Positions 1 through 64,000 of a stretch of DNA of 64,000 nt are shown here, one piece after another. The stretch's first letter is position 1, and the number at the start of each line of letters is the position of its first letter. The translations under genes were made by a program, and so were the position numbers. Source of the stretch: Bacteroidota bacterium (GTDB lineage: Bacteria; Bacteroidota; Bacteroidia; Flavobacteriales_F; PHOS-HE28); assembly GCA_018267155.1 (NCBI GenBank), contig JAFDZE010000009.1, positions 1 to 64,000 on the forward strand. The letters run 5' to 3'. A model generated the notes under the pieces. That model did no database searches, was not told the origin of the DNA, and worked only from the letters and a program-made list of their open reading frames with translations.

Positions 1-3000
1 AACGCGTCCGATACATCCGCAGGTACAACCACCGGCCAGGCATCCACTGGTGAACAACCGAACGGGCAAGCAACGGCACAAGGAGCGGATGGGCGCCAGG
101 GCACAGCGACCCGCGATGCGTCAACCACCGGCAACCCGGAAGTAGCCTCGGCTTCGGTGCGGGCCGCGGGTGATACGGCCATGACGCCGGACGCGCGGGC
201 AGGTAATAACAATATCAGGGTATCTGATGCCGGTGGGCGTGCCGCTGTTGATGGCGCGGCCGGTACTTCGGGCGTGTCGAATGGCCGTGACCCACTGGTG
301 CAGGGTTCACCCTCGACGGATTCCGGGGCCCCGCAGGCTACGCGTGAGGGATCCCACGCCATTTCCCGAGCACCGGATGATGTGGCCACCACGCGCGGAG
401 CACCTGCTGGTGGTGTCCCCGATGCTTCACCCAATGGCACTGCGACCGGGGCGGGGAATGGCCGGGAGGAGGGCGCGTTGATCGATGGGACCGCTTCGGC
501 CCCCAACACGCCCACGCCAGAGGAGATCGCGTTCGTGCAGGCCAACGAACTGGCCGAACTGAAGCAGATGCGCGGTGCCGAACGGGATCGCCAACGCCGC
601 GACAGTCTGGATACCCGCATCTCGGAATTGGAGCAGGCGATGCGTGCCGGCTCCCGAACTGATGAGGCAGGTGAGCTTGTCGAGCAGCAAAGCGGCCAGC
701 AGGGATCCACCGGGACCGGTACGGGTTCAACGACCGGTGCGGAGCCCACCGCACCTGTTTCCTCGGACATATCGAGCGGCGCGCCTGAGCGTGCCACGAT
801 CGCACAGCGTCCCGCCCTCATTTTCGATCCGGGAATGAGCGAGGGCGAGCTGGTGGCGCGCATCCATCCTGACTACACCGCCGACCGCGAACGTTTGCAA
901 CGCGACGTTGATGATCCGGAGGAACGCAGTGCCGCGTTGCATGGGCTCGAACTGATGCTGGTGGACAGTATCGGTGCCGAGACCGACCGCCAATTGTCAC
1001 GACTGGAGCGGGATACCACGGACAAAGCACAGGTGCTGGCCAGGGTCGACAGGTTGCGCAGGTTGAAAGAAGACCACCTCCGTGAGGCGGACGAGGTGCT
1101 CGCCAGTGCTGGTCAACGCTACGAGGCTTCGGAATCGCGCACGGTCGAAGACCTGATCCTCTTGAACGACCAGCCCACCGAAGGATCGGCGGACGTGGAC
1201 AGGGCCGTTGCGAGCCCCACACCGCACAACGACGATTATGTGCGGATCCGGACTGAACCGGACATGGTCTATTCCAGCACCATGGACCACCGCTCCACCG
1301 AGAAAGGCTTCAGCACGGCCATCCGCGATCGCGACCGTGACATGGAGGTCCTCACCGGTCTGGAGGAGAAGATCGATTCCCTTGAAACCGTACTGGAGAG
1401 CATGCCGGTGGGCCGGGACTTCACCAAGTTGCGCGATCGAACGGACAAGCTGATCGATCAGCACATGGTGCTGCGCATGGAGATGGGCCAGCGCATGGAA
1501 TTCATAACCCGTTCAGAGTACAAGGCGGCGAAGGACAGCCTGACCCTGCTTGCCGCACAGAACAATGTCAAGGGCCTGGCACCGTCTGAACCGATGGCCC
1601 AGTTGGCCACCTCGTACGAACAAGAGGCCAGGCGCGTCATGGACGAGGCCGCCGTCAAGCGTAAACAGGCCGATCGCATCGAGTTGGTCGTGGTACGCGA
1701 CAGCCTCTTCCGCACCGCCTATGTGGAGGAGCTCAGCGCCCTTCGCCTCATGGACCGGGCGCAGACCATTCGCAGCTACATGCAACGGCGCGACTTCCAG
1801 CGTGGCGAGCGGATCAGCTACGAGGAGGTGGAAGCGCGCATGTTCGGGCCGGTCATCGAAGCACCAGCAGCGGTCGCACAGGTGCGCAACGAGCCGGACA
1901 CGAGCACCACTGGGCGCGCGGTCGTACCAGGAACGGAGCCTGCCATAGTGGAGGGCTCGGTGGAGGTCGCTGTGAACAAGGTCTCCGTCGATGCGGACCC
2001 GGCAAATGCCGAAGCGCGTGCAGCCCGGTTGAAAGCCGGTGAACTCGAGACGGCCTCACTGATCGCTGCCGACCGGGTGAACACCCTGCGCGACAGCATC
2101 CCCAAGGCCAGGCGGAGCGACCGGGATGAGCTGGAACGGGAAGTATTGCGTCAGACCGCACTCTCCGATTCGTTGCATCGGGCCTCCCTGGCCGCAGGGG
2201 AAGAGGCCGCTCGTCTCGAACAGGAAACCGCCGCGGCCCGGGAGGCCAAGGCCTTCCAGGACCGTTTGATGCGCTATTACTACCTCGACGATCAGGAGAT
2301 GGCGTTGGTGCTGAACGAGGAGGATCGCAGTCGCTATTTCCAGGCCCGGGCGAAGGCGCTGGCACAGCAGGATGAGGCAGCCCGGGCCCATGAGCAGGCT
2401 GCCGCATCCAAGGCCCTGGCCGATACGATCCAGGCGCAAAGCAGGGCCATGCTGACGGTAAAGGATACCGGTGCTGCGGCAGTTGATGCGGAGGTCATGC
2501 GTCGTGCGGCCCTCCTTTCCGATCAGGCTGTGCGCCTCAACCTGCGATCCGATTCGCTCGAACGTGTGGCCCGCCGCATGGAACTGGCGGCCAGCGCCAA
2601 CGCCGCGCAGGCGGCCACCATCCTGCAAGGGCTTTCCCCTGAGCGTGGCACGGTGATCATGGCCATGGAGCAGCGCACGCGACGGGTGGAACCGGTGCTG
2701 GCGGAGGCCCGCAGTCTCCAGGCAGCGGAAAGCGTCCGGGATACATCGGGTGGTACGCGTGACGGTCTGGCACAGGCTCCTGTCCGATCAGGATCCCGTA
2801 CCAGTGCCACGGATGCAGTACCGGTATCAACTACCGAAGAACAGGTTGCTCAGAACGCGGGTCAAGGGAATGTGCCGGCACCCTCCACCGGTGGGATCGC
2901 AACGACCCCGACCAGCATGTCCACGTCGCAGCCCAGCACTGGATCCGCGGATGTGGCGATCACTCCAGCGGCTCCTGCTCTGCTACCGGTGCTCGCTTCG

Positions 3001-3909
3001 GACGTATTCTCCATGGACGTGATCCAACCGCGCTCCGGTGCCATCCCCATTGATGCGCCCATGCCTTCGGGTGTGGTGTACAAAGTGCAGATCGGTGCGT
3101 TCAGGCAGGACATTCCCGCACAGCTGTTCAGCGACATGACCCCCGTGACCGGAGAAAGCGTTGCCAACGGCCTCACGCGCTACACGGCGGGCATGTTCAC
3201 CACGCCTGAGGGGGCGGTCAAGGCCGCCGAGACCGTTCGCCAACGCGGCTACCGCGATGCATTTGTGGTGGCCTATCAGGATGGGCGCAGGGTCTCCCTG
3301 GGTCAAGCCATGCGTGCTGGGCGTCCCACCACCGCACAGGTCACGGGGACTATCTCGGCGAATACCACGGCGAGCCGTCCGGGAACAACGGTCCGGATCG
3401 AGGCGACGGGCACATCGGGCATCGTCGGCGCACAGGGTGGGACCGTGGCCATGACCGACAGCGCACGTGCGGCTGAGCAGGCCGTGCTGGCCAACTATCC
3501 GGCTTCCGCCGAAGAGGTACTGGCGCAATTCGCGCCAACGGCGGATGCGACGGCCTACTACAATGTTCCGGGTGCCGCACCCGCACGACAGGTGGAAACC
3601 GTGAAGGGACTCTTCTTCACGGTGCAGGTGGGCGTGTACAGCAAGCCTACCGCACTGGACAAGCTCTTCAATATCACACCGCTCAACAGCGAGCGCACCG
3701 AGAACGCCAAGATCCGCTACACCACCGGCGTGTATGTGGACATGGACAAGGCCCGTTCGCGCAAGGATGAGGCCGTGGGACTGGGTGTGAAGGACGCCTT
3801 CATCACCGCCTACCTCAACGGCAAACGGATCCCCATGCGCGATGCGCGTGCCCTGATCAACAAGTTCGGTACGGCCGTCTTCGCCGATCCGGGCGTGATC
3901 ACGCGTTGA
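1..3909 (+). CDS. Large SPOR-domain protein, 5' end cut by window
   Basis: The frame is open from base 1, so the real start lies outside the window and the GTG at 157 is only an internal codon. At least 1,300 residues are visible. The N-terminal third is low-complexity, rich in Gly, Thr, Ser and Ala. The middle (about 840-2700) is charged and probably coiled coil. The C-terminus carries two SPOR-like repeats at about 3061-3300 and 3607-3850, starting with VVYKVQIGAF and LFFTVQVGVY and each followed by a YTxG(M/V)(F/Y) element. SPOR domains bind peptidoglycan stripped of stem peptides, so an envelope or septum role is inferred. The exact function is unknown. The domain call is good; the family is not recognised. 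Confidence 0.8.
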   Translation, partial: NASDTSAGTTTGQASTGEQPNGQATAQGADGRQGTATRDASTTGNPEVASASVRAAGDTAMTPDARAGNNNIRVSDAGGRAAVDGAAGTSGVSNGRDPLVQGSPSTDSGAPQATREGSHAISRAPDDVATTRGAPAGGVPDASPNGTATGAGNGREEGALIDGTASAPNTPTPEEIAFVQANELAELKQMRGAERDRQRRDSLDTRISELEQAMRAGSRTDEAGELVEQQSGQQGSTGTGTGSTTGAEPTAPVSSDISSGAPERATIAQRPALIFDPGMSEGELVARIHPDYTADRERLQRDVDDPEERSAALHGLELMLVDSIGAETDRQLSRLERDTTDKAQVLARVDRLRRLKEDHLREADEVLASAGQRYEASESRTVEDLILLNDQPTEGSADVDRAVASPTPHNDDYVRIRTEPDMVYSSTMDHRSTEKGFSTAIRDRDRDMEVLTGLEEKIDSLETVLESMPVGRDFTKLRDRTDKLIDQHMVLRMEMGQRMEFITRSEYKAAKDSLTLLAAQNNVKGLAPSEPMAQLATSYEQEARRVMDEAAVKRKQADRIELVVVRDSLFRTAYVEELSALRLMDRAQTIRSYMQRRDFQRGERISYEEVEARMFGPVIEAPAAVAQVRNEPDTSTTGRAVVPGTEPAIVEGSVEVAVNKVSVDADPANAEARAARLKAGELETASLIAADRVNTLRDSIPKARRSDRDELEREVLRQTALSDSLHRASLAAGEEAARLEQETAAAREAKAFQDRLMRYYYLDDQEMALVLNEEDRSRYFQARAKALAQQDEAARAHEQAAASKALADTIQAQSRAMLTVKDTGAAAVDAEVMRRAALLSDQAVRLNLRSDSLERVARRMELAASANAAQAATILQGLSPERGTVIMAMEQRTRRVEPVLAEARSLQAAESVRDTSGGTRDGLAQAPVRSGSRTSATDAVPVSTTEEQVAQNAGQGNVPAPSTGGIATTPTSMSTSQPSTGSADVAITPAAPALLPVLASDVFSMDVIQPRSGAIPIDAPMPSGVVYKVQIGAFRQDIPAQLFSDMTPVTGESVANGLTRYTAGMFTTPEGAVKAAETVRQRGYRDAFVVAYQDGRRVSLGQAMRAGRPTTAQVTGTISANTTASRPGTTVRIEATGTSGIVGAQGGTVAMTDSARAAEQAVLANYPASAEEVLAQFAPTADATAYYNVPGAAPARQVETVKGLFFTVQVGVYSKPTALDKLFNITPLNSERTENAKIRYTTGVYVDMDKARSRKDEAVGLGVKDAFITAYLNGKRIPMRDARALINKFGTAVFADPGVITR

Positions 3910-4065
3910 AAGTGCCCTGCACCTTCCTCTGTGCGCCGTGTTGGAACAACGGGTGGGTGGTGTGCAAGACCCTCAGCACCAACGGACGGTGGCTCGGGGA
4001 ACGACGTAGTTCAGGAGACTGAATGCTTCTTTGGTCACGCCGACACCCCTTCCCGTGTGTTGCGC

Positions 4066-4443
4066 TTATTGTTCAACCAGACGAACCGGCATATCGAGCA
4101 GGCCGCGATAATCCTGCCCGGCCTCCTGCATGTCCAGATCCCCTTGGGCGAAGTACCATTCCACGGCCACTTTGCCCAAGCCGCCTGCGTGGACGTCGTC
4201 CAATAGCTTCAGCAGATCGAGCATGTACTTGGCGCTGCTGCTGTTGAAATAACTCAGGGTGATCCTCACGAGCGTTTCCGGCATCGGTTCGCGGGCGTAT
4301 GCCGCTACCCGTTCGAGCAACGGTCGGAAAAACCGGTCGGCATTCTCGTGGATGCTGCACCCCGCGATCTCCAGCAGGCCCTCGGCCGGAATGAAGCGCA
4401 CGGTGGGGGTCTTGTCCGTAGCAGGGAGGTGGTACGGGTCCAT
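4066..4443 (-). CDS. SiaC family (DUF1987) regulatory phosphoprotein
   Basis: A 125-residue protein with the DUF1987/SiaC layout: an ATDKTPTVRF start, a GCSIHENADRFFRPL segment and an LSYFNSSSAKYML core. The ATG at 4443 puts the conserved LPATDKTP near the N-terminus; an in-frame ATG at 4479 would add 12 unconserved residues. In Pseudomonas, SiaC is phosphorylated on a Thr of the YFNT motif by SiaB and dephosphorylated by SiaA, and it acts on a diguanylate cyclase. Here that position is Ser. No SiaA or SiaB partner is seen in the window. It is transcribed away from the adjacent universal stress gene. Confidence 0.85.
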   Translation of the reverse strand: MDPYHLPATDKTPTVRFIPAEGLLEIAGCSIHENADRFFRPLLERVAAYAREPMPETLVRITLSYFNSSSAKYMLDLLKLLDDVHAGGLGKVAVEWYFAQGDLDMQEAGQDYRGLLDMPVRLVEQ

Positions 4444-4586
4444 GGTCGTGGGGGCAAAGTAGGAGGATTCCTCCGGCATTAATTATGACGGATGCTTGGT
4501 CGGTGACCGGCCGTTCGTTAATTTCAGCCCTGAGATCGGACCTGACCACCCAACTCCGCGTCCGCTACTTGGCGGGCGTCCACCAC

Positions 4587-5387
4587 ATGGCCATCAAGAA
4601 CATCCTTGTTCCGTACGACTTCTCGGATTGCGCCACCGATGCCCTCCGGGTGGCTGCCAAGATCGCCCGGCTCACGGGCGCCTGCATCGATGTTGTGCAT
4701 GTGTACGAGCAACCCACCGATTTCCACCCCGGGAACCAGCGGTTGCGCGACAGCATCGACGAGCAATTGGAGCGTGTGCCCGCCTTGCCGTTCCTGCGCG
4801 GTATCGAATTGAGGAAATTCATGCTGAGGCAACTCTCGATCACGGAGATCTTCAAGAACGATCGCTTGGCGAAGTCGGATCTGGTGGTGATGGGAAGCCA
4901 TGGCGCCCGCGGTTTCAGGGGGGTGGTGGGCAGCAATACCCAAAAAGTGGTTCGCATCGCGCCCATGCCCGTCCTGGTGATCAAGCACCAGATCGATGAC
5001 TTCACGGTGAACGACCTGGTGTACGCCAGCAACTTCACGGAGACCGATATCATGAAGTTCGACGCGTTCCTGCCCGTTCTGGAGATCTTCGACCCCAAGG
5101 TGCATCTCGTGAAAGTGAACACCCCGAAAGCGTTCGAGCGGAGCGAGGACACCTACAAGGCCATCGACCGGTTCCTTCAGCGGCACGAATTGCGCAAGTT
5201 CACCAGCACCATCTACAATGACCTGAGCATCGAAGAGGGCATCCTCAATTTCGCCCGGGGCATCGATGCCGATATGATCGCCATGGCCACACACGGCCGC
5301 ACGGGCTTCTTCCAGGTGGTGAACGGCAGCCTCACCGAGGATATCGTGAACCACACCACATTCCCGGTGCTCAGTGTGAAACTTTGA
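4587..5387 (+). CDS. Universal stress protein, tandem UspA domains
   Basis: A 266-residue protein made of two UspA folds. It begins MAIKNILVPYDFSDCA, the usual Usp N-terminus, so the ATG at 4587 is chosen over an in-frame ATG at 4485 that would add 34 unrelated residues. Domain 1 ends in a GSHGARGFRG...GSNTQKV nucleotide-binding loop, domain 2 in an ATHGRTGFFQ...NGS loop. Both loops resemble ATP-binding Usps, the first one residue short of the usual spacing. Usps are cytosolic stress and starvation proteins; the specific role is unknown. Confidence 0.9.
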   Translation: MAIKNILVPYDFSDCATDALRVAAKIARLTGACIDVVHVYEQPTDFHPGNQRLRDSIDEQLERVPALPFLRGIELRKFMLRQLSITEIFKNDRLAKSDLVVMGSHGARGFRGVVGSNTQKVVRIAPMPVLVIKHQIDDFTVNDLVYASNFTETDIMKFDAFLPVLEIFDPKVHLVKVNTPKAFERSEDTYKAIDRFLQRHELRKFTSTIYNDLSIEEGILNFARGIDADMIAMATHGRTGFFQVVNGSLTEDIVNHTTFPVLSVKL

Positions 5388-5449
5388 CCTCCAACCGCGA
5401 TCCGATCGATCCGTCCCTCTAAATTAGCCCCGATACCAAGGCACGCCGC

Positions 5450-5833
5450 ATGAGATTCCTGCATGTGAAATTCCCGGGCAAGAAGAAGGAGATCGTCGAG
5501 GTCGCGATCAGCCATCAGGCCCGTGTGAAGTTCATGACCGCCCGCGAGTTCAAACTCTACAGCAACTCCCGTACGCACACCTTCTTCGGTGGCACCTTCA
5601 AAAAAGGTACCGTACGATTCGTAGTCCCGTTCGACAGTGTGTGGACGGTGGTGGTGGAGAAAGGAACCGCTTCAGCACCTGTGGATGTGACGGCCCGTTG
5701 CAGCGTGTTGCCGCCGGACCGCGATGCGCTCAGCACCGTGGCCCTCGATGCACCGGCGCACGTACGTGCCATCCAGTCCAACGACCAGCAGCAGGTCGAA
5801 GCGCTCAGCGAGGACGACCAAGGCCAAGGTTGA
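5450..5833 (+). CDS. DUF1883 domain protein
   Basis: A 127-residue protein. It starts MRFLHVKFPGKKKEIVEV and contains the RTHTFFGG and PFDSVWTVVVEKG elements that match the small DUF1883 beta-rich family, where the usual pattern is YFGG followed by W-x-V. The last 40 residues are polar and unconserved. DUF1883 domains are sometimes linked to TIR effector proteins, but no such partner is present and the function is unknown. A TAAATTAG box about 30 bases upstream of the ATG is a weak promoter candidate. Confidence 0.7.
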   Translation: MRFLHVKFPGKKKEIVEVAISHQARVKFMTAREFKLYSNSRTHTFFGGTFKKGTVRFVVPFDSVWTVVVEKGTASAPVDVTARCSVLPPDRDALSTVALDAPAHVRAIQSNDQQQVEALSEDDQGQG

Positions 5834-5872
5834 CACAAGGATCGCCTGAAAGGGCCGTTGTTCCACAGAACC

Positions 5873-6580
5873 ATGATCCCCACCAACGACGAGCGGCTGC
5901 GCCAACTTCTTCTGGGCCAGCAGCAATTGATGGAGGAGGTGGAGGGGATCCTTGCAGAGGAGCAACGCAAGGATGATCATCTCAGCGCGGCCGTCCTTTC
6001 CTCCCGGGGCGACCACATCAACCACATCCTTCGCCCCGATCCCGACCGCATCTTCAGTGAGAAGGATATCCAGCGGCTGTGTGTGGCGTACAAGTTGCGA
6101 TTCCTCGATGCCGGACGGTTCAAGGGAAAACTGCCGCCAAGGGCCCTGTACGAATTGCGCAGGCTCGAAGCCCGCAGCCCCGAGGCGCTCCAAGGGTTCA
6201 AGATCATGGCGCCCGCAAAGCGCTTCAAGCTCTGCGATAGCGACGCCGATCCTTTCCTGTTCGCACCCATTGGGCCGAAGCATTACTACCTGGTGCATCA
6301 CTGGGGACGCCATGTCTCACCCTGGCGTCTGCTCCTGGTGTGGCCGTGGCGTGGTCCGGTCGAACTCGGCGTCTCCGTTCTCCTGATGGCGCTCCTCATC
6401 GGTGCGGCCGTGCCCAACCACCTGTTGGGCGTGGGACCTGGGATGGCCTGGTGGGGCGCTCACCGGGTGCTGGGCATGGTCTGGCTCACATTCGTGCTCG
6501 CCGGCTTCACCACCTTCGCATGGTTCGCCTTCTTCGGTATGTTCAGCCGACGAGCCTGGCGCGATCACCGGTTCAACTGA
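5873..6580 (+). CDS. Unknown protein with C-terminal membrane helices
   Basis: A 235-residue protein of no recognised family. The first 150 residues are soluble and charged (LRQLLLGQQQLMEEVEGILA is probably helical). The last 85 carry two hydrophobic helices around LGVSVLLMALLIGAAV and VLGMVWLTFVLAGFTTFAWF, ending in a basic tail, which suggests a membrane anchor with a cytosolic N-terminal domain. The ATG at 5873 is preferred; an ATG at 5858 adds five residues. It follows the DUF1883 gene by 39 bases on the same strand, so cotranscription is likely. Codon use matches the neighbours. Confidence 0.65.
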   Translation: MIPTNDERLRQLLLGQQQLMEEVEGILAEEQRKDDHLSAAVLSSRGDHINHILRPDPDRIFSEKDIQRLCVAYKLRFLDAGRFKGKLPPRALYELRRLEARSPEALQGFKIMAPAKRFKLCDSDADPFLFAPIGPKHYYLVHHWGRHVSPWRLLLVWPWRGPVELGVSVLLMALLIGAAVPNHLLGVGPGMAWWGAHRVLGMVWLTFVLAGFTTFAWFAFFGMFSRRAWRDHRFN

Positions 6581-6613
6581 TCGGGGATCCCCGATCCGAT
6601 GCATCGGATCGGA

Positions 6614-6982
6614 TCAACGCCGATCGTACCGCTCCATGGCGATCAACAACGCCTTCATTTCCTGCTGGTCCATCCGGCACACGCATTGGGTCCGGAACCA
6701 ACGCTTGAGTTCGGTCCGTTCCTCGGGGAGAAGTTGCCTGAACGCTTTGCGCAATTCCTTGCGGAAGGTCGGGCCGTCCGCGAAGCTGATCCGGTCCAGG
6801 ATGTCCTTGTAATATCCGAGCAGGGTGTTGGTAGCCATGAGTGTATGAAGAGGTGCGTCGCTTTCAACGCCTGTGCATCCGGAATGTTCCATCTTTCCTG
6901 AATACATGGCCAGTTGCACGATCCATGCCGCGATCCGCTCATCCGCCCTCGTTTTTGGACCAAGCTTGAACCAGTTTCGCAT
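6614..6982 (-). CDS. Hypothetical protein, 122 residues
   Basis: An open frame starting MRNWFKLGPKTRADERIAAW, mostly alpha-helical in composition and rich in Arg and Lys, with a run of charged residues near FRKELRKAFRQLLPEERTEL. No known family or signal peptide is recognised. It converges on the preceding membrane protein gene with a 33-base gap. Composition looks like a real small soluble protein rather than a shadow frame, but homology support is missing. Confidence 0.5.
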   Translation of the reverse strand: MRNWFKLGPKTRADERIAAWIVQLAMYSGKMEHSGCTGVESDAPLHTLMATNTLLGYYKDILDRISFADGPTFRKELRKAFRQLLPEERTELKRWFRTQCVCRMDQQEMKALLIAMERYDRR

Positions 6983-7494
6983 CTACTGCAAGAACTTGAG
7001 GGAGCGGTGACGTCAGCTGCGTACGCCGCTACGGCATCCGATAACGAACAACCCCGAACCCGACCACAACGTGGAATTCCGCGCTGACACCGAAGGAAGC
7101 GACAAGAGCGGGCGTCGCCTGTATCGCAGCTACGGCCGCGATCGCGATGAGGACCATGGCGGCCGACCCGACAACGCAGTGGAACGTGGTCCGATCCGTG
7201 ATCCAGGGCATCGGGGACATCTCCGTTCGGGACCTGGCCTTCGTCCGGGTCAAACGCTCCGACGGTGCCATCACTTACCCGAGTTGCGAGGAGGGTGCCG
7301 TATTGCGGGAACAGAGGTCCTGGACCCGTTGCCAAGTGGCTTTGATCGGGAACTTCAACCGCTCGGGCCGCGAACTCTCGTGCCTGGGCCGCGCCGGGCT
7401 TGCGGAGTATCGGCCCTCGGAAGGGTGCCCGACGAGCACTGTTCATGGTGCTGTTTTATACCTTGCTCGTCAGGGGTCAAATACTACCGATCAC
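6983..7494. other. Gene-poor stretch, about 510 bases
   Basis: No convincing gene. The plus frame of the next gene stays open back to 7147, but that part has no domain-like composition. A minus-strand frame at 7029-7274 encodes two hydrophobic stretches (around AAMVLIAIAAVAAI) and could be a tiny membrane protein or debris. The stretch should contain the promoters of the two divergent flanking genes. Confidence 0.5.
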
Positions 7495-8286
7495 ATGAAT
7501 GATCACAACTTTCCAGGTCTGCGCTCGGGCGATGTGTTCCCTGCGGTGGGTGTTCTCCAACGACTGCTGGTGCGGGCGGGTCACGATATCCCGATCGATG
7601 GGGAGTTCGGATCAGGAACGGTCCGGGCACTGAAGGCTTTCCAGGAGGAGCATGGCCTGCCCGACTCGGGAAGGGTGGACCTCTGGACCTGGCAACGGCT
7701 GTGCGCGGGGGAACACCTGCCGATCCTGGACGTGGTGGATGTGTGCGATCCCAGCCTGTACAACTTGGAGGTCAAAGATCTGCGGTGGTCGGGGGCGGAT
7801 CCGATCCAGCTGGGCGGGATGTCCAACGGGGTGGAACAGGCCATCGACCTGATCCGCTCGCGCGCCCCGGCCGGCCTTTTCCTGTTGCGGTTCCATGGGC
7901 ATGGTGCGCCGGGTGGGGCCGCGATCTCGGCCGGTGATTGGTCCATCTCCGGTGGATACGAGCTTGATGTGATCAATACGTGGGCCTTGGAGTACATGGC
8001 GGTCCTGCTGCAGCGATTGCGCGGGCTCTTCGGCCCGTACGGTTGCATCCAGTTCATGCACTGCCGCACCGGCAGGGGCACCAAGGGTGCCCAACTCATG
8101 CGGATGGTTGCCCAAGCTACCGGCGTTCCGGCCACCGCGGCCATCGATACCCAATATGGCGGAGGCAACTCCACCTGGTTCTACGAGGGACCCACCCGAA
8201 CACGTCTGCCCGGTGATGCTTCGATCGGAAGTTGGTCCCGTACGCGTCCGCCGTTCTCGGCACCGCTGGTCTGCGAAGCCTGGTAG
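7495..8286 (+). CDS. Peptidoglycan-binding + caspase-like (DUF4347-like) protein
   Basis: A 263-residue protein with two parts. Residues 12-70 form a PG_binding_1 repeat (DGEFGSGTVRALKAFQEEHG, then W-T-W-x-R-L). Residues 125-235 look like a caspase-fold domain of the DUF4347 type: a His-Gly-His-Gly at 134-137 (RFHGHGAPGG), then Cys190 in FMHCRTGRGTKGAQLM, followed by a VPATAAIDTQYGGG strand. His plus Cys would be the catalytic pair. The ATG at 7495 starts just before the PG-binding repeat; an upstream GTG/ATG extension to 7147 lacks domain character. No signal peptide is obvious, so the location is uncertain. Function inferred, not demonstrated. Confidence 0.7.
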   Translation: MNDHNFPGLRSGDVFPAVGVLQRLLVRAGHDIPIDGEFGSGTVRALKAFQEEHGLPDSGRVDLWTWQRLCAGEHLPILDVVDVCDPSLYNLEVKDLRWSGADPIQLGGMSNGVEQAIDLIRSRAPAGLFLLRFHGHGAPGGAAISAGDWSISGGYELDVINTWALEYMAVLLQRLRGLFGPYGCIQFMHCRTGRGTKGAQLMRMVAQATGVPATAAIDTQYGGGNSTWFYEGPTRTRLPGDASIGSWSRTRPPFSAPLVCEAW

Positions 8287-8304
8287 GCCTTCCTGTATCA
8301 TGCG

Positions 8305-8331
8305 AAAAGCCCGGGGGCGACCCGGGCTTTT
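8305..8331. terminator. Bidirectional intrinsic terminator
   Basis: A perfect 11-base stem (AAAAGCCCGGG / CCCGGGCTTTT) with a 5-base loop, placed 18 bases after one stop codon and 19 bases before the other of two convergent genes. A-tract and T-tract ends let it work on both strands. Confidence 0.85.
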
Positions 8332-8350
8332 CCCTTGTTCGGTGTTCTCC

Positions 8351-8794
8351 TTACGAGATGCTGATCTCGCGCACCGCCGGCTTGGCAGGCTCGCTCTTCG
8401 CAATGCTCACCGTGAGCACCCCGTTCGCGTAGTTGGCCGTGATGCTGTCCATTTTCACGTTCTCCGGCAGGCGGAATCCGCGTTTGAAGGCGCTGTACCC
8501 GAATTCGCGGCGGGTATACCGCTCGCCTTCATTGAGCGATCCGCTCTTCTTCTCGGCACTGATGGTGAGGGTGTCGTCCTCCACGTTCATCTTGAGGTCC
8601 TCCTTGCTGAATCCGGGCGCGAGCAGGTCCAGTTTGAAACCATCCTTGGTCTCGGTGATGTTCACACGCGGGATCGATGTGTTCACATCGTCGTTGCCCA
8701 CGAAGTGCGAAATGTCGCGACCGAAGAAGTTCCCGAAAAGCTCATCGAATGGGCTGGCGAACGGACGCTGGGGGCGATGTTTCACGAGTGTCAT
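8351..8794 (-). CDS. Small heat shock protein, Hsp20 family
   Basis: A 147-residue Hsp20/alpha-crystallin chaperone. An N-terminal arm (PFDELFGNFFGRDI) is followed by the crystallin beta-sandwich (IPRVNITETKDGFKLDLLAP to ANGVLTVSIAK), including the signature A-NGVL, and a C-terminal IxI-type tail (REISIS). It binds unfolding proteins without ATP in the cytosol. The ATG at 8794 is chosen because the 45 upstream in-frame residues are not Hsp20-like. It ends at a shared terminator. Confidence 0.93.
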   Translation of the reverse strand: MTLVKHRPQRPFASPFDELFGNFFGRDISHFVGNDDVNTSIPRVNITETKDGFKLDLLAPGFSKEDLKMNVEDDTLTISAEKKSGSLNEGERYTRREFGYSAFKRGFRLPENVKMDSITANYANGVLTVSIAKSEPAKPAVREISIS

Positions 8795-8959
8795 GGTTGT
8801 TGGTGTTGTTTTCGTGTTGTGTTGGATGCCGGACGTTGACCGGTGCGAAGCCCCCATCGAACCACGTGCCTTTGACCGACCCATGACAATATGTACGTTA
8901 TCCAAGGTAATTATGTGACGGATCGGCATTCCCGTCCGGGTGATGACCGACGAAATGAC

Positions 8960-9706
8960 CTATTGGGCCAGGAAGATGTAGGTCATGGTTCCCCGTTGAG
9001 GAGCCGGGGCGGTACTTGACGCGCTGAAATGCGCTTCCTGCGCCGAACGAAGGGCGCTCTCACGCATACAGTCGTCGGCATGGGTGCGTTCCTCATCCAG
9101 TTCCGCGCGCACTACCCGGCCATCGCGGTCCACCGCCACGGCGATCACTACCGCGCCTTGGCCGATGCACAGGTACGCGGGTATATCCAGTTCAGTATCG
9201 GTGCGGCCCGCCAGATCGTACGTAACGGTGGTGAGGCCTTCCACCCGGGCGGGCTCGTTCTTCTTGGGCATGTATCGGGCCGGGTCCCATTTGCTGGGAT
9301 CGAGTTGGGGCATGACCACTTCCTTGCCCTGTGCTTTGCGGGCCGAATCCCGCTTGTGGAACTCAGCAGCCTCGAATTCGCGCAATTCGGATTCGATGTC
9401 GCTGGCCATTCGCTCCTGCGCCTGCGGACCTGGGTACAGGCGCATCTGGGGGCGCACCTCGGCGGTGCTGTTGCTGGATGTGTTCTTCACCTCCACGGGG
9501 GCCGAAAGCGGCGGCTGGAGCATCGGATCGGGCGGAAGCTCCTCCGGTGCGGCCAGTTCCATCACCATATCCTCGTGGGCGGCCGCCTCATTCCCGGGCG
9601 ACAGCTTGCTCAGGGCCATGCCGAAGAGCATGAAGGTGTGCAGCATGAGCGTGCCCACCACGCCGAATTTGTGGCGTTCGAACCAGTCGAGGAAGCGACC
9701 GAACAT
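8960..9706 (-). CDS. TonB-like energy transducer protein
   Basis: A 248-residue protein with one N-terminal membrane helix (FGVVGTLMLHTFMLFGMAL), a Pro-rich periplasmic stretch (EELPPDPMLQPPLSAPVEVK) and a C-terminal TonB-type fold with VIAVAVDRDGRVVRAELDEE and a final GTMTYIFL strand. That layout matches TonB-family proteins of Bacteroidota that couple the proton motive force to outer membrane receptors. No ExbB/ExbD or receptor gene lies nearby. It follows the rRNA methyltransferase by 33 bases on the same strand. Confidence 0.75.
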   Translation of the reverse strand: MFGRFLDWFERHKFGVVGTLMLHTFMLFGMALSKLSPGNEAAAHEDMVMELAAPEELPPDPMLQPPLSAPVEVKNTSSNSTAEVRPQMRLYPGPQAQERMASDIESELREFEAAEFHKRDSARKAQGKEVVMPQLDPSKWDPARYMPKKNEPARVEGLTTVTYDLAGRTDTELDIPAYLCIGQGAVVIAVAVDRDGRVVRAELDEERTHADDCMRESALRSAQEAHFSASSTAPAPQRGTMTYIFLAQ

Positions 9707-9739
9707 GGGGTACTTGTCGCAAAGTAATCCGGTGCAACC

Positions 9740-11092
9740 TCAGCGCATGCGGATGCGCCAGGGTTTCGGCCAACCGTTGTTCCAACGATCGCCGGCCCGG
9801 TACATCCAGCCTATGGGCAGACCTTGGTACCGGACAAGGAGCGTACCATGGCCCGGGTCCGAATGCGCTGGCAGGGACAGGGCCGTTTCGCCGCGGAGGT
9901 AGGCCAGCGCGCGGGGGAGCTCCAGGTCCACCGAGGGAAACGCGGCTGTGTCGAGCTCTTCGTTCAAGGCCAGTGCGGCATGCGGCCTGATGGTTCGACC
10001 TTTTTCTTCGGCCACGGGCAAACCGGAGGCCAGAACCGGTATGGTGCGTTCGATCCGGTCGATCACAACGCACCAACGGCGCGATGACGCATAGTGGATC
10101 CCGTGCAGTTCCTTCGTCGTCAGCAGTTCCGGGTGTTTCAACCAGGATGAGAGAGCAGGAGCCGGCGGATCACATGGCCCCATCCCTGATCCCGACGGCG
10201 TGCGTTCGCCGGGCTTGCGCAACAAGGCGATGAAGAAGCCCTCGCCTTGCACGCGGTGCGGGTAGCAGCGTGATCCGTGATCGGAGGCCAGCACGCCCCA
10301 CGCCTCGGGAACAGCTATGATCATGGGCTCCGCTCCCAAGGCGATAAGCGCCGACACCTGATCCTCGTTCTCAGCCAGTTCCCAAGTGCAGGTGCTGTAC
10401 ATGAGATATCCACCGGCTTTCAGGGCCTTCCATGCGTGGGACAGGATCCCACCTTGTGTACGCGCACAACTGCGGACAAGACCTTCGTTCCATTGTTGCC
10501 GGGCGAAGGGGTCTTTTCGGAACATGCCCTCACCGGAGCACGGAGCATCCACCAGGATCAGATCGAACGTGGCTTCCATCGCCGCGAGATCCTGCGCCCG
10601 TCCTCCGGTGATCATGGTGTTCAGGCGGCCCTGCTTCCACAGGTTCTCCATCAGTGCCGCCTGGCGGCCGGGCATCACTTCGTTGCACACCAGGAGCGAG
10701 CCATCGCTGAGCAGCGAAGCGAGATGGGTGGATTTTCCGCCCGGTGCGGCACAGAGGTCCAGCGCCAGGATGTTCTCGTTGTTCAGACCGGTGCGGAGCC
10801 AGGCCTGTTCGAGCAGCATGCTCGATGCTTCCTGAACATAGTACGCACCGGCGTGCAGAAGGGGGTCCAGCGTGAAGGAGGGGCGCTCGGAGAGGTAAAG
10901 GCCCGTGTCGCACCACGGAATAGCCGTCCCCTCGGGGCCACCGAATTTGCGCGGATTCTTCCGGATGCTTATCGGACTTGTTTTGCGAAGTGCATCCTCC
11001 AAGGCGTTCCGATCCTCGGGCGAAAGGAAGGTGAGCGTGTGCGGAACGAAGGGCGGGACGTCCGCTCCGCTCCGGTTGCTCCGCCTCGTCAC
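9740..11092 (-). CDS. RsmF/RsmB-type rRNA m5C methyltransferase
   Basis: A 450-residue SAM-dependent cytosine-5 RNA methyltransferase of the NOL1/NOP2/Sun family. Visible motifs are the SAM-binding LDLCAAPGGKSTHLASLL, motif IV DAPCSGEGMFRKDP with its release Cys, and motif VI YSTCTWELAENEDQ with the catalytic Cys. The C-terminal 150 residues match the extra RsmF-like domain that contacts RNA. The likely substrate is 16S rRNA. It starts 11 bases after purA and is probably in the same transcript. Confidence 0.88.
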   Translation of the reverse strand: MTRRSNRSGADVPPFVPHTLTFLSPEDRNALEDALRKTSPISIRKNPRKFGGPEGTAIPWCDTGLYLSERPSFTLDPLLHAGAYYVQEASSMLLEQAWLRTGLNNENILALDLCAAPGGKSTHLASLLSDGSLLVCNEVMPGRQAALMENLWKQGRLNTMITGGRAQDLAAMEATFDLILVDAPCSGEGMFRKDPFARQQWNEGLVRSCARTQGGILSHAWKALKAGGYLMYSTCTWELAENEDQVSALIALGAEPMIIAVPEAWGVLASDHGSRCYPHRVQGEGFFIALLRKPGERTPSGSGMGPCDPPAPALSSWLKHPELLTTKELHGIHYASSRRWCVVIDRIERTIPVLASGLPVAEEKGRTIRPHAALALNEELDTAAFPSVDLELPRALAYLRGETALSLPAHSDPGHGTLLVRYQGLPIGWMYRAGDRWNNGWPKPWRIRMR

Positions 11093-11103
11093 GGGGTGTC
11101 CGG

Positions 11104-12375
11104 TCAGTGCGCGGCTCCTACGCCTTCGCGAAGAAGCGTCTGCGCGCGATCAGGTCCGGTGCTCACGATGCGAACAGGAACACCCACCGCCCGCTCGATG
11201 TGCTCCACATAGGCATTGAGGGCAGGGGGAAGTTCGCTGCTGATGTCCCCCCAGCCGGGCATGGTCTCGTAAACGGGCTCCACGCCGGTGCTCAGGTCGT
11301 ACGGGACCCGGTCCGTTACGATACCGTTCACGCGGTAGCTGTTGCACAGCTTCACCCGGTCCATGCCGCACAGTACGTCGGCTTTCATCATGGCCAGTTC
11401 GGTCACCCCGTTGATCATCACGGCGTAGCGCAGGGCGGGCAGGTCCAGCCAACCGCAACGGCGCGGCCGGCCGGTGGTACTGCCGAATTCGCGGCCGGCC
11501 TGGCGGATGTGCTCGCCGGTGGCATCCATGAGTTCGGTGGGGAAGGGGCCGCTGCCCACGCGGGTACTGTATGCTTTGAAGATGCCGATGACCTTGCCGA
11601 TGCTGCCCGGCCCGATGCCCAGGCCCGTACATGCCCCTGCGCTGATCGTGCTGCTGCTGGTGACGAAAGGATAGGTGCCGAAATCGATATCGAGCAACGT
11701 GCCCTGGGCCCCTTCGGCCAGTACTCTGTCCCCGGCCCGCAGGCGTTCATCGAGCCAATGTTCACTGTCCACGATCCGGAGATCACGCAAGCGCGATGCG
11801 GCGTCCTGCCACTCCTTTTCGGCCTCCTTCCATGCGATGGTGGTGCTGTACAGGCTGAGCAGATGCTCGTGTTTCTTCACCAGCGCCGCATAGCGGTTAT
11901 CGCGATCGGAACGTTCCAGATCACCCACGCGGAAACCATTGCGGCCGGTCTTGTCCATGTACGTCGGTCCGATGCCCTTGAGCGTACTTCCGATCTTCTC
12001 GTTCCCTTTCGAGGCCTCACTCGCCGCGTCCAGTGCGCGGTGGGTGGGAAGGATCATGTGGGCACGGCGGCTGATGAGCAGGCGTGTCGTCACATCCACA
12101 CCCGCTGCCTTCAACGCGTCGATCTCGCGCATCAGGATCACCGGGTCGATGACCACACCATTGCCTACCAGGTTCCAGGTGCCCGGACGGAACACCCCGC
12201 TCGGGATGGTGTGCAGCACGTGCTTCTTCCCATTGAAGATGAGGGTGTGACCCGCGTTGGGTCCCCCTTGGAAACGCGCGATCACCTGGTATCCAGGTGC
12301 GATCACGTCAACAACCTTGCCTTTGCCCTCGTCGCCCCATTGGGCACCGAGCAGCACGTCCACGCGGTTCGCCAT
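11104..12375 (-). CDS. purA: Adenylosuccinate synthase
   Basis: A 423-residue PurA, the usual length. It joins IMP and aspartate using GTP to make adenylosuccinate, the first committed step to AMP. Motifs: the N-terminal LGAQWGDEGKGKVVD loop with the catalytic Asp, GGPNAGHT with the catalytic His, and the IMP-binding GIGPTYMDKTGRNG region. No gaps or damage are seen. The gene starts 4 bases after the STAS gene stop, so a Fur-STAS-purA transcript is likely. Confidence 0.97.
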   Translation of the reverse strand: MANRVDVLLGAQWGDEGKGKVVDVIAPGYQVIARFQGGPNAGHTLIFNGKKHVLHTIPSGVFRPGTWNLVGNGVVIDPVILMREIDALKAAGVDVTTRLLISRRAHMILPTHRALDAASEASKGNEKIGSTLKGIGPTYMDKTGRNGFRVGDLERSDRDNRYAALVKKHEHLLSLYSTTIAWKEAEKEWQDAASRLRDLRIVDSEHWLDERLRAGDRVLAEGAQGTLLDIDFGTYPFVTSSSTISAGACTGLGIGPGSIGKVIGIFKAYSTRVGSGPFPTELMDATGEHIRQAGREFGSTTGRPRRCGWLDLPALRYAVMINGVTELAMMKADVLCGMDRVKLCNSYRVNGIVTDRVPYDLSTGVEPVYETMPGWGDISSELPPALNAYVEHIERAVGVPVRIVSTGPDRAQTLLREGVGAAH

Positions 12376-12379
12376 AATG

Positions 12380-12751
12380 CTACTTGGGCAGGGATCCCAA
12401 TGCCTCTTCCACGGTATCCTTGATCGTGAACACCGTATCGAGTTTGGTAACGGTGAAGAGTTGTTTCACGCCCGTACTCATGCCGCTGATCAGCGTTTCG
12501 CCTCCGCCTTTGCGCGTGCGGCTGAGCACGCTGATCAGGATGTTGAGCCCTGTGCTGTTCATGTACTGCAACTGGCTCATGTCCAGTATGACGTTCGCAC
12601 CGGTACCACTGCCGAGTTCCTGCTCAAGCACCTCGATCATGTGGTCAGCCTCTTTCTGGTCCATCAGGCGGCCGGTCATGTGGAAGATCTTGTTGCGGCC
12701 ATGCTGGCTCACGGAGAGGCCGAAGGGAGGACGTTCGGTGATCGTGCTCAT
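12380..12751 (-). CDS. STAS domain protein, anti-anti-sigma-like
   Basis: A 123-residue single STAS domain. The core ANVILDMSQLQYMNSTGLNI carries the conserved Asp-x-Ser near the phosphorylatable Ser-Thr position (MNSTGL), typical of SpoIIAA/RsbV-type switch proteins. The ATG at 12751 overlaps the upstream fur stop codon by 4 bases (ATGA), supporting this start and translational coupling. A partner kinase/anti-sigma factor is not in the window. Cytosolic signalling role inferred. Confidence 0.88.
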   Translation of the reverse strand: MSTITERPPFGLSVSQHGRNKIFHMTGRLMDQKEADHMIEVLEQELGSGTGANVILDMSQLQYMNSTGLNILISVLSRTRKGGGETLISGMSTGVKQLFTVTKLDTVFTIKDTVEEALGSLPK

Positions 12752-13239
12752 GGTTGTACCGCCGCTCGTGCGGCCTTGGTTCGTTCGTTGCTTTTTTTCT
12801 GGCAATCGGCGCAGATGCCGTGGATGTGCAGCGCGTGGTGGCTCACCCGGAAGCCCAGCACCTCCGAAACGGTGTTCCGGACGTTCTGGATCCGGGGGTC
12901 GCAGAACTCCTGCACCTTGCCACAACCGTCGCAGATCACGTGGTCGTGCTGGCCCCGGATCTGCGCTTTTTCGAATTGGGCCTGCGTGGTGCCGAACTGA
13001 TGCTTGCGCACCAATCGTGCATCAAGCAGCAGGTCCATGGTGTTGTACAACGTGGCCCTGCTCACCTGGCATTTGGTCTGCTGCATCCGGCCATACAACA
13101 GTTCGATGTCGAAATGGCCATCCACCGCGTAGATCTCGCGCAGGATGGCGAAACGTTCGGGCGTTTTGCGGTGCCCACCGTGCTCCAGGTATTCGCTGAA
13201 GAGGCGATGCACGTTCTGCTGGATGTCCGCCGGCGCCAT
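12748..13239 (-). CDS. Fur family transcriptional regulator
   Basis: A 163-residue Fur-family regulator. The winged-helix part includes HRKTPERFAILREIYAVDGH and VSRATLYNTMDLLLDA. The C-terminal half has a HDHVICDGCGKV segment and two Cys-x-x-Cys pairs (CDGC, CADC) that usually bind structural zinc. Whether it senses iron, zinc or peroxide cannot be told by eye. The ATG at 13239 fits the family length; a longer in-frame extension reaches into the divergent promoter region. It leads the operon into STAS and purA. Confidence 0.9.
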   Translation of the reverse strand: MAPADIQQNVHRLFSEYLEHGGHRKTPERFAILREIYAVDGHFDIELLYGRMQQTKCQVSRATLYNTMDLLLDARLVRKHQFGTTQAQFEKAQIRGQHDHVICDGCGKVQEFCDPRIQNVRNTVSEVLGFRVSHHALHIHGICADCQKKSNERTKAARAAVQP

Positions 13240-13452
13240 ATCGTGCGCGAAGGTAGCTGGTCCGGTGCCTTTGGCCGAAGGCGCGTGTGCGGGCTTTTGA
13301 ACGCACCCGATGTGATCGGCCGCGGGGGGGCTGATCCGTTCGTGCAGCGTGGATCCAATAACGGGACCACTCCTTGACTTTGTGTCCATGTGACTCCACA
13401 ACTCGATGTACCCTGCCCAGGAGAGCGGTGGTGCTGTTTTCTTTGTGCGTGC

Positions 13453-14703
13453 GTGGCGGATGGTCAACGGATCGTGGTGGTGGGCGGGGGTGCCGCCGGT
13501 TTCATGGCGGCCATCGCGGCCCGATCGTTCCGGCCGGACGCCTCGGTGGTGCTGTACGAGCGATCCGAGAAATGGCTGGCCAAGGTGCGCATCAGCGGTG
13601 GGGGGCGTTGCAACGTGACGCACGACCGCAGCGACCCGAAGCAACTGGCGCGCAACTATCCACGCGGTGAGGCCTTTCTTCGGAAGGTGTTCAAAGCCTG
13701 GGGCCAGCCCGAAACGGTGAAATGGTTCGCAGCGCAAGGCCTTGGACTCAAGGCGGAGAAGGACGGACGCATGTTCCCCCTCTCGGATGATTCGGCTTCG
13801 GTGATCGCCGTGCTTTGGAACGCTGCCGAACGGGCGGGGGTGGAGCTCCGCGCGCGGAACGGTATCTCGTCATTGCGGTTCCGTGAGGATCGGTGGCACC
13901 TCACAAGTGCGGCGGGCCCGCTAGAGGCTGACCGGGTGGTGCTGGCCACGGGCGGTTCGCCCAAGATCGAAGGACTGGCCTGGATCGCGGCACTCGGGCA
14001 TGCGATCGTGCCACCTGTTCCCTCCCTCTTCACCTTCGATCTGGTGGATGATCCTGTTCGTCAGCTGATGGGTGTGGTGGCCCCCGAAGTGCGGCTGCGG
14101 CTCGAAGGTTCCGGTCTGGAAAGCACGGGTCCGCTCCTGATCACCCATTGGGGCTTCAGCGGCCCGGCCGTGCTGCGCTTGAGTGCGTTCGGTGCGCGCA
14201 TCCTGCATGATCTGGACTATCGCTTCACCGTTCAGGTGAACTGGCTGGGCGTTGATGGCGGTCCTCATCGCTTCCGTGAGGTACTGAGGACCGTGAGCAC
14301 CACCCATCCGCACAGGCACCTGGCCAACATCGAAGGTATTGAACTACCGAAACGTTTGTGGGAATACCTGCTTGGGCGGGCAGGCATCGCATTGGACAAG
14401 CCTGTTGGCGAACTCGGTCGGAAGGACACGGAACGCCTGCTCGATGTGCTCGTGAACGACCGCTACCGTGCAAACGGTAAGACCACCTTCAAGGAAGAGT
14501 TCGTAACGGCGGGTGGCGTCTCGTTGGACCAGGTGGATCCGCTCACGATGGAGAGCCGGATCCTACCGGGCCTGCACTTTGCTGGAGAACTGCTGGATAT
14601 CGACGGCATCACTGGAGGGTTCAACTTCCAAGCGGCATGGAGCACAGGCTGGCTGGCCGGTAAAGCCGCAGCAGCGCTATCGGACCCACGGTCGGGTCGC
14701 TGA
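13453..14703 (+). CDS. BaiN/HI0933-like FAD-dependent oxidoreductase
   Basis: A flavoprotein of about 416 residues in the HI0933/YhiN (BaiN-like) family. It begins with the Rossmann dinucleotide fold RIVVVGGGAAGFMAA, followed by the family signature RISGGGRCNVTH and a C-terminal FAD-contact GGFNFQAAWSTGW. The GTG at 13453 places the Rossmann fold right at the N-terminus; a GTG at 13390 would add 21 Cys-rich unlikely residues. It is divergent from fur. The substrate is unknown for most members of this family. Confidence 0.88.
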   Translation: MADGQRIVVVGGGAAGFMAAIAARSFRPDASVVLYERSEKWLAKVRISGGGRCNVTHDRSDPKQLARNYPRGEAFLRKVFKAWGQPETVKWFAAQGLGLKAEKDGRMFPLSDDSASVIAVLWNAAERAGVELRARNGISSLRFREDRWHLTSAAGPLEADRVVLATGGSPKIEGLAWIAALGHAIVPPVPSLFTFDLVDDPVRQLMGVVAPEVRLRLEGSGLESTGPLLITHWGFSGPAVLRLSAFGARILHDLDYRFTVQVNWLGVDGGPHRFREVLRTVSTTHPHRHLANIEGIELPKRLWEYLLGRAGIALDKPVGELGRKDTERLLDVLVNDRYRANGKTTFKEEFVTAGGVSLDQVDPLTMESRILPGLHFAGELLDIDGITGGFNFQAAWSTGWLAGKAAAALSDPRSGR

Positions 14704-14852
14704 CCTGTTCCGAGTATAAAGCCCCTGCTGCCGCTGGTCTCCGCTCATGTGCGACCCGCACACCCGATCCGGGATCCACAAAGCGGCATGTGGCCCGGGT
14801 CTTGTTCAGCCGCAGATCGACCTTGATCGGCGGGTGCTCAACGAAAATGATC

Positions 14853-14891
14853 GGCCGGGAATGGCAGGATATCCTCCCGTCATTCCCGGCC
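14853..14891. terminator. Long hairpin, probable terminator
   Basis: Perfect 11-base arms GGCCGGGAATG / CATTCCCGGCC around a 17-base loop that itself holds the palindrome AGGATATCCT. It lies between two convergent genes, 14 bases beyond the lipoprotein stop. There is no clear T-tract, so it may act as a barrier hairpin instead. Confidence 0.55.
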
Positions 14892-14904
14892 GATGGGTCC
14901 GCCG

Positions 14905-15474
14905 TTATTTCTTCGGTGGTGCTGCCGCGCCGGGTCCCATGCCCAGCTGGTCCATCATCTTCATGTCCTCCATGTAGCCCCAGTGCTCCACCACCTTGCC
15001 GTTCTCGAAGCGCATCACATCCACGCCGTACACGTCGATGGGCTTGTTGGTGGCGGGCATGCCTTCGCCCATTGGACCCGTGTTCACCCCTTTCCACCGG
15101 TAATGCGCGATCACCCGGTCGCCATCGGCCATCATCCTCATGTCCTCGACCTTGTTGTTCGTGAATGTCGCATTGGACATCGCGAGCATGTCCTTCATCT
15201 GCTGGATGCCCGTGGAGGTGATCCCCGGGATGGGGTTGTGCGAGATGAAATTCTCCGCAATGATCTCCTCGAGGCCGTCACTCTTGCCGGAGAGCCAGAT
15301 GTCATAGAATCGTTGTGCGGTCTGTTTCATCTGGTCCAGTGACGCCTGCTTGGCACTGTCGGCGGACATCATGGCCTTGTGTTCGGCCATCATTTTGTCG
15401 TGTTCCGGGTTGGATCCGGAGCACGACCACAGGATCGCTGCCAAGGGCAGCACGAAAAGAAGGGTGTTCTTCAT
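14905..15474 (-). CDS. SnoaL-like/ester cyclase fold lipoprotein
   Basis: A 189-residue lipoprotein. The signal peptide ends in a lipobox (LAAILWSCSGS), so it is probably lipid-anchored in the envelope. The body is a SnoaL/NTF2-like cup: AQRFYDIWLSGKSDGLEEII, then NFISHNPIPG, DRVIAHYRWKG and VYGVDVMRFENGKVVEHWGY. Proteins with this fold include small cyclases and many with no known activity. The C-terminus is Met/Gly/Ala-rich. It converges on the BaiN-like gene across a hairpin. Confidence 0.83.
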   Translation of the reverse strand: MKNTLLFVLPLAAILWSCSGSNPEHDKMMAEHKAMMSADSAKQASLDQMKQTAQRFYDIWLSGKSDGLEEIIAENFISHNPIPGITSTGIQQMKDMLAMSNATFTNNKVEDMRMMADGDRVIAHYRWKGVNTGPMGEGMPATNKPIDVYGVDVMRFENGKVVEHWGYMEDMKMMDQLGMGPGAAAPPKK

Positions 15475-15636
15475 GGGGTTGAAGTTTGGATCCGAAAAGT
15501 AGCCGTCGGTACAATATCACCGCGAGGACCGGTTCGGATCGGACAAGCGACCGGTCAGCGAGTAACGCGGAGAGAACTTGTGCTACCTGGTCGGTGCCGC
15601 AGCATTCCGGACGAGCAGGGCACAACGGTGTCCATT

Positions 15637-15644
15637 TACCTTCG
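15637..15644 (+). promoter_or_regulatory. Bacteroidota -7 box upstream of ffh
   Basis: TACCTTCG, 17 bases before the ffh ATG, matches the Bacteroidota -7 pattern TAnnTTTG with one change. No clear -33 TTTG is seen. The same octamer sits before pyrD at 20217. Confidence 0.45.
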
Positions 15645-15661
15645 CGCCTCATTTCCCACCG

Positions 15662-17002
15662 ATGTTCGAGAACCTCAACGAGAAACTGGAACGCGCCTTC
15701 AAGGTGCTCAAGGGCCAGGGCCAGATCACGGAGATCAACGTGGCCGAGACCACCAAGGAGATCCGCCGTGCCCTGCTGGATGCGGACGTGAACTACAAAA
15801 CGGCCAAGGACTTCACCGACCGGGTGAAGGCCAAGGCGCTCGGGCAGAACGTACTCACCGCGATCAGCCCGGGGCAGCTGCTCACCAAGATCACGCACGA
15901 CGAACTGGCCGAGCTGATGGGTGGGCAGAGCGCGGGCATGAACATGAGCGGGAACCCCACGGTGGTGCTCATGAGCGGACTGCAGGGCTCCGGTAAGACG
16001 ACCTTCTCCGGCAAGCTGGCCAACTACATCCGCAAGAAGGGCAAGCGCCCGTTGCTGGTGGCCTGCGACGTGTACCGCCCGGCGGCCATCGACCAGTTGG
16101 AGACCCTGGGCAAGCAGTTGAATATCCCCGTCTTCAGCGAGCGCGAGAACAAGAACCCGGTGAGCATCGCGCAGAACGCGATCGCGCACGCGAAGCAGCA
16201 CGGCTTCACGGCCGTGATCGTGGACACCGCCGGCCGCTTGGCGATCGATGAGCAGATGATGCAGGAGATCGCCAACGTGAAGAAGGCGATCAGCCCCCAG
16301 GAGACGCTCTTCGTGGTGGACGCCATGACCGGCCAGGACGCCGTGAACACGGCGAAGGCCTTCAACGAGCGCCTGAACATCGATGGCGTGGTGCTCACCA
16401 AGCTCGACGGTGATGCGCGTGGCGGTGCGGCGCTTTCGATCCGCAGCGTGGTGGACAAGCCGATCAAGTTCATCGGCACCGGCGAGAAAATGGAGGCGCT
16501 GGACGAGTTCCACCCGGACCGCATGGCGGGGCGCATCCTCGGCATGGGCGATGTGGTCTCGCTGGTGGAGCGCGCGCAGGAGCAGTTCGACGAGAAGGCC
16601 GCACGCGAGCTGAACAAGAAGATCGCGAAGGACCAGTTCGGCTTCGACGATTTCCTGGAGCAGATCGGGCAGATCAAGAAAATGGGGAACATGAAGGACC
16701 TCATGGGCATGATCCCCGGCGTGGGCAAGGCCATCAAGAACATCGACATACCCGATGACGCCTTCAAGGGTATCGAGGCGATCATCCAGAGCATGACACC
16801 CGTGGAGCGCAAGAACCCCTCGGTCATCAACGGCAGCCGCCGCACACGCCTCGCGAAGGGCAGTGGTCGCGGCATCGAGGAGGTGAACAAACTGATGAAG
16901 CAGTTCGAGGAGATGCGGAAGATGATGCGGATGATGGGGGACAAGACCAAGATGCAGAACATGATGCGGCAGATGCAGCAGATGCAAGGGATGAGGAGGT
17001 GA
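15662..17002 (+). CDS. ffh: Signal recognition particle protein Ffh/SRP54
   Basis: A 446-residue SRP GTPase that binds signal peptides and 4.5S RNA and delivers ribosomes to the membrane. N domain at residues 1-90; G domain with GLQGSGKTTFSGKLA, DTAGRL and TKLDGDARGG; M domain with the SRRTRLAKGSG RNA-binding element and a Met-rich tail. The ATG at 15662 gives the standard MFENLNEKLERAF start. The last 123 coding bases before the final Arg-Arg-stop are repeated exactly at 17587-17709, on the far side of a toxin-antitoxin pair. The gene appears intact. Confidence 0.97.
   Translation: MFENLNEKLERAFKVLKGQGQITEINVAETTKEIRRALLDADVNYKTAKDFTDRVKAKALGQNVLTAISPGQLLTKITHDELAELMGGQSAGMNMSGNPTVVLMSGLQGSGKTTFSGKLANYIRKKGKRPLLVACDVYRPAAIDQLETLGKQLNIPVFSERENKNPVSIAQNAIAHAKQHGFTAVIVDTAGRLAIDEQMMQEIANVKKAISPQETLFVVDAMTGQDAVNTAKAFNERLNIDGVVLTKLDGDARGGAALSIRSVVDKPIKFIGTGEKMEALDEFHPDRMAGRILGMGDVVSLVERAQEQFDEKAARELNKKIAKDQFGFDDFLEQIGQIKKMGNMKDLMGMIPGVGKAIKNIDIPDDAFKGIEAIIQSMTPVERKNPSVINGSRRTRLAKGSGRGIEEVNKLMKQFEEMRKMMRMMGDKTKMQNMMRQMQQMQGMRR
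16871..16993 (+). repeat. 123-base direct repeat, copy 1 (ffh 3' end)
   Basis: These bases, coding ffh from Gly-Ile-Glu-Glu to the Met before the final Arg-Arg, are identical to 17587-17709 over all 123 positions by direct reading. Identity stops at both ends abruptly. After copy 1 the gene finishes AGGAGGTGA; after copy 2 the sequence reads CGTCGGTAG. Both spell Arg-Arg-stop. Confidence 0.95.
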
Positions 17003-17034
17003 TTCGCCATAGCTTTGTTCATCAGCAACGCCCA

Positions 17035-17265
17035 ATGACCGCCATACAATTGAAGGATCACTTGATCGAGCTCATCCAGAAGGAAGGGGACCTCAACCTG
17101 CTGAAGTTGCTGAACAAACTGCTGGACCGATCCACCAGCGAGAGCGCTTTTCGGGTGATGCTGGCCGAAGGAGCCGATCGCTCCGAAGCGGATATCAAGG
17201 CGGGAGCGGTACTTTCCCTTGAGCAGGCCAAGGCCGAGGCGAAAGCGGCACTTCGGAAGAAGTAG
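17035..17265 (+). CDS. Putative antitoxin of RelE/ParE pair
   Basis: A 76-residue acidic/Ala-Lys-rich protein beginning MTAIQLKDHLIELIQKEGDL. It lies 5 bases before a RelE/ParE-type toxin gene, the normal antitoxin-first order. The C-terminal part (AGAVLSLEQAKAEAKAALRK) is helical, as expected for the toxin-wrapping tail. The ATG at 17035 is preferred over the GTG at 16999, which overlaps the ffh stop. No exact antitoxin family is recognised. It begins 32 bases after ffh. Confidence 0.75.
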   Translation: MTAIQLKDHLIELIQKEGDLNLLKLLNKLLDRSTSESAFRVMLAEGADRSEADIKAGAVLSLEQAKAEAKAALRKK

Positions 17266-17270
17266 CAACA

Positions 17271-17570
17271 GTGGAACTGAAGTTCACCCAATACGCCATC
17301 GCGCACTTGGTGGAGACCGTGGAACTGACCTTTAGTGGGGCGACTATGAAGAAACGCGAAGAGGTGATGGACAGGGTGCTGGAAGCGACGCGGCGACTGC
17401 TCGAATGGCCGAACGCAGGACAAGTGGAGACATGGATGGAAGGGCGCGAGCATATATACCGCCGTCTTGTGGTCGGCAATTTCAAAGTGATCTACCGGGT
17501 GGATGGCGAGACGATCTACATCACTGACATCTTTGACGCCCGACAGAACCCTGGAAGGATGAAGGGATGA
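17271..17570 (+). CDS. RelE/ParE family toxin
   Basis: A 99-residue toxin of the RelE/ParE superfamily. Family marks: a WPNAGQVETW segment, REHIYRRLVVGNFKVIYRVD (the central beta-sheet) and the C-terminal FDARQNPGRMKG typical of ParE-like members. RelE homologues cut mRNA on ribosomes, ParE homologues poison gyrase; which applies here cannot be read. It starts at GTG 17271, 5 bases after the antitoxin. The pair lies between the two copies of the ffh 3' end. Confidence 0.85.
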   Translation: MELKFTQYAIAHLVETVELTFSGATMKKREEVMDRVLEATRRLLEWPNAGQVETWMEGREHIYRRLVVGNFKVIYRVDGETIYITDIFDARQNPGRMKG

Positions 17571-17586
17571 TCTCCTCTCGAGCAGA

Positions 17587-17718
17587 GGCATCGAGGAGGT
17601 GAACAAACTGATGAAGCAGTTCGAGGAGATGCGGAAGATGATGCGGATGATGGGGGACAAGACCAAGATGCAGAACATGATGCGGCAGATGCAGCAGATG
17701 CAAGGGATGCGTCGGTAG
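17587..17718 (+). pseudogene. Second copy of ffh 3' end (repeat copy 2)
   Basis: Repeats the last 41 codons of ffh before the final Arg-Arg, then ends CGTCGGTAG. The 123 bases 17587-17709 match 16871-16993 exactly. It starts 16 bases after the toxin stop. Within it, GAGGAGGTG followed 8 bases later by an ATG at 17611 could start a 35-residue Met-rich peptide identical to the Ffh tail. It may be the original ffh end displaced by insertion, or an added copy. Confidence 0.9.
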
Positions 17719-18058
17719 ACTCTGCAGGGCACCCGTCGTGCGGGCGGGAATCGTCCCGCCGTGATCCGCGGAACCGGGTACGGTCCGGGGATGAGCCGGT
17801 GATCATGGTGCGCCTGGCGACATCACAGGGTAGAATGGAGCGGAGGAACCGGTGGATCTCCTGCTGATCGAGTTCTTCGTCCGTTGACCTTGCCGGAGGA
17901 CATCATCCTGGTCTTCGACCATACCCTCATCGCCGGACCGCGACAGGAGATGCTGGGGCACTTGGCTAAACAATGGCCGTGGTGATGCCGGGCGATACAT
18001 TTGGTCCGTTCATCCCATTAGAAACCGGATCCGTCGATCCGCCGTAGAACGGTGCCGC
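17719..18058. other. Intergenic, 340 bases
   Basis: No supported gene. A short plus-strand frame from TTG 17884 to a stop near 17985 reads LTLPEDIILVFDHTLIAGPR and onward, which could be a gene fragment but matches nothing recognised. The far end should hold the promoter of the following secreted protein gene. Confidence 0.4.
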
Positions 18059-19909
18059 ATGCGGACCCATTTGCGTTCCCTCTCCCATATCCTGGCATCG
18101 AGCAGCACACTATTCGTCCAAGCCCAAACCGGCCCAGGAGGTGTGGGCAACAGCGCGAACAATGTGTTGTGGCTCCGTGCCGACATGGGGGTGACCACCG
18201 TTGGCCCGGCCGTGACCAACTGGGCCGATCAGAGCGGCAATGGCAACAACGCGACCAGCCCGTCCGTGGCCGCTCGACCCTCGCACGTTGCCTCATCGCT
18301 GAATGGATATCCGATCCTCACCTTCGATGGTGTGGATGACGAGATGCGCATCCCGGATGCCGCCTCGCTCGATCTGAACCAGTGGCACATGTTCGTTGTT
18401 GGTGCCGAGACGAATCCCGGCAGCAACAACAGCTGGTTCACCAAAGGCACCAGTACACAACCCAACTATGGCCTGTGGAGCCCCGCCAACGGCGCGCTCA
18501 TCATGCCGATCTACGATATCCTGAACAATCTGAACGCCCCGAGCGCCCCGGCGGGGACCACCGACGCGAACTTCAACGTGATCGAATACAGCAATCGGGT
18601 CCTCTTCATCTTGTTCCCATCGCGCACGTTGTACAAGAACGCCACCAGCGTGTACACGGATGCGAGCCTGCTTCAGCTGCCGGCCAACAACGGGAATCAA
18701 TTGTATATCGGAGATACGCAGGATAACACCGGCTGGAACCTCGATGGGTCGATCGCGGAAATGATCTTCTACAACGGCCCGCTCAACGCCGCCCAGCGGA
18801 TCATCGTGGACAACTACCTCGCAGCGAAATATGGCCGTACACTCACATCGTCGGACATATACGTGCAAGACAACCCCGCGAACGGCAACTACGACCATGA
18901 TGTGGCCGGCATCGGTCGTGTGAACGCATCGAACATCCACAATGATTCCAGGGGCTCCGGCATCGTTCAGATCAATGCCCCGAGCGGGCTCGGCAACAAT
19001 GAGTTCCTCTTCTGGGGACACGACAACCAGCCTCTTGATGCATGGGGTGTTACGGACTTCCCACCCAGTGTGCAGGGCCGACTGGCCCGTGTATGGCGTC
19101 CGACCGAGGCGAACAGTGCCGGCACAGCGGTTGATGTGGGTTCGGTGAATATGACATGGGACCTCACGGGCTTGGGAAGCGTTACCGCAGCGGATCTGCG
19201 CTTGCTGGTGGATTCGGACAACGATGGCGTGTTCGCGGATGAAACTCCGATCGGGCCGCCGACCTGGGTGGGCGGGAATCTCTATCGCTTCACGAACCTG
19301 ACAGCCCTCGCGAACAACTTGCGCTTCACCCTGGCTACCGTTGATCCGGTGAATACCCCGCTGCCGATCGAACTCGTTTCGTTCACCGCCGAGGCGATCG
19401 GGTCCGATGCGGTGGAATTGGAATGGACCACGGCGAGTGAGCACGACAACGATCACTTCACCATCGAGCGGTCGAGCGGTACGGGCGACTGGATCCCCGT
19501 GCTGCAGGTAGATGCCGTGGGTACTTCCACCGCCACCAACACGTATACGGCGGTGGACGACCGGATCACCCATGAGCTTGTGTACTACCGTTTGCGGCAG
19601 ACCGACCTGGACGGAACCAGTACAGTGAGTGAAGTTGTCGCGGTTCGCATGCCCCTTCCGGCGGTTCAACCGATCGTGTACCCCAACCCCATCGATGGTC
19701 CGATCGTGTTCGTGTTGCCGGATGGACCGGAGAGTGCGATGAACTTCTCGCTCATCGATGCGAGTGGCCGTGTCCTGCCACTGAACGCACAGATGCTCGC
19801 ACCGGGCCGCTATCTGTTGGATCCGGGGACCCTCGCTCCGGGCGCCTATGTCTTGCGCGCTCAGCGGCCCCTGTCGGATGAGTTCTACAGCGTGCGCATC
19901 TTGCGCTGA
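18059..19909 (+). CDS. Secreted LamG-like protein with T9SS sorting tail
   Basis: A 616-residue exported protein. An N-terminal signal peptide ends near LFVQAQT. Residues about 35-270 form a concanavalin/LamG-like domain (NNVLWLRADMGV, NWADQSGNGNNAT, LTFDGVDDEMRI), with the usual GSIAEMIFYN and DNYLAAKYG end. A second beta-rich part follows. The segment PIELVSFTAE...VELEWTTASE and the last 90 residues (YPNPIDGPIVFVLPDG to APGAYVLRA) are the standard type IX secretion C-terminal sorting region. Cell-surface or released carbohydrate binding is inferred. Confidence 0.87.
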   Translation: MRTHLRSLSHILASSSTLFVQAQTGPGGVGNSANNVLWLRADMGVTTVGPAVTNWADQSGNGNNATSPSVAARPSHVASSLNGYPILTFDGVDDEMRIPDAASLDLNQWHMFVVGAETNPGSNNSWFTKGTSTQPNYGLWSPANGALIMPIYDILNNLNAPSAPAGTTDANFNVIEYSNRVLFILFPSRTLYKNATSVYTDASLLQLPANNGNQLYIGDTQDNTGWNLDGSIAEMIFYNGPLNAAQRIIVDNYLAAKYGRTLTSSDIYVQDNPANGNYDHDVAGIGRVNASNIHNDSRGSGIVQINAPSGLGNNEFLFWGHDNQPLDAWGVTDFPPSVQGRLARVWRPTEANSAGTAVDVGSVNMTWDLTGLGSVTAADLRLLVDSDNDGVFADETPIGPPTWVGGNLYRFTNLTALANNLRFTLATVDPVNTPLPIELVSFTAEAIGSDAVELEWTTASEHDNDHFTIERSSGTGDWIPVLQVDAVGTSTATNTYTAVDDRITHELVYYRLRQTDLDGTSTVSEVVAVRMPLPAVQPIVYPNPIDGPIVFVLPDGPESAMNFSLIDASGRVLPLNAQMLAPGRYLLDPGTLAPGAYVLRAQRPLSDEFYSVRILR

Positions 19910-20216
19910 GCAAGGCCGGCCTTGGCTCGCATGTGGGGTGCTCCGTCCCGCTTGAACGAATGATCAGTCCTGATCCGGGTGGTACGCGTTCTGCTTTTCG
20001 ACCTGATACTCGCTGCGCTAAAGCCGGATGGCTCATTGAGAAGTTGAGCGTCCTGCCAGTCTCATCGTATTTGGATCTCTCGTGGCACACTTGACCCTGG
20101 AGGGTGCAGGGCGCTGTACATGTATCAGCAGCGAACACACGTAGGACACCGCAGTTCCTCGGTCAGTAGGAGAGACGGTGCCGGATACCCCCGCTTCCTC
20201 CCATCTTCAACGCCGG
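19910..20216. other. Intergenic, about 310 bases
   Basis: No gene is seen. Just after the upstream stop, bases around 19912-19930 form an imperfect stem (GCAAGGCC / GGCCTTGGC) without a T-tract, a possible weak terminator. The rest has no recognised element until the promoter box of pyrD. Confidence 0.4.
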
Positions 20217-20224
20217 TACCTTCG
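20217..20224 (+). promoter_or_regulatory. Bacteroidota -7 box upstream of pyrD
   Basis: TACCTTCG, 7 bases before the pyrD ATG at 20232, the same octamer as before ffh. This implies a very short leader and supports the 20232 start. Confidence 0.45.
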
Positions 20225-20231
20225 CCCGCCG

Positions 20232-21254
20232 ATGTACGCGCTGCTTCGATCGTTGCTCTTCCGCCTTTCACCCGAAAAGGCACACCAACTCACATTCTCC
20301 CTGCTTGAATTGCCCGGTGCAACGCTGCTGAGCGGAGGTACACCGCCGCCGAAGGAAGCGGCCTTGGAAGTGATGGGACTGCGATTCCCTGGCCCTGTGG
20401 GACTGGCCGCCGGCATGGACAAGGACGCCCAGCATGTGGATGCCTTGATGCGCATCGGCTTCGGCTTCGTGGAGGTGGGCACGCTCACGCCCGTGGCCCA
20501 GCCAGGCAACGACCGTCCGCGACTCTTCCGGCTGAAACCGGACCACGCGCTCATCAACCGGATGGGATTCAATAACGGCGGCGTGCAGGCTGCGGTCCAA
20601 CGGCTCCGGAAACGTGCGCCCGGTACCATAGTGGGTGGCAACATCGGGAAGAACAAGGTCACACCCAACGAGGAAGCGATCCGCGATTACATCACGTGTT
20701 TCGAGGCCCTGCACCCCGTGGTGGACTACTTCGTGGTGAATGTGAGCAGCCCCAACACCCCGGGTCTTCGGGCGCTGCAGGAGAAGGGCCCCCTGCTCGC
20801 GATCCTGAAGGAACTTCGTACACGTGATGGTGCGAAGTCCGTGCATCGGCCCATCCTGCTGAAGATCGCGCCGGACCTCACCACAGAGCAGCTCGACGAC
20901 ATCATCTCGGTGGTGAAGGAGAGCGGCATCGCGGGCGTGATCGCCACCAACACCACCATTGCACGGGCCGGGTTGCGCACACCCAAGGCCGTAGTGGAGG
21001 CCATGGGAGCGGGCGGATTGAGCGGCGCGCCCGTGCGACAGCGCAGCACCGAGGTGGTGAAGTTCCTGCGTGGGGGGCTGCCCGAGCCCTTCGTCATCAT
21101 CGGCGTGGGCGGCATCGATAGTGCGGAAGCCGCGTTGGAAAAACTTGACGCCGGTGCCGACCTGGTGCAGGTTTACACGGGCCTGGTGTACGAAGGCCCG
21201 GCGCTATTGAAGCGGATCAATCAAGCATTCGTGCAATGGAGAAGCCAGCAGTGA
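20232..21254 (+). CDS. pyrD: Dihydroorotate dehydrogenase, class 2
   Basis: A 340-residue quinone-linked dihydroorotate dehydrogenase, the fourth step of pyrimidine synthesis, bound to the inner membrane by an N-terminal helix (MYALLRSLLFRLSPEKAHQL). FMN-site motifs include GLAAGMDKDAQ, NRMGFNNGG, GNIGKNK, VVNVSSPNTPGLR (with the catalytic Ser of class 2) and IIGVGGIDSAE. The ATG at 20232 is the family start; an ATG at 20178 adds 18 unrelated residues. The 3' end overlaps the HMG-CoA lyase gene. Confidence 0.96.
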   Translation: MYALLRSLLFRLSPEKAHQLTFSLLELPGATLLSGGTPPPKEAALEVMGLRFPGPVGLAAGMDKDAQHVDALMRIGFGFVEVGTLTPVAQPGNDRPRLFRLKPDHALINRMGFNNGGVQAAVQRLRKRAPGTIVGGNIGKNKVTPNEEAIRDYITCFEALHPVVDYFVVNVSSPNTPGLRALQEKGPLLAILKELRTRDGAKSVHRPILLKIAPDLTTEQLDDIISVVKESGIAGVIATNTTIARAGLRTPKAVVEAMGAGGLSGAPVRQRSTEVVKFLRGGLPEPFVIIGVGGIDSAEAALEKLDAGADLVQVYTGLVYEGPALLKRINQAFVQWRSQQ

Positions 21255-22102
21255 AACTCATCGAATGTCCGCGCGATGCCATGCAGGGCATCCACACATT
21301 CATACCCACCGACGTGAAGGTGAAGTACCTCGACGGATTGTTGCGCGTGGGCTTCGACACCATCGACATCGGCAGTTTTGTGAGTCCGAAGGCCATACCA
21401 CAGCTGGCGGACACGGCCGAGGTGCTTTCGCGGATCGACCTTTCCAGTACCCGCTCGAAGCTCCTGGTGATCGTGGCCAACGAGCGCGGTGCGGAGCAGG
21501 CCTGCACACAGGAGGTCGTACACTACCTGGGTTATCCGTTCAGCATCAGCGAGACCTTCCAGCAGCGCAACACGAACACGAGCATCGAAGGCTCGTGGGC
21601 GCGTACGGCACACATCGCCGATCTGGCGCGCAAAGTGGACAAGGAACTGGTGGTGTACATCAGCATGGCCTTCGGCAATCCCTACGGCGATCCGTGGAAC
21701 GCGGAGGTGGCCTTGCACTGGACGGACCGGCTCGTGCACGAACTGGGCGTCCGCATCATTTCCCTGGCCGATACGGTGGGAGTAGCCAAGCCGACCGATA
21801 TCGGCGCGATGTTCACGGCACTCATTCCGGCCTTGCCCCACGTGGAGTTCGGTGCGCACCTGCACGCCCGCAAGGACAATTGGAAGCCCAAGACCGATGC
21901 CGCTTGGAACGCAGGTTGCCGCCGCTTCGACCATGCCATTGCCGGGTACGGCGGCTGCCCCATGGCCGAGGACGACCTGGTGGGCAACCTCACCACCGAA
22001 CTGTTCGTGCAGGACCTCGAAGCACGGGGCATCCGCACCGGGCTGGGTCTGGAGCAGCTTGGTCGGAGTGTGCAGGAGGCGGGTGGGGTTTTTCCGGAGT
22101 GA
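21236..22102 (+). CDS. Hydroxymethylglutaryl-CoA lyase
   Basis: A 288-residue TIM-barrel lyase that splits HMG-CoA to acetyl-CoA and acetoacetate, in leucine catabolism. Seen: LIECPRDAMQGI at the N-terminus, an AHLHARKDNW metal/substrate segment and the signature Cys in AGYGGCPMAEDDLVGNL. It overlaps pyrD by 19 bases if it starts at ATG 21236; a GTG at 21251 would give a 4-base GTGA overlap instead. The carboxylase at 44823-46463 could act in the same leucine pathway, but they are not linked here. Confidence 0.88.
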   Translation: MEKPAVKLIECPRDAMQGIHTFIPTDVKVKYLDGLLRVGFDTIDIGSFVSPKAIPQLADTAEVLSRIDLSSTRSKLLVIVANERGAEQACTQEVVHYLGYPFSISETFQQRNTNTSIEGSWARTAHIADLARKVDKELVVYISMAFGNPYGDPWNAEVALHWTDRLVHELGVRIISLADTVGVAKPTDIGAMFTALIPALPHVEFGAHLHARKDNWKPKTDAAWNAGCRRFDHAIAGYGGCPMAEDDLVGNLTTELFVQDLEARGIRTGLGLEQLGRSVQEAGGVFPE

Positions 22103-22108
22103 CCCTGT

Positions 22109-23371
22109 TCAAGCGCGGCGCAATTCCAGCACCGTGATCTCCGGCGGCATGCCCACCCGCCCTGGGAAGCCGATGAAGCCGAAACCGCGATTGACGTACA
22201 ATTGTTGGGCTCCTTCCCGGTAGAGGCCGGCCCATTGCTTGTACACCCATTGCGCAGGGCTGTAGGTGGTTCCACCCACCTTCACACCGAATTGTGCGCC
22301 GTGGGTATGGCCACTCAGCATCAGATCGATCCCGGTGGCGCGCACCTGCGCATCCCAGTGGGTGGGATCATGGCTCAGCAGGATCCGGTAGGGCAGGCCC
22401 TCGGTGCCTTGCACGGTGCGGGCCAGGTCGCCGTACTGCTGGAAGCGAACGCCCCAGTTCTGTACGCCCAACAGACCGATGCGATCCCCGTTGCGTTCCA
22501 ACGAGCGATGCTCATCCAGCAGCAGTGTGAAACCCATTTCACCGTGGATCGCTTTCAATCGCTCCAGGTTGGCAGCCTTGGCGGCCGGGTCGTCCCAGCG
22601 TGCGTAGTCGCTGTAGTCGTGGTTGCCCAGTATGCTGAACTTGCCCATCGGTGCCTTCAGTGCGCGCATCAGATCGATGAAGGGTTCGGCCTCATCGGCG
22701 AAGTCGTTCACCAGGTCCCCGGTGAAGACGATCAGGTCCGGATCCTCGGCCTGGATCAGCTCCAAGCCATGACGTACGATGCTGAGATCACCACCGTAAC
22801 TGCCCAGGTGCAGATCACTGATCTGTACCACGCGCAGTCCTTCGAAGGCCGCAGGCAGCTTGGGGGAGAGCACGGGCATACGCGCCACATTGAACGTGCG
22901 ACGACCTTTGGTCATGCCATAGAGCACGCCCGCGAAGGGAAGCGAGGACAGAACAAGCCCCAACTGGCTGAGGAAGCGAGCGCGGCCGATCACCTCGCCA
23001 ATTGCGGCATCACCCACGGGTTCGCCCGGCATCAGCTTGAACCAGACGAGGCGGACCAGATGCAAGAGGTCGTCCAGACCATGGAAGATCACGATGATCA
23101 ACTTGGGCAGCAGGAACAGGAAGGTGATCCCGATGAGTGAGAACACATAGCTATGGTCCCGCCTGGTGCGCATGTCCTGCATGGTGATGAGCGTCCATGC
23201 CAAAGAGACCAGGATGCCGATCGAAATACTCCAGTAGAGCAAGCGCACCAACCGGCGGATCACCTGCGAGTGGTTCGCCAACGCCGTGTTGATGCCCTTC
23301 CAGGCGTAGAGGTCGATGAGGACCAGGATGGCCAGGACCAAGGAGAAGTTGAGCAGGCCGCGTGAGGACAT
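22109..23371 (-). CDS. Membrane metallophosphoesterase, YkuE-like
   Basis: About 420 residues. The N-terminal 150 hold four or so membrane helices; the C-terminal 270 form a calcineurin-like phosphoesterase. Metal motifs are all present: QISDLHLGS, FTGDLVNDF, LGNHDYSDY, LLSHDP and SGHTHGAQFG. A two-metal phosphatase/phosphodiesterase facing one side of the inner membrane is inferred; YkuE-type homologues act on lipids or cell-wall substrates. The ATG at 23371 is preferred over a TTG at 23392. Confidence 0.88.
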   Translation of the reverse strand: MSSRGLLNFSLVLAILVLIDLYAWKGINTALANHSQVIRRLVRLLYWSISIGILVSLAWTLITMQDMRTRRDHSYVFSLIGITFLFLLPKLIIVIFHGLDDLLHLVRLVWFKLMPGEPVGDAAIGEVIGRARFLSQLGLVLSSLPFAGVLYGMTKGRRTFNVARMPVLSPKLPAAFEGLRVVQISDLHLGSYGGDLSIVRHGLELIQAEDPDLIVFTGDLVNDFADEAEPFIDLMRALKAPMGKFSILGNHDYSDYARWDDPAAKAANLERLKAIHGEMGFTLLLDEHRSLERNGDRIGLLGVQNWGVRFQQYGDLARTVQGTEGLPYRILLSHDPTHWDAQVRATGIDLMLSGHTHGAQFGVKVGGTTYSPAQWVYKQWAGLYREGAQQLYVNRGFGFIGFPGRVGMPPEITVLELRRA

Positions 23372-23429
23372 GGGGCGGATTCGTGTGGCCAAAGTTGCGT
23401 CCAGGCTGGCCGAGTATGCACACCGTTGT

Positions 23430-24671
23430 TCACGCCACCCAGCCTCCCAGCAAGAATTTCACGGTGAAACCAATTTGGACGATGAAAGCGATCAAGATAG
23501 CCAGTGGTTTAGCCCATTGAACCATGGGACGCACCATGGTAGCCGCGACTACGATCATCAGGAATCCCACCACGGCCGAGAACCATAGAAATGTCTGTAT
23601 ATGTACGAATGATCCGAACATCAGAAAGTATGCTTCCAGAACCAAGAACAGCCATAACCACCGCCAACCGGTGATCGACACTGACCCCTGAACGGAGTTC
23701 AGCATGACGAGGAAGAAGGGCGTCGCGAAGATGAATCGGTTCAGGCTGAAAAGTTCGCCACCTCGCAGCACAAGCACGAGCATGGTCACCATGAACAAGC
23801 TGAAAAAGGAAAGCAGTACTACACGCGTCGGATGTGATGGATCTTCCGGCCAACGCATGCCAGTTATGAATAACGGGGCGGCCCCGGCCGAGCCGATCAG
23901 CATCGCCACGGCATCTAGTCGTACTACGTCGTTGCCGCCCCATGACCGTAGCGGGAATGTCGGCAGTCGCAGTTTGTTGCCCCAGCCGGATTGGGCGTGA
24001 TAGAATCCGAGCCATTCACCGGTGTCCGCATGTTGGGTCATAGAAACGAAAAAGATACCCATCAGACATGAAACGATGCAAAGCGTTGCGGTACGCCAGT
24101 CGCGGTTCAAGCCGGGACCGGTAAAATGGACGGCCAAGAGGATCGCGGGGAGGAGGGTCGTGAAGGTGGGTCTTGTGACCGAGCAAAGGAACAGGCCAAC
24201 AGCGACCTTCCAGGCGGATCGGTCCAACAAGCCGATGATGGTCAGTACAGCAAATGCGAAGAACAGTGATTCGGTGTAGGGTATGAAGAAGTAGAACGCA
24301 TTGGGTATGCAGAGGAACAGCAAGAGCGTTGTCGTGCCCACACGGATCCGCCATGCGAGCCACGTGAGGGCGGCTATGTACGTCAGGCCATTCACGATGC
24401 AGATGGCTGGTATGCTACCCCCCAAGACCTGCCAGAGTTTCGGCATCAACGGGAAAAAGGCCTGCCGGAAGGGAACGTAACCTCCTGAAGCGATCGCGGC
24501 GTAGTGCTCCGCGTCAAAGTGCATCAAGTCGGACCACGAAACAGGCATCCCGGTCATGTGCCAATGGACCATTTGGACTGATAGGAACGCAAGGGTGGTG
24601 TGGCCTAACACCAAGGCAGCGACCTTCCATGGTCGACCCGTCCATGTGCTATGGGCCTCCGCGTTTGACAT
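23430..24671 (-). CDS. PIG-V-like membrane mannosyltransferase
   Basis: A 413-residue protein with about ten membrane helices. It has the GPI18/PIG-V-type pattern seen in bacterial polyprenol-linked glycosyltransferases: a WSDLMHFDAEHYAAIASGGY loop with acidic residues, AFFPLMPKLW, and NAFYFFIPYTESLFF. The donor would be a lipid-linked sugar and the acceptor is unknown. It is the likely partner, by strand and 58-base gap, of the metallophosphoesterase gene downstream. Confidence 0.75.
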   Translation of the reverse strand: MSNAEAHSTWTGRPWKVAALVLGHTTLAFLSVQMVHWHMTGMPVSWSDLMHFDAEHYAAIASGGYVPFRQAFFPLMPKLWQVLGGSIPAICIVNGLTYIAALTWLAWRIRVGTTTLLLFLCIPNAFYFFIPYTESLFFAFAVLTIIGLLDRSAWKVAVGLFLCSVTRPTFTTLLPAILLAVHFTGPGLNRDWRTATLCIVSCLMGIFFVSMTQHADTGEWLGFYHAQSGWGNKLRLPTFPLRSWGGNDVVRLDAVAMLIGSAGAAPLFITGMRWPEDPSHPTRVVLLSFFSLFMVTMLVLVLRGGELFSLNRFIFATPFFLVMLNSVQGSVSITGWRWLWLFLVLEAYFLMFGSFVHIQTFLWFSAVVGFLMIVVAATMVRPMVQWAKPLAILIAFIVQIGFTVKFLLGGWVA

Positions 24672-24725
24672 GCGCCCAAAGATGCGACCTGCGATGCCAC
24701 AACAACCCTGCTAACTTTCCCGGCC

Positions 24726-26180
24726 ATGAACACTTGGTATTCTGCCATCCGCCTTCTCACCACGTCGGCTCTGACCGTCTTGATCGCTGACGCCGATGCC
24801 CAGATCACATGGCGTCGGACCTATGGAGGTTTCGATACGAATAGGGGGATGTCCGTGCGGGTGGCTAGTGACGGAGGCTATGTCATAGCTGGCTCTACGG
24901 GCAGCTTTGGAGCGGGTGGGCAAGCGTATGTGCTGAAGATCGACGAGATGGGACTCCTGCAATGGACGGCCGTCATAGGGGATAATGGTGTGCAGAGCGG
25001 AATGGCCTGTAGGGTGTTGGAAGATGGTTATGTGTTAGCCGGCACCACGTCCACTGGGGTATTCGGTGGGTATGATGTATATGTGGTCCGATTGGATCTT
25101 AACGGCCAAGTGCTTTGGGAGCAGAGTTACGGCACTACCGAATGGGACTTGGGCAAGGACATTGAGGTCGTTGATGACGGCTTCGTAGTGGTGGGAACCT
25201 CGTATGGCTCAGGAAGCGCGGATGCGTTGGTGCTGCGGATCGATGCCGATGGGGAGGAGGTCTGGCGGAGTTCCATTGGCGATATCGGAGAGGACGAGGG
25301 GAATGGGGTGATCGTTACGAGCGGAGGAGAATTCGTTGTAACGGGTGCAATGGCCAACGTTGAGGATGACGATCGGACGGATGCGTTCGTTTCAAAACTG
25401 AGCGTGAATGGTGACGTTCAGTGGACGGAGATATTCGGAGGAGACAGCGCAGACTATTTCTACAGCGCGGTGGAAATGCCGGATGGTGGTTTCGCATGCA
25501 GTGGGGGGACCGGCAGTTACAGCGACGTGAAGCAGATACTCCTTGTCAAGGTGGATGCGGACGGGGGACAGCTTTGGCAGGAGGTGTTCGGCAGTATGGG
25601 TGATTCTGAAGCGCGGGAGATCCAACTGAATCTGAACGGTGATCTGGCGATGGCCTCTTACAACAGTTACAACAATGCCGGAGGCAAGGATATGGTCCTT
25701 TTCATCGCCACGGCTGCTGGTTCATTCATGTTGGGTAAGAACTATGGCGGAATAGATGATGAAGATGGTTTTTCCATCCAATGCACGGCAGATGGTGGAT
25801 ACATCCTTGTTGGTATAGCGGAGGGATATGGGCCTGGGATAACCTCGATCTACGTCGTCAAATCAGCTGCTAACGGCGAAACAGTGGATGACACGGTATA
25901 TGAGATGTTCGATGCTTCTGCGGTCGAGGCACCCGAGGCTACGCAATTGCCTTTTATCCTCTCTCCTGATCCAGCATCTTCATTCACCCGCCTCGCCACC
26001 CGCACCCCCCTCACCTCCGCCACCCTCTTCGACCCCCAAGGCCGCCTCGTGCGCACCTGGTCCGCCCCGGTACCGCAGGAGCTGGATCTGCGCGGCCTGG
26101 CCGAAGGCACCTACCAGTTCGTGGCCATTGGCGATGATGGCCGCCGCATGGCCCTGCCGCTGATGATCGCGGGGAACTGA
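24726..26180 (+). CDS. Secreted repeat (beta-propeller-like) protein, T9SS tail
   Basis: A 484-residue exported protein with a signal peptide ending near ADADAQ. Residues 25-390 contain seven or so repeats of about 50 residues with the pattern W-x-x-x-(Y/F)GG...GGY-V-x-AG-x-x, ending in D-x-Y-V-x-(K/R)-(I/L)-D, as in propeller-like secreted proteins. The last 80 residues (LSPDPASSFTRLATRTPLTS and on, ending GTYQFVAIGDDGRR) are a type IX sorting domain. The 3' 200 bases are much more C-rich than the first part. Confidence 0.82.
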   Translation: MNTWYSAIRLLTTSALTVLIADADAQITWRRTYGGFDTNRGMSVRVASDGGYVIAGSTGSFGAGGQAYVLKIDEMGLLQWTAVIGDNGVQSGMACRVLEDGYVLAGTTSTGVFGGYDVYVVRLDLNGQVLWEQSYGTTEWDLGKDIEVVDDGFVVVGTSYGSGSADALVLRIDADGEEVWRSSIGDIGEDEGNGVIVTSGGEFVVTGAMANVEDDDRTDAFVSKLSVNGDVQWTEIFGGDSADYFYSAVEMPDGGFACSGGTGSYSDVKQILLVKVDADGGQLWQEVFGSMGDSEAREIQLNLNGDLAMASYNSYNNAGGKDMVLFIATAAGSFMLGKNYGGIDDEDGFSIQCTADGGYILVGIAEGYGPGITSIYVVKSAANGETVDDTVYEMFDASAVEAPEATQLPFILSPDPASSFTRLATRTPLTSATLFDPQGRLVRTWSAPVPQELDLRGLAEGTYQFVAIGDDGRRMALPLMIAGN

Positions 26181-26183
26181 GCG

Positions 26184-27617
26184 ATGAACGAGCGGCCCTT
26201 CCGCCTCACCCTGATCGTGCTGGGCCACGGCGTGTTCTTGGCGTTGCTCGTGTTGGCATGGAAGCACACCCTGTTGCGTTCCACCTTCGGCGATACCGCT
26301 TTTCAGGTGTTCAAGTGGGTAAGCCAGCCCGGCCTGGACATCGAGGCGCATCGTTACACGGCCGCCGTGCCACAGATCTGCGTAAAGGCCGCGATGTACT
26401 TCGGACCATCGTTGAGCACGTTGCTCATCATCGCCTCCCTGGCCCATGTACTGGTCGGCTACGGCGTGTTCCTGTTGTGCGCGCACGGCTGGAGAGCGCC
26501 GGTGAGCGCGTTGGCCTGTGCCATGGCCACCGTGTTGTGCACCCGATTGACCTTCTACTCGCCCGTGCTGGAGGCCAACTACCTGCTGTGCTTGCCCTTC
26601 CTGCTCCTGGGCTACCTCGAAGCACGTGCTCGCGCCCTCGCCCCCGCGCACGCCGATACCCCTGCACCCTCGCACCCTCGCACCCTCTTCACCGCGTTGC
26701 TCCTCCTGCTCATCCCCCTCGTGGTCCACCCCACAGGCTGGATGGTCATGCTCTTCTGCATCGTCTTCGCGTTCGCTTTGAAATGGACCGGTCGCGGCTC
26801 CACCATCGTCCTGGTGCTGGCCACTTTGCTCTGGCCGGTGCTCTCCCGGTGGATATTACCTCCGACAGGGTATGAATTAGCATTGTACGATGGCGTGCTC
26901 CAAGGGCTGGGCAACTTCGGCGACCTGGCCGGGTGGGGCTCCTGGCGACACCTCTCCATGCATACCTTCTCCGCTAGCACGACGTACCTGCCCGCACTAC
27001 TGGTCCTCTTGGCCGTTCTGGTGTGTTGGACCGTTTCGAGGCGCTACATCCTGGCCGGGCTCACCTTGGGGGGGGCTCTCGCCTTCATCCTGGTCTACCT
27101 CATCACGTTCCACAAGGGCGATGCCGCTGTGATGCAGGACCGGGGCATCCTGCCAGTGGCCACGATCATCGCCTTGAGCGCGTCGGCCTTGGTCGCCCGG
27201 GTGGCAACACCTCCTATGCGTATGGCGGCACTCGTGTTGGCCACGGCGGTGCTCTTCATCAAGCTGCGAGACGTGTCCTTCGCGTCACGGCCCTTCGCGG
27301 AACAGTACCGCGCCACCGGAACCCTGATCGCCCAAGCCCAGGCACAAGGTGTTCGGCGAGGGCTCGTTGATCCGGACCTCCTGCGCGATCGCGGTATCCA
27401 GGCCGGTTGGGCTTTTCCGGTGGAGATCCTGCTGCGCAGTGCCGCGCCCGGCTCCCGGTACGGTATCGTCCTGGTGGATGCCAACAACCCGCTGCCTGCT
27501 GCAGCGCTTGCGAATGGTGACCTCTGGCTGCTCGACCGCGCTTGGGATGTGGATGCGAACGGGAACGCCATTTTTGATCGGAGTACGTCGCCTTACGTCC
27601 GGATCGCACCGCGATGA
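26184..27617 (+). CDS. Polytopic membrane protein, unknown
   Basis: A 477-residue protein with about eleven hydrophobic helices and a C-terminal soluble part of about 100 residues. It resembles the general layout of GT-C membrane glycosyltransferases, but no DxD or family motif is seen. It begins 3 bases after the preceding stop, so the two are probably cotranscribed. Inside it, 26663-26687 is a tandem run of the 8-base unit GCACCCTC, coding Pro-Ser-His-Pro-Arg in a loop. Confidence 0.7.
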   Translation: MNERPFRLTLIVLGHGVFLALLVLAWKHTLLRSTFGDTAFQVFKWVSQPGLDIEAHRYTAAVPQICVKAAMYFGPSLSTLLIIASLAHVLVGYGVFLLCAHGWRAPVSALACAMATVLCTRLTFYSPVLEANYLLCLPFLLLGYLEARARALAPAHADTPAPSHPRTLFTALLLLLIPLVVHPTGWMVMLFCIVFAFALKWTGRGSTIVLVLATLLWPVLSRWILPPTGYELALYDGVLQGLGNFGDLAGWGSWRHLSMHTFSASTTYLPALLVLLAVLVCWTVSRRYILAGLTLGGALAFILVYLITFHKGDAAVMQDRGILPVATIIALSASALVARVATPPMRMAALVLATAVLFIKLRDVSFASRPFAEQYRATGTLIAQAQAQGVRRGLVDPDLLRDRGIQAGWAFPVEILLRSAAPGSRYGIVLVDANNPLPAAALANGDLWLLDRAWDVDANGNAIFDRSTSPYVRIAPR

Positions 27618-27695
27618 CACGGTAATAGCCCGGGCAGCGCGCTACCCGATCGCCCCTGACAACGCACGTGTGCCAGGCCCAGGATCCGCTTCGTC

Positions 27696-28472
27696 ATGCT
27701 TCAACGGTCGTTTGACCACATGCATGGATCCGAAAAGGCGCATTCCCCTATGTTCGCGCGCATGGATGATGGGTACCTTGTTCCGTGGATACTTCGTGTG
27801 CATGCCATAGCGGGCGGCATCGCGCTGGTGGTGGCCCCACTGGCAATGGCCTTGCCCAAGGGCGGCACGTGGCACAGGCGCTGGGGCAAAGCCTACTTCT
27901 ACAGCATGGTCGTGGTCTGTATCACCGCTGTTGTGCTGGGCATTGCCCACTATCAGCGCAGTTTCTGGCTGGCGCTCGTGGGCGTGTTCAGTTTCCACCT
28001 GGTGGCCAGCGGTTACCGGTCGCTCTACCTGAAAAAGCTGCACGAGGGCCTGAAGCCTCAGCCTACGGACCTCTGGTTGCACGGCATAGCTGGCACCGTG
28101 AACGGTGGTCTCCTCATCTGGGGCCTGGCCCATTTGCTGATGGGGCAGCGGGATACCAAAGCCATGCTGTTCACCGTGTTCGGCGCCATCGGCAGCTACA
28201 TGGTGGTCATCCAGCTGCATCGGTTCTACAAACGCAAGCACGATAAACGGGAGTGGTTCTACGGGCATATCAGCGGCATGCTGGGCGCGTACATCGCCAC
28301 GCTCAGCGCGTTCAGTGCGGTGAATCTGGAGATGATCCGTCCCACGTGGTTGAAATGGCTGTGGCCTACCCTCGTCGGAGTTCCGTTGATCATCCTTTGG
28401 ACCGGCCATTACCGTCGGCGTTTCGCCAAGGGGGCCCGGGTGCGCGACATGGCCGAAGTGAGGATCCGCTGA
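27696..28472 (+). CDS. DUF2306-like membrane protein
   Basis: About 258 residues with seven or so membrane helices. A conserved-looking RVHAIAGGIALVVAPLAM is followed by KGGTWHRRWGKAYFYSMVVV, the GxxHRxxGxxY pattern of DUF2306-like integral membrane proteins, and later YGHISGMLGAYIATLSAFSA. Function unknown; the conserved His residues might bind heme or metal, which is speculation. Start uncertain: ATG 27696 or ATG 27750 (MFARMDDGYL). Confidence 0.75.
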   Translation: MLQRSFDHMHGSEKAHSPMFARMDDGYLVPWILRVHAIAGGIALVVAPLAMALPKGGTWHRRWGKAYFYSMVVVCITAVVLGIAHYQRSFWLALVGVFSFHLVASGYRSLYLKKLHEGLKPQPTDLWLHGIAGTVNGGLLIWGLAHLLMGQRDTKAMLFTVFGAIGSYMVVIQLHRFYKRKHDKREWFYGHISGMLGAYIATLSAFSAVNLEMIRPTWLKWLWPTLVGVPLIILWTGHYRRRFAKGARVRDMAEVRIR

Positions 28473-28562
28473 GGCGGGACGTGGGGCCAACGGCCCAGGG
28501 GCTGGTCGGTGATGTGGTGCGGTGCTTCCTTCGCATCTTCACGCCCCCTTATCGGTCACCCC

Positions 28563-31505
28563 ATGAAGCAATCCTTCCTTCTCCTCGCGGCCACGTGTGC
28601 TTTTTCCGCCGTTGCCCAGACCCGGATCGCCCCGACGCGATCAGCCGCCAAGACGTACACCTATGTGAGCGTACCCGGCGACCCGATGGGGACCCGGATC
28701 TACACGCTCGATAACGGCCTGCAGGTCTGGCTGAGCCGCAACACCGATGCTCCACGCGTGCAGACCAACATCGCCGTGCGGGCCGGCAGCAAGAACGACC
28801 CCGCCGATGCCACCGGCCTGGCGCACTACCTGGAGCACATGCTCTTCAAGGGCACCTCGAATATCGGCACATCCGACTGGGCCAAGGAGAGCGCCCTGCT
28901 TGATCGGATCAGCGACCAGTACGAACTGCGCCGCACCACCACCGATGAGGCCAAGCGCGACGCCATCTATCGCACGATCGACAGCCTGAGCACGCTGGCC
29001 GCCGGTTACGCCGTGCCCAACGAGTACGACAAGATGATCAAGAGCATCGGTGCGCGCGGCACCAATGCCTACACGAGTACCGAACAGACCGTGTACATCA
29101 ACGATGTGCCCAGCGACGAACTGGAACGCTGGGCCATGATCGAGAGTGAGCGCATGCAGGAATGCGTGCTGCGCCTCTTCCATACCGAGTTGGAGACGGT
29201 GTACGAGGAGTTCAATCGCAGCCAGGACAACGACGGGCGTACCGCCGCCGAGATGATGGACAAACTGCTGTACAAGAAGCATCCGTACGGCACCCAGACC
29301 ACCATCGGCACGGGCGAGCACCTGAAGAACCCCAGCATGGTGAAGATCCATCAATTCTTCGATTCCTGGTACGTGCCCAACAACATGGCCATCATCCTTG
29401 CGGGCGACCTGGACTACGACAAGACCATCGCGCTCGTCGACAAGTACTTCGGGAAGTGGAAGCGCAAGGAGGTGCCCGGCTTCTCCTTCGCACCTGAGGA
29501 CCCCATCAACGCACCGATCCAGGCTGAGGTCTTCGGTCCCGACCGCGAATGGGTGAGCCTGGCCTGGCGCTTCAACGGCACCAAGAGCGATGACCCCATC
29601 ATGCTCGAACTGATCGCGGGCATCCTGAGCAACGGCAAGGCCGGCCTCTTCGACCTGAACCTGTTGCAGGAGCAGAAGGTGCTGGGTGCCCAGGCCTTCT
29701 CGGGCGAACAGGCGGACTACAGCGAATTCGGTATGCGCATCCAGCCCCGCGAAGGACAGACGCTGGAAGAGGCGCGCGACCTGGCCCTCGGCCAACTGGA
29801 GGCCCTCAAGCGCGGCGAGTTCGACGATTGGCTGATCGAGGCCGTGGTGAACGACAATAAGCAACAACAGATCCGCTTCTGGAATGAGCACAACAGCCTC
29901 CGGGCCAGTGCCATGACCGATGCGTTCATCCTGCGCAAGGACTGGCAACGCATGGTGGACCTGTACGACCGCATGGGCCGCATCACCAAACAGCAGGTGA
30001 TGGACTTCGCCAAGGCGCGTTTCAACAACAACTACGTGTGCGTCTTCAAGCGGACGGGCGAGGCCTCCGGTCGCCACAAGGTGACCAAGCCCAAGATCAC
30101 CCCCATCGACATCAAGCGTGACACCAAGAGTGCCTGGCGACTCGAGTGGGAGAAGGTACTGCCCGCGACCATGATCCCGGAATTTGTGGACTTCAATACC
30201 GCCATCAGTCGCAAATCGCTGACCTCCGGTGTCGAATTGGCTTGCGTGAAGAACCCGAGCAATGACCTGTTCAGCTTGAACTACATCGTCGACATGGGGT
30301 CCTTGAACGATCGGGAACTGCGCGTGGCCATCGATTACCTCGATTATCTCGGTACATCCAAGTACAGCCCTGCCGACCTCAAGAAGGAACTCTTCAAGCT
30401 GGGACTCGACATCTCCGTCTCCGCCGGGGATGACCGCTCGGTGGTGACCTTGAGCGGGCTTGACAAGCATCTGGAAGAGGGCATCCAGTTGCTGGAACAC
30501 GTGCTCTCCGACGCGCAGCCCAACAAAGAGGCCCTGCCGGGATTGATCGCCGATATCCGCCAGAAACGGCAGGACCAATTGAAGAGCAAGGGCGGCCTGC
30601 TCTATTCCGGTCTGCTCAATATGGCCAGATACGGCGGAAAGAACCCGCTGAACGACATCCTGACCAACGAGCAACTGGCCGAGTTGGGACCACAGCAACT
30701 CATCGACCGCATCCACGGGCTCACCGGCTGGAAGCACCGTATTTTTTATTACGGGAAGAAAGGGATCGATGAAATGGCCCCGCTGCTCACGAAGTACCAC
30801 CAGGTGCCCGCCGTGCTGAAGGACTGCCCGCCCGAGCGCGTGTATCCCGAACTGCCCACCACGGCGAACACCGTGCTTTTCACCGAGTACGACATGGTAC
30901 AGACCGAGATGGTGCTCAACAGCAAAGCGGGTCCTTTCGATGCGGCCAAACTGCCCTTCGCATCACTCTTCAACGAGTACTTCGGCAGCGGACTCAGCAG
31001 CATCGTCTTCCAGGAGATCCGCGAAGCCAAGGCCCTGGCCTACGGTGCCAACGCCAGTTACACCAGCCCGGCCAAGAAGGCCGATGCCCATTACGTTCGG
31101 GCCTTCATCGGCACCCAGGCCGACAAATTGCCGGACGCGCTCGATGCCATGCTCAAGTTGATGAATGAGATGCCCATGGCCGAAGCCCAGTTCGAAGGTG
31201 CCAAAACAGCGGCTTTGAAAGTGATCGCCAGCACCCGGATCACCAAGGAGAACATCTACTGGCAATGGGAGGCGGCGCGGCGACGCGGGTTGGACCACGA
31301 CGTACGACGCGATATCTACGGGGCGATCCCGAAGATCACCCTGCTGGACATGAAGGGTTTCTTCGACAAGGAGATCAAGGGAAGGCCCTATACCTATTGC
31401 GTCATCGGCAAGGAAAGCGGCATGGACATGAAGGCCTTGGAGAGGCTGGGACCCGTGCGGAAGCTGACGAAGAAGGAACTCTTCGGGTATGATGAGGAGA
31501 GGTGA
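28563..31505 (+). CDS. M16 family zinc metalloprotease, secreted
   Basis: A 980-residue two-lobed insulinase (M16) peptidase with an N-terminal signal peptide ending near FSAVAQT. The catalytic inverted zinc motif HxxEH is present in LAHYLEHMLFKGT, with the downstream Glu in ELETVYEEFNRSQ. The second M16 lobe (about residues 540-980) lacks this motif, as usual. A periplasmic oligopeptide-degrading role is likely. The ATG at 28563 begins the signal peptide; an ATG at 28509 adds 18 residues before it. Confidence 0.93.
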   Translation: MKQSFLLLAATCAFSAVAQTRIAPTRSAAKTYTYVSVPGDPMGTRIYTLDNGLQVWLSRNTDAPRVQTNIAVRAGSKNDPADATGLAHYLEHMLFKGTSNIGTSDWAKESALLDRISDQYELRRTTTDEAKRDAIYRTIDSLSTLAAGYAVPNEYDKMIKSIGARGTNAYTSTEQTVYINDVPSDELERWAMIESERMQECVLRLFHTELETVYEEFNRSQDNDGRTAAEMMDKLLYKKHPYGTQTTIGTGEHLKNPSMVKIHQFFDSWYVPNNMAIILAGDLDYDKTIALVDKYFGKWKRKEVPGFSFAPEDPINAPIQAEVFGPDREWVSLAWRFNGTKSDDPIMLELIAGILSNGKAGLFDLNLLQEQKVLGAQAFSGEQADYSEFGMRIQPREGQTLEEARDLALGQLEALKRGEFDDWLIEAVVNDNKQQQIRFWNEHNSLRASAMTDAFILRKDWQRMVDLYDRMGRITKQQVMDFAKARFNNNYVCVFKRTGEASGRHKVTKPKITPIDIKRDTKSAWRLEWEKVLPATMIPEFVDFNTAISRKSLTSGVELACVKNPSNDLFSLNYIVDMGSLNDRELRVAIDYLDYLGTSKYSPADLKKELFKLGLDISVSAGDDRSVVTLSGLDKHLEEGIQLLEHVLSDAQPNKEALPGLIADIRQKRQDQLKSKGGLLYSGLLNMARYGGKNPLNDILTNEQLAELGPQQLIDRIHGLTGWKHRIFYYGKKGIDEMAPLLTKYHQVPAVLKDCPPERVYPELPTTANTVLFTEYDMVQTEMVLNSKAGPFDAAKLPFASLFNEYFGSGLSSIVFQEIREAKALAYGANASYTSPAKKADAHYVRAFIGTQADKLPDALDAMLKLMNEMPMAEAQFEGAKTAALKVIASTRITKENIYWQWEAARRRGLDHDVRRDIYGAIPKITLLDMKGFFDKEIKGRPYTYCVIGKESGMDMKALERLGPVRKLTKKELFGYDEER

Positions 31506-31533
31506 ACGATCCTTGCAAGGAGTGCTGAGCGAC

Positions 31534-31587
31534 GAGTGGCGAGAGACGAGTGGCATCCCGCATCATGCCACTCGTCTCTCGCCACTC
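31534..31587. repeat. Perfect inverted repeat, 22-base arms
   Basis: Arms 31534-31555 and 31566-31587 are perfectly complementary around a 10-base loop. Each arm is built of GAGTGGC/GACGAGTGG-type units, and 31591-31603 adds more of the same (GCTCGCCACTCG). It lies in the 105-base gap between the M16 protease and the polysaccharide cluster. It may end transcription or mark a REP/MITE-like element. No T-tract follows. Confidence 0.85.
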
Positions 31588-31610
31588 AGCGCTCGCCACT
31601 CGCCATCCAC

Positions 31611-32456
31611 ATGAGAGCCTGCGTCTTCTCCGTCGACATCGAGGACTGGTTCCACATCCTTGACCTGCCCAGCACCCCGAAGTTGGAGGAGTGGCCCGCG
31701 CTTCAGAGCGATGTGGTGCGCAACACGCGCCGGATGTACGCGACCTTCCGGAAGCACGATGTGAGGTGTACACTCTTTTTCCTGGGTTGGGTGGCCGAAC
31801 GCTGGCCCGACCTGGTGAAAGAAGCCGTGGACGATGGCCACGAGATCGCCAGCCATGGCTACGCGCACGAACTGGTGTACACGATCACCGAACAACGGTT
31901 CTCCGACGATATCCGCAAGGCCAGGGAGATCATCGAGCGAGCGGGAGGGAAGGTCGTGAAAGGCTACCGGTGTCCTGGTTTCAGCGTGACCGATGCCACG
32001 CCCTGGTTCTTCGACCGGGTGCGCGAGGCGGGATACCTCTACGACAGCAGTGTTTGGCCAGGAGCACGTGGACATGGTGGTCTGCCCGGTGCGAAAGCCA
32101 CGCCGCATATCATCACCACCGGGCATGGCGACCTGGTGGAGTTCCCCATCAGCATGGCGCGTACACTGGGGCGACCCATGTACTTCTTCGGCGGTGGCTA
32201 CCTGCGTTTCTTCCCGTACGCGCTCATTCGGAGCAAGGTGAAGCAGGTGCTCGCCGAGGACCGGCCCGTGATCTTCTATCTCCACCCGCGCGAGATCGAT
32301 CCCCAACAGCCACGACTGCCCATGAACGCCAAACGCCGCTTCATGACCTACACGGGGCTGCACACCACGGAACGCAAAATGGACGCCTTGTTCAAGGACT
32401 TCCGCTTCAACACCTTCGAGGCGCTACTGACCTCCATTCGCGGTGGCCAGCCATGA
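31611..32456 (+). CDS. Polysaccharide deacetylase (XrtA/DUF3473 type)
   Basis: A 281-residue NodB-type deacetylase. It begins FSVDIEDWFH, the start typical of exosortase-cluster deacetylases, followed by CTLFFLGWVAERWP, DDGHEIASHGYAHELVYT (zinc His pair), GYRCPGFSVTDAT and IFYLHPREIDP. It should remove acetyl groups from N-acetyl sugars of an exopolysaccharide. The ATG at 31611 fits the motif start. The gene overlaps the next by 4 bases (ATGA), heading a five-gene chain. Confidence 0.9.
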   Translation: MRACVFSVDIEDWFHILDLPSTPKLEEWPALQSDVVRNTRRMYATFRKHDVRCTLFFLGWVAERWPDLVKEAVDDGHEIASHGYAHELVYTITEQRFSDDIRKAREIIERAGGKVVKGYRCPGFSVTDATPWFFDRVREAGYLYDSSVWPGARGHGGLPGAKATPHIITTGHGDLVEFPISMARTLGRPMYFFGGGYLRFFPYALIRSKVKQVLAEDRPVIFYLHPREIDPQQPRLPMNAKRRFMTYTGLHTTERKMDALFKDFRFNTFEALLTSIRGGQP

Positions 32457-33577
32457 GTTCGGCCCCGCACCCGACCATCGATCAGATCCCAGGGCCATTG
32501 GACCAGCCTGCGCGCTTCCTGTTCCTGTACACTGAACTGGCACCGTACGTGATCGCGTGCTTGCGGGCATTGGCTGAACGTGGTGCCGAAGTACACGTGG
32601 TGCGTTGGCCGGTGAACCGTGAAGCTCCTTTCCGGATGGAAGTGGACGAACGCATCCATTTGTACGAACGCAACACAATGGGGACAGATGGGCTCTTGCA
32701 ACTCGCGGAGCGGATCAAGCCTGCCGTTGTGCTGGCCAGTGGCTGGGTGGACAAGGGCTACCTCGCCGTGTGCCGTACGTTGCGCACGGCCGGTGTGCCC
32801 ACGGTGATGTGCAGCGATACGGCATGGCGTGGCAGTGCCCGACAATGGCTGGCCGTGGGTGCCGGGCGCTTCTGGATACGCAGTGCCTTCTCGCACGCAT
32901 GGGTCACCGGCACGGCCCAAGCCGACTACGCGCGCAAGCTGGGTTTCGCCGATAGCGACATCCGTACCGGCTTCTATTCCGCCGACACGGATCTCTTCGC
33001 ACCGCTGGCGACCAGCCTCGGTGCACAACGTGCGCTGGCATGGCCGCACCGCTTCCTGTGTACGGCACGATACATCCCCACCAAGGGGCATCAATACCTC
33101 TGCGATGCGTTCGCCGAACTGTGCGATGCGGATGAAACGGAGGACTGGGAACTCTGGATCGTCGGCACGGGTGAACTCCACGAGCAGGTGATGCGTTCCC
33201 CGAGCGGCCGTCATCCGCGCATCCGTCATCTCGGCTTCATTCAAGCGGAGGCGCTGCCAGCGATCATGGCCGATTGTGGCGTCTTCATCCTGCCCAGCAC
33301 TTACGAACCGTGGGGCGTGGTGGTGCAGGAGAACGCCTGCGCCGGGTTCCCGCTCCTGCTCAGCGATGCCGTTGGCGCGGCCGAGCGATTCCTGCACGAA
33401 GGGGAGAACGGACATCTGTTCCGGGCCGGCGACCGGTCGTCGATCAAGCAGGCCATGCTGCGCATGGTGCATGCGAACGACGACCGGTTGCGCGCCATGG
33501 GCTTGCGCAGCGCGTCCATCGGCATCTCTTGGAACCCGGACCAATGGGCCGCTGTCGCAATGGGACTTATCCGATGA
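32453..33577 (+). CDS. Glycosyltransferase family 4
   Basis: A 374-residue GT-B glycosyltransferase. The C-terminal donor-binding half shows YIPTKGHQYLCDAF, ELWIVGTGELHEQV and the GT4 E-x7-E region in STYEPWGVVVQENACAGFP. It probably transfers a nucleotide-sugar unit to a lipid-linked exopolysaccharide intermediate at the inner membrane. Start ATG 32453 overlaps the deacetylase stop and the next gene again overlaps by 4 bases, so the set is translationally coupled. Confidence 0.9.
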   Translation: MSSAPHPTIDQIPGPLDQPARFLFLYTELAPYVIACLRALAERGAEVHVVRWPVNREAPFRMEVDERIHLYERNTMGTDGLLQLAERIKPAVVLASGWVDKGYLAVCRTLRTAGVPTVMCSDTAWRGSARQWLAVGAGRFWIRSAFSHAWVTGTAQADYARKLGFADSDIRTGFYSADTDLFAPLATSLGAQRALAWPHRFLCTARYIPTKGHQYLCDAFAELCDADETEDWELWIVGTGELHEQVMRSPSGRHPRIRHLGFIQAEALPAIMADCGVFILPSTYEPWGVVVQENACAGFPLLLSDAVGAAERFLHEGENGHLFRAGDRSSIKQAMLRMVHANDDRLRAMGLRSASIGISWNPDQWAAVAMGLIR

Positions 33578-34716
33578 AGAAGCCCGGGATCCTCGTCCTC
33601 ATCGACTGGTACGCACCGGGGTTCAAAGCTGGTGGGCCTGTCCGGAGCATGGTGAACATGATCGATCACCTGTGTGATCAGGTCGCATTCCACGTCGTGA
33701 CCACGGACACCGATTACACGGGGACTTCCCCGTACCCGGGCATCACATCGGACGCATGGACCACGTTGCCGGATGGTACACGCGTGTGGTACGCTTCTCG
33801 GAAGGGCATCAGCCGGGCCGTGTGGAGAACGCTGCTGAACGGGCACTCGTGGGATGCGGTGTACATCAATGGCATGTGGTCGCCGTGGTTCAGTGCCATG
33901 CCCTTATGGCTCCTGCGCGGTTCCTCCGTCAAACGCATCGTGGCCGTACGGGGCATGTTGGCTCGTGGAATGATGAAGCATGGGTCCCTGAAGAAGCGGC
34001 TCTTCCTTGCGGCCATGAAACTCGCGGGATGCTACAAGAATGTCGTGTTCCAAGCTACGAACACCGAGGAGATGGAGGACGTGAAGCGTTGGATATCGGC
34101 GGACGCTGTGGTACATCTGGTCCCCAATCTGGGCCGCAAGGCCGTTGGTGGCGCCTCGTCATCCCGTGTGAAGCGGCCCGGTGAACTGCAACTGGTGAGT
34201 GTGGCACGGATCGCGGTTGAGAAGAACACACTTTTCGCCATCGAATGCCTTGCGCATGTGCGTGGCCGGGTCTCCTTTGATCTCTATGGCCCGATCTACG
34301 ACGAGGCCTATTGGGCGAAGTGCCGTGAAGCCATCGCCCGGCTCCCTGAAGGGATCAATGTGACGCATAAGGGAACGATCGCCGCGGAAGATGTCCCCGC
34401 CCTGTTCGCGAAGTACCATGCGCTATTCATGCCCAGCTTGGGCGAGAATTTCGGCCATTCCATGGTGGAAGCGCTGGCCACCGGGCTTCCGCTCCTCATC
34501 AGCGATCGGACGCCGTGGCGTGGATTAGCCGCACTGAACGCCGGATGGGACCTGTCCTTGGAGGACCCCGGCGGTTTCCGGGATGTACTGAACGATCTGG
34601 TCATGTGCGACCAAGCCGGGTTCGATCCCTTATCGAAAGGGGCCTTCGCGCTCGGCGAACGATATTTGAACGATCCCGCGCCGGTGAGAGCCACGCTGGA
34701 ACTTCTGTTGCGATGA
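33574..34716 (+). CDS. Glycosyltransferase family 4
   Basis: A 380-residue GT-B enzyme. The acceptor half begins ILVLIDWYAPGFKAGGPVRS, with the glycine-rich loop of GT4 enzymes. The donor half has LVSVARIAVEKNTLFAIECL and PSLGENFGHSMVEALATGLP with the E-x7-E pattern. It differs enough from the previous GT4 to use another sugar. 4-base overlaps on both sides tie it to the deacetylase-WcaF chain. Confidence 0.9.
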   Translation: MKKPGILVLIDWYAPGFKAGGPVRSMVNMIDHLCDQVAFHVVTTDTDYTGTSPYPGITSDAWTTLPDGTRVWYASRKGISRAVWRTLLNGHSWDAVYINGMWSPWFSAMPLWLLRGSSVKRIVAVRGMLARGMMKHGSLKKRLFLAAMKLAGCYKNVVFQATNTEEMEDVKRWISADAVVHLVPNLGRKAVGGASSSRVKRPGELQLVSVARIAVEKNTLFAIECLAHVRGRVSFDLYGPIYDEAYWAKCREAIARLPEGINVTHKGTIAAEDVPALFAKYHALFMPSLGENFGHSMVEALATGLPLLISDRTPWRGLAALNAGWDLSLEDPGGFRDVLNDLVMCDQAGFDPLSKGAFALGERYLNDPAPVRATLELLLR

Positions 34717-35279
34717 CCAACGAACGCGTACACGTCGACCTGAGCCGATTCGACAATGCCGATTTCCCGAAAGGAGCGGGACCGGTCAAACTGGCCCTGT
34801 GGTACTTCACCAACGCGCTCTTCTTCCTCAATCCGCTTTTCCCGTTCCGTCGCGTGAAGCCCGCACTGCTCCGGCTTTTCGGGGCCAAAGTGGGTCGGGG
34901 CGTGGTCATCCACCCGGGCGTCAATATCAAATACCCGTGGAAGTTGATCATCGGGAACCACTGCTGGGTGGGCCAGCGCGCATGGCTGGACAATATCGAC
35001 CTGCTCACCATCGGGGATCATGTGGTCATTTCGCAAGGGGCGGTGATCATCCAGGGCAGCCACGACTACAAGAAGGTGGATTATCCCACCATGAGCGGAC
35101 CTGTCACCTTGGAAAGCGGTAGCTGGGTGGGGGCGGGGGCCATGGTGCTCATGGGCGTGCGGCTCGGCTCGCACAGTGTGCTGGCGGCAGGCAGCGTGGC
35201 CAGTGCCGATCTGATGCCCTACATGATCTACCGGGGAAACCCGGCGCGCCCCGTGCGCGAACGGACCATCTCCGCGTGA
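34713..35279 (+). CDS. WcaF-like sugar O-acetyltransferase
   Basis: A 188-residue left-handed beta-helix (hexapeptide) acetyltransferase. Repeats run from GAKVGRGVVIHPGVNIKYPW through GNHCWVGQRAWLDNID, GDHVVISQGAVIIQGSHDY (catalytic His in SHDY) to SWVGAGAMVLMGVRLGSH. The WcaF relation is suggested by the N-terminal ALWYFTNALFFLNPLFPF. It would add acetyl groups to exopolysaccharide sugars from acetyl-CoA, opposite in effect to the first gene of the chain. Overlaps both neighbours by 4 bases. Confidence 0.9.
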   Translation: MTNERVHVDLSRFDNADFPKGAGPVKLALWYFTNALFFLNPLFPFRRVKPALLRLFGAKVGRGVVIHPGVNIKYPWKLIIGNHCWVGQRAWLDNIDLLTIGDHVVISQGAVIIQGSHDYKKVDYPTMSGPVTLESGSWVGAGAMVLMGVRLGSHSVLAAGSVASADLMPYMIYRGNPARPVRERTISA

Positions 35280-36028
35280 AGGTCTCCATCATCACCATCT
35301 GCTACAACGCCGCCGCCCACATCGGCGATACGTTGCGCAGCATCGCCGGGCAGGACCACGATGATATTGAGCATATCGTGATCGACGGTGGCAGTACCGA
35401 TGGCACCCTCGATGTGATCCATACCTATCGGAGCGGGATCGCGCAGCTCGTGAGCGAACGTGATCGGGGCGTGTACGACGCGATGAACAAGGGTCTTCGC
35501 ATGGCTACCGGCGATGTGGTGGCTTTTGTGAACGCGGGCGACATGATCGAAGGGGCAGCCACCGTTTCGGCCATGGCCTCCGAGTTCGCCAAGGGCGATG
35601 CCGACGCGATCTATGGGGATGCGCTCATGGTGGATCCGGACGACATCTCGAAGGTGAAACGCTTTTGGAAAGGAGGGACCTATGCGCGCGAGCGGTTCCG
35701 GGCCGGCTGGATGCCACCGCACCTCGGCACTTACATCCGCAGGGATGTGTACGAGCGCCTGGGCCACTTCCGCGAGGACCTGAAGGTGAGCGCCGATTAT
35801 GAACTCATGTTCCGCTTCATGTACAAGCACCGGATCCGCGTGCGCTACGTGCCCAAGGTGTTGGTGCGCTTCCGTTTGGGCGGGGTGAGCAACCGCTCCC
35901 TGGCGCATATCTGGCGCGCCAACGTGGAGGTGTACAGGGCGTGGGGCCTGAATGGTGAACAGGTGAGCCCGCTGATCGTTGTGGCCAAGCCTCTCCGCAA
36001 GATCGCCCAGTTGTTCCGCAGAGGCTGA
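35276..36028 (+). CDS. Glycosyltransferase family 2
   Basis: A 250-residue GT-A inverting transferase. KVSIITICYNAAAHIGDTLR and VIDGGSTDGTLDVI are the nucleotide-binding start; the DxD-like element lies around AIYGDALMVDPDD, and later SADYELMFRF is the catalytic-base region. The GTG at 35276 overlaps the WcaF stop (GTGA), which fixes the start. It ends the coupled polysaccharide chain and converges on the next gene with no gap. Confidence 0.9.
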   Translation: MKVSIITICYNAAAHIGDTLRSIAGQDHDDIEHIVIDGGSTDGTLDVIHTYRSGIAQLVSERDRGVYDAMNKGLRMATGDVVAFVNAGDMIEGAATVSAMASEFAKGDADAIYGDALMVDPDDISKVKRFWKGGTYARERFRAGWMPPHLGTYIRRDVYERLGHFREDLKVSADYELMFRFMYKHRIRVRYVPKVLVRFRLGGVSNRSLAHIWRANVEVYRAWGLNGEQVSPLIVVAKPLRKIAQLFRRG

Positions 36029-36361
36029 TCAACGCTTCGCGTGCGCATGCGCGATCCCCACCGCCTCGTGGAAGATCTTGACGTTCACCTTTTCCAGCAG
36101 CATGATCGTGGCGCCTTTCGCTCCCCATTTGGAAGGGTGCGGTCCGAATGCGCCCGATGGATGGTCCAGAAGCCCGGCCTGCAGGTCCGCGTCCAACATC
36201 AATACGGCGTATCCGGTATCTGGCCACAAGGTCAGGAAGGTGCGGCCCGGTTTGCCGCCTGCCTTCTTCGGCGGGATCCGGTAGGCGATCCTCCCGAAAT
36301 GGTCGTACTCCTCCGCCACGAAGTGCGCAAGGGTCGTGGTGCGCGCGGCTTCGATGTCCAT
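36029..36361 (-). CDS. MmcQ/YjbR-like protein
   Basis: A 110-residue protein resembling the YjbR/MmcQ (double-wing DNA-binding-like) family: HFVAEEYDHFGRIAYRIPPK, then KPGRTFLTLWPDTGYAVLML and GAKGATIMLLEKV near the end. The match is by general pattern and is modest. The ATG at 36361 is used; a TTG at 36370 adds three residues. Its stop abuts the convergent GT2 stop. Function unknown. Confidence 0.55.
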   Translation of the reverse strand: MDIEAARTTTLAHFVAEEYDHFGRIAYRIPPKKAGGKPGRTFLTLWPDTGYAVLMLDADLQAGLLDHPSGAFGPHPSKWGAKGATIMLLEKVNVKIFHEAVGIAHAHAKR

Positions 36362-36454
36362 GCGGCCCAAAATAGGAACCGGTCACCGGCCTGGCTTTCC
36401 GGTGTGCGGAGCCGCTTCTGATGCTTCTTTGCACCCCGATCGATCGGCCTTCCC

Positions 36455-37153
36455 ATGGAGATACTGGACATCATCATCGCACTGCTCACCCTGATCACCT
36501 TGGAAGTGGTCCTGGGTATCGACAACATCATTTTCATCTCCATCCTGACGGAGAAACTCCCTGTGGAGCAACGCGACAAGCTGCGCACGCTCGGTATCGG
36601 ACTGGCCATGGTGATGCGGCTGGTCCTGCTGGCCGTGATCGCGTGGGTGATGAAGTTGGATACGGACCTCTTTACCGTGCTGGGACAGGGGGTCAGCGGT
36701 AAGGAGCTGATCCTGCTCGGCGGCGGTGTGTTCCTGCTGTACAAGTCCACGCGCGAGCTCTATCATCTGTCCGAACAGAAGGACCTCCCGACCGATGTTG
36801 CCACCAAGGGGAAGGCATTCAACCAGTTGTTGGCCCAGGTGCTGCTGCTCGATCTGGTGTTCTCCGTGGATTCGATCATCACGGCTGTGGGCATGGTGGA
36901 CGAGTTGTGGATGATGTATGTGGCCGTGGTGGTCACGGTGGGTATCATGCTCGTGGCCTCCAAGCCCATCGCGGGCTTCATCACGCGGCATCCGAGTTTC
37001 AAGATCCTCGCCTTGAGCTTTCTGATGGTGATCGGCGTGGCGCTGGTGGCCGAGGGGGCCGGACATGCCATCCCCAAAGGATTCATCTACGGATCCATGG
37101 CCTTCGCTTTCTTCGTGGACGTACTGCAATTGCGCATTTTGCGCAAACGGTAG
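36455..37153 (+). CDS. TerC family membrane protein
   Basis: A 232-residue TerC/YoaE-type protein with seven helices. It shows the family motif TLITLEVVLGIDNIIFISIL and a second copy LLLDLVFSVDSIITAVGMV, each with the acidic residue in a helix thought to bind a metal ion. Relatives export manganese or confer tellurite resistance; a metal export role is inferred. It is separated from neighbours and likely has its own promoter. Confidence 0.9.
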   Translation: MEILDIIIALLTLITLEVVLGIDNIIFISILTEKLPVEQRDKLRTLGIGLAMVMRLVLLAVIAWVMKLDTDLFTVLGQGVSGKELILLGGGVFLLYKSTRELYHLSEQKDLPTDVATKGKAFNQLLAQVLLLDLVFSVDSIITAVGMVDELWMMYVAVVVTVGIMLVASKPIAGFITRHPSFKILALSFLMVIGVALVAEGAGHAIPKGFIYGSMAFAFFVDVLQLRILRKR

Positions 37154-37393
37154 GATCCCCCACGGGTATAACACGTGATATCATCCCGATATCCCAGTTC
37201 GCGGGGCCCCTCCTGGTCGGCCTTGAATGTTGAAATGGTAATACTGAGCCGAGGGGAAAGATCTGAACGCTGGTGATGGAAGTGAAGGAGATGAGGATCG
37301 CGATGGAAACCACAGTCTCCCTGACCTCCTTCTCCTCCCATACCCGTGTCACATGGCGATGATCGACCGCTTCTTTGTCACTGTCCCAGAAAA

Positions 37394-37426
37394 GGCAACA
37401 GGACCCCGAAGTGAGGTCCTGTTGCC
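37394..37426 (-). terminator. Intrinsic terminator for minus-strand lipoprotein gene
   Basis: Perfect 12-base stem (GGCAACAGGACC / GGTCCTGTTGCC) with a 9-base loop, followed on the minus strand by TTTTCT. It lies 24 bases after the lipoprotein stop codon. Confidence 0.85.
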
Positions 37427-37449
37427 ATGATGATCGTTTTTCGTGTTGA

Positions 37450-38637
37450 CTACGGCTCGGTGGGCATCTGCTGCCACTGGTCCACCTGGTCGCTGTTGGC
37501 GTTCGGGTCGTACATCCCGTCGTTGGTGCCGAAGTACTGGCCATCCCTGTTCACCCAGTAGTTCTGGTATCCGGCCTCCACCTTGCCCTGCTGTCCGGTG
37601 TAGGGGTTCATGGCGTCCTGTTCGCCGCGGATCCCGTTGATGGTGGCGTTCTGCATGCGGTCCATGCTCTGCATACGGCTGTTGTACGCGCCCATACTGG
37701 CGTCGTTGATGGCGCCCCAGGTCTCCCGGTGCGTGCGTTGCTGGGCATCGAAGGCCGCTTGGTTGCTGGCCATGCGCTGGTTGTGCGTTGCCCAGCTCTG
37801 GCCTTCCTTCTGCTGTTCGCTTTGGGCATATGCGGCGAAGTAGGCGCGGTCCCAGCGAACACTCGACAGACTGTTCACCAGGGCTGCCTTGTCCTGCTCG
37901 TAGTTCCGCGGCGAGGCTTGCATCCCGGTTATCCGGTAGCCCCAGTTCGTCATGTCCGAACCCTCGAAGGCGAACCAATGCAGCACCAGTGCGATGCGCT
38001 GGTCGCCTTTGCGCCATTCGCTCAGTGCCGCCCGGCAGGTCTTGCGCACCTGGCCGATGGAGTAGAGCCCGTCGAGTCCTTGCTGATCGGCACGGGCCAC
38101 GGCGGGCAGGTCGGTAACACCGATCAACTCCCCGCCCTGGCGCTGCATGTTGGGCACAAGGTCCTGCATCACTACCTGGTCCGGAGCCAGAGGTGCGCGC
38201 ATCTGCCCACCACCTTGCTGATAGAACTGGCCGTACTGGCCTCCAGCGTACACGAAGGTGGCACCTTGCATGGCCTTCACCTTCAGGTCCGGCGACTCCA
38301 CGCTCCAGTCACCTCCAGGTGTGGACTTCACGGGCCAGCGGGTGGGCAGTTCGATGTGCGCCATGGGCACGTTGAACTGGCTGTTATGGATGGTCAGCGT
38401 CCGCGTCCCACCTTGGTCAGCTTGGTTGGCGTACGACTGGTCGCCCGCCCCCTCGTATCCGGCCTCGCCCTCCATGCCCGATCCATCCTGGGTATACTGC
38501 TGGCCGGTGATGGAGGACACACGAGCTTCCAGGTCGCTCATGTTCCCGGCATAGGGGTCGTTCATTTCAGGTTCGCTCTGACCACAGGCCGTGAGCAGGG
38601 TGCTGGCGACGAACAGGATAGGATAGGTTCGGTTCAT
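37450..38637 (-). CDS. Lipoprotein of unknown function
   Basis: A 395-residue lipoprotein. The signal peptide ends in LLTACGQS (lipobox). The middle holds a probable beta-rich domain (HIELPTRWPVKSTPGGDWSV, GATFVYAGGQYGQFYQQGG). The last 140 residues are Gln-, Asn- and Met-rich with repeated QRMASNQAAFDAQQ-like helices, which could form a coiled or sticky tail. No family recognised. It has its own terminator and is probably a single gene. Confidence 0.75.
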   Translation of the reverse strand: MNRTYPILFVASTLLTACGQSEPEMNDPYAGNMSDLEARVSSITGQQYTQDGSGMEGEAGYEGAGDQSYANQADQGGTRTLTIHNSQFNVPMAHIELPTRWPVKSTPGGDWSVESPDLKVKAMQGATFVYAGGQYGQFYQQGGGQMRAPLAPDQVVMQDLVPNMQRQGGELIGVTDLPAVARADQQGLDGLYSIGQVRKTCRAALSEWRKGDQRIALVLHWFAFEGSDMTNWGYRITGMQASPRNYEQDKAALVNSLSSVRWDRAYFAAYAQSEQQKEGQSWATHNQRMASNQAAFDAQQRTHRETWGAINDASMGAYNSRMQSMDRMQNATINGIRGEQDAMNPYTGQQGKVEAGYQNYWVNRDGQYFGTNDGMYDPNANSDQVDQWQQMPTEP

Positions 38638-38872
38638 TCGTGTTGGATTTTACACTCTATCGGGATGGGGCGACGGATGTGAACAGTGCGGCAAAAAAAT
38701 CTTCCGGCAGGCGCAATTCCCGCCAGGGTAGTCATAGTACCGGTCGGACTGTTGAGCGCGCGTGCGAACCGGCCCACCTGTTGGCCCACCGCATGGAGGA
38801 AGTCACTGTTCTGCGCCAGGTTTGGCGCACATGGGCCGCATTTGTGCTTCAGCCTGGGCTGAGGCCGTAACG

Positions 38873-39451
38873 TTAATCCTCCAGCCCCTTTCCGGCCAGG
38901 ATCCGCTCCAGGTTCTTATCAATGCGTGCCTCACGGGTCTTCGCCTGTTTGGCGGATGAGAAGTGGAGCAGGTAGCCGCGTTGCCTGCCCGGCGTGAGGG
39001 CGTTGAATGCCTTCTTCAACGCAGGCATGTCCTTCAGGGCTCTCTTGAACTCGTCCGGCATGTCGAACTCGGCGGTCTTCTTCAGGAGCACTTTCATGCC
39101 CGACCGTTCCACCTCGATGGCCTGTTGGATGTATCCCCGTATGACAGGCGTCAGCTTATCGATCTGCTTCGCGCTGGTGAATCGGATCTGGCGCGCGCTC
39201 TGCACATTTTCGGTCTGCTGTACCAGCAGGCGATGATCGTCCTTCAGCAAGGCACCCTTGTGGAAGAGCAGGGCACAGTAGTCGTTGAAGCCGTGGATCA
39301 GGAAGACGTTCTTGCCGTTGAGCGTGTAACAAGGGTGGCCCCATTTCAGCTCCTCTGTGAGGCGACTTTCCTGGGCTATCTCACGCAGCCGGGCATAGCA
39401 GTCCTGCCAGGGGTCATTCTTCGCAAAGAACCAGTCGACTTTCGGGTTCAT
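38873..39451 (-). CDS. YdeI/OmpD-associated family protein
   Basis: A 192-residue protein with a DUF1801-like first half (PKVDWFFAKNDPWQDCYARL, LKWGHPCYTLNGKNVFLI) and a YdeI-type C-terminus (FDMPDEFKRALKDMPAL, GYLLHFSSAKQAKTREARI). YdeI-like proteins are small cytosolic proteins linked to stress; the biochemical role is unknown. The ATG at 39451 begins the conserved part. It follows the related DUF1801 gene by 14 bases, so the two may form an operon. Confidence 0.83.
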   Translation of the reverse strand: MNPKVDWFFAKNDPWQDCYARLREIAQESRLTEELKWGHPCYTLNGKNVFLIHGFNDYCALLFHKGALLKDDHRLLVQQTENVQSARQIRFTSAKQIDKLTPVIRGYIQQAIEVERSGMKVLLKKTAEFDMPDEFKRALKDMPALKKAFNALTPGRQRGYLLHFSSAKQAKTREARIDKNLERILAGKGLED

Positions 39452-39465
39452 CGTGGCCTTCGGTG

Positions 39466-39891
39466 TCAATGCCCCAACCATCCGGGCAGCTTCGCCGCCT
39501 GCTTCAGCCAGCTGATCAGTAGTTTTTCATCCTCGATGCCGTTCTCGCGGATGTCCAGGTAACGCGCGTTCTTGTCCTTGCTCGGTCCGGGCGGTATCGG
39601 CTTCAACGACCGGCCTTGGAACCAGGTGAGCCGAACGAAATGGGTGAAGACATGCGTGGACAGGAACCACCCCTGACCCTCGACCCCGTAGAACGGCGAG
39701 TTCCACTTCACCGCTTTTCGCAGGCGGGGGATGTGACGTTCGATCAACGCATCGAGCCGTTCGCCCACTTCGCGCTTCCAGCCCGGCATCGCGGCGATAT
39801 AGGCCTGCACCGGCGCATCACCATCGCCCTTCGCGATCTGCGGGTTGCCGCCGGAGAGGAGTTTTACGGGTTTGGATGTTGCGGTGGACAT
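39466..39891 (-). CDS. DUF1801 domain protein
   Basis: A 141-residue DUF1801 protein. It shows VQAYIAAMPGWKREVGERLD, ALIERHIPRLRKAVKWNSPF with the WNSPFYG element typical of the family, then FVRLTWFQGRSLKPIPPG. This small alpha/beta fold also forms the first half of the YdeI-like neighbour, so an ancient duplication or joint function is possible. Function unknown. The start is followed directly by the DUF1801 fold. Confidence 0.85.
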   Translation of the reverse strand: MSTATSKPVKLLSGGNPQIAKGDGDAPVQAYIAAMPGWKREVGERLDALIERHIPRLRKAVKWNSPFYGVEGQGWFLSTHVFTHFVRLTWFQGRSLKPIPPGPSKDKNARYLDIRENGIEDEKLLISWLKQAAKLPGWLGH

Positions 39892-39940
39892 GTTCCAAAA
39901 GTAGGGTAGTGGGCCATGCTATTGGTCAGCATGCCCCGGA

Positions 39941-39987
39941 ATGGACCTGCTATGGACGCGGATCAGCCGCGTCCATAGCAGGTCCAT
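39941..39987. repeat. Perfect inverted repeat, 21-base arms
   Basis: Arms 39941-39961 and 39967-39987 are complementary over 21 bases around the loop ATCAG. It stands between the DUF1801 gene and the broken carboxylase fragment. It has no T-tract, and could be a terminator, a REP-like element end or a scar. Confidence 0.88.
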
Positions 39988-40018
39988 TTGCATCCATGTG
40001 AATTGCGGCCAACTATGC

Positions 40019-40198
40019 CTACGTCTGCAGCACTCCCATATTGAACGCTCTCGTCGCAGGTGCTTGCTGCGCCGCCTCAATACCCATTGAAATCCAGGTC
40101 CTCGTCTCCAACGGATTGATGATCGCATCCAGCCACAACCTTGCAGCCGCGTAATACGGGCTGGTGCTTTCGATGTACTTCGCGCGGGGATGCCCCGA
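40019..40198 (-). pseudogene. Broken copy of acyl-CoA carboxylase 3' end
   Basis: Reading the minus strand from 40198, codons spell SGHPRAKYIESTSPYY, then LDAIINPLETRTWISM and AFNMGVLQT followed by TAG at 40019. This is nearly the last 55 residues of the intact carboxylase 4.8 kb away, ending in the same MGVLQT before the stop. Only about eight of the 55 residues differ by eye. The fragment follows the mlaD-like TGA directly and in the same frame. No start or upstream part remains, so it is a remnant. Confidence 0.9.
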
Positions 40199-41188
40199 TC
40201 AAGGTTTTCCGGCCTTCTCCTGCTTCTTCAGCTCCTTTTCCTGCTTCTTGAAATAGCCGCGGAAGAACCAGTTGCTCTTCAGGGCGCGCAGGTTCTCGTT
40301 CAGCAGGAGGCTGCCGGTATCCAAGCGGGTGATGGTGCGGCGCATGTCCGCCGCGAATGCCGTGTCGCTCACCAACAGGCCGGCGGCTCCTTTCCCGCTT
40401 CCCAATGCGTGGCTGAAGCGGTTCACCTGTTCCGTGGCCACCTGCAGTGAATCGCTGATGCGGGCCAGGTCGCCCAGCAGTTGGCGCACATGACCCTCGG
40501 AGGTGGGGTCGGCCACCAAGGTGCCTAATGCACCCTTGCCGGCCTGCACATCGTCCAGCAGCGCGTTTGCTCCGGCCGTGGCGTGGCGTGCATACCATGC
40601 GGCCTGCCGCAACCCGTCCAGCGCTACGGACAGGTCCCGGGCCAGCAGGGTGTCGGTGAGCAGGTCAAGGGCATTGCCAGGCCGGTTCATCTTGCGGGCC
40701 AAGGTGAGCACCTCTTCGGTGATGGTGGCCAGGTTCTCGTTGGTCCGGTCCAAGGTGCGCAGCATCAGCTCCGTATCCAAAGGGACACTGGAGGGCAGTA
40801 CGGTTCCTTCCGTCAATTCCCCTCCGGTGCCATCGCCGGGGGCAAGGTTCACCAAGCGGTTGCCCATCAGGCCATCGGTGCCCACGGAAGCCACCGCATT
40901 GGCCCGGATGTGCGCACGGGCATCGTTTCGGATGGCCAGTACCACCCGCACGGCGGTGTCCCCCGTCAGTTCGATGCGCTCCACGGTGCCCACGTTGATG
41001 CCCATGTAGCGCACGTTGTTGCCGGGCCGCAGGCCGCCCACATGTTGGAAGTAGGCTTGTACCGCAATGGTGCGGCTGAAGAGGTTGCGCTTGCTGCCCA
41101 GCAGGTACAGCCCAACCGCCAACACCAATGTGCCCGCCAGCAGGAACACGCCTAAACGGAATGGATCTCTTTTTGTGGCCATGGTCAC
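40199..41188 (-). CDS. MlaD-like MCE domain protein
   Basis: A 329-residue protein of the lipid transport MCE family. One N-terminal membrane helix (LGVFLLAGTLVLAVGLYLLG) is followed by the MCE domain (VQAYFQHVGGLRPGNNVRYM, NVGTVERIEL, GTDGLMGNRLVNLAPG). A long helical tail (about residues 150-310) probably forms a tunnel or coiled coil. With the next two genes it would move phospholipids between membranes. It starts at GTG 41188, overlapping the ATPase stop (GTGA), or at ATG 41182. Confidence 0.9.
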   Translation of the reverse strand: MTMATKRDPFRLGVFLLAGTLVLAVGLYLLGSKRNLFSRTIAVQAYFQHVGGLRPGNNVRYMGINVGTVERIELTGDTAVRVVLAIRNDARAHIRANAVASVGTDGLMGNRLVNLAPGDGTGGELTEGTVLPSSVPLDTELMLRTLDRTNENLATITEEVLTLARKMNRPGNALDLLTDTLLARDLSVALDGLRQAAWYARHATAGANALLDDVQAGKGALGTLVADPTSEGHVRQLLGDLARISDSLQVATEQVNRFSHALGSGKGAAGLLVSDTAFAADMRRTITRLDTGSLLLNENLRALKSNWFFRGYFKKQEKELKKQEKAGKP

Positions 41189-41958
41189 ATGAAGACAAAA
41201 AAGCGTTTCATCAGTTCATCTTCCGATCGGCGCAATTCCTCGTAGGTGCCTTCAAGGTAGTTGCGGCCCCCATGCAGTACCGCGATGCGGTTGGCGGCCA
41301 GCTTGGCCACATGCAGGTCGTGCGAGATGATGATGCTGCTGGTGTTGTAGCGGCGCTGCAGATCGAGGATCAGCTCCACGATCTCCTTGCCGGTGATGGG
41401 GTCCAGGCCGGTGGTGGGCTCGTCGTAGAGCACGATCTCCGGCTTCAGGATCAAGGTCCTTGCCAGCCCGATGCGCCGCTTCATGCCGCCGGACAGCTCG
41501 CTGGGGTAAAGGTCTCGGGTTTCGGAGAGGCCCACCGCCGCAAGCACTTCCCCCACCAAGGCGTCGGCCTCGCCGGGTGTGGTGGCTATCCAGTGGCGGC
41601 GCAAGGGGAACTCCAGGTTTTCCTGCACCGTCATGCTGTCGTACAGGGCGCTGCTCTGGAACAGGAAGCCGATCTTCACCCGCAGGTGGTCCAGGGCATC
41701 CTGGTCCAATGCCAGCATGTCCTGCCCAAGCACCTCGATGCGGCCGCTATCGGGCCTCAGCAGGCGCACGATGCACTTGATGAGCACGCTTTTCCCGCTG
41801 CCGCTGCGGCCCAGTACCATCACGTTCTCGCCGCGGTGCAGGTCCAGGCTGAAGCCGCGGATCACATGGTTGCTGCCGAAGGACAGGTGCAGGTCCTGGA
41901 TGCGGATCACGCGCTCCGCTGCCGCGTTCGGCTGGCCGGGTGGGTATGGATCTGCCAT
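41185..41958 (-). CDS. MlaF-like ABC transporter ATPase
   Basis: A 257-residue ABC ATPase. Walker A LGRSGSGKSVLIKC, Q-loop GFLFQSSALYDSMTVQENL, signature LSGGMKRRIGLAR, Walker B IVLYDEPTTGLDP and H-loop IISHDL are all present. The Q-loop region SSALYDSMTV is typical of MlaF-type rather than general import ATPases. It powers the MlaE-like permease next to it, which it overlaps by one base, and the MCE protein, by 4 bases. Confidence 0.94.
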   Translation of the reverse strand: MADPYPPGQPNAAAERVIRIQDLHLSFGSNHVIRGFSLDLHRGENVMVLGRSGSGKSVLIKCIVRLLRPDSGRIEVLGQDMLALDQDALDHLRVKIGFLFQSSALYDSMTVQENLEFPLRRHWIATTPGEADALVGEVLAAVGLSETRDLYPSELSGGMKRRIGLARTLILKPEIVLYDEPTTGLDPITGKEIVELILDLQRRYNTSSIIISHDLHVAKLAANRIAVLHGGRNYLEGTYEELRRSEDELMKRFFVFM

Positions 41959-42734
41959 CAGGTAAAGCCTAACAGGTCCGTGATCTGCACCACGAGCAGG
42001 TCCAGGATGAAGATGAGCAACGAGGCCGTGACCACGGCACTGTGCGCGCTGCGGCCCACGCCCTCGGTGCCTTTCTTGGTGGTGAAGCCCTTGTAGCAGC
42101 CCACCACGCCAATGGCCAGGCCGAAGAAGAAGCTCTTGATGAAGGCGGGGATGAGATCGCTGTACTCGAGCGAATCGAACACTTGGCGGTAGAAGAGCTC
42201 CCAGCTCACGGTATCGCGCAGGTTCACGCCGATCCAGGAGGCCCAGATGGAGATGCCGTCGGCAAACACCACCAGCACGGGCAGCATCAGGATGGTGCTC
42301 CAGATGCGTGTAACGGCAAGGTAGCGGAAGGGGTTGGTTCCGCTCACCTCCATGGCATCGATCTGCTCGGTCACGCGCATGCTGCCCAGTTCAGCCCCCA
42401 TGCTGCTGCCGATCTTGCCGGCGCAGATCAAGGCGGTGATCACCGGTGCGATCTCGCGCACCATGCTGATGGCGACCATGGCCGGCAGCATGCTTTCGGC
42501 CCCGAAACGTGCCAAGGTCGGGCGGCTTTGCACCGTAAGCACCAAGCCCATGATGAAGGCCGTGACCCCTACCAAGGGCAGGGTCAACGCCCCGTTCACG
42601 GTACATTGACGGATCAGCTCGCGCCACTCGAAGCGCGCGTGGAACGCATTGCGGAAGAAGCGATCAGTGAACTCGGCGATCTCACCGACCTCGGTCAGGG
42701 CCGAACGGAAACCGGATCCACCCTTGCCCGCCAT
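41958..42734 (-). CDS. MlaE-like ABC permease
   Basis: A 258-residue MlaE/YrbE-type permease with five or six helices. Conserved stretches are VNGALTLPLVGVTAFIMGLV, SMVREIAPVITALICAGKIG, GAELGSMRVTEQIDAMEVSG and the C-terminal GLAIGVVGCYKGF. The ATG at 42734 starts the family-like region; a longer frame to 43019 runs through transposase debris. It is the first gene of the three-gene operon. Confidence 0.93.
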   Translation of the reverse strand: MAGKGGSGFRSALTEVGEIAEFTDRFFRNAFHARFEWRELIRQCTVNGALTLPLVGVTAFIMGLVLTVQSRPTLARFGAESMLPAMVAISMVREIAPVITALICAGKIGSSMGAELGSMRVTEQIDAMEVSGTNPFRYLAVTRIWSTILMLPVLVVFADGISIWASWIGVNLRDTVSWELFYRQVFDSLEYSDLIPAFIKSFFFGLAIGVVGCYKGFTTKKGTEGVGRSAHSAVVTASLLIFILDLLVVQITDLLGFT

Positions 42735-42891
42735 GGCGTGTAATGTAGGAAGCCGGATCGATCCGGAAGGGAATGTAGTGCAGACCCACATCTGCGATGA
42801 TCCAGCCTCTGGCGAACAAGCAGGCCAAGGATGAAGGGACCGTTTCAGCCTGCAATGCCGATATCCGTTCATGCCCCGCGAATTGCCGCAA

Positions 42892-43002
42892 CGGCACACC
42901 ATCCGTTTGAAATGATACGATATAGCCCAGGCCGGTGCGTATTTCGTGACGGCATGCGCGCATGAACGTGCGCACCTGTTCGGGAAGATCATCGATGCCC
43001 AA
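42892..43002 (+). pseudogene. Remnant of REP-associated transposase N-terminus
   Basis: The plus strand reads RHTIRLK, a stop, then YDIAQAGAYFVTACAHERAH and LFG. This matches the first third of the intact transposase at 44136 (RRSIRLKGYDYTQAGAYFVT...HERAHLFG). A TGA interrupts it and the HUH and Tyr parts are absent. It is a dead fragment of a second copy. Confidence 0.85.
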
Positions 43003-43030
43003 ATGCACCCATCGCCCATTGGCGAATTGG

Positions 43031-43186
43031 CCTGAAGTCGATTGGTTCAAGATCCAAGGCCTGCGGCACAGGATCGTTCAGGACTACGGCAACATCGACG
43101 ATGTCCAGATCCATCGGATAGCGAACAAGTACGTGCCACCCTTGGTAGAGCAATTGAAGAAGATCCTCGAGGCGGGAGAGGCGTGA
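43031..43186 (+). pseudogene. Fragment of HepT-like (DUF86) gene
   Basis: The frame from 43031 reads PEVDWFKIQGLRHRIVQDYG, then ends with YVPPLVEQLKKILEAGEA and a stop at 43186. This is the C-terminal third of a HepT-type ribonuclease of MntA-HepT toxin-antitoxin pairs, whose active motif is R-x4-H-x-Y. Here the His position is Gln (RHRIVQDY). No N-terminal part or MntA partner is present; transposase debris is joined just upstream. Confidence 0.75.
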
Positions 43187-43344
43187 TCAGACCCCGCGGC
43201 AGCACATGTATTACACGGGCGTCACCACACGGTGCGGCAGCAAGATGTGCGTTGTAAGCGCACTGGGAACATCGCCCGTAATGCAAACGCGGGCGAGTGG
43301 GGGAAGTGGACCGGTTCAATGAGTGGGGATCAAGGTCCGGCCTG

Positions 43345-43352
43345 TATCTTTG
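43345..43352 (+). promoter_or_regulatory. Bacteroidota -7 promoter box
   Basis: TATCTTTG fits TAnnTTTG exactly and lies 19 bases before the ATG at 43372. It supports that ATG as the antitoxin start rather than 43297. No clear -33 element is seen. Confidence 0.5.
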
Positions 43353-43371
43353 GACACCAAGCAACAGAGGG

Positions 43372-43620
43372 ATGACCTTCGACACCAAAGGAAACCAGAG
43401 CCAGGCCGTGGATCGGATCTTGGCGCGCGTCAGCGAACTATCTGCTGCTGATAGGCGTGCCTTCATGAAGGCCATTCGGCAGCAGGAACGCAAGGATGAT
43501 ATCGCGTGGCTGCACAAGGTCTGGGGCAAGGTGTCGCTGAAGGACAGCGAGATCACGCGCATCGTTGAAGAAGTAAGGACGGAGATGCATGCCTCGCGCT
43601 CGCCCAAGGCTCGTCGTTGA
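43372..43620 (+). CDS. Putative antitoxin of PIN toxin pair
   Basis: An 82-residue protein, MTFDTKGNQSQAVDRILARV onward, helical and charged, ending EEVRTEMHASRSPKARR. It overlaps the following PIN toxin gene by 32 bases, the usual arrangement for this toxin type. No antitoxin domain is recognised. The ATG at 43372 lies just after a good -7 box; the longer start at 43297 is less likely. Confidence 0.65.
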   Translation: MTFDTKGNQSQAVDRILARVSELSAADRRAFMKAIRQQERKDDIAWLHKVWGKVSLKDSEITRIVEEVRTEMHASRSPKARR

Positions 43621-44014
43621 TACCAACGTTTTGATCAGTTGGTTGATCGGAAAGCGGCTGCGCGAACTGGATGTCTTGCTGATGGAGGAACTCTTTCAAC
43701 TATGCCTCTCAACGCGGGCCTTGGCAGAGATCGCCGAAGTGACGCGACGGCCGAAGTTGCGCAAGTACTTCACGCAGGCCAGGGCGGAGGAGAGCATCGA
43801 GCGCTTGGGCCGTGTGGCGAAGGTGCTGAAGCGCGAACCGAAGGTGATCCCCATCTGCCGCGATGCGAAGGATGACTTCCTGCTCGCGTTGACCAAGGCC
43901 GCAAAGGCGGATCTGCTGGTGACCGGTGATGATGACCTGCTCGTGCTGAAGAAGTACGGTCGGACGAGAATAGTGACGCCTGCGGAGTTCCTGAAGGATC
44001 ATGTGAAGGCGTAG
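43589..44014 (+). CDS. PIN domain toxin (COG1569-like)
   Basis: A 141-residue PIN-fold ribonuclease. It starts PRLVVDTNVLISWLIGK with the first catalytic Asp, has Glu in RALAEIAEVTRRPKLRKYF, and Asp pairs in CRDAKDDFLLALTKAAKADL and LVTGDDDLLVLKKYG. All acidic positions of the metal site seem present. Such toxins cut RNA; the antitoxin overlaps upstream. It lies next to transposase remnants. Confidence 0.88.
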   Translation: MPRARPRLVVDTNVLISWLIGKRLRELDVLLMEELFQLCLSTRALAEIAEVTRRPKLRKYFTQARAEESIERLGRVAKVLKREPKVIPICRDAKDDFLLALTKAAKADLLVTGDDDLLVLKKYGRTRIVTPAEFLKDHVKA

Positions 44015-44098
44015 TGGAGGTTACGCGCATGGTGTACCGCGACGGGTTGTTGCCCCACGGCACGCCGCCCTGAGCTTGTCGAAGGGTGGCAACGGTAT

Positions 44099-44118
44099 GG
44101 GCGGGAAATTTCCCGCCC
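44099..44118. repeat. 20-base palindrome upstream of transposase
   Basis: GGGCGGGAAATTTCCCGCCC is perfectly self-complementary, 17 bases before the transposase ATG. It shares the G/C-block, AATT-like centre and C/G-block design of the two other palindromes in this locus (44411 and 44750). Likely a REP-type target or end. Confidence 0.8.
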
Positions 44119-44135
44119 GGTCCGATATTCGTGAT

Positions 44136-44747
44136 ATGGCCGACCGTTTCCACCGGCGATCCATCCGGTTGAAAGGATACGATTACACCCAAGCCGGTGC
44201 GTATTTCGTGACGGCATGTACCCACGAACGTGCGCACCTGTTCGGTGACGTGGACAACGGGATGATGGCGCCGAATGCAATGGGCATGGTGGCGCAACGA
44301 TGTTGGGATGCCATTCCGGAACACATGCCCATGGTGGCATTGGATGAATTCGTCGTGATGCCGAACCACATCCATGGGATCATCGTGATCACGGATCCGG
44401 CGTCGTCGGTCGGGAATGGCAGGGGCGGCGAATTCGCCGCCCCTGCCATTCCCGGGAAACCGACGCCGCCGGAAATGGGCAACGATCCCCCGCAACGACG
44501 ACAACCAATTGTCACCATGGTCCCAAATTCATTGGGCCACATCATGCAAACGTTCAAGGCCGCGGTTTCGCGGCAGGCCGTGAAGGATGGTTTGGTCGCG
44601 CGTGGCACACCGATCTGGCAACGCGGGTATATTGAACACATCATCCGCAATGGGGCGTCGCATGACAGGATCGCCAATTACATCCGGAACAACCCGGCGA
44701 ATTGGAACGCCGGGGATTTTGAAAGGGGCGAAGCGCCCGCCGGGTAA
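44136..44747 (+). CDS. REP-associated tyrosine transposase (Y1/HUH)
   Basis: A 203-residue single-strand Y1 transposase (RAYT/TnpA-REP family). Catalytic marks: the HUH pair in VVMPNHIHGIIVI (His78, His80) and Tyr165 in WQRGYIEHIIRN, with the RSIRLKGYDYTQAGAYFVTA start. A linker at residues 92-106 (GNGRGGEFAAPAIPG) is coded by a 44-base perfect palindrome. The ATG at 44136 is used; a longer frame begins at 44076. It is flanked by REP-like palindromes, and remnants of a related copy lie 1.2 kb upstream. It could cut and rejoin REP hairpins. Confidence 0.9.
   Translation: MADRFHRRSIRLKGYDYTQAGAYFVTACTHERAHLFGDVDNGMMAPNAMGMVAQRCWDAIPEHMPMVALDEFVVMPNHIHGIIVITDPASSVGNGRGGEFAAPAIPGKPTPPEMGNDPPQRRQPIVTMVPNSLGHIMQTFKAAVSRQAVKDGLVARGTPIWQRGYIEHIIRNGASHDRIANYIRNNPANWNAGDFERGEAPAG
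44411..44454. repeat. 44-base perfect palindrome inside transposase gene
   Basis: The 22 bases 44411-44432 are the exact reverse complement of 44433-44454, centred on GAATTC. The arms read CGGGAATGGCAGGGGCGG and on. It stays in frame. The core GGGGCGG..AATT..CCGCCCC is like the palindromes flanking the gene. Confidence 0.95.
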
Positions 44748-44749
44748 CA

Positions 44750-44771
44750 GGGGCGAGAGAATTCCCGCCCC
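44750..44771. repeat. REP-like hairpin downstream of transposase
   Basis: GGGGCG ... CGCCCC arms around an AGAATT-containing loop, starting 3 bases after the transposase stop. Imperfect relative of the palindromes at 44099 and 44411. Confidence 0.6.
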
Positions 44772-44822
44772 AACGCCGAGAACCCCGCCAATTGTGGGAA
44801 GGTCCGGTTCAATTGGTAGGGG

Positions 44823-46463
44823 TCACGTCTGCAACACCCCCATATTGAACTCTCTTGTCGCCGGTGCCTGGCTCGCCGCCTCGATCCCCATTGATATCCA
44901 CGTCCTTGTCTCCAACGGATCAATGATCGCATCCAACCACAACCTGGCCGCTGCGTAATACGGGCTCATCGCCTCCTCATAGCGTGCCCGGATCTTCCCA
45001 AGGATCTCTTCCTCCCGCTCTTTGGTGATCTCCTCGCCGCGGCCTTTCAACGCCGCCACTTCGATCTGCAGCAGCACCTTGGCGGCCTGGTCGCCGCCCA
45101 TCACGGCCACCTGGGCGCTGGGCCAGCCCACGATGAGGCGCGGGTCGTAGGCCTTGCCGCACATGGCGTAGTTGCCGGCGCCGTAGCTGTTGCCCACGAT
45201 CACGGTGAACTTGGGCACCACGCTGTTGCTTACGGCGTTCACCAGTTTCGCGCCGTCCTTGATGATGCCGCCGTGCTCGCTGCGGCTGCCCACCATGAAG
45301 CCGGTGACGTCCTGCAGGAAGACCAGCGGGATGTTCTTCTGGTTGCAGTTGGCGATGAAGCGCGTGGCCTTGTCGGCGCTGTCGCTGTAGATCACGCCGC
45401 CGAACTGCATTTCGCCTTTCTTGCTCTTCACCACCTTCCGTTGATTGGCTACGATGCCCACGGCCCAACCATCGATGCGGGCGTAGGCGGTGAGGATGCT
45501 CTGGCCAAAACCTTCCTTGTACTCGGTAAAGTCGCTGTCGTCCACCAGGCGCGCGATCACCTCGCGCATGTCGTAGGGTTTGGCGCGCTCGATGGGGATG
45601 ATGCCGTGGAGTTCCTTCGGATCGGCCTTGGGCGGCGCGGGTTTCTCGCGGTTGAAGCCAGCGTCCTTCGGCTTGCCGAGCTTGTCCACGATGGCCCGGA
45701 TCTTCTTGAGGCAATCCGCATCGTCCTTGCACTTGTAATCGGTGACGCCGCTGATCTCGCTGTGGGTGGTGGCGCCACCGAGGGTCTCGTTGTCGATGTC
45801 CTCACCGATGGCGGCCTTGACCAGGTAGCTGCCGGCGAGGAAGATGCTGCCGGTCTTCTCCACGATCAGGGCCTCGTCGCTCATGATGGGCAGGTAGGCG
45901 CCGCCCGCCACGCAGCTGCCCATGACCGCGGCGATCTGCGTGATGCCCATGGAGCTCATCACGGCGTTGTTGCGGAAGATCCGGCCGAAATGCTCCTTGT
46001 CGGGGAAGATCTCGTCCTGCATGGGCAGGTACACGCCGGCGCTGTCCACGAGGTAGATGATGGGCAGGCGGTTCTCGATGGCGATCTCCTGCGCGCGCAG
46101 GTTCTTCTTGCCCGTCATGGGGAACCAGGCGCCCGCCTTCACAGTTGCGTCGTTGGCCACCACGATGCACTGGCGCTTGCTCACGTAACCGATCACCACC
46201 ACCACGCCCGCGCTGGGGCAGCCACCGTGCTCCTTGTACATGCCATCGGCTGCGAAGGCACCGATCTCGATGCGCGGGCTCTTGGGGTCGAGCAGTGCGT
46301 CGATGCGCTCGCGGGCGGTCATCTTGCCTTGTTCATGCTGCTTGGCGATGCGCTTCTCGCCACCGCCCTTGTGTACTTGCTTCAGGCGGGCGTTGAGGTC
46401 GGAGAGCTTGAGCTTGTTGAAATCCTCGTTCTTGGATGCTTCGATGTCGATCTTCTCGGCCAT
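44823..46463 (-). CDS. Acyl-CoA carboxylase, carboxyltransferase beta subunit
   Basis: A 546-residue biotin-dependent carboxyltransferase, closest by eye to methylcrotonyl-/propionyl-CoA carboxylase beta chains. Seen: KMTARERIDALLDPKSPRIE, SAGVYLPMQDEIFPDKEHFG, AAVMGSCVAGGAYLPIMSDE, FLQDVTGFMVGSRSEHGGII and SYGAGNYAMCGKAYDPR. The ATG at 46463 starts the conserved MAEKIDIEAS. It moves CO2 from carboxybiotin to the acyl-CoA; the biotin carboxylase subunit is not in this window. The last 55 codons exist again, diverged, at 40019-40198. Confidence 0.93.
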   Translation of the reverse strand: MAEKIDIEASKNEDFNKLKLSDLNARLKQVHKGGGEKRIAKQHEQGKMTARERIDALLDPKSPRIEIGAFAADGMYKEHGGCPSAGVVVVIGYVSKRQCIVVANDATVKAGAWFPMTGKKNLRAQEIAIENRLPIIYLVDSAGVYLPMQDEIFPDKEHFGRIFRNNAVMSSMGITQIAAVMGSCVAGGAYLPIMSDEALIVEKTGSIFLAGSYLVKAAIGEDIDNETLGGATTHSEISGVTDYKCKDDADCLKKIRAIVDKLGKPKDAGFNREKPAPPKADPKELHGIIPIERAKPYDMREVIARLVDDSDFTEYKEGFGQSILTAYARIDGWAVGIVANQRKVVKSKKGEMQFGGVIYSDSADKATRFIANCNQKNIPLVFLQDVTGFMVGSRSEHGGIIKDGAKLVNAVSNSVVPKFTVIVGNSYGAGNYAMCGKAYDPRLIVGWPSAQVAVMGGDQAAKVLLQIEVAALKGRGEEITKEREEEILGKIRARYEEAMSPYYAAARLWLDAIIDPLETRTWISMGIEAASQAPATREFNMGVLQT

Positions 46464-46971
46464 GATTCGATTAGCTGATGCGCCGATGAGCGGAATAGCT
46501 GATGGCGTGGTGCGAAGATCGGGCGCACGGTTCAATTGGCTGGGCCGCTGAGCGATATCGGGGCGTGCCGGTGTGATCCCTTCGCTTCGCAAAGCCTTTG
46601 CTCGGGAGCACACCGTCGGGTCCTACGCTGTAGCCGGACTTGTCAGGGCCAGCGGTTGCGGCGCTGCGGGGGCTTCCTTCGGTCGCCTCCTCGCCGCACG
46701 CACCCGCAAGGCCCTGCCTGCGCCGGGCTGCCGCTTCGGCCCCTCACGCGGAACCGAGGTATGCTTGTGCCCAGCGGATCGATCGGGTGTGCTCGGATGG
46801 TGGTTACTCAGTCGGTGGTCAGGATCCGGTTTGACCGGCGATCAACCATGGTGGGTCGAAGGGTGCAAGAGTGCGAGAGCGCGAGGCTCAAACCCTTGCA
46901 CCCTCGCACTTTTGAACCCATGGATCGACCGCTTCTAAATCACCGTCTGAGTAAGTTGCGATCTTGGGACC
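46464..46971. other. Intergenic, about 510 bases
   Basis: No convincing gene, although several frames are open because of GC richness. It holds a second CGGTTCAATTGG (46528-46539; the other copy is 44805-44816) and short stems made of GGGTGCAAG / CTTGCACCC and GTGCGAG / CTCGCAC units at 46859-46910. The promoters of the divergent carboxylase and lipoprotein genes should lie here. Confidence 0.5.
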
Positions 46972-47943
46972 GTGAAAATAACCTTCGCCCGATCCCCGCT
47001 CGGTCTTTTCCTCGCCATTCCGCTGCTCCTGTGTGCCTGCTCGAACAAGGAACTGGTCCAGTACAAAGCGCGCTTGGACCGTGGTTCCTGCAGCCAATGG
47101 AACAGCGGTCATACAGCAATACCAGTATCAGTTTACGATCCGGAGGCGGTGCCTGCCGAAGTGGCGTCACACTTCAGCCCCCAAAGCCTGCGCATCGCCC
47201 ACGCCATCGGGGTGCTGCCCTTGCTGGCCGATCATATCCATCGTACGCAGGTCCCAACCGCCGAACGCAACCTGCAGCAACGTGTGGACCTGCTGGAGCA
47301 ACGCTCGCTGATCGCGCACCACGTCGACATGGCCTCGTTGGAGATCAGTGCCATCGCCTCGGAACTGGATTGTGAGGAAGAACGGATCAGCCAGCTGGCC
47401 GGGTACCTCAAGGGTTTGGAGGACAAGAAGGAGTCGCAGCTCACGGTTGCGGCCATCGCCGTGGGCGCACTGGGCACGCTGGTCACGGGCATCCATCTGG
47501 CCGACGAGGGCGACAGCAATATCGATGGCGCAGGCATCGGATTCGGGATCGCTGGGGCCCTGCTGGGCACGGCCATGCTCTTCACCGAGAAGCGCACGGA
47601 TTTCCGTCACCCGCGCAATGCCATCGGGGTCATTCATGCGGGAAGCGATCCGCAGGGCATCTTCCCGCCATCGGTCTGGTACTGCCTCACGCAACCCGTG
47701 CCCGGTCTTTCTGGTGGGAGCACCCTGCGACAGGACCTCGTGGACCGTTGGAAGGACGAGGAGGATGAACGCAACAAGGGGAACCGGACCGACGAGTCGT
47801 TGTACTTCGGTGATGGCGGTACCTATTCCACCGGTCAACTGGAAACGCGCGCGGCCATGTTCGACCAGCTCGAATCGGCGATCAAGCTGGTGAAACAGGA
47901 CCTCTTGCAGCTGGTGCAGGAACTGGATGCGCTGGGGCGGTGA
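46972..47943 (+). CDS. Lipoprotein with coiled coil and membrane-like hairpin
   Basis: A 323-residue protein starting at GTG 46972. The signal peptide ends in a lipobox (LLLCACSNK). A helical stretch (RNLQQRVDLLEQRSLIAH and ISAIASELDCEEERISQLAG) is probably coiled coil. A Gly-rich hydrophobic segment follows (LTVAAIAVGALGTLVTGI and GAGIGFGIAGALLGTAMLF). The end is charged and helical. Family not recognised; an envelope role is inferred. Confidence 0.72.
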   Translation: MKITFARSPLGLFLAIPLLLCACSNKELVQYKARLDRGSCSQWNSGHTAIPVSVYDPEAVPAEVASHFSPQSLRIAHAIGVLPLLADHIHRTQVPTAERNLQQRVDLLEQRSLIAHHVDMASLEISAIASELDCEEERISQLAGYLKGLEDKKESQLTVAAIAVGALGTLVTGIHLADEGDSNIDGAGIGFGIAGALLGTAMLFTEKRTDFRHPRNAIGVIHAGSDPQGIFPPSVWYCLTQPVPGLSGGSTLRQDLVDRWKDEEDERNKGNRTDESLYFGDGGTYSTGQLETRAAMFDQLESAIKLVKQDLLQLVQELDALGR

Positions 47944-47999
47944 TGGCCCCAAAGGGCGCTACCGTGCTCCGCTGGGGTCGCCCTGCTTCGCCAGGTTGT

Positions 48000-48668
48000 T
48001 CAGCCGCCGATCCGCTCCATCACCCGCTGCACCAGGACATCGCAATGATCCTGACCGAACTCGAACACCGGTGCGTCCTCCAGTTGTTCCCACACCGTTT
48101 CGCGCAGCAGCGCCTTGGCCCGGTGCAGGCGCACTTTCACGTTGCTCTCGCTGATCCCCAGGCAGGCGGCCACCTCGGCGCTGGGCAGTTCCTCCACCTC
48201 GCGCAGCAGGTACACCGCGCGGTACGCCTCGGGCAACTGGTCCACCGCGCGTTCCACGATGCGGCGCGTCTCGGCATCTTCAACGGTGTGCTCGGGGTCC
48301 ATGTGCGTGTCGGGTAGCTCGTGGGTCAGTTCCTGGTCAGTGTCCAGCACCATGTGGGCGGTCCGCCTCTTGGTGCGGCGCAAGTGTTGCAGCGCCTCGT
48401 TGATGCCGATGCGGATGAGCCAGGTGGAAAAGGCCGCGTCGCCGTTGTACCGGTCAAGGTTCTTGAACGCCTTCACGTAGGTCTCCTGCATGGCATCCTG
48501 CACATCGGCCCCGTCGGGCAAGTAGCCGCGAATGGCCCGGTAGAGGCGCTGGTTGTACCGTCGCATCAGGATCTCGTACAGGCCCGTGCGGCCCGCGATC
48601 ACTTCCGCGATCACCTCCCGGTCGGACAGGGGCGTTCCGGGCTTTGGTGCGCTATGCAATGCCTTCAT
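48000..48668 (-). CDS. ECF-type RNA polymerase sigma factor
   Basis: A 222-residue sigma-70 family factor of the ECF group. Region 2: LYEILMRRYNQRLYRAIRGY, DVQDAMQETYVKAFKNLDRY, AFSTWLIRIGINEALQHLRR. Region 4: LPEAYRAVYLLREVEELPSA and EVAACLGISESNVKVRLHRA. A Cys/His pair near the C-terminus (DHCDVL) resembles tails that link to anti-sigma zinc proteins, but no anti-sigma gene is adjacent. It is divergent from the DoxX-like gene; a GTTACA-N6-TGTAAC dyad lies between them. Confidence 0.93.
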   Translation of the reverse strand: MKALHSAPKPGTPLSDREVIAEVIAGRTGLYEILMRRYNQRLYRAIRGYLPDGADVQDAMQETYVKAFKNLDRYNGDAAFSTWLIRIGINEALQHLRRTKRRTAHMVLDTDQELTHELPDTHMDPEHTVEDAETRRIVERAVDQLPEAYRAVYLLREVEELPSAEVAACLGISESNVKVRLHRAKALLRETVWEQLEDAPVFEFGQDHCDVLVQRVMERIGG

Positions 48669-48710
48669 GTGCGTGACGTTCCACCTGTTTGATGCATCTC
48701 GACGGTGAAA

Positions 48711-48728
48711 GTTACACGGTCTTGTAAC
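48711..48728. promoter_or_regulatory. Palindromic operator candidate between sigma and DoxX-like genes
   Basis: GTTACA-N6-TGTAAC is a perfect dyad 42 bases upstream of the sigma gene start. A further TGTAAC lies at 48756-48761, 15 bases before the DoxX-like ATG. The same motif serving both divergent genes suggests shared control, perhaps by the sigma factor itself or a dimeric repressor. Confidence 0.45.
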
Positions 48729-48776
48729 CGATGGTCAGTTGTGGCATCCAACGAGTGTAACCAACAACCGCCCAAC

Positions 48777-49169
48777 ATGAATATCGCGATCAACCAGGAA
48801 GCAACACGCCTCCAGACCCTGCTCAAGTTCACCTACGGCCTTGTGCCCATCGCCGCAGGTGCCGACAAGTTCACCAACATCCTCACCGACTGGAGCGGCT
48901 ACCTCGCGCCCGGTCTGGCCGGTATGCTGCCGTTCGATCCAGCGACCTTCATGATGGTGGTGGGTGTGATCGAGATCGTGGCGGGTATCCTCGTGCTCAT
49001 GCGTCCGGCCATCGGGGCCTACGTGGTCGCTGGCTGGCTCGTAGCCATCGCACTCACCCTGCTCTTCGGCTGGCACCACGTGGACGTGGCCGTGCGCGAC
49101 CTGGTGATGGCGGTGGGGGCCTTTGCCTTGGCCCGGCTGTCGCACGTGCTTGTTACAACCGCCAAGTAG
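48777..49169 (+). CDS. DoxX-like membrane protein
   Basis: A 130-residue protein with four helices. The pattern LLKFTYGLVPIAAGADKFTN, VGVIEIVAGILVLMRPAIGA and VAGWLVAIALTLLFGWHHVD resembles the DoxX/SURF4-like family, where relatives are linked to redox or thiol stress. ATG 48777 is chosen over GTG 48705, which would add 24 unrelated residues. It stands next to a divergent ECF sigma factor and ahead of a flavin reductase, so a stress regulon is plausible. Confidence 0.75.
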   Translation: MNIAINQEATRLQTLLKFTYGLVPIAAGADKFTNILTDWSGYLAPGLAGMLPFDPATFMMVVGVIEIVAGILVLMRPAIGAYVVAGWLVAIALTLLFGWHHVDVAVRDLVMAVGAFALARLSHVLVTTAK

Positions 49170-49208
49170 TCCCGTGGCCTACCTTCCCACTTTGATCATT
49201 CACGAGCA

Positions 49209-49874
49209 ATGGACTTCCCCGTCACCCTGCTGAACAAGGAACAGCTCACCCACGATGTGGTGCGACTTACCCTCCAACGCCCTCCGAGCTATGCCTTCAT
49301 CGCCGGGCAGGCCATCGACTTCAAGCTGAACCGACCTGAGGTGAAGGACAAGGTGTCGGCATTCACCTTCACCGGCCTCAGTACGTACGAACATCTGGAA
49401 CTCACGATCAAATGCTACCTGGACCATCACGGCATGACCGAACAGGTCGCACGGCTGAAGGCCGGTGATGAGGTGATCATCAGTGAGCCGTTCGACACCG
49501 TGGCCCTGAAAGGTCCCGGGGTGTTCATCGCCGGTGGCACAGGTGTCACCCCTTTCATCGCCATCCTCCGTCAGCTACGGGTGACCGGCAACTTGGCCGG
49601 CAACTCGCTCTTCTTCTTCAACAAGACGAAAGCGGACCTGTTCATGGAGGAGGAGTTCCGCTCCATGCTGGGCGATGCGTTCCATCCGATGCTCAGCAAC
49701 GAAGAGGCCCCCGGCTACCTGCACGGGCGTGTGGGTGCCGCTTTCCTGAGCGCACACATCAAGGATTTCAACCAGCCGTTCTACACCTGTGGCCCCGAAG
49801 GTTTCGTGAAGGCGGTGAAGTCCTCATTGCTGGAACTCGGCGCCGGGGAGTCCATGATCGACGTACAGTTCTGA
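49209..49874 (+). CDS. Flavodoxin/ferredoxin-NAD(P)+ reductase-like
   Basis: A 221-residue FNR-fold oxidoreductase. The FAD part has SYAFIAGQAIDFKLN and AFTFTGLSTYEHLELTIK; the nucleotide part has GVFIAGGTGVTPFIAILRQL, LFFFNKTKADLFMEEEF and YTCGPEGFVKAVKSSL. Such proteins move electrons between NAD(P)H and flavodoxins, ferredoxins or heme proteins. The partner is unknown. It starts 39 bases after the DoxX-like gene on the same strand and may share its promoter. Confidence 0.88.
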   Translation: MDFPVTLLNKEQLTHDVVRLTLQRPPSYAFIAGQAIDFKLNRPEVKDKVSAFTFTGLSTYEHLELTIKCYLDHHGMTEQVARLKAGDEVIISEPFDTVALKGPGVFIAGGTGVTPFIAILRQLRVTGNLAGNSLFFFNKTKADLFMEEEFRSMLGDAFHPMLSNEEAPGYLHGRVGAAFLSAHIKDFNQPFYTCGPEGFVKAVKSSLLELGAGESMIDVQF

Positions 49875-49895
49875 AGGCGCTGCGTGGCAGGTCGT

Positions 49896-50420
49896 TCATC
49901 GACCGGCCAGCAGTACGTCCAACGCGTTTTGGATCGCCTGCAATGCCGGATCATCGGTGATCACGCCATCCGAGGTCACCTTGGTCTTCGCAAAGGGGAT
50001 CAGCACGTTGGTCTCCGGTCGCAGCAAGGCTTCGATCACGGTCAAGGTCTCCAACAGTGCCGCATGTCCTTTCTCGCCGTTCAATGATGCGGTCACGAGC
50101 ATGACGGGTTTGCCGCTCAAGGTGCTGGAGGAAACCAACCAGTCGAGCGCGTTCTTCAAACTGCCCACCACACCCATGGCATATTCCGGGGTGCAGATCA
50201 GGACGACATCGCTGGCCAGGACGAGTTGACGGAAATGCACTACCGAGGCCGGAGGATCTTCGTGGTCCAGGTCCGGGCTGAAGTGCGGAAGGTCGGAGAT
50301 GGACGGAGAACGCACGAATGCCGCGCGGTCACCGACCAGGCGCTCGATGGCATGGAGGTAATGGCCGTTCGATGACGAGGCGCGGGTGCTTCCGTTGATC
50401 GCCAGGACGGTCCGGACCAT
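49896..50420 (-). CDS. NADPH-dependent FMN reductase family protein
   Basis: A 174-residue flavodoxin-fold reductase. VLAINGSTRASSSNGHYLHA is the FMN phosphate loop, followed by LICTPEYAMGVVGSLKNALD (the family PEY-x-x-x-x-x-x-LKNAxDW pattern). It would reduce FMN, quinones or azo compounds using NADPH. It starts 2 bases after the DinB stop at ATG 50420 or overlaps it at GTG 50426. Operon with DinB is likely. Confidence 0.9.
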   Translation of the reverse strand: MVRTVLAINGSTRASSSNGHYLHAIERLVGDRAAFVRSPSISDLPHFSPDLDHEDPPASVVHFRQLVLASDVVLICTPEYAMGVVGSLKNALDWLVSSSTLSGKPVMLVTASLNGEKGHAALLETLTVIEALLRPETNVLIPFAKTKVTSDGVITDDPALQAIQNALDVLLAGR

Positions 50421-50422
50421 GG

Positions 50423-50917
50423 TCACTTCCGCGTATCGGCCGTGGGCCCGAAGAGCTCGGGGATCGGCACATCGAGCAGGCGCAGGTACACGCTCAACTG
50501 GCCACGGTGATGCACCATGTGCTTGATGTGGAGCCGGGCCAGATCCGCACGGGGCATGCTCCAGATCACATGGTCACCACGGCGCATGGTCCACACCTGG
50601 GCGAGATCGGCATCGGTGGCCTTGTCCAGATAGGCGAGGGCTTTGGGCCAGATGTCGGCCATCATCGCCATGATCTGCGCGTGATCGGTCGGCACGTTCG
50701 GGGTGAAGCCAGCCGCGATGAAATCAAACTCGGGCAGCTCGAACGATTTCACGATCCAATGCGGCAGTTCGGCCACGTGCATGGCCAACCGACCCAGTGT
50801 CATCGACTTCTCATGCGGCTTCCATGTGAGCTTGTCGGTGGGGGTGCGTTCGAGGAGGGTGCGGGTTGCGGCCTGTAGTCCTGTGAGCTCTGCTGCGATG
50901 GTTTGTCCTTGGGTCAT
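50423..50917 (-). CDS. DinB family protein
   Basis: A 164-residue four-helix-bundle DinB/YfiT-like protein. The metal-binding His residues are visible at AMHVAELPHWI near residue 46 and HIKHMVHHRGQLSVYLRL near residue 135. Family members are thiol-dependent or metal-dependent transferases with often unknown substrates. It is the first gene of a pair with the FMN reductase. Confidence 0.88.
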   Translation of the reverse strand: MTQGQTIAAELTGLQAATRTLLERTPTDKLTWKPHEKSMTLGRLAMHVAELPHWIVKSFELPEFDFIAAGFTPNVPTDHAQIMAMMADIWPKALAYLDKATDADLAQVWTMRRGDHVIWSMPRADLARLHIKHMVHHRGQLSVYLRLLDVPIPELFGPTADTRK

Positions 50918-51100
50918 TCTTCCAGTATTGGTCGGGGTGCGAAATTGCGGGTTCTGTGCAACGTTCCGACAGGCCGGTCAGCCGTCGAGCCCTTGGGATG
51001 TACTTGCATGACACTTCACACGTCCGGACCAATGTTGCGCAGCGGATCGAGCATGCACCTGCTCGGCACGAAGCTGTATCACCGAAGTTGCCGCGAATGG

Positions 51101-51919
51101 TCAGCGGTTCACCACGAAGCGGAATACGCGCCTCACACCGTTCAACTCGGCACAGAGGAAGTAGATCCCTTTGCCGTATGGCGCCATGCTCCATGTTCGC
51201 GACGATCCGGACGTATACAGATGAACGGCCCGACCACTGGCATCGGTGAGTGCAACCGCGTTCACGTTCTCTTCGGTGATCAAGCTGAAGCATTCATTCT
51301 GTTGATCGACAATGACCGCGGCCTCGGGATGAGGTGAAGTGGACTGAAGCCCGGTCCATAAGAAGGCGTTCACGGACATGACATCCGTGGTGATGCACGG
51401 CCCGGTGGTGCAGGACCATTGGAAAATATTCTCGCCAACGTTCAGCCCAGATACCATGGAATAGGGAACGCTCGGGTCGGCAATAACACCGGAACCGCTG
51501 ATGATCGTCCAAAGGCAATAGCTGGGAGACACGGGCGTGTTGGCCATCAACTGCGCGGAGAACGGTGGTGCTATGATGGTCTGGTCCGGACCGGCGTCTG
51601 CGATCATGGGCAGGTCCACCACTCCGATCACGACGGTGTCACTCGTGGTTGCGAAGCCATCGAACACCTCCCATACGAATACATTTTCGCCTGGACACAG
51701 GCCGGTGATCCCAGAACTTGGTGCGTTCGGATCGATGATCGTGGCACAACCCATGAGCAAGGTCCATGTTCCGGTTCCGCCTACCGGCACAGCACTGCCT
51801 TGCATGGTGTAGGCGCCTTCACAAAGCAGGGTATCCGGCCCCGCATCGGCCACCTGCGCCGCGCAGTCCATCGCCAGGAACGAGAAGGAAGCGCCAACTA
51901 CAAGCTGTTCCACACGCAT
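51101..51919 (-). CDS. Secreted PKD/Ig-like protein with T9SS sorting tail
   Basis: A 272-residue exported protein. After a signal peptide (SFSFLAMDCAAQ) it has two Ig-like repeats of about 85 residues: VADAGPDTLLCEGAYTMQGS and IADAGPDQTIIAPPFSAQLM, each with a W-x(L/I)-x-x-G core and a GLxxGEN(V/I)F end, as in SprB-type surface repeats. The last 75 residues (IVDQQNECFSLITEENVNA, GRAVHLYTSG, GIYFLCAELNG) form a type IX sorting tail. ATG 51919 places the signal peptide at the N-terminus. Confidence 0.85.
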   Translation of the reverse strand: MRVEQLVVGASFSFLAMDCAAQVADAGPDTLLCEGAYTMQGSAVPVGGTGTWTLLMGCATIIDPNAPSSGITGLCPGENVFVWEVFDGFATTSDTVVIGVVDLPMIADAGPDQTIIAPPFSAQLMANTPVSPSYCLWTIISGSGVIADPSVPYSMVSGLNVGENIFQWSCTTGPCITTDVMSVNAFLWTGLQSTSPHPEAAVIVDQQNECFSLITEENVNAVALTDASGRAVHLYTSGSSRTWSMAPYGKGIYFLCAELNGVRRVFRFVVNR

Positions 51920-52042
51920 ATTCCGGAAGGTTTTCCGAAAGGAAGCAGGTTGCGGTTCTCGTACCGCCGGGGTCAACGTGAAAGATCCCCGACCTGGGTG
52001 TTGGAGATCGGTATAGCGAAGCGGCCCGATCACACACCGGGA

Positions 52043-52918
52043 TCAGTGTTCGATCAGGAATGTGCGGATGGCCTGGACAAGTTCCTGTGGGGCCTCCTCA
52101 TGGACAAAGTGCCCGGCCTCCGGGAAGGTTCGTACAGTGGCGTGCGGGAGCGCCTGCCGCCATTTCTCCAGCAGGTCCGGCGGGAAGAAGCGGTCCTTCA
52201 TGCCCCAGGCGATCAGCGTGGGGATCGTACGCAGCCGGTCCACCTCTTTCCATTGCGCCGCCCAGAACGGACCAGCGTCGAGCATCTCCTTCACCAGCTT
52301 ATGCAAGGGCTCGCGTGAGGCTGGGGTGGGGAAGACCTGCTTGTACTGCGTATGCAACGCTGGTGTCAGCACCTTCCTGTCACCATAGGCTGTGGGCATC
52401 ATAACGTTCACGCTGAAGTTGAAGCGCAGGTAGGCCAGGCGCCCCAGCCAGCCGCGCATCATCCGCGCTGGCCGCGCGAAACGCTCATCGTCGTTCAAGG
52501 CCCACATCCATGTGTTGTAGAGCACGATCCGCTTAACGTTCCCCGGACGCTCCAGCGCATGCTGCAGCCCGATACCCCCGCCGAAGTCCGTCACCACCAG
52601 CGTCACATCCTGCAGCCCAAGGTTGTCGATGAAGGCCTGTAGTCTTCGGGCGTGTGCCTGCACGGTGAGATCCGCCAAGCGTGGCTTATCGCTCAGGCCG
52701 AAACCCAGGTGATCCACCGCTACACAGCGGTGCGTGCTGCGGAAGGCCTTGATCAGGTGGCGGAAGCCGAAACTCCAATCAGGCGTGCCGTGGACGAAGA
52801 GGATGATCGGACCCTCGCCTTCATCCACGTAATGCATGCGGCCATCGGGATGGGCGAAGGTGTGTGTGGCGAACGGGAACTCGTTACGGTCGAGCCAGGA
52901 TGGTTGTCGGGGATCCAT
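52043..52918 (-). CDS. Haloalkane dehalogenase-like alpha/beta hydrolase
   Basis: A 291-residue hydrolase. The pattern fits haloalkane dehalogenases: HGTPDWS (halide-binding Trp48), nucleophile Asp111 in VVTDFGGGIGLQHALERP, NTWMWAL with a possible second halide Trp, acid Asp in WGMKDRFFPPDLL and base His in EAGHFVHEEAP. The substrate is unknown, and some close relatives hydrolyse epoxides or other esters. No neighbour clue. Confidence 0.85.
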   Translation of the reverse strand: MDPRQPSWLDRNEFPFATHTFAHPDGRMHYVDEGEGPIILFVHGTPDWSFGFRHLIKAFRSTHRCVAVDHLGFGLSDKPRLADLTVQAHARRLQAFIDNLGLQDVTLVVTDFGGGIGLQHALERPGNVKRIVLYNTWMWALNDDERFARPARMMRGWLGRLAYLRFNFSVNVMMPTAYGDRKVLTPALHTQYKQVFPTPASREPLHKLVKEMLDAGPFWAAQWKEVDRLRTIPTLIAWGMKDRFFPPDLLEKWRQALPHATVRTFPEAGHFVHEEAPQELVQAIRTFLIEH

Positions 52919-52972
52919 GGCAGCAAAGCTCCACCACGGGCTGACGCGCGTTCTTGGCGAAAACCAACTTCT

Positions 52973-53560
52973 TCAGATCCGGACGGCGTTGTACAGCTTG
53001 CTGAAATTGGTGGGGTGGATACCGAGGTAGCTCGCGAGGAGCTTGTGCGGAACGAGTTGGAACAGGTGCGGGCTCAGTGCGGCGAACTGCCGGAATCGTT
53101 CCTCCGCACTGGTGCTCACCTGGCGATAGCGCCCCTGCGCCGAGGCGATCAGCATGGCCTCCGTGATCTTCCTGAACAACCGCTCGATGGCGGGATGCGC
53201 GTCATAGAGCCGTTGCAGGTCGGAGTGAGATAGTGCGAGCGCCCGTGTTTCGCTGATGGTCTCCAGCGAGTAGGTGCTGGGGAGTTGCGACAGGAACGAC
53301 TCAGGTATGCCGCTGATGCCTACCGGATAGGTGAAGGCCATCACGTACGACTTGTCATCCTTATGGAAGTAGCTGTATTGTACACCTTCGAGGATGAACA
53401 GCAGGTCGCGTTGCACGTCGCCCACGCCGGTGATCACCTGGCCGCGATCGTATGTCCTCGTTCGGAACGCGGCGACCATCGCGTTCCACGGCCCATCCTC
53501 CAGAGGGTGGAAGAGCTGCAGGTAGTCCCGCACGGCGCGATGATCGTTCGCAAGGTTCAT
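52973..53560 (-). CDS. Crp/Fnr family regulator
   Basis: A 195-residue regulator with an N-terminal cyclic-nucleotide-binding-type beta roll (YDRGQVITGVGDVQRDLLFI, GVQYSYFHKDDKSYVMAF) and a C-terminal helix-turn-helix ending LLASYLGIHPTNFSKLYNAV. The phosphate-binding residues of true cAMP sites are not evident, so the ligand is uncertain. ATG 53560 fits the family; an upstream frame reaches into WbqC. It follows the WbqC gene after 2 bases. Confidence 0.87.
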   Translation of the reverse strand: MNLANDHRAVRDYLQLFHPLEDGPWNAMVAAFRTRTYDRGQVITGVGDVQRDLLFILEGVQYSYFHKDDKSYVMAFTYPVGISGIPESFLSQLPSTYSLETISETRALALSHSDLQRLYDAHPAIERLFRKITEAMLIASAQGRYRQVSTSAEERFRQFAALSPHLFQLVPHKLLASYLGIHPTNFSKLYNAVRI

Positions 53561-53562
53561 GA

Positions 53563-54246
53563 TCAGGTACGAAGATGCACCAGGGACCGCGGCCCGCAGT
53601 TGCACACCAGGTCGATCACGCTCAGACGAGGAACGAAGCCGTGCCGGTCCGCGAACACCTGCGGATAGGGTGGGCAGGGGCTTACTTCGGAAGGCAGCGT
53701 GCGTTTGGGGTGGAAGGAAGTGCGCAAGTCCAGCAGGGGAGACCGTTCCTCCAATGGCGTGGAAGGCGTCACCGGACCGGAACCTCCGGCTGTCACGTGG
53801 TAGGAGTCGCCCTCTACGTACTGTTCGGAGACCAACACTTCGGTAGTGACCCCCAGCCACTTCATGCCCAAGGCAAGAGTGGCGAGGTCCAGATCCACCA
53901 AACGATCGTACTTCCGGAGCACGACGTCTTCAATGTCGTCGATGTAGTGGATGAACCAGGGTGTTTGCCCATACGCGCTGCGGATGGCATGCAGGTGCTG
54001 CTGTGGCCAGCTTTCAACGTAGCTGAGGCCTACGGTGCGCAAGGGCATCTTGTTGCCGTGGTCCCGGGCTATCTGCACGTTGAGGTGTTGCACGCCGTTC
54101 GGGCCAACGATGCTGGTCCGCGTCCGGTAGCTCTGGCGCTCGTAGTGCTCGCCAACGTCAATGACCACGCGATGGTGTTGCGCCAGCAGGCGGTAGTGTT
54201 CCACGCTGCCGAAGTAGAAGGAGGAGAGGAGCGGGATGGGTTCCAA
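53563..54246 (-). CDS. WbqC family protein
   Basis: A 227-residue WbqC-like protein: LLSSFYFGSVEHYRLLAQHH, VGEHYERQSYRTRTSIVGPN (the HYxKQSYRNR-like motif), LSYVESWPQQHLHAIRSAYG and WFIHYIDDIEDVVLRKYDRL. Bacteroidota carry this family widely, and it has been linked to O-antigen or sugar processing without a proven reaction. It lies before a Crp/Fnr gene and is divergent from the NlpE-like lipoprotein. Confidence 0.88.
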   Translation of the reverse strand: MEPIPLLSSFYFGSVEHYRLLAQHHRVVIDVGEHYERQSYRTRTSIVGPNGVQHLNVQIARDHGNKMPLRTVGLSYVESWPQQHLHAIRSAYGQTPWFIHYIDDIEDVVLRKYDRLVDLDLATLALGMKWLGVTTEVLVSEQYVEGDSYHVTAGGSGPVTPSTPLEERSPLLDLRTSFHPKRTLPSEVSPCPPYPQVFADRHGFVPRLSVIDLVCNCGPRSLVHLRT

Positions 54247-54278
54247 GGGTGCGAAGATGGATCGGTATTTTGGCCGAC

Positions 54279-55034
54279 ATGAAGCTTATTGTCCGACACG
54301 CACCCCTGTTCGCATTGTTCGTCGCTTGCGGTGATCCCCCGTCCGATACGGGCAAGGTCGTTGCTCCGGACAGTCCTTCGGTGATTGTGGATACCCCGAA
54401 ACTCGCAGCGAACTGGCCCGGTTATTATTCGGACACCCTGCCGTGCCTGGATTGCCCTGGCCTGGATACCCAGCTCTGGATCCGGAGCGACAGCACCTTC
54501 ATCCGCTTGCAGAAGCGCATCGGTCTGGACAGCATCCCCGAGGGCATCATTGGTCGGTGGCATGTGGTCAACGGGCTGATGACCGTCGGCTACACCGGTG
54601 ATAAGCCCGAGTTCTATCGCTACACCGCCGACGGCCTGCTCACGGTGGATGAGATGGGCGTCGCTGACAACAGCAAGCAGGACTGGACGATCGAAAAGTT
54701 CGCGGACGAGATCGGTGACGCGATCCCGCGAATGCGGCTCATCGGGACCTTTACCTATTGGGCCGATTCCCAGAGCTTCCAGCCGTGTGGTGCGGAATTC
54801 TCCTGGCCTTGCACCGGGGGCATGGATCTAGGCGAGGAGGAGGGCGAGCCGATCGTGCGGTTCAACAATGCCGACCTGCAGAAGGCCTACAAGCAGGCGG
54901 TGAAACGCAGCGGCGATCCATGGACGGTTGAAGCGATCTGCACCTTGGGTATGGGGCCGGCCGCCGAAGGCGATGGTGCGGATGAGTACATCTTCATCGA
55001 ACAGCTTCCACGAACGATCGAACGGTGCCCGTGA
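54279..55034 (+). CDS. NlpE-like envelope lipoprotein
   Basis: A 251-residue lipoprotein. The signal peptide ends with ALFVACGDPP (lipobox). The N-terminal domain has the NlpE element YYSDTLPCLDCPGLDTQLWI with a C-x-x-C pair, then FIRLQKRIGLDSIPEGIIGR. In other bacteria NlpE-type proteins sense envelope stress or copper. The C-terminal half has two more Cys (PCGAEFSWPCTGG) and no clear family. Divergent from WbqC. Confidence 0.82.
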   Translation: MKLIVRHAPLFALFVACGDPPSDTGKVVAPDSPSVIVDTPKLAANWPGYYSDTLPCLDCPGLDTQLWIRSDSTFIRLQKRIGLDSIPEGIIGRWHVVNGLMTVGYTGDKPEFYRYTADGLLTVDEMGVADNSKQDWTIEKFADEIGDAIPRMRLIGTFTYWADSQSFQPCGAEFSWPCTGGMDLGEEEGEPIVRFNNADLQKAYKQAVKRSGDPWTVEAICTLGMGPAAEGDGADEYIFIEQLPRTIERCP

Positions 55035-55191
55035 CCCGGGACCTCAGTGTGCCGTTGGCCGTTCATGAATGCCCCATCGATCCGGCTTGGACCGGATGCA
55101 CTGCGGGCCATGTGCGCCGATGGTTCCGGCTGAGGAACCGGGTGTGCGTATCGATGACCCGACAAGGGCCGGAGCACGATCCTCCTGCGGC

Positions 55192-55848
55192 TCAGCGCAT
55201 GTCGTTCACCTCCACACCCGGATACTTGCCCTTGTCGAAGGTGAACACGCTGTCGTAGATGTCCGGATTGGGCACGAATTTCTTCAGGGTGTAGGTCACC
55301 TCGTTGCCGTCCTTGTACAGGATGCGCACAACGCGGGGCTGCATGCGGGCCTTGTCGATGGTCATCACCACCGTGTGGTATGGTTTTTTACCGGGTTCCA
55401 GCGGGAACAGCTTGATGGTCTGCTCAACGGTGCCATCCGCGGCCTTTTTCTCTTCCACGAACTGGCTCTTGAAGCCCTGCTGGTAGATGGTGAAGAGTTT
55501 GGTGGGGTCAAGTTCCTTCTCCATCTCGGCCGGGTCCGTGATGGTGACCTCGTTGCTCTTCTTGCTGTAGGTCCACACCGCCTGGCCGTCGTTGATCACC
55601 GTGTTGTCGGCCACCACCAGGTTGAACAGCTTGCCCTTTACACGCACGTTGCCCTCTTGCTTCACGTTCAACTGGCTCGACTTGTTCACCAGCGTGTTGG
55701 TGAAGTCCGCCTCGAAGCTCGTCCACGTCTTGCTCTTGGCGATCAACTGGTCCACAATGGCCTTGCTTTTCGGATCGTCCTGTGCGCACGCGGAATGTCC
55801 GAGCAGGAACAGGGTGGCCGTGGACAGGAGGAAGGAGGTGGTTCTCAT
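55192..55848 (-). CDS. LolA-like outer membrane lipoprotein carrier
   Basis: A 218-residue periplasmic protein with a signal peptide (LLSTATLFLLGHSACAQ). The LolA fold is read from SKTWTSFEADFTNTLVNKSS, GKLFNLVVADNTVINDGQAV with WTYSKKSNEVTI, and DIYDSVFTFDKGKYPG at the end. It would carry lipoproteins across the periplasm, serving the several lipoproteins in this window. ATG 55848 starts the signal peptide; longer in-frame starts are not convincing. Confidence 0.88.
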   Translation of the reverse strand: MRTTSFLLSTATLFLLGHSACAQDDPKSKAIVDQLIAKSKTWTSFEADFTNTLVNKSSQLNVKQEGNVRVKGKLFNLVVADNTVINDGQAVWTYSKKSNEVTITDPAEMEKELDPTKLFTIYQQGFKSQFVEEKKAADGTVEQTIKLFPLEPGKKPYHTVVMTIDKARMQPRVVRILYKDGNEVTYTLKKFVPNPDIYDSVFTFDKGKYPGVEVNDMR

Positions 55849-55934
55849 GGCGGTGCGAAAGTATTCCCGGTACAAGGACCGGTGACGGGGTGCCTCTGGC
55901 AAGACGCGTGCCGTGACTTCAGCCGCCAGGGCCA

Positions 55935-56444
55935 TCAGGCGGCCTTCCGAGGCGAACGCTTGGCGACGGGCTTCCGGGGCTTGCGCCATTTGAGCATGGT
56001 CCCCTTGCACTTGGGCGATCCGCAACGGCACGTCCAGGCTTCCAATTCGGCCTTGGTGGGCGGTGTGTCCAGTCTGATCCCATAATCGTACGTGATCTCC
56101 TCGCCCTTGGCGATCGCCCGGCGGGCCTCGATGATCACCTTGTCCTTGCGGCGGTCCTTGCCCTTGTGCTCATGCACGAAGGCAACCGCGTTGGGCGAGC
56201 AACCGGTGTTGATCCAGCGTGCATCGTTGGCTTCGCGGTTGCCGTCGATCACCCATTCATCGTTCAGGATGAACAGGAACGTGTGGCCCGATTCCATGTC
56301 CGTGCTGTAGCGTTCGTCCGATTCCGCGTGCGTGATCAGCCTGCCCGTGTACTCGATGATGGGCTCACCTTTCTTGATGTCGGCGGTGGCGAACACGCCA
56401 CGGCCATGGATCCTCGATCCGCGGACTTCCACTTTCTGTTTCAT
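55935..56444 (-). CDS. SET domain protein methyltransferase-like
   Basis: A 169-residue SET-domain protein. Motif I HGRGVFATADIKKGEPIIEY, motif III NDARWINTGCSPNA (the R-x-x-N-H-S-C-x-P-N pattern with Thr-Gly replacing His-Ser) and motif IV EEITYDYGI are present. A post-SET Cys cluster C-x-C-x4-C (TCRCGSPKCKGT) ends the domain, followed by a basic tail rich in Lys/Arg/Pro. SET enzymes use SAM to methylate Lys; the substrate here is unknown. Confidence 0.88.
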   Translation of the reverse strand: MKQKVEVRGSRIHGRGVFATADIKKGEPIIEYTGRLITHAESDERYSTDMESGHTFLFILNDEWVIDGNREANDARWINTGCSPNAVAFVHEHKGKDRRKDKVIIEARRAIAKGEEITYDYGIRLDTPPTKAELEAWTCRCGSPKCKGTMLKWRKPRKPVAKRSPRKAA

Positions 56445-56550
56445 GTCTACCGGAATGATCGTTCGTCGCTGGGGCCGGTCGGCTTTGCGGCCGCGAATTT
56501 GCATCAACAAGGCATGCGCCCGACATGGTCCTGCGAGTTCCTCCAGCACA

Positions 56551-57978
56551 TCAGAAATAGGCCGCGCACACCACCACAGCCGTGATCACGCACACCAGGT
56601 CCACCAGCAGCATCACCCCGAGCGCGTAGCGGCTGTCCTTCACGTTCACGCTGCCGAAATACAACGCTACCACGTAAAAGGTGGTTTCTGCCGCACCCTG
56701 GAAAAGGCAGACCAGGCGGCCGGTGAGGCTGTCGGCCCCGTACGTTTCCATGGCGTCGAGCAGGAAACCGCGCGCACCTCCGGCGCTGAACGGACGCATG
56801 AGCGCCACGGGTATCGCATCGATCACTTCGCGGCTCACGCCCACCGCGCCAAGCAGCCACGCCATGCCGTCCATCACCATGCCCATGAGCCCGCTGTTGC
56901 GGAAGATGCTGAGCGCACCGAGCATGGCGATCATGTACGGCAGCACGCGAAGGCCCGTGGTGAAGCCGTCCTTGGCGCCCTCGATGAAGGAGTCGAACAG
57001 ATTCGTTCCCTTCTCGATGAAGTTTTTCTCCTTCAAGAAGGCGTACAGCACGATCAGGGCGATGATGACCAGCAGCAGTCCATTGCTCAAGTTGTCCGTG
57101 AAGTGCGATCTGCCGAGGCCGGTCAGGGTCATCAGGTAGGCCATCAACCCCGCGATGAGGCCTCCGACGCCTGCCACGAAGAGGACCACAGGCAGGTTCA
57201 GCAGGTTGATGCGCTGGCGGATGGCCACGAACACCATGGCCGCCAACGTGCCCACGAACGAGGTGATGATCAGCGGGATCATGATGTCCGCCGGATTCGC
57301 CGCGCCTTTGGCCGCCCGGTAGCCGATGATGCTCGCCGGAAGCAGTGTGAGGCCCGCAGCGTGCAGGCACAAGAACATGATCTGGCTGTCCGTGGCGCGG
57401 TCCTTCGTGGGATTGTCGGCCTGCATGCTCTCCATGGCCTTCAGGCCGAATGGGGTGGCCGCGCTGTCCAGCCCGAGGAAGTTCGCCGCGAAGTTCAGGG
57501 TCATGTACCCGTACGCCGGGTGGTCCTTGCGCAGACCCGGGAAGATCCGGTGAAAGATGGGGGCGAGCGCGCGCGCCAGTTTCTCCATGGCCCGCGCGTC
57601 CACCAGCAGGTTCAACAGCCCGCAGAAGAAGGTGAGATACCCGATGAGCGGTAACCAGATGCCCGTGATCGTGTTCTCGCAGGTGGGGAACAGGCCGTCG
57701 GCCGGTACCGTGCCCACATGCACTTGCACGTTGCCCGCCTTGCTCAGGGTGTACAACGTGTCGCCCTGTTGCACACCTGCGTTCCCGGCACTTCGCAGGG
57801 CCGCCAGCCATTCGGTGCCCGCGACGGACAGCGTGTCCCGTTCGGCCACCACCAGCGGTTCCCCCTGCTCCCCGTTGGCCAGTATGCCCAATGAATAGAT
57901 CCGGCCGCTGAACAGGTTGAACAGCACGAACCCGATGCTCAGCAGGAGCATCCACGTCCAGAATCGGCTCAGGGCCAT
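56551..57978 (-). CDS. SpmA-SpmB-like nucleoside-recognition (Gate) membrane protein
   Basis: A 475-residue membrane protein joining both Gate (nucleoside recognition) halves that in Bacillus are spmA and spmB. The first half has LNFAANFLGLDSAATPFGLK with helices around it; the second has GLRVLPYMIAMLGALSIFRN, PVALMRPFSAGGARGFLLDA and LFQGAAETTFYVVALYFGSV. In spore formers these drive spore dehydration; here a solute or ion gate is inferred, as the organism is not a spore former. Divergent from mscS across 230 bases. Confidence 0.88.
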   Translation of the reverse strand: MALSRFWTWMLLLSIGFVLFNLFSGRIYSLGILANGEQGEPLVVAERDTLSVAGTEWLAALRSAGNAGVQQGDTLYTLSKAGNVQVHVGTVPADGLFPTCENTITGIWLPLIGYLTFFCGLLNLLVDARAMEKLARALAPIFHRIFPGLRKDHPAYGYMTLNFAANFLGLDSAATPFGLKAMESMQADNPTKDRATDSQIMFLCLHAAGLTLLPASIIGYRAAKGAANPADIMIPLIITSFVGTLAAMVFVAIRQRINLLNLPVVLFVAGVGGLIAGLMAYLMTLTGLGRSHFTDNLSNGLLLVIIALIVLYAFLKEKNFIEKGTNLFDSFIEGAKDGFTTGLRVLPYMIAMLGALSIFRNSGLMGMVMDGMAWLLGAVGVSREVIDAIPVALMRPFSAGGARGFLLDAMETYGADSLTGRLVCLFQGAAETTFYVVALYFGSVNVKDSRYALGVMLLVDLVCVITAVVVCAAYF

Positions 57979-58208
57979 CGGCTACAGCGATCTGATCGTG
58001 GCAAAGGAGGTGAGCGGCGGTTGTGCTGTACGGGCGTTCCGCTTGTTCCGGCCAACAGCCCGGTGTGGATGGCCTGTGTCCGTGCGCGTACATGAAAGTG
58101 GTATGAGCGCATGCCGGAATGTCCCGCTGTGGTAAGATCGCCATCCTTCCCCGTGACGAACCGGGGCCTGCGTCGTCCAATAGTTTCCCGCACCAACCTG
58201 CTGAACCC

Positions 58209-59033
58209 ATGAACGAACAAGTGAACAAGGTCAATGAATGGGGTGAGAAGGCCCTGTCGTCCATCATCGATTACGCCCCCAAGATCCTGATGGCACTCGT
58301 CATCCTGTGGATCGGTACCATCCTGATCCGCATGCTGGCCCGACTCCTGGGCAAGGTGCTCGATCGGCGCGGCGTGGAGCCCACGCTGAAACGGTTCCTG
58401 CACAGCTTGGTCACCATCTCTTTGCGCATACTGCTGTTCATCACCTGCATCCAGATGCTCGGGGTGCAGACCACCAGTTTCATCGCCATCATCGGTGCCG
58501 CGGGCCTGGCGGTGGGCCTGGCTTTGCAGGGCACACTGGCGAACTTCGCCGGAGGCACGCTCATCCTGCTCTTCAAACCGTACAAACTGGGCGACCTTAT
58601 CGATGCCCAAGGCGTCCTCGGAACGGTGAAGGAGATCCAGATCTTCACGACCGTGCTGCTCACGCCGGAGAACAAGACCGCCATCATCCCCAACGGCGCC
58701 ATGGCCAATGGGAACATCATCAACTACAGCGCGGATGGTCGTATGCGCGTCGATCTCGCCTTCATGGTCAACGGTTCCGAGTCCGTTCCGCGTGTGCGCG
58801 AGGTGCTTTTGCGCGCAATGGCCGATGACCCGAAGGTCCTGAAGGATCCCGCACCTTCCGTCGCCGTGAACAAGCTCCACATGGAGGGGGTTGAACTGGC
58901 TGTACGGCCCTGGTGCGATCCGGCCCATTATTGGGACGTGTATTTCGGTACCTATGAAAAGGGACGCGAAGCACTTGCGGCGGCAGGGATCAAAGGGCCC
59001 CAGAAGGAGATGGTGGTGAAACAGGGCGGCTGA
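58209..59033 (+). CDS. Small mechanosensitive channel, MscS family
   Basis: A 274-residue MscS-type channel. TM helices 1-2 (ILMALVILWIGTILIRMLAR, LLFITCIQMLGVQTTSFIAI), then the pore-lining TM3 GAAGLAVGLALQGTLANFAGG with its Gly/Ala pattern, and a beta domain with IPNGAMANGNIINYS. It releases solutes on osmotic downshock. ATG 58209 (MNEQVNKVNEW) is the family start; an upstream frame to 58119 is not conserved. Confidence 0.93.
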   Translation: MNEQVNKVNEWGEKALSSIIDYAPKILMALVILWIGTILIRMLARLLGKVLDRRGVEPTLKRFLHSLVTISLRILLFITCIQMLGVQTTSFIAIIGAAGLAVGLALQGTLANFAGGTLILLFKPYKLGDLIDAQGVLGTVKEIQIFTTVLLTPENKTAIIPNGAMANGNIINYSADGRMRVDLAFMVNGSESVPRVREVLLRAMADDPKVLKDPAPSVAVNKLHMEGVELAVRPWCDPAHYWDVYFGTYEKGREALAAAGIKGPQKEMVVKQGG

Positions 59034-59050
59034 CGGCCGCGAGGCCTGCT

Positions 59051-61060
59051 CTACCTGAATTCCAGCCGACCTGTGATCGGCTCGAACAGTCCGTAAAGCA
59101 CCGGATCGCCCTTGCGCGTCCGCAGGCTCAGCGCGCTCACCAGGGCCCGTTTACGACCCGGGTTGTACAGGTACGTGCGCAGGCGCAGCCCCTCACCATG
59201 GCCGGGGATGTCCGAAAGTTTCACCGCGGCGATGAGCACCGCACTGGTCCCCTTTCGCAGCACATCCGCCAATTGCGTGGCGCGGTAGAAATGGGTGATG
59301 TCACCCCGTTTCAACTCCACCACCAGGCTCATGTCGCACGCTGGGTCCAGGGAATGGAGGTCCGCGCGCACCTCGATCACGTCGTTCGGGCCTTTGGCCA
59401 GTTCATAGACCGGCCCGTCGTACACCGCTCCGTATTCATGTCCCGTGAAGTCCCAGCGCTTGGGTCGCACACCGCCGTAAGCGCTTGCCGTGGTATCCGT
59501 CATCACGGGGATCTTCGCATCCACCTCCCAGCCCTTGCCTTCCAGTGCCTCGGGTGTCCGGGTGGAAGTCCCTTGCATGTCGTCGATCGGTTGTTCCACG
59601 GGACGTGCCGCGAAGCGGAACAATTGTCCTTCCACCCGGTCATGGCGCTCCACCATGAAGGGGAAACGCATCTGGACCTTGGCGATGTTCTCCGGCTGGG
59701 CCTGGGAGGTCTGTCCGTAGAACACGGTTTTCGCTGTGGTGCTCCCCAATGCGCTGTCCAATGTCGAGGCTGGACGGAGGTGCAGGTTCACCGCAGGGGC
59801 CGCATTCTCTCCGATGTTCCAACGATCACGGTAGAAGTTCAATACCTCCGTGGGGATATGCACGATGGCCAGCGAACCGGACCGTTCCGCTTCCACGGTC
59901 CCGCGTACGATCTCCTCGTACTTGCTCTGGTAGAACAACTGGTAGTGCTTGCGGTCCGTAACCAAGGTGAGAACGGAGAAAATGGCCAGTGCTCCTGCGA
60001 TACCCAGGGCGTAGGTGTGTTTCACGTGCCTCAACCCGGCCAGTGCCCCGATGACCAGATAGGGGAATGAGAAGAGCACCACGCTGTATTGGAGCACGGG
60101 TGCTCGCAACACGGAATACGCGTAGCCGATGATCAACGGCAGCAGACCCCACAACAGAACGATCGCCCATACCGGGCGCGAGATGGAGCGGTGCTTGATC
60201 CGCATGGCACCTGAGAGGACCAGCAACAGGCCGAGCGCTCCGCAGAGCAGCATGGAACAATGGCCGATCCACCAGGCGTACTTCAGGATCCAATCCGGCC
60301 CTGGAGGTGCGAGCCACTCGTCCAGACCTTTCCAGCCGAGTTGCGCGAAGAAGAGCGGCAGGTTCGGCAGGTAGCATGCGGCCGCGATGCCCAGTACGAT
60401 CAGGAAGCCTTTGCGTTGCTCCACCGTTACCAGGAACAGTCCCGTGGCGCACATGATCGCGGCGAGCATGAGCGCGAAGTGGTGCGTGTACGCGCTGAGT
60501 ACGGCCCCTATCGCGATACCCGCCAAGCAGGAGCGGCGCCCTGATCCCAGGTATCTGGTCATGTTGTCGGCCAGCAGGGCCGTGGTGAACAGGCCCATGG
60601 CGTACGGCCGGGCGATCTGTCCGTACATCACTGTGTATTGCAGGGTGGCCAGCAGGGCGGTCACGATCACCGCCGTACCGGCACCGGCCCACGCGTGCGC
60701 GAACCGGTACAGCAGGAACAACGCGGCCACGCTCATCAGGATGAAGGGCAGCTTGACCGCTCCTTCACTGGACCCGAAGACGTGCGTCCAGCACCACAGC
60801 AAGGCGTGCGTTCCGGGAGGGTGCGTGTCGATGTTCCACACGCCTTTGGAGATGGCATCGCCCAGGGTGGGGAAGTCCACGCGGACCAATGCGCTGATCT
60901 CGTCGTGCGTATAGGGGATGTGCGGGAATCCCCAGCACCGCAGTACCAGAGCCAACACCAGCAGTATGCCCAGGGCGATGCGCTCCTGCATGCCGCCGGG
61001 TACGCACTGCTGCGCACTTTCCGCAACACGTTCACGCCAGGTCATGGTTCCGGATCCCAT
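59051..61060 (-). CDS. GT39-like membrane glycosyltransferase
   Basis: A 669-residue protein with about ten N-terminal helices and a 270-residue C-terminal soluble part. PHIPYTHDEISALVRVDFPT is the Asp-Glu loop of GT-C/GT39-type transferases, followed by WNIDTHPPGTHALLWCWTHV. These enzymes move a sugar from a polyprenyl phosphate to an acceptor at the periplasmic face. The C-terminal part is beta-rich (VYELAKGPNDVIEVRADLHS) and unrecognised. It converges on mscS. Confidence 0.83.
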   Translation of the reverse strand: MGSGTMTWRERVAESAQQCVPGGMQERIALGILLVLALVLRCWGFPHIPYTHDEISALVRVDFPTLGDAISKGVWNIDTHPPGTHALLWCWTHVFGSSEGAVKLPFILMSVAALFLLYRFAHAWAGAGTAVIVTALLATLQYTVMYGQIARPYAMGLFTTALLADNMTRYLGSGRRSCLAGIAIGAVLSAYTHHFALMLAAIMCATGLFLVTVEQRKGFLIVLGIAAACYLPNLPLFFAQLGWKGLDEWLAPPGPDWILKYAWWIGHCSMLLCGALGLLLVLSGAMRIKHRSISRPVWAIVLLWGLLPLIIGYAYSVLRAPVLQYSVVLFSFPYLVIGALAGLRHVKHTYALGIAGALAIFSVLTLVTDRKHYQLFYQSKYEEIVRGTVEAERSGSLAIVHIPTEVLNFYRDRWNIGENAAPAVNLHLRPASTLDSALGSTTAKTVFYGQTSQAQPENIAKVQMRFPFMVERHDRVEGQLFRFAARPVEQPIDDMQGTSTRTPEALEGKGWEVDAKIPVMTDTTASAYGGVRPKRWDFTGHEYGAVYDGPVYELAKGPNDVIEVRADLHSLDPACDMSLVVELKRGDITHFYRATQLADVLRKGTSAVLIAAVKLSDIPGHGEGLRLRTYLYNPGRKRALVSALSLRTRKGDPVLYGLFEPITGRLEFR

Positions 61061-61175
61061 GGATATGTTTCCTTTCGTAGGGGTTTCGAAGGTGCTGCCG
61101 CCAGTTCATGGAGCGTAGGGGAGAGGTTCCCTCCCGGAGTTCCACGTGCGCGTGTCGGCATGTCGGTCGATGGCA

Positions 61176-61622
61176 TCATCCCTCCCGTGCCATGTCGCGT
61201 TTCACGTCGCGTTCCTTGATGCTGTCGCGCTTGTCGTACGTTTTCTTGCCCTTGGCCAGTGCGATGTCCAGTTTGGCGAGCCCTTTCTCACTGAAAAACA
61301 CGCGTACCGGAACGATGGTCACCCCTTGATCCTTCAGCTTGCGTTGCAATTTCCTCAACTCGGTACGGTGCAGCAGCAGCTTCCGGTCGCGCTTGGGCTC
61401 GTGCCCGTAGTTCTTCGCCTTCTCGAAGGGTTGAATGGTCATGTTCCGCACCACCAGTTCGTTACCCACGAAGGTGCAGAACGCCTCGGCGATGCTGGCA
61501 TCGCCATTGCGCAGACTCTTCACTTCGCTACCGGTGAGCAGCAACCCGCATTCGTACTGCTCGAGAAAGAAGTACTCGAACGCGGCACGTTTGTTCTTCA
61601 CCTCGGGCATGGCGGCGGGCAT
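61176..61622 (-). CDS. smpB: SsrA-binding protein SmpB
   Basis: A 148-residue SmpB, the normal length. KNKRAAFEYFFLEQYECGLL, TGSEVKSLRNGDASIAEAFC, NYGHEPKRDRKLLLHRTELR and the Lys/Arg C-terminal tail (GKKTYDKRDSIKERDVKRDM) are all in order. It binds tmRNA to rescue stalled ribosomes. ATG 61622 is used; an ATG at 61610 gives a shorter start. No ssrA gene was recognised in the window. Confidence 0.95.
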   Translation of the reverse strand: MPAAMPEVKNKRAAFEYFFLEQYECGLLLTGSEVKSLRNGDASIAEAFCTFVGNELVVRNMTIQPFEKAKNYGHEPKRDRKLLLHRTELRKLQRKLKDQGVTIVPVRVFFSEKGLAKLDIALAKGKKTYDKRDSIKERDVKRDMAREG

Positions 61623-61737
61623 GGGGCGAAGATGATGAATGTGCGGATGAGCAGGGCAGAGGCGACCGGTACAACGTTCAGGGTGGCTGTTCCGATGGAC
61701 CGGGTGGCGGCCCCTGCGATCGCCCTGGATCACCCTC

Positions 61738-63609
61738 TCAGCGCACGATCAGCACTGGCACCTTCACCCTGTGGCGCACCGCATTCACCGTGGCGCCGAA
61801 GAGCATGTCTTTCAGGCCGCGGTGGCCGTGCGCACCCATTACCAGCAGATCGCAGTCGCTGCTGTTCACGATCGCGGCGATGGTGCTGACGGCGTGGCCC
61901 TGACCGGTGCGGCCCGTGGCGCGGTAACCCAGCCCCTGCAGGTGCTGCACATAACGCGTGAGGTTCCGGGCATCGCCTTGTGTTTCGCGGTCGTGGCTCA
62001 GCGTTCCGGAGTACCGCGCAACGGCCGATTCCGTCACATGGATCAGCACGTACTCCGCTCCGATCCCCCCCTGCGCGATGGCGGCATCAATGCTGCGCTG
62101 GTCCATCGCGCTGAAATCGACCGTGACGCAAACGCGCCGAACGGGTACGGCTTTGGGCGGATGCAGGTCCGGTACGGCATCATGCAGGTGATCCTCGGCC
62201 ATCCGTTCGCGTCGGATGAAGGGCTTGATGATGATGTACAACAACAGGACCGCTGCCGCCGCGATCACCGGAAGCGCAATGACTTTCACCCAGATGACAT
62301 GCGGACCGTGGCCGGCCAGCGCCTCCATCACCTCGTCGGCCACGAGCCGGGCGTTCAGCACAATAATGATGAGGGCCGCGGCCCAGGCGAGGACCTGCAC
62401 CCACGGCTTGATGGTGAACGTGCCCATGTGCCTGCGGTCCGAGCAGAAGTGGATCAGTGGCACCACCGCGAAGCCGAGTTGCAGGCTCAGCACCACCTGG
62501 CTCAGCACCAGCAATTCTCCCAGCGCCTCATCGCCGTACCACAGGATGCAAACCACGGCGGGTACGATGGCGATGAGCCTGGTGATCAAACGCCGGAGCC
62601 AGGGGCGGATCCGTAGATCAAGGTATCCTTCCATCACGATCTGCCCGGCCAGGGTGCCCGTTACCGTACTGCTTTGGCCCGCTCCGATCAACCCGATGGC
62701 GAACAATGCTGGCGCCAGTCCACCGAACAATTCTCCCAGGAGGGTGTGCGCCTGGTCGATCTCCGCCACGTCGAAATGCCCGTTCACGTGGAACGCCGCC
62801 GCCGCCAGCACCAGGATGGCCGCGTTCACCAGGAAGGCGATGTTGAGCGCGATGGCGGTGTCCATGAAGTTGAAACGGATCGCCTCCCGTCGGCCACTTT
62901 CGGTCCGCTCGAAGCGCCGGGTCTGTACAAGGGAGCTGTGGAGGTAGAGATTGTGCGGCATCACCGTGGCCCCGATGATCCCGATGGCGATGTACAGCGC
63001 CTGACCCGAGAGCGACGACGGTACGAAGCCCCGCATCACCGCGCCGACATCCGGTTGCACGATGAACATCTCGGCGAGAAAGGCCGCTCCGATGAGGCTG
63101 ACCACCGATACGATGAAGACCTCCATCGCCCGCATGCCACGGTCCAACAGGAGCAGGATCAGCAGGGTGTCCAGCCCTGAGATGAGCACACCGTACAGCA
63201 GGGGAATGTCGAAAAGCAGGTTCAGGCCGATGGCCAGGCCCACCACTTCGGCCAGGTCGCATGCCGCAATGGCGACCTCCGCCAGAAGGTAGAGCGGAAT
63301 ATTCACCACCGGCGGGTATGTATGGCGGGAGGCTTGGGCGAGGTCGAGTCCTCGGACGATGCCGAGCCGCGCGCTGAGGCTCTGCAGCAGCAGGGCCATC
63401 AGGTTGCTCATCAGCAGCACCCAGATCAGGCGGTAACCGTACGCGCTTCCACCGGCGATGTCCGTGGCCCAGTTGCCGGGATCCATGTAGCCTACGCTCA
63501 CCAGATAGGCCGGTCCCAGGAAAGCCATTACCCGTCGCCAGCGTCCACGACCCGCAGGGATCGCCACCGTGCTATGCACCTCGCTGAGCGAAGGACCTCC
63601 GGAACTCAT
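61738..63609 (-). CDS. mntH: Nramp-family metal transporter fused to UspA domain
   Basis: A 623-residue fusion. Residues 1-460 form an Nramp (MntH) transporter with eleven or so helices and both metal motifs: GYMDPGNWATDIAGG in helix 1 and ATVMPHNLYLHSSLVQ in helix 6. Residues about 480-623 form a UspA domain (VRRVCVTVDFSAMDQRSIDA, LVMGAHGHRGLKDMLFGATV). It imports Mn2+ or Fe2+ by proton symport; the Usp tail might sense ATP. The ATG at 63609 overlaps the stop of the DtxR-like regulator by 4 bases, so the two are coupled. Confidence 0.93.
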   Translation of the reverse strand: MSSGGPSLSEVHSTVAIPAGRGRWRRVMAFLGPAYLVSVGYMDPGNWATDIAGGSAYGYRLIWVLLMSNLMALLLQSLSARLGIVRGLDLAQASRHTYPPVVNIPLYLLAEVAIAACDLAEVVGLAIGLNLLFDIPLLYGVLISGLDTLLILLLLDRGMRAMEVFIVSVVSLIGAAFLAEMFIVQPDVGAVMRGFVPSSLSGQALYIAIGIIGATVMPHNLYLHSSLVQTRRFERTESGRREAIRFNFMDTAIALNIAFLVNAAILVLAAAAFHVNGHFDVAEIDQAHTLLGELFGGLAPALFAIGLIGAGQSSTVTGTLAGQIVMEGYLDLRIRPWLRRLITRLIAIVPAVVCILWYGDEALGELLVLSQVVLSLQLGFAVVPLIHFCSDRRHMGTFTIKPWVQVLAWAAALIIIVLNARLVADEVMEALAGHGPHVIWVKVIALPVIAAAAVLLLYIIIKPFIRRERMAEDHLHDAVPDLHPPKAVPVRRVCVTVDFSAMDQRSIDAAIAQGGIGAEYVLIHVTESAVARYSGTLSHDRETQGDARNLTRYVQHLQGLGYRATGRTGQGHAVSTIAAIVNSSDCDLLVMGAHGHRGLKDMLFGATVNAVRHRVKVPVLIVR

Positions 63610-64000
63610 GGGCGCACGGGTTCAACCAGCAGTTGTGCCGCCACCTGTTCGGATACGGTGCTCTCCTGGCCCTCTTTCGACCTCAGTTCGATGCTGCCGT
63701 CGAAGACCTGCCGCGACCTTACATGGTACACCATCCCGATACCGATGCCTTTCTGGTCCAACAACTGGAGCAACGCGTCGTTCGGACCTTTCACTGCGGC
63801 AAGGCGCACGCGCTCGCCCACGACGCATCGGGTCAGCGGTCGTGTTGATCGCACCTGCACGTTGCCGTCACGATCGGGAATGGGATCACCATGCGGGTCG
63901 AAGCGCGGGTGGCCCAGGTACTCCTCCAGGCTGTTCGTGAGTTTGTCGCTGCTGACGTGCTCCAACTGCTCGGCCACCTCATGCACCTCGTTCCAGCCGA
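63606..64000 (-). CDS. DtxR/MntR-family metal regulator, 5' end cut by window
   Basis: The C-terminal part of a DtxR/MntR-type regulator. The window edge falls in the dimerisation/metal domain: GWNEVHEVAEQLEHVSSDKL has the metal-ligand Glu and His residues, then LEEYLGHPRFDPHGDPIPDR, then a FeoA/SH3-like domain starting near VVGERVRLAAVKG. The DNA-binding helix-turn-helix lies outside the window. It would repress the coupled mntH when metal is plentiful. The stop overlaps the mntH ATG (ATGA). Confidence 0.9.
   Translation of the reverse strand, partial: GWNEVHEVAEQLEHVSSDKLTNSLEEYLGHPRFDPHGDPIPDRDGNVQVRSTRPLTRCVVGERVRLAAVKGPNDALLQLLDQKGIGIGMVYHVRSRQVFDGSIELRSKEGQESTVSEQVAAQLLVEPVRP

Follow-up and report, generated by a model that had tools for sequence, protein, structure and literature searches.

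Most probably, a REP-type double-foot hairpin with a 28-nt core lies within the beta3-alphaC loop of a subclass-2.4 TnpA_REP gene without breaking the reading frame, and is tolerated there as a linker. The hairpin forms the centre of a perfect 44-nt palindrome in the 64-kb window (the whole stretch of DNA analysed here). REPs inside subclass-2.4 genes are already known; particular to this case are a right arm that appears to have been rewritten and feet that are changed on both arms. The features on which the analysis rests are as follows.

44136..44747, + strand: tnpA_REP / RAYT coding sequence, 203 aa plus stop, with an ATG start matched by relatives
44367..44375, + strand: HUH motif H78-I-H80, inside MPNHIHG; H78 and H80 invariant in a 69-protein alignment
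44396..44473, no strand: outer imperfect inverted repeat enclosing the 44-mer; folds; inverted self-match 80%
44411..44454, no strand: 44-nt perfect palindrome; residues 92-107, GNGRGGEFAAPAIPG region
44419..44446, no strand: 28-nt double-foot REP-type core, GCAGGGGCGGCGAATTCGCCGCCCCTGC, feet GCAG/CTGC
44679..44681, + strand: predicted catalytic-tyrosine codon Y182, in YIRNNP, assigned by motif; nearly invariant in the 69-protein alignment
44099..44118, no strand: upstream flanking palindrome, GGGCGGGAAATTTCCCGCCC, perfect 20-mer with degenerate feet GTAT / GGTC
44750..44771, no strand: downstream flanking palindrome, GGGGCGAGAGAATTCCCGCCCC, imperfect (8/11 pairs), directly after the stop codon

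A flawless palindrome lies in frame within a REP-associated transposase gene

The segment at 44411-44454, CGGGAATGGCAGGGGCGGCGAATTCGCCGCCCCTGCCATTCCCG, is identical to its reverse complement over 22+22 nt and cannot be extended further. This confirms the preliminary description, which had also correctly placed it in frame within a REP-associated transposase, between the HUH (H78/H80) and Tyr (Y182) parts. No other perfect palindrome of the window is as long, the runners-up measuring 22, 20 and 18 nt. A chance origin was ruled out: from base composition, perfect palindromes of at least 44 nt are expected ~1e-8 times per window and 6e-7 times per genome. The inverted repeat is larger than had been described, as 44396-44410 pairs imperfectly with 44455-44473, and 44396-44473 folds far more stably than shuffled sequences, with -79.5 kcal/mol and a z of -8.1 for RNA, and a z of -8.4 for DNA.

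The host protein has the motifs and predicted fold of subclass 2.4

Alignments of relatives begin at the methionine encoded by the ATG at 44136, which is thus the best start. Against NCBIfam REP_Tyr_transpos the protein scores 62.9 bits (E 2.8e-17), where the curated cutoff is 80, a shortfall that probably reflects the splitting of the profile match by the long linker; the match to Pfam Y1_Tnp is weak (21.1 bits, cutoff 23). A sequence search of the PDB found no match to the protein, even at E 10. For an AlphaFold model built on 69 relatives, the top Foldseek match was 4ER8, the E. coli TnpA_REP-REP hairpin structure (E 1.2e-5), followed by IS200/IS605 TnpA structures (the IS608 and ISDra2 transposases). 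The protein thus combines an HUH motif, a single Tyr and a predicted Y1 fold, as RAYT / Y1 HUH transposases do. It also carries the subclass-2.4 motifs NH[IFV]H, WQ and YIxNNP (PMC6006769 Table 1), as NHIH at 77-80, WQ at 161-162 and YIRNNP at 182-187, and the model places a variable-length beta3-alphaC insertion between HuH and Tyr. Motifs and predicted structure together point to a TnpA_REP of subclass 2.4.

The core of the model is confident, with pLDDT mostly above 90, whilst approximately residues 86-132 are unstructured and of low confidence. A strand at 78-85 and a helix at 133-150 have no structure between them, and pLDDT falls below 50 at residues 93-104, coinciding with the palindrome-encoded residues 92-107. 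The linker between HUH and Tyr is therefore predicted to be disordered; its length in relatives ranges from 2 to 94 aa.

The window element is degenerate and not repetitive in its genome

With a palindromic stem within the 20-50 nt of REPs, the window element is REP-type; it does not carry a GT[AG]G foot, having GCAG/CTGC instead, and is the sole exception among 21 linker elements of 28 nt, the other 20 ending in GTAG/CTAC. GTAG is present in the orthologues G020, G043, G018, G024, G012 and G039, and it is through these GTAG-footed orthologues that the gene shows the in-frame REP of subclass 2.4, the window's own copy being without the foot.

The host genome searched is a draft of 164 contigs, 82% complete. 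It contains no other exact copy of the palindrome stem, and the GGGGCGG...CCGCCCC core occurs once. Allowing up to 3 mismatches to the degenerate form of this core returned four further palindromes, two of which are the flanks of the gene and one of which lies at C134:48524; two double-foot elements with other stems are also present. The GGGGCGG...CCGCCCC family that had been supposed is hence not borne out as a genomic repeat, being a single core with few loosely related palindromes, and the many copies typical of a REP are not found in the draft genome. The flanking palindromes do exist and are related, as had been proposed, one as a perfect 20-mer and the other with imperfect pairing. GTAG feet are absent from all three window palindromes, the flanks having GTAT/GGTC and ACAG/CAAC, and to judge by these feet the flanking copies look decayed. 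We considered GGGCGGGAAATTTCCCGCCC as a genus-wide REP and rejected this, as its copies are without GTAG feet; they are left as related palindromes.

The earlier designation as a REP element thus stands in part: the element is REP-type, in frame and in the HUH-Tyr linker, whilst the GTAG foot and repetitiveness are absent here. Having lost the foot and not being repetitive, it falls outside a strict definition of REPs and is best called a degenerate REP-type element.

Double-foot elements recur in the linkers of relatives

Relatives of the transposase span several phyla (Bacteroidota, Chloroflexota, Proteobacteria, Thermus/Meiothermus, Cyanobacteria and others). Across 101 of them, the best hairpin in the linker exceeded that of equal-length core windows in the same genes (Wilcoxon p ~1e-15); a hairpin score of at least 8 was reached by the linker in 76/101 relatives, and by the mean core score in 2/101. 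Strict double-foot elements (28 or 29 nt, GTAG...CTAC type, with GCAG...CTGC in the window) were found in 31/102 linkers, from many phyla and 10.6 kb of linker sequence, as compared to 0 in the 47 kb of core (flanking coding halves) scanned. It had been envisaged that all related transposases might share the linker with no palindrome; instead, strong hairpins and strict elements are present at these frequencies, and the linker peptides differ. Some linkers are short and hairpin-free, such as that of L098 (2 aa).

Among the 31 elements, stems vary strongly, whilst the 28/29-nt length and the GTAG...CTAC ends are constant. Within the 28-mer, the foot and most of GGGGC are kept and the central pairs are free. 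The foot is read in frame 0 (VGA...) in 23 elements and in frame 1 (xRG...) in 8; the frame in which its TAG would be a stop is used by 0/31. A copy matching with at most 4 mismatches lies within 1.2 kb of 11/31 elements.

Longer perfect palindromes were also seen elsewhere: 52-nt perfect palindromes surround double-foot elements in the linkers of G018 (L008/L199) and G111 (L026), and in L046 a double-foot element has perfect arms of at least 24 nt beyond the feet.

Paired changes preserve the hairpin as DNA

The window, G018, G024, G010 and G039 share what appears to be a single locus near a carboxylase gene, to which two further relatives on short contigs seem to belong. The 28-mers of this set differ by at most 12 bases, nearly all at mirrored positions. 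In a six-sequence alignment, 13/22 pairs had changed on both sides, a value as high being reached by 0/500 shuffles and slid controls giving 2-5; no core window reached 12/14 pairs. The near-identical 28-mer, with 3 differences, is read as GRGGEFAAPA in the window and as VGAANSPPLP in G043, which branches between window+G020 and G039. Being read in two frames, it is the DNA that persists and not the peptide.

The closest comparison is with G020 (MAG SJ6), in which 6 differences fall within the 44 nt and 4 within the remaining 409 nt (Fisher p 9e-5). Every one of the six differing positions of the palindrome is paired in the window; one of them, position 44439, is a G020-specific change. On the right arm, CTAC-GGATCCCG is common to G020 and G039, and the window has CTGC-CATTCCCG: the ancestral CTAC-GGA-TCCCG has become CTGC-CAT-TCCCG and now complements the left arm exactly. 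Within it, CAT pairs base for base with the left-arm ATG, which is common to the window and G020, and the left-arm GCAG is unique to the window. A three-base block swapped for the complement of the opposite arm fits hairpin-templated (quasipalindrome) repair, an interpretation drawn from one lineage and one relative, G020, whose contig ends inside the gene. Pairing selection, or replacement by new REP copies, would similarly produce covariation of the arms. Template switching is known to homogenise inverted-repeat arms in yeast, coding genes included (Abraham and Hazkani-Covo 2021, PMC8604942); that case shares with ours a clustering of multi-nucleotide changes by which an imperfect inverted repeat becomes perfect, and differs in that ours is a REP-type element in a bacterial RAYT.

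We propose that the element would have arisen by the REP copying associated with RAYTs, and that a disordered loop outside the conserved catalytic core would have tolerated it in either frame that avoids the TAG stop from the GTAG foot. The absence of repeats in the draft genome weakens the case that it was copied from a genomic REP. The 28-nt element and a partly matching flank could then have become the perfect 44-mer, the left arm being copied onto the right by template-switch repair, and the shift from GTAG/CTAC to GCAG/CTGC on both arms may stem from the same repair process or from compensatory change. GCAG was barely cleaved by the Stenotrophomonas TnpA_Sm, although binding persisted (PMC8266576). 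If this behaviour carries over, the window element is probably now a poor substrate for its own transposase.

We also considered a general rewriting of REP flanks into long inverted repeats. Pairing extends at least 5 nt beyond the feet in 16% of 94 elements, as compared to 0.3% in a shuffled-partner control, and this idea was dropped, the two loci with orthologues being confounded: one lies between divergent genes, where TAnnTTTG-like promoter motifs form the arms, and the other directly after a stop codon, where hairpins change quickly. Separately, at L165, L151 and the orthologous loci L239-L264, GTAG...CTAC palindromes lie between divergent genes, with arms resembling two TAnnTTTG-type promoters; an element of this type may itself be a divergent promoter hairpin or lie within one.

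Alternative explanations

Of the three readings offered in the preliminary description (a tolerated insertion, a self-target and a regulatory hairpin in the mRNA), insertion tolerated as a linker is the best supported. Under self-targeting or self-regulation, the palindrome would be retained through its binding by the transposase, in one version as single-stranded DNA, thereby marking or cutting the gene, and in the other as a hairpin in the mRNA, thereby lowering expression. The very stable hairpin in both RNA and DNA (z about -8), the recurrence of the same position across phyla and the match of some linker elements (11/31) to flanking REPs are all consistent with this, but several relatives have short hairpin-free linkers, the three window palindromes are without GTAG feet in a setting where GCAG is barely cleaved in the sole system tested (PMC8266576), and tolerance by itself accounts for the loop position; we judge it unlikely. 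Selection for a useful linker peptide, with the palindrome as a side effect, could draw on the flexible linker rich in glycine and proline in many relatives. This is largely refuted by the unrelated peptides encoded by nearly the same 28-mer in two frames, and the compensatory DNA changes on both sides and the predicted disorder of the region also speak against it, leaving it with almost no credence.

Local template switching might have made the hairpin with no REP ancestry, and the templated look of the outer arm in the window is in favour of this; the constant 28/29-nt length and GTAG...CTAC ends across 31 linkers with differing stems, the matching flanking copies for a third of linker elements and the GTAG-footed elements in orthologues' linkers make this very improbable. 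An assembly artefact at the palindrome of a metagenome-assembled genome could be suspected from the fragmented draft, and from an N run in G039 and a contig end in G020 that both fall in the RAYT gene. We regard this as extremely improbable, given that the frame stays open across the palindrome, the gene continues intact through its downstream half and the same element occurs in independent assemblies. In the orthologous RAYT of G039 (L013, C161), the N run coincides exactly with the palindrome and is bordered on either side by GCGGCGAATTCGCC, a pattern to be expected where a hairpin or a duplicated REP breaks assembly.

Beyond a REP-type element tolerated as a linker, a broader proposal is that subclass-2.4 RAYTs keep the linker hairpin as DNA, independently of frame, by repeated templated rewriting or by self-targeting in cis, and that the window gene has caught a recent rewriting that removed the foot on both arms. 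We hold this to be possible but rather unlikely.

Relation to known systems

An in-frame REP in tnpA_REP, generally between HuH and Y, is unique to subclass 2.4 (Quentin et al. 2018, PMC6006769), which is described as having "double foot" REPs and a "long double foot inserted in tnpAREP"; the inserted REP was suggested to have little effect on activity, the region being peripheral. The window gene shares the motifs, the insertion site and the in-frame long double-foot REP of this subclass (Bertels group 4 RAYT), which occurs in Bacteroidetes, but differs in having GCAG/CTGC for GT[AG]G/C[TC]AC, 44 perfectly paired nt and hardly any copies in the genome. GTAG REP elements (Di Nocera et al. 2013, PMC3733652) are likewise short palindromes with a GTAG-type foot and intragenic in-frame copies, whereas here the foot is mutated, the copy number is low and the gene that carries the element encodes the transposase itself. 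Rickettsia palindromic elements (cited in PMC3733652) are also palindromic DNA tolerated in frame in proteins, but have no tie to a RAYT gene or to a HUH-Tyr linker. Our analysis extends the published subclass-2.4 observation by the reading in two frames, the empty stop frame and the complementarity maintained through paired changes. It offers a compact case in which to ask if RAYTs act on the genes that encode them, or if ordinary replication repair is enough to maintain such palindromes in perfect form.

Gene neighbourhood

Window 44019-44590 aligns with G020 C58:77635-78203 (L205), the RAYT coding sequences being ~99% identical outside the palindrome, whilst the carboxylase genes of the same two genomes are ~91% identical and the upstream neighbours differ. 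Sequence comparison suggests that the RAYT was recently transferred or moved. None of the four coding changes outside the palindrome in this pair is synonymous, and the pair therefore gives no sign of current gene function; older comparisons of the gene indicate constraint (dN/dS about 0.16-0.39).

Upstream, window 43021-44094 shares 98% identity with G004; the similarity breaks off abruptly at 44094, shortly ahead of the upstream palindrome, and the G004 counterpart runs directly into a RAYT C-terminal remnant. A further imperfect palindrome, GCCCTGAGCTTGTCGAAGGG, lies at 44067-44086 just upstream of the RAYT, and is of a type that we take to be widespread in environmental bacterial genomes. 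A second RAYT remnant at window 42889-43035 covers residues 6-54 (59% identical, two TGA stops) and lies antisense over the N-terminus of an MlaE-like permease ORF (41958-43019, - strand), with a similar remnant in G004. Given this antisense remnant, the start of the permease ORF is probably set too far upstream. The 43021-44094 stretch also contains a gene for a PIN-family toxin (43589-44014); a small ORF upstream (43297-43620) overlaps it, and the two likely form a toxin-antitoxin pair.
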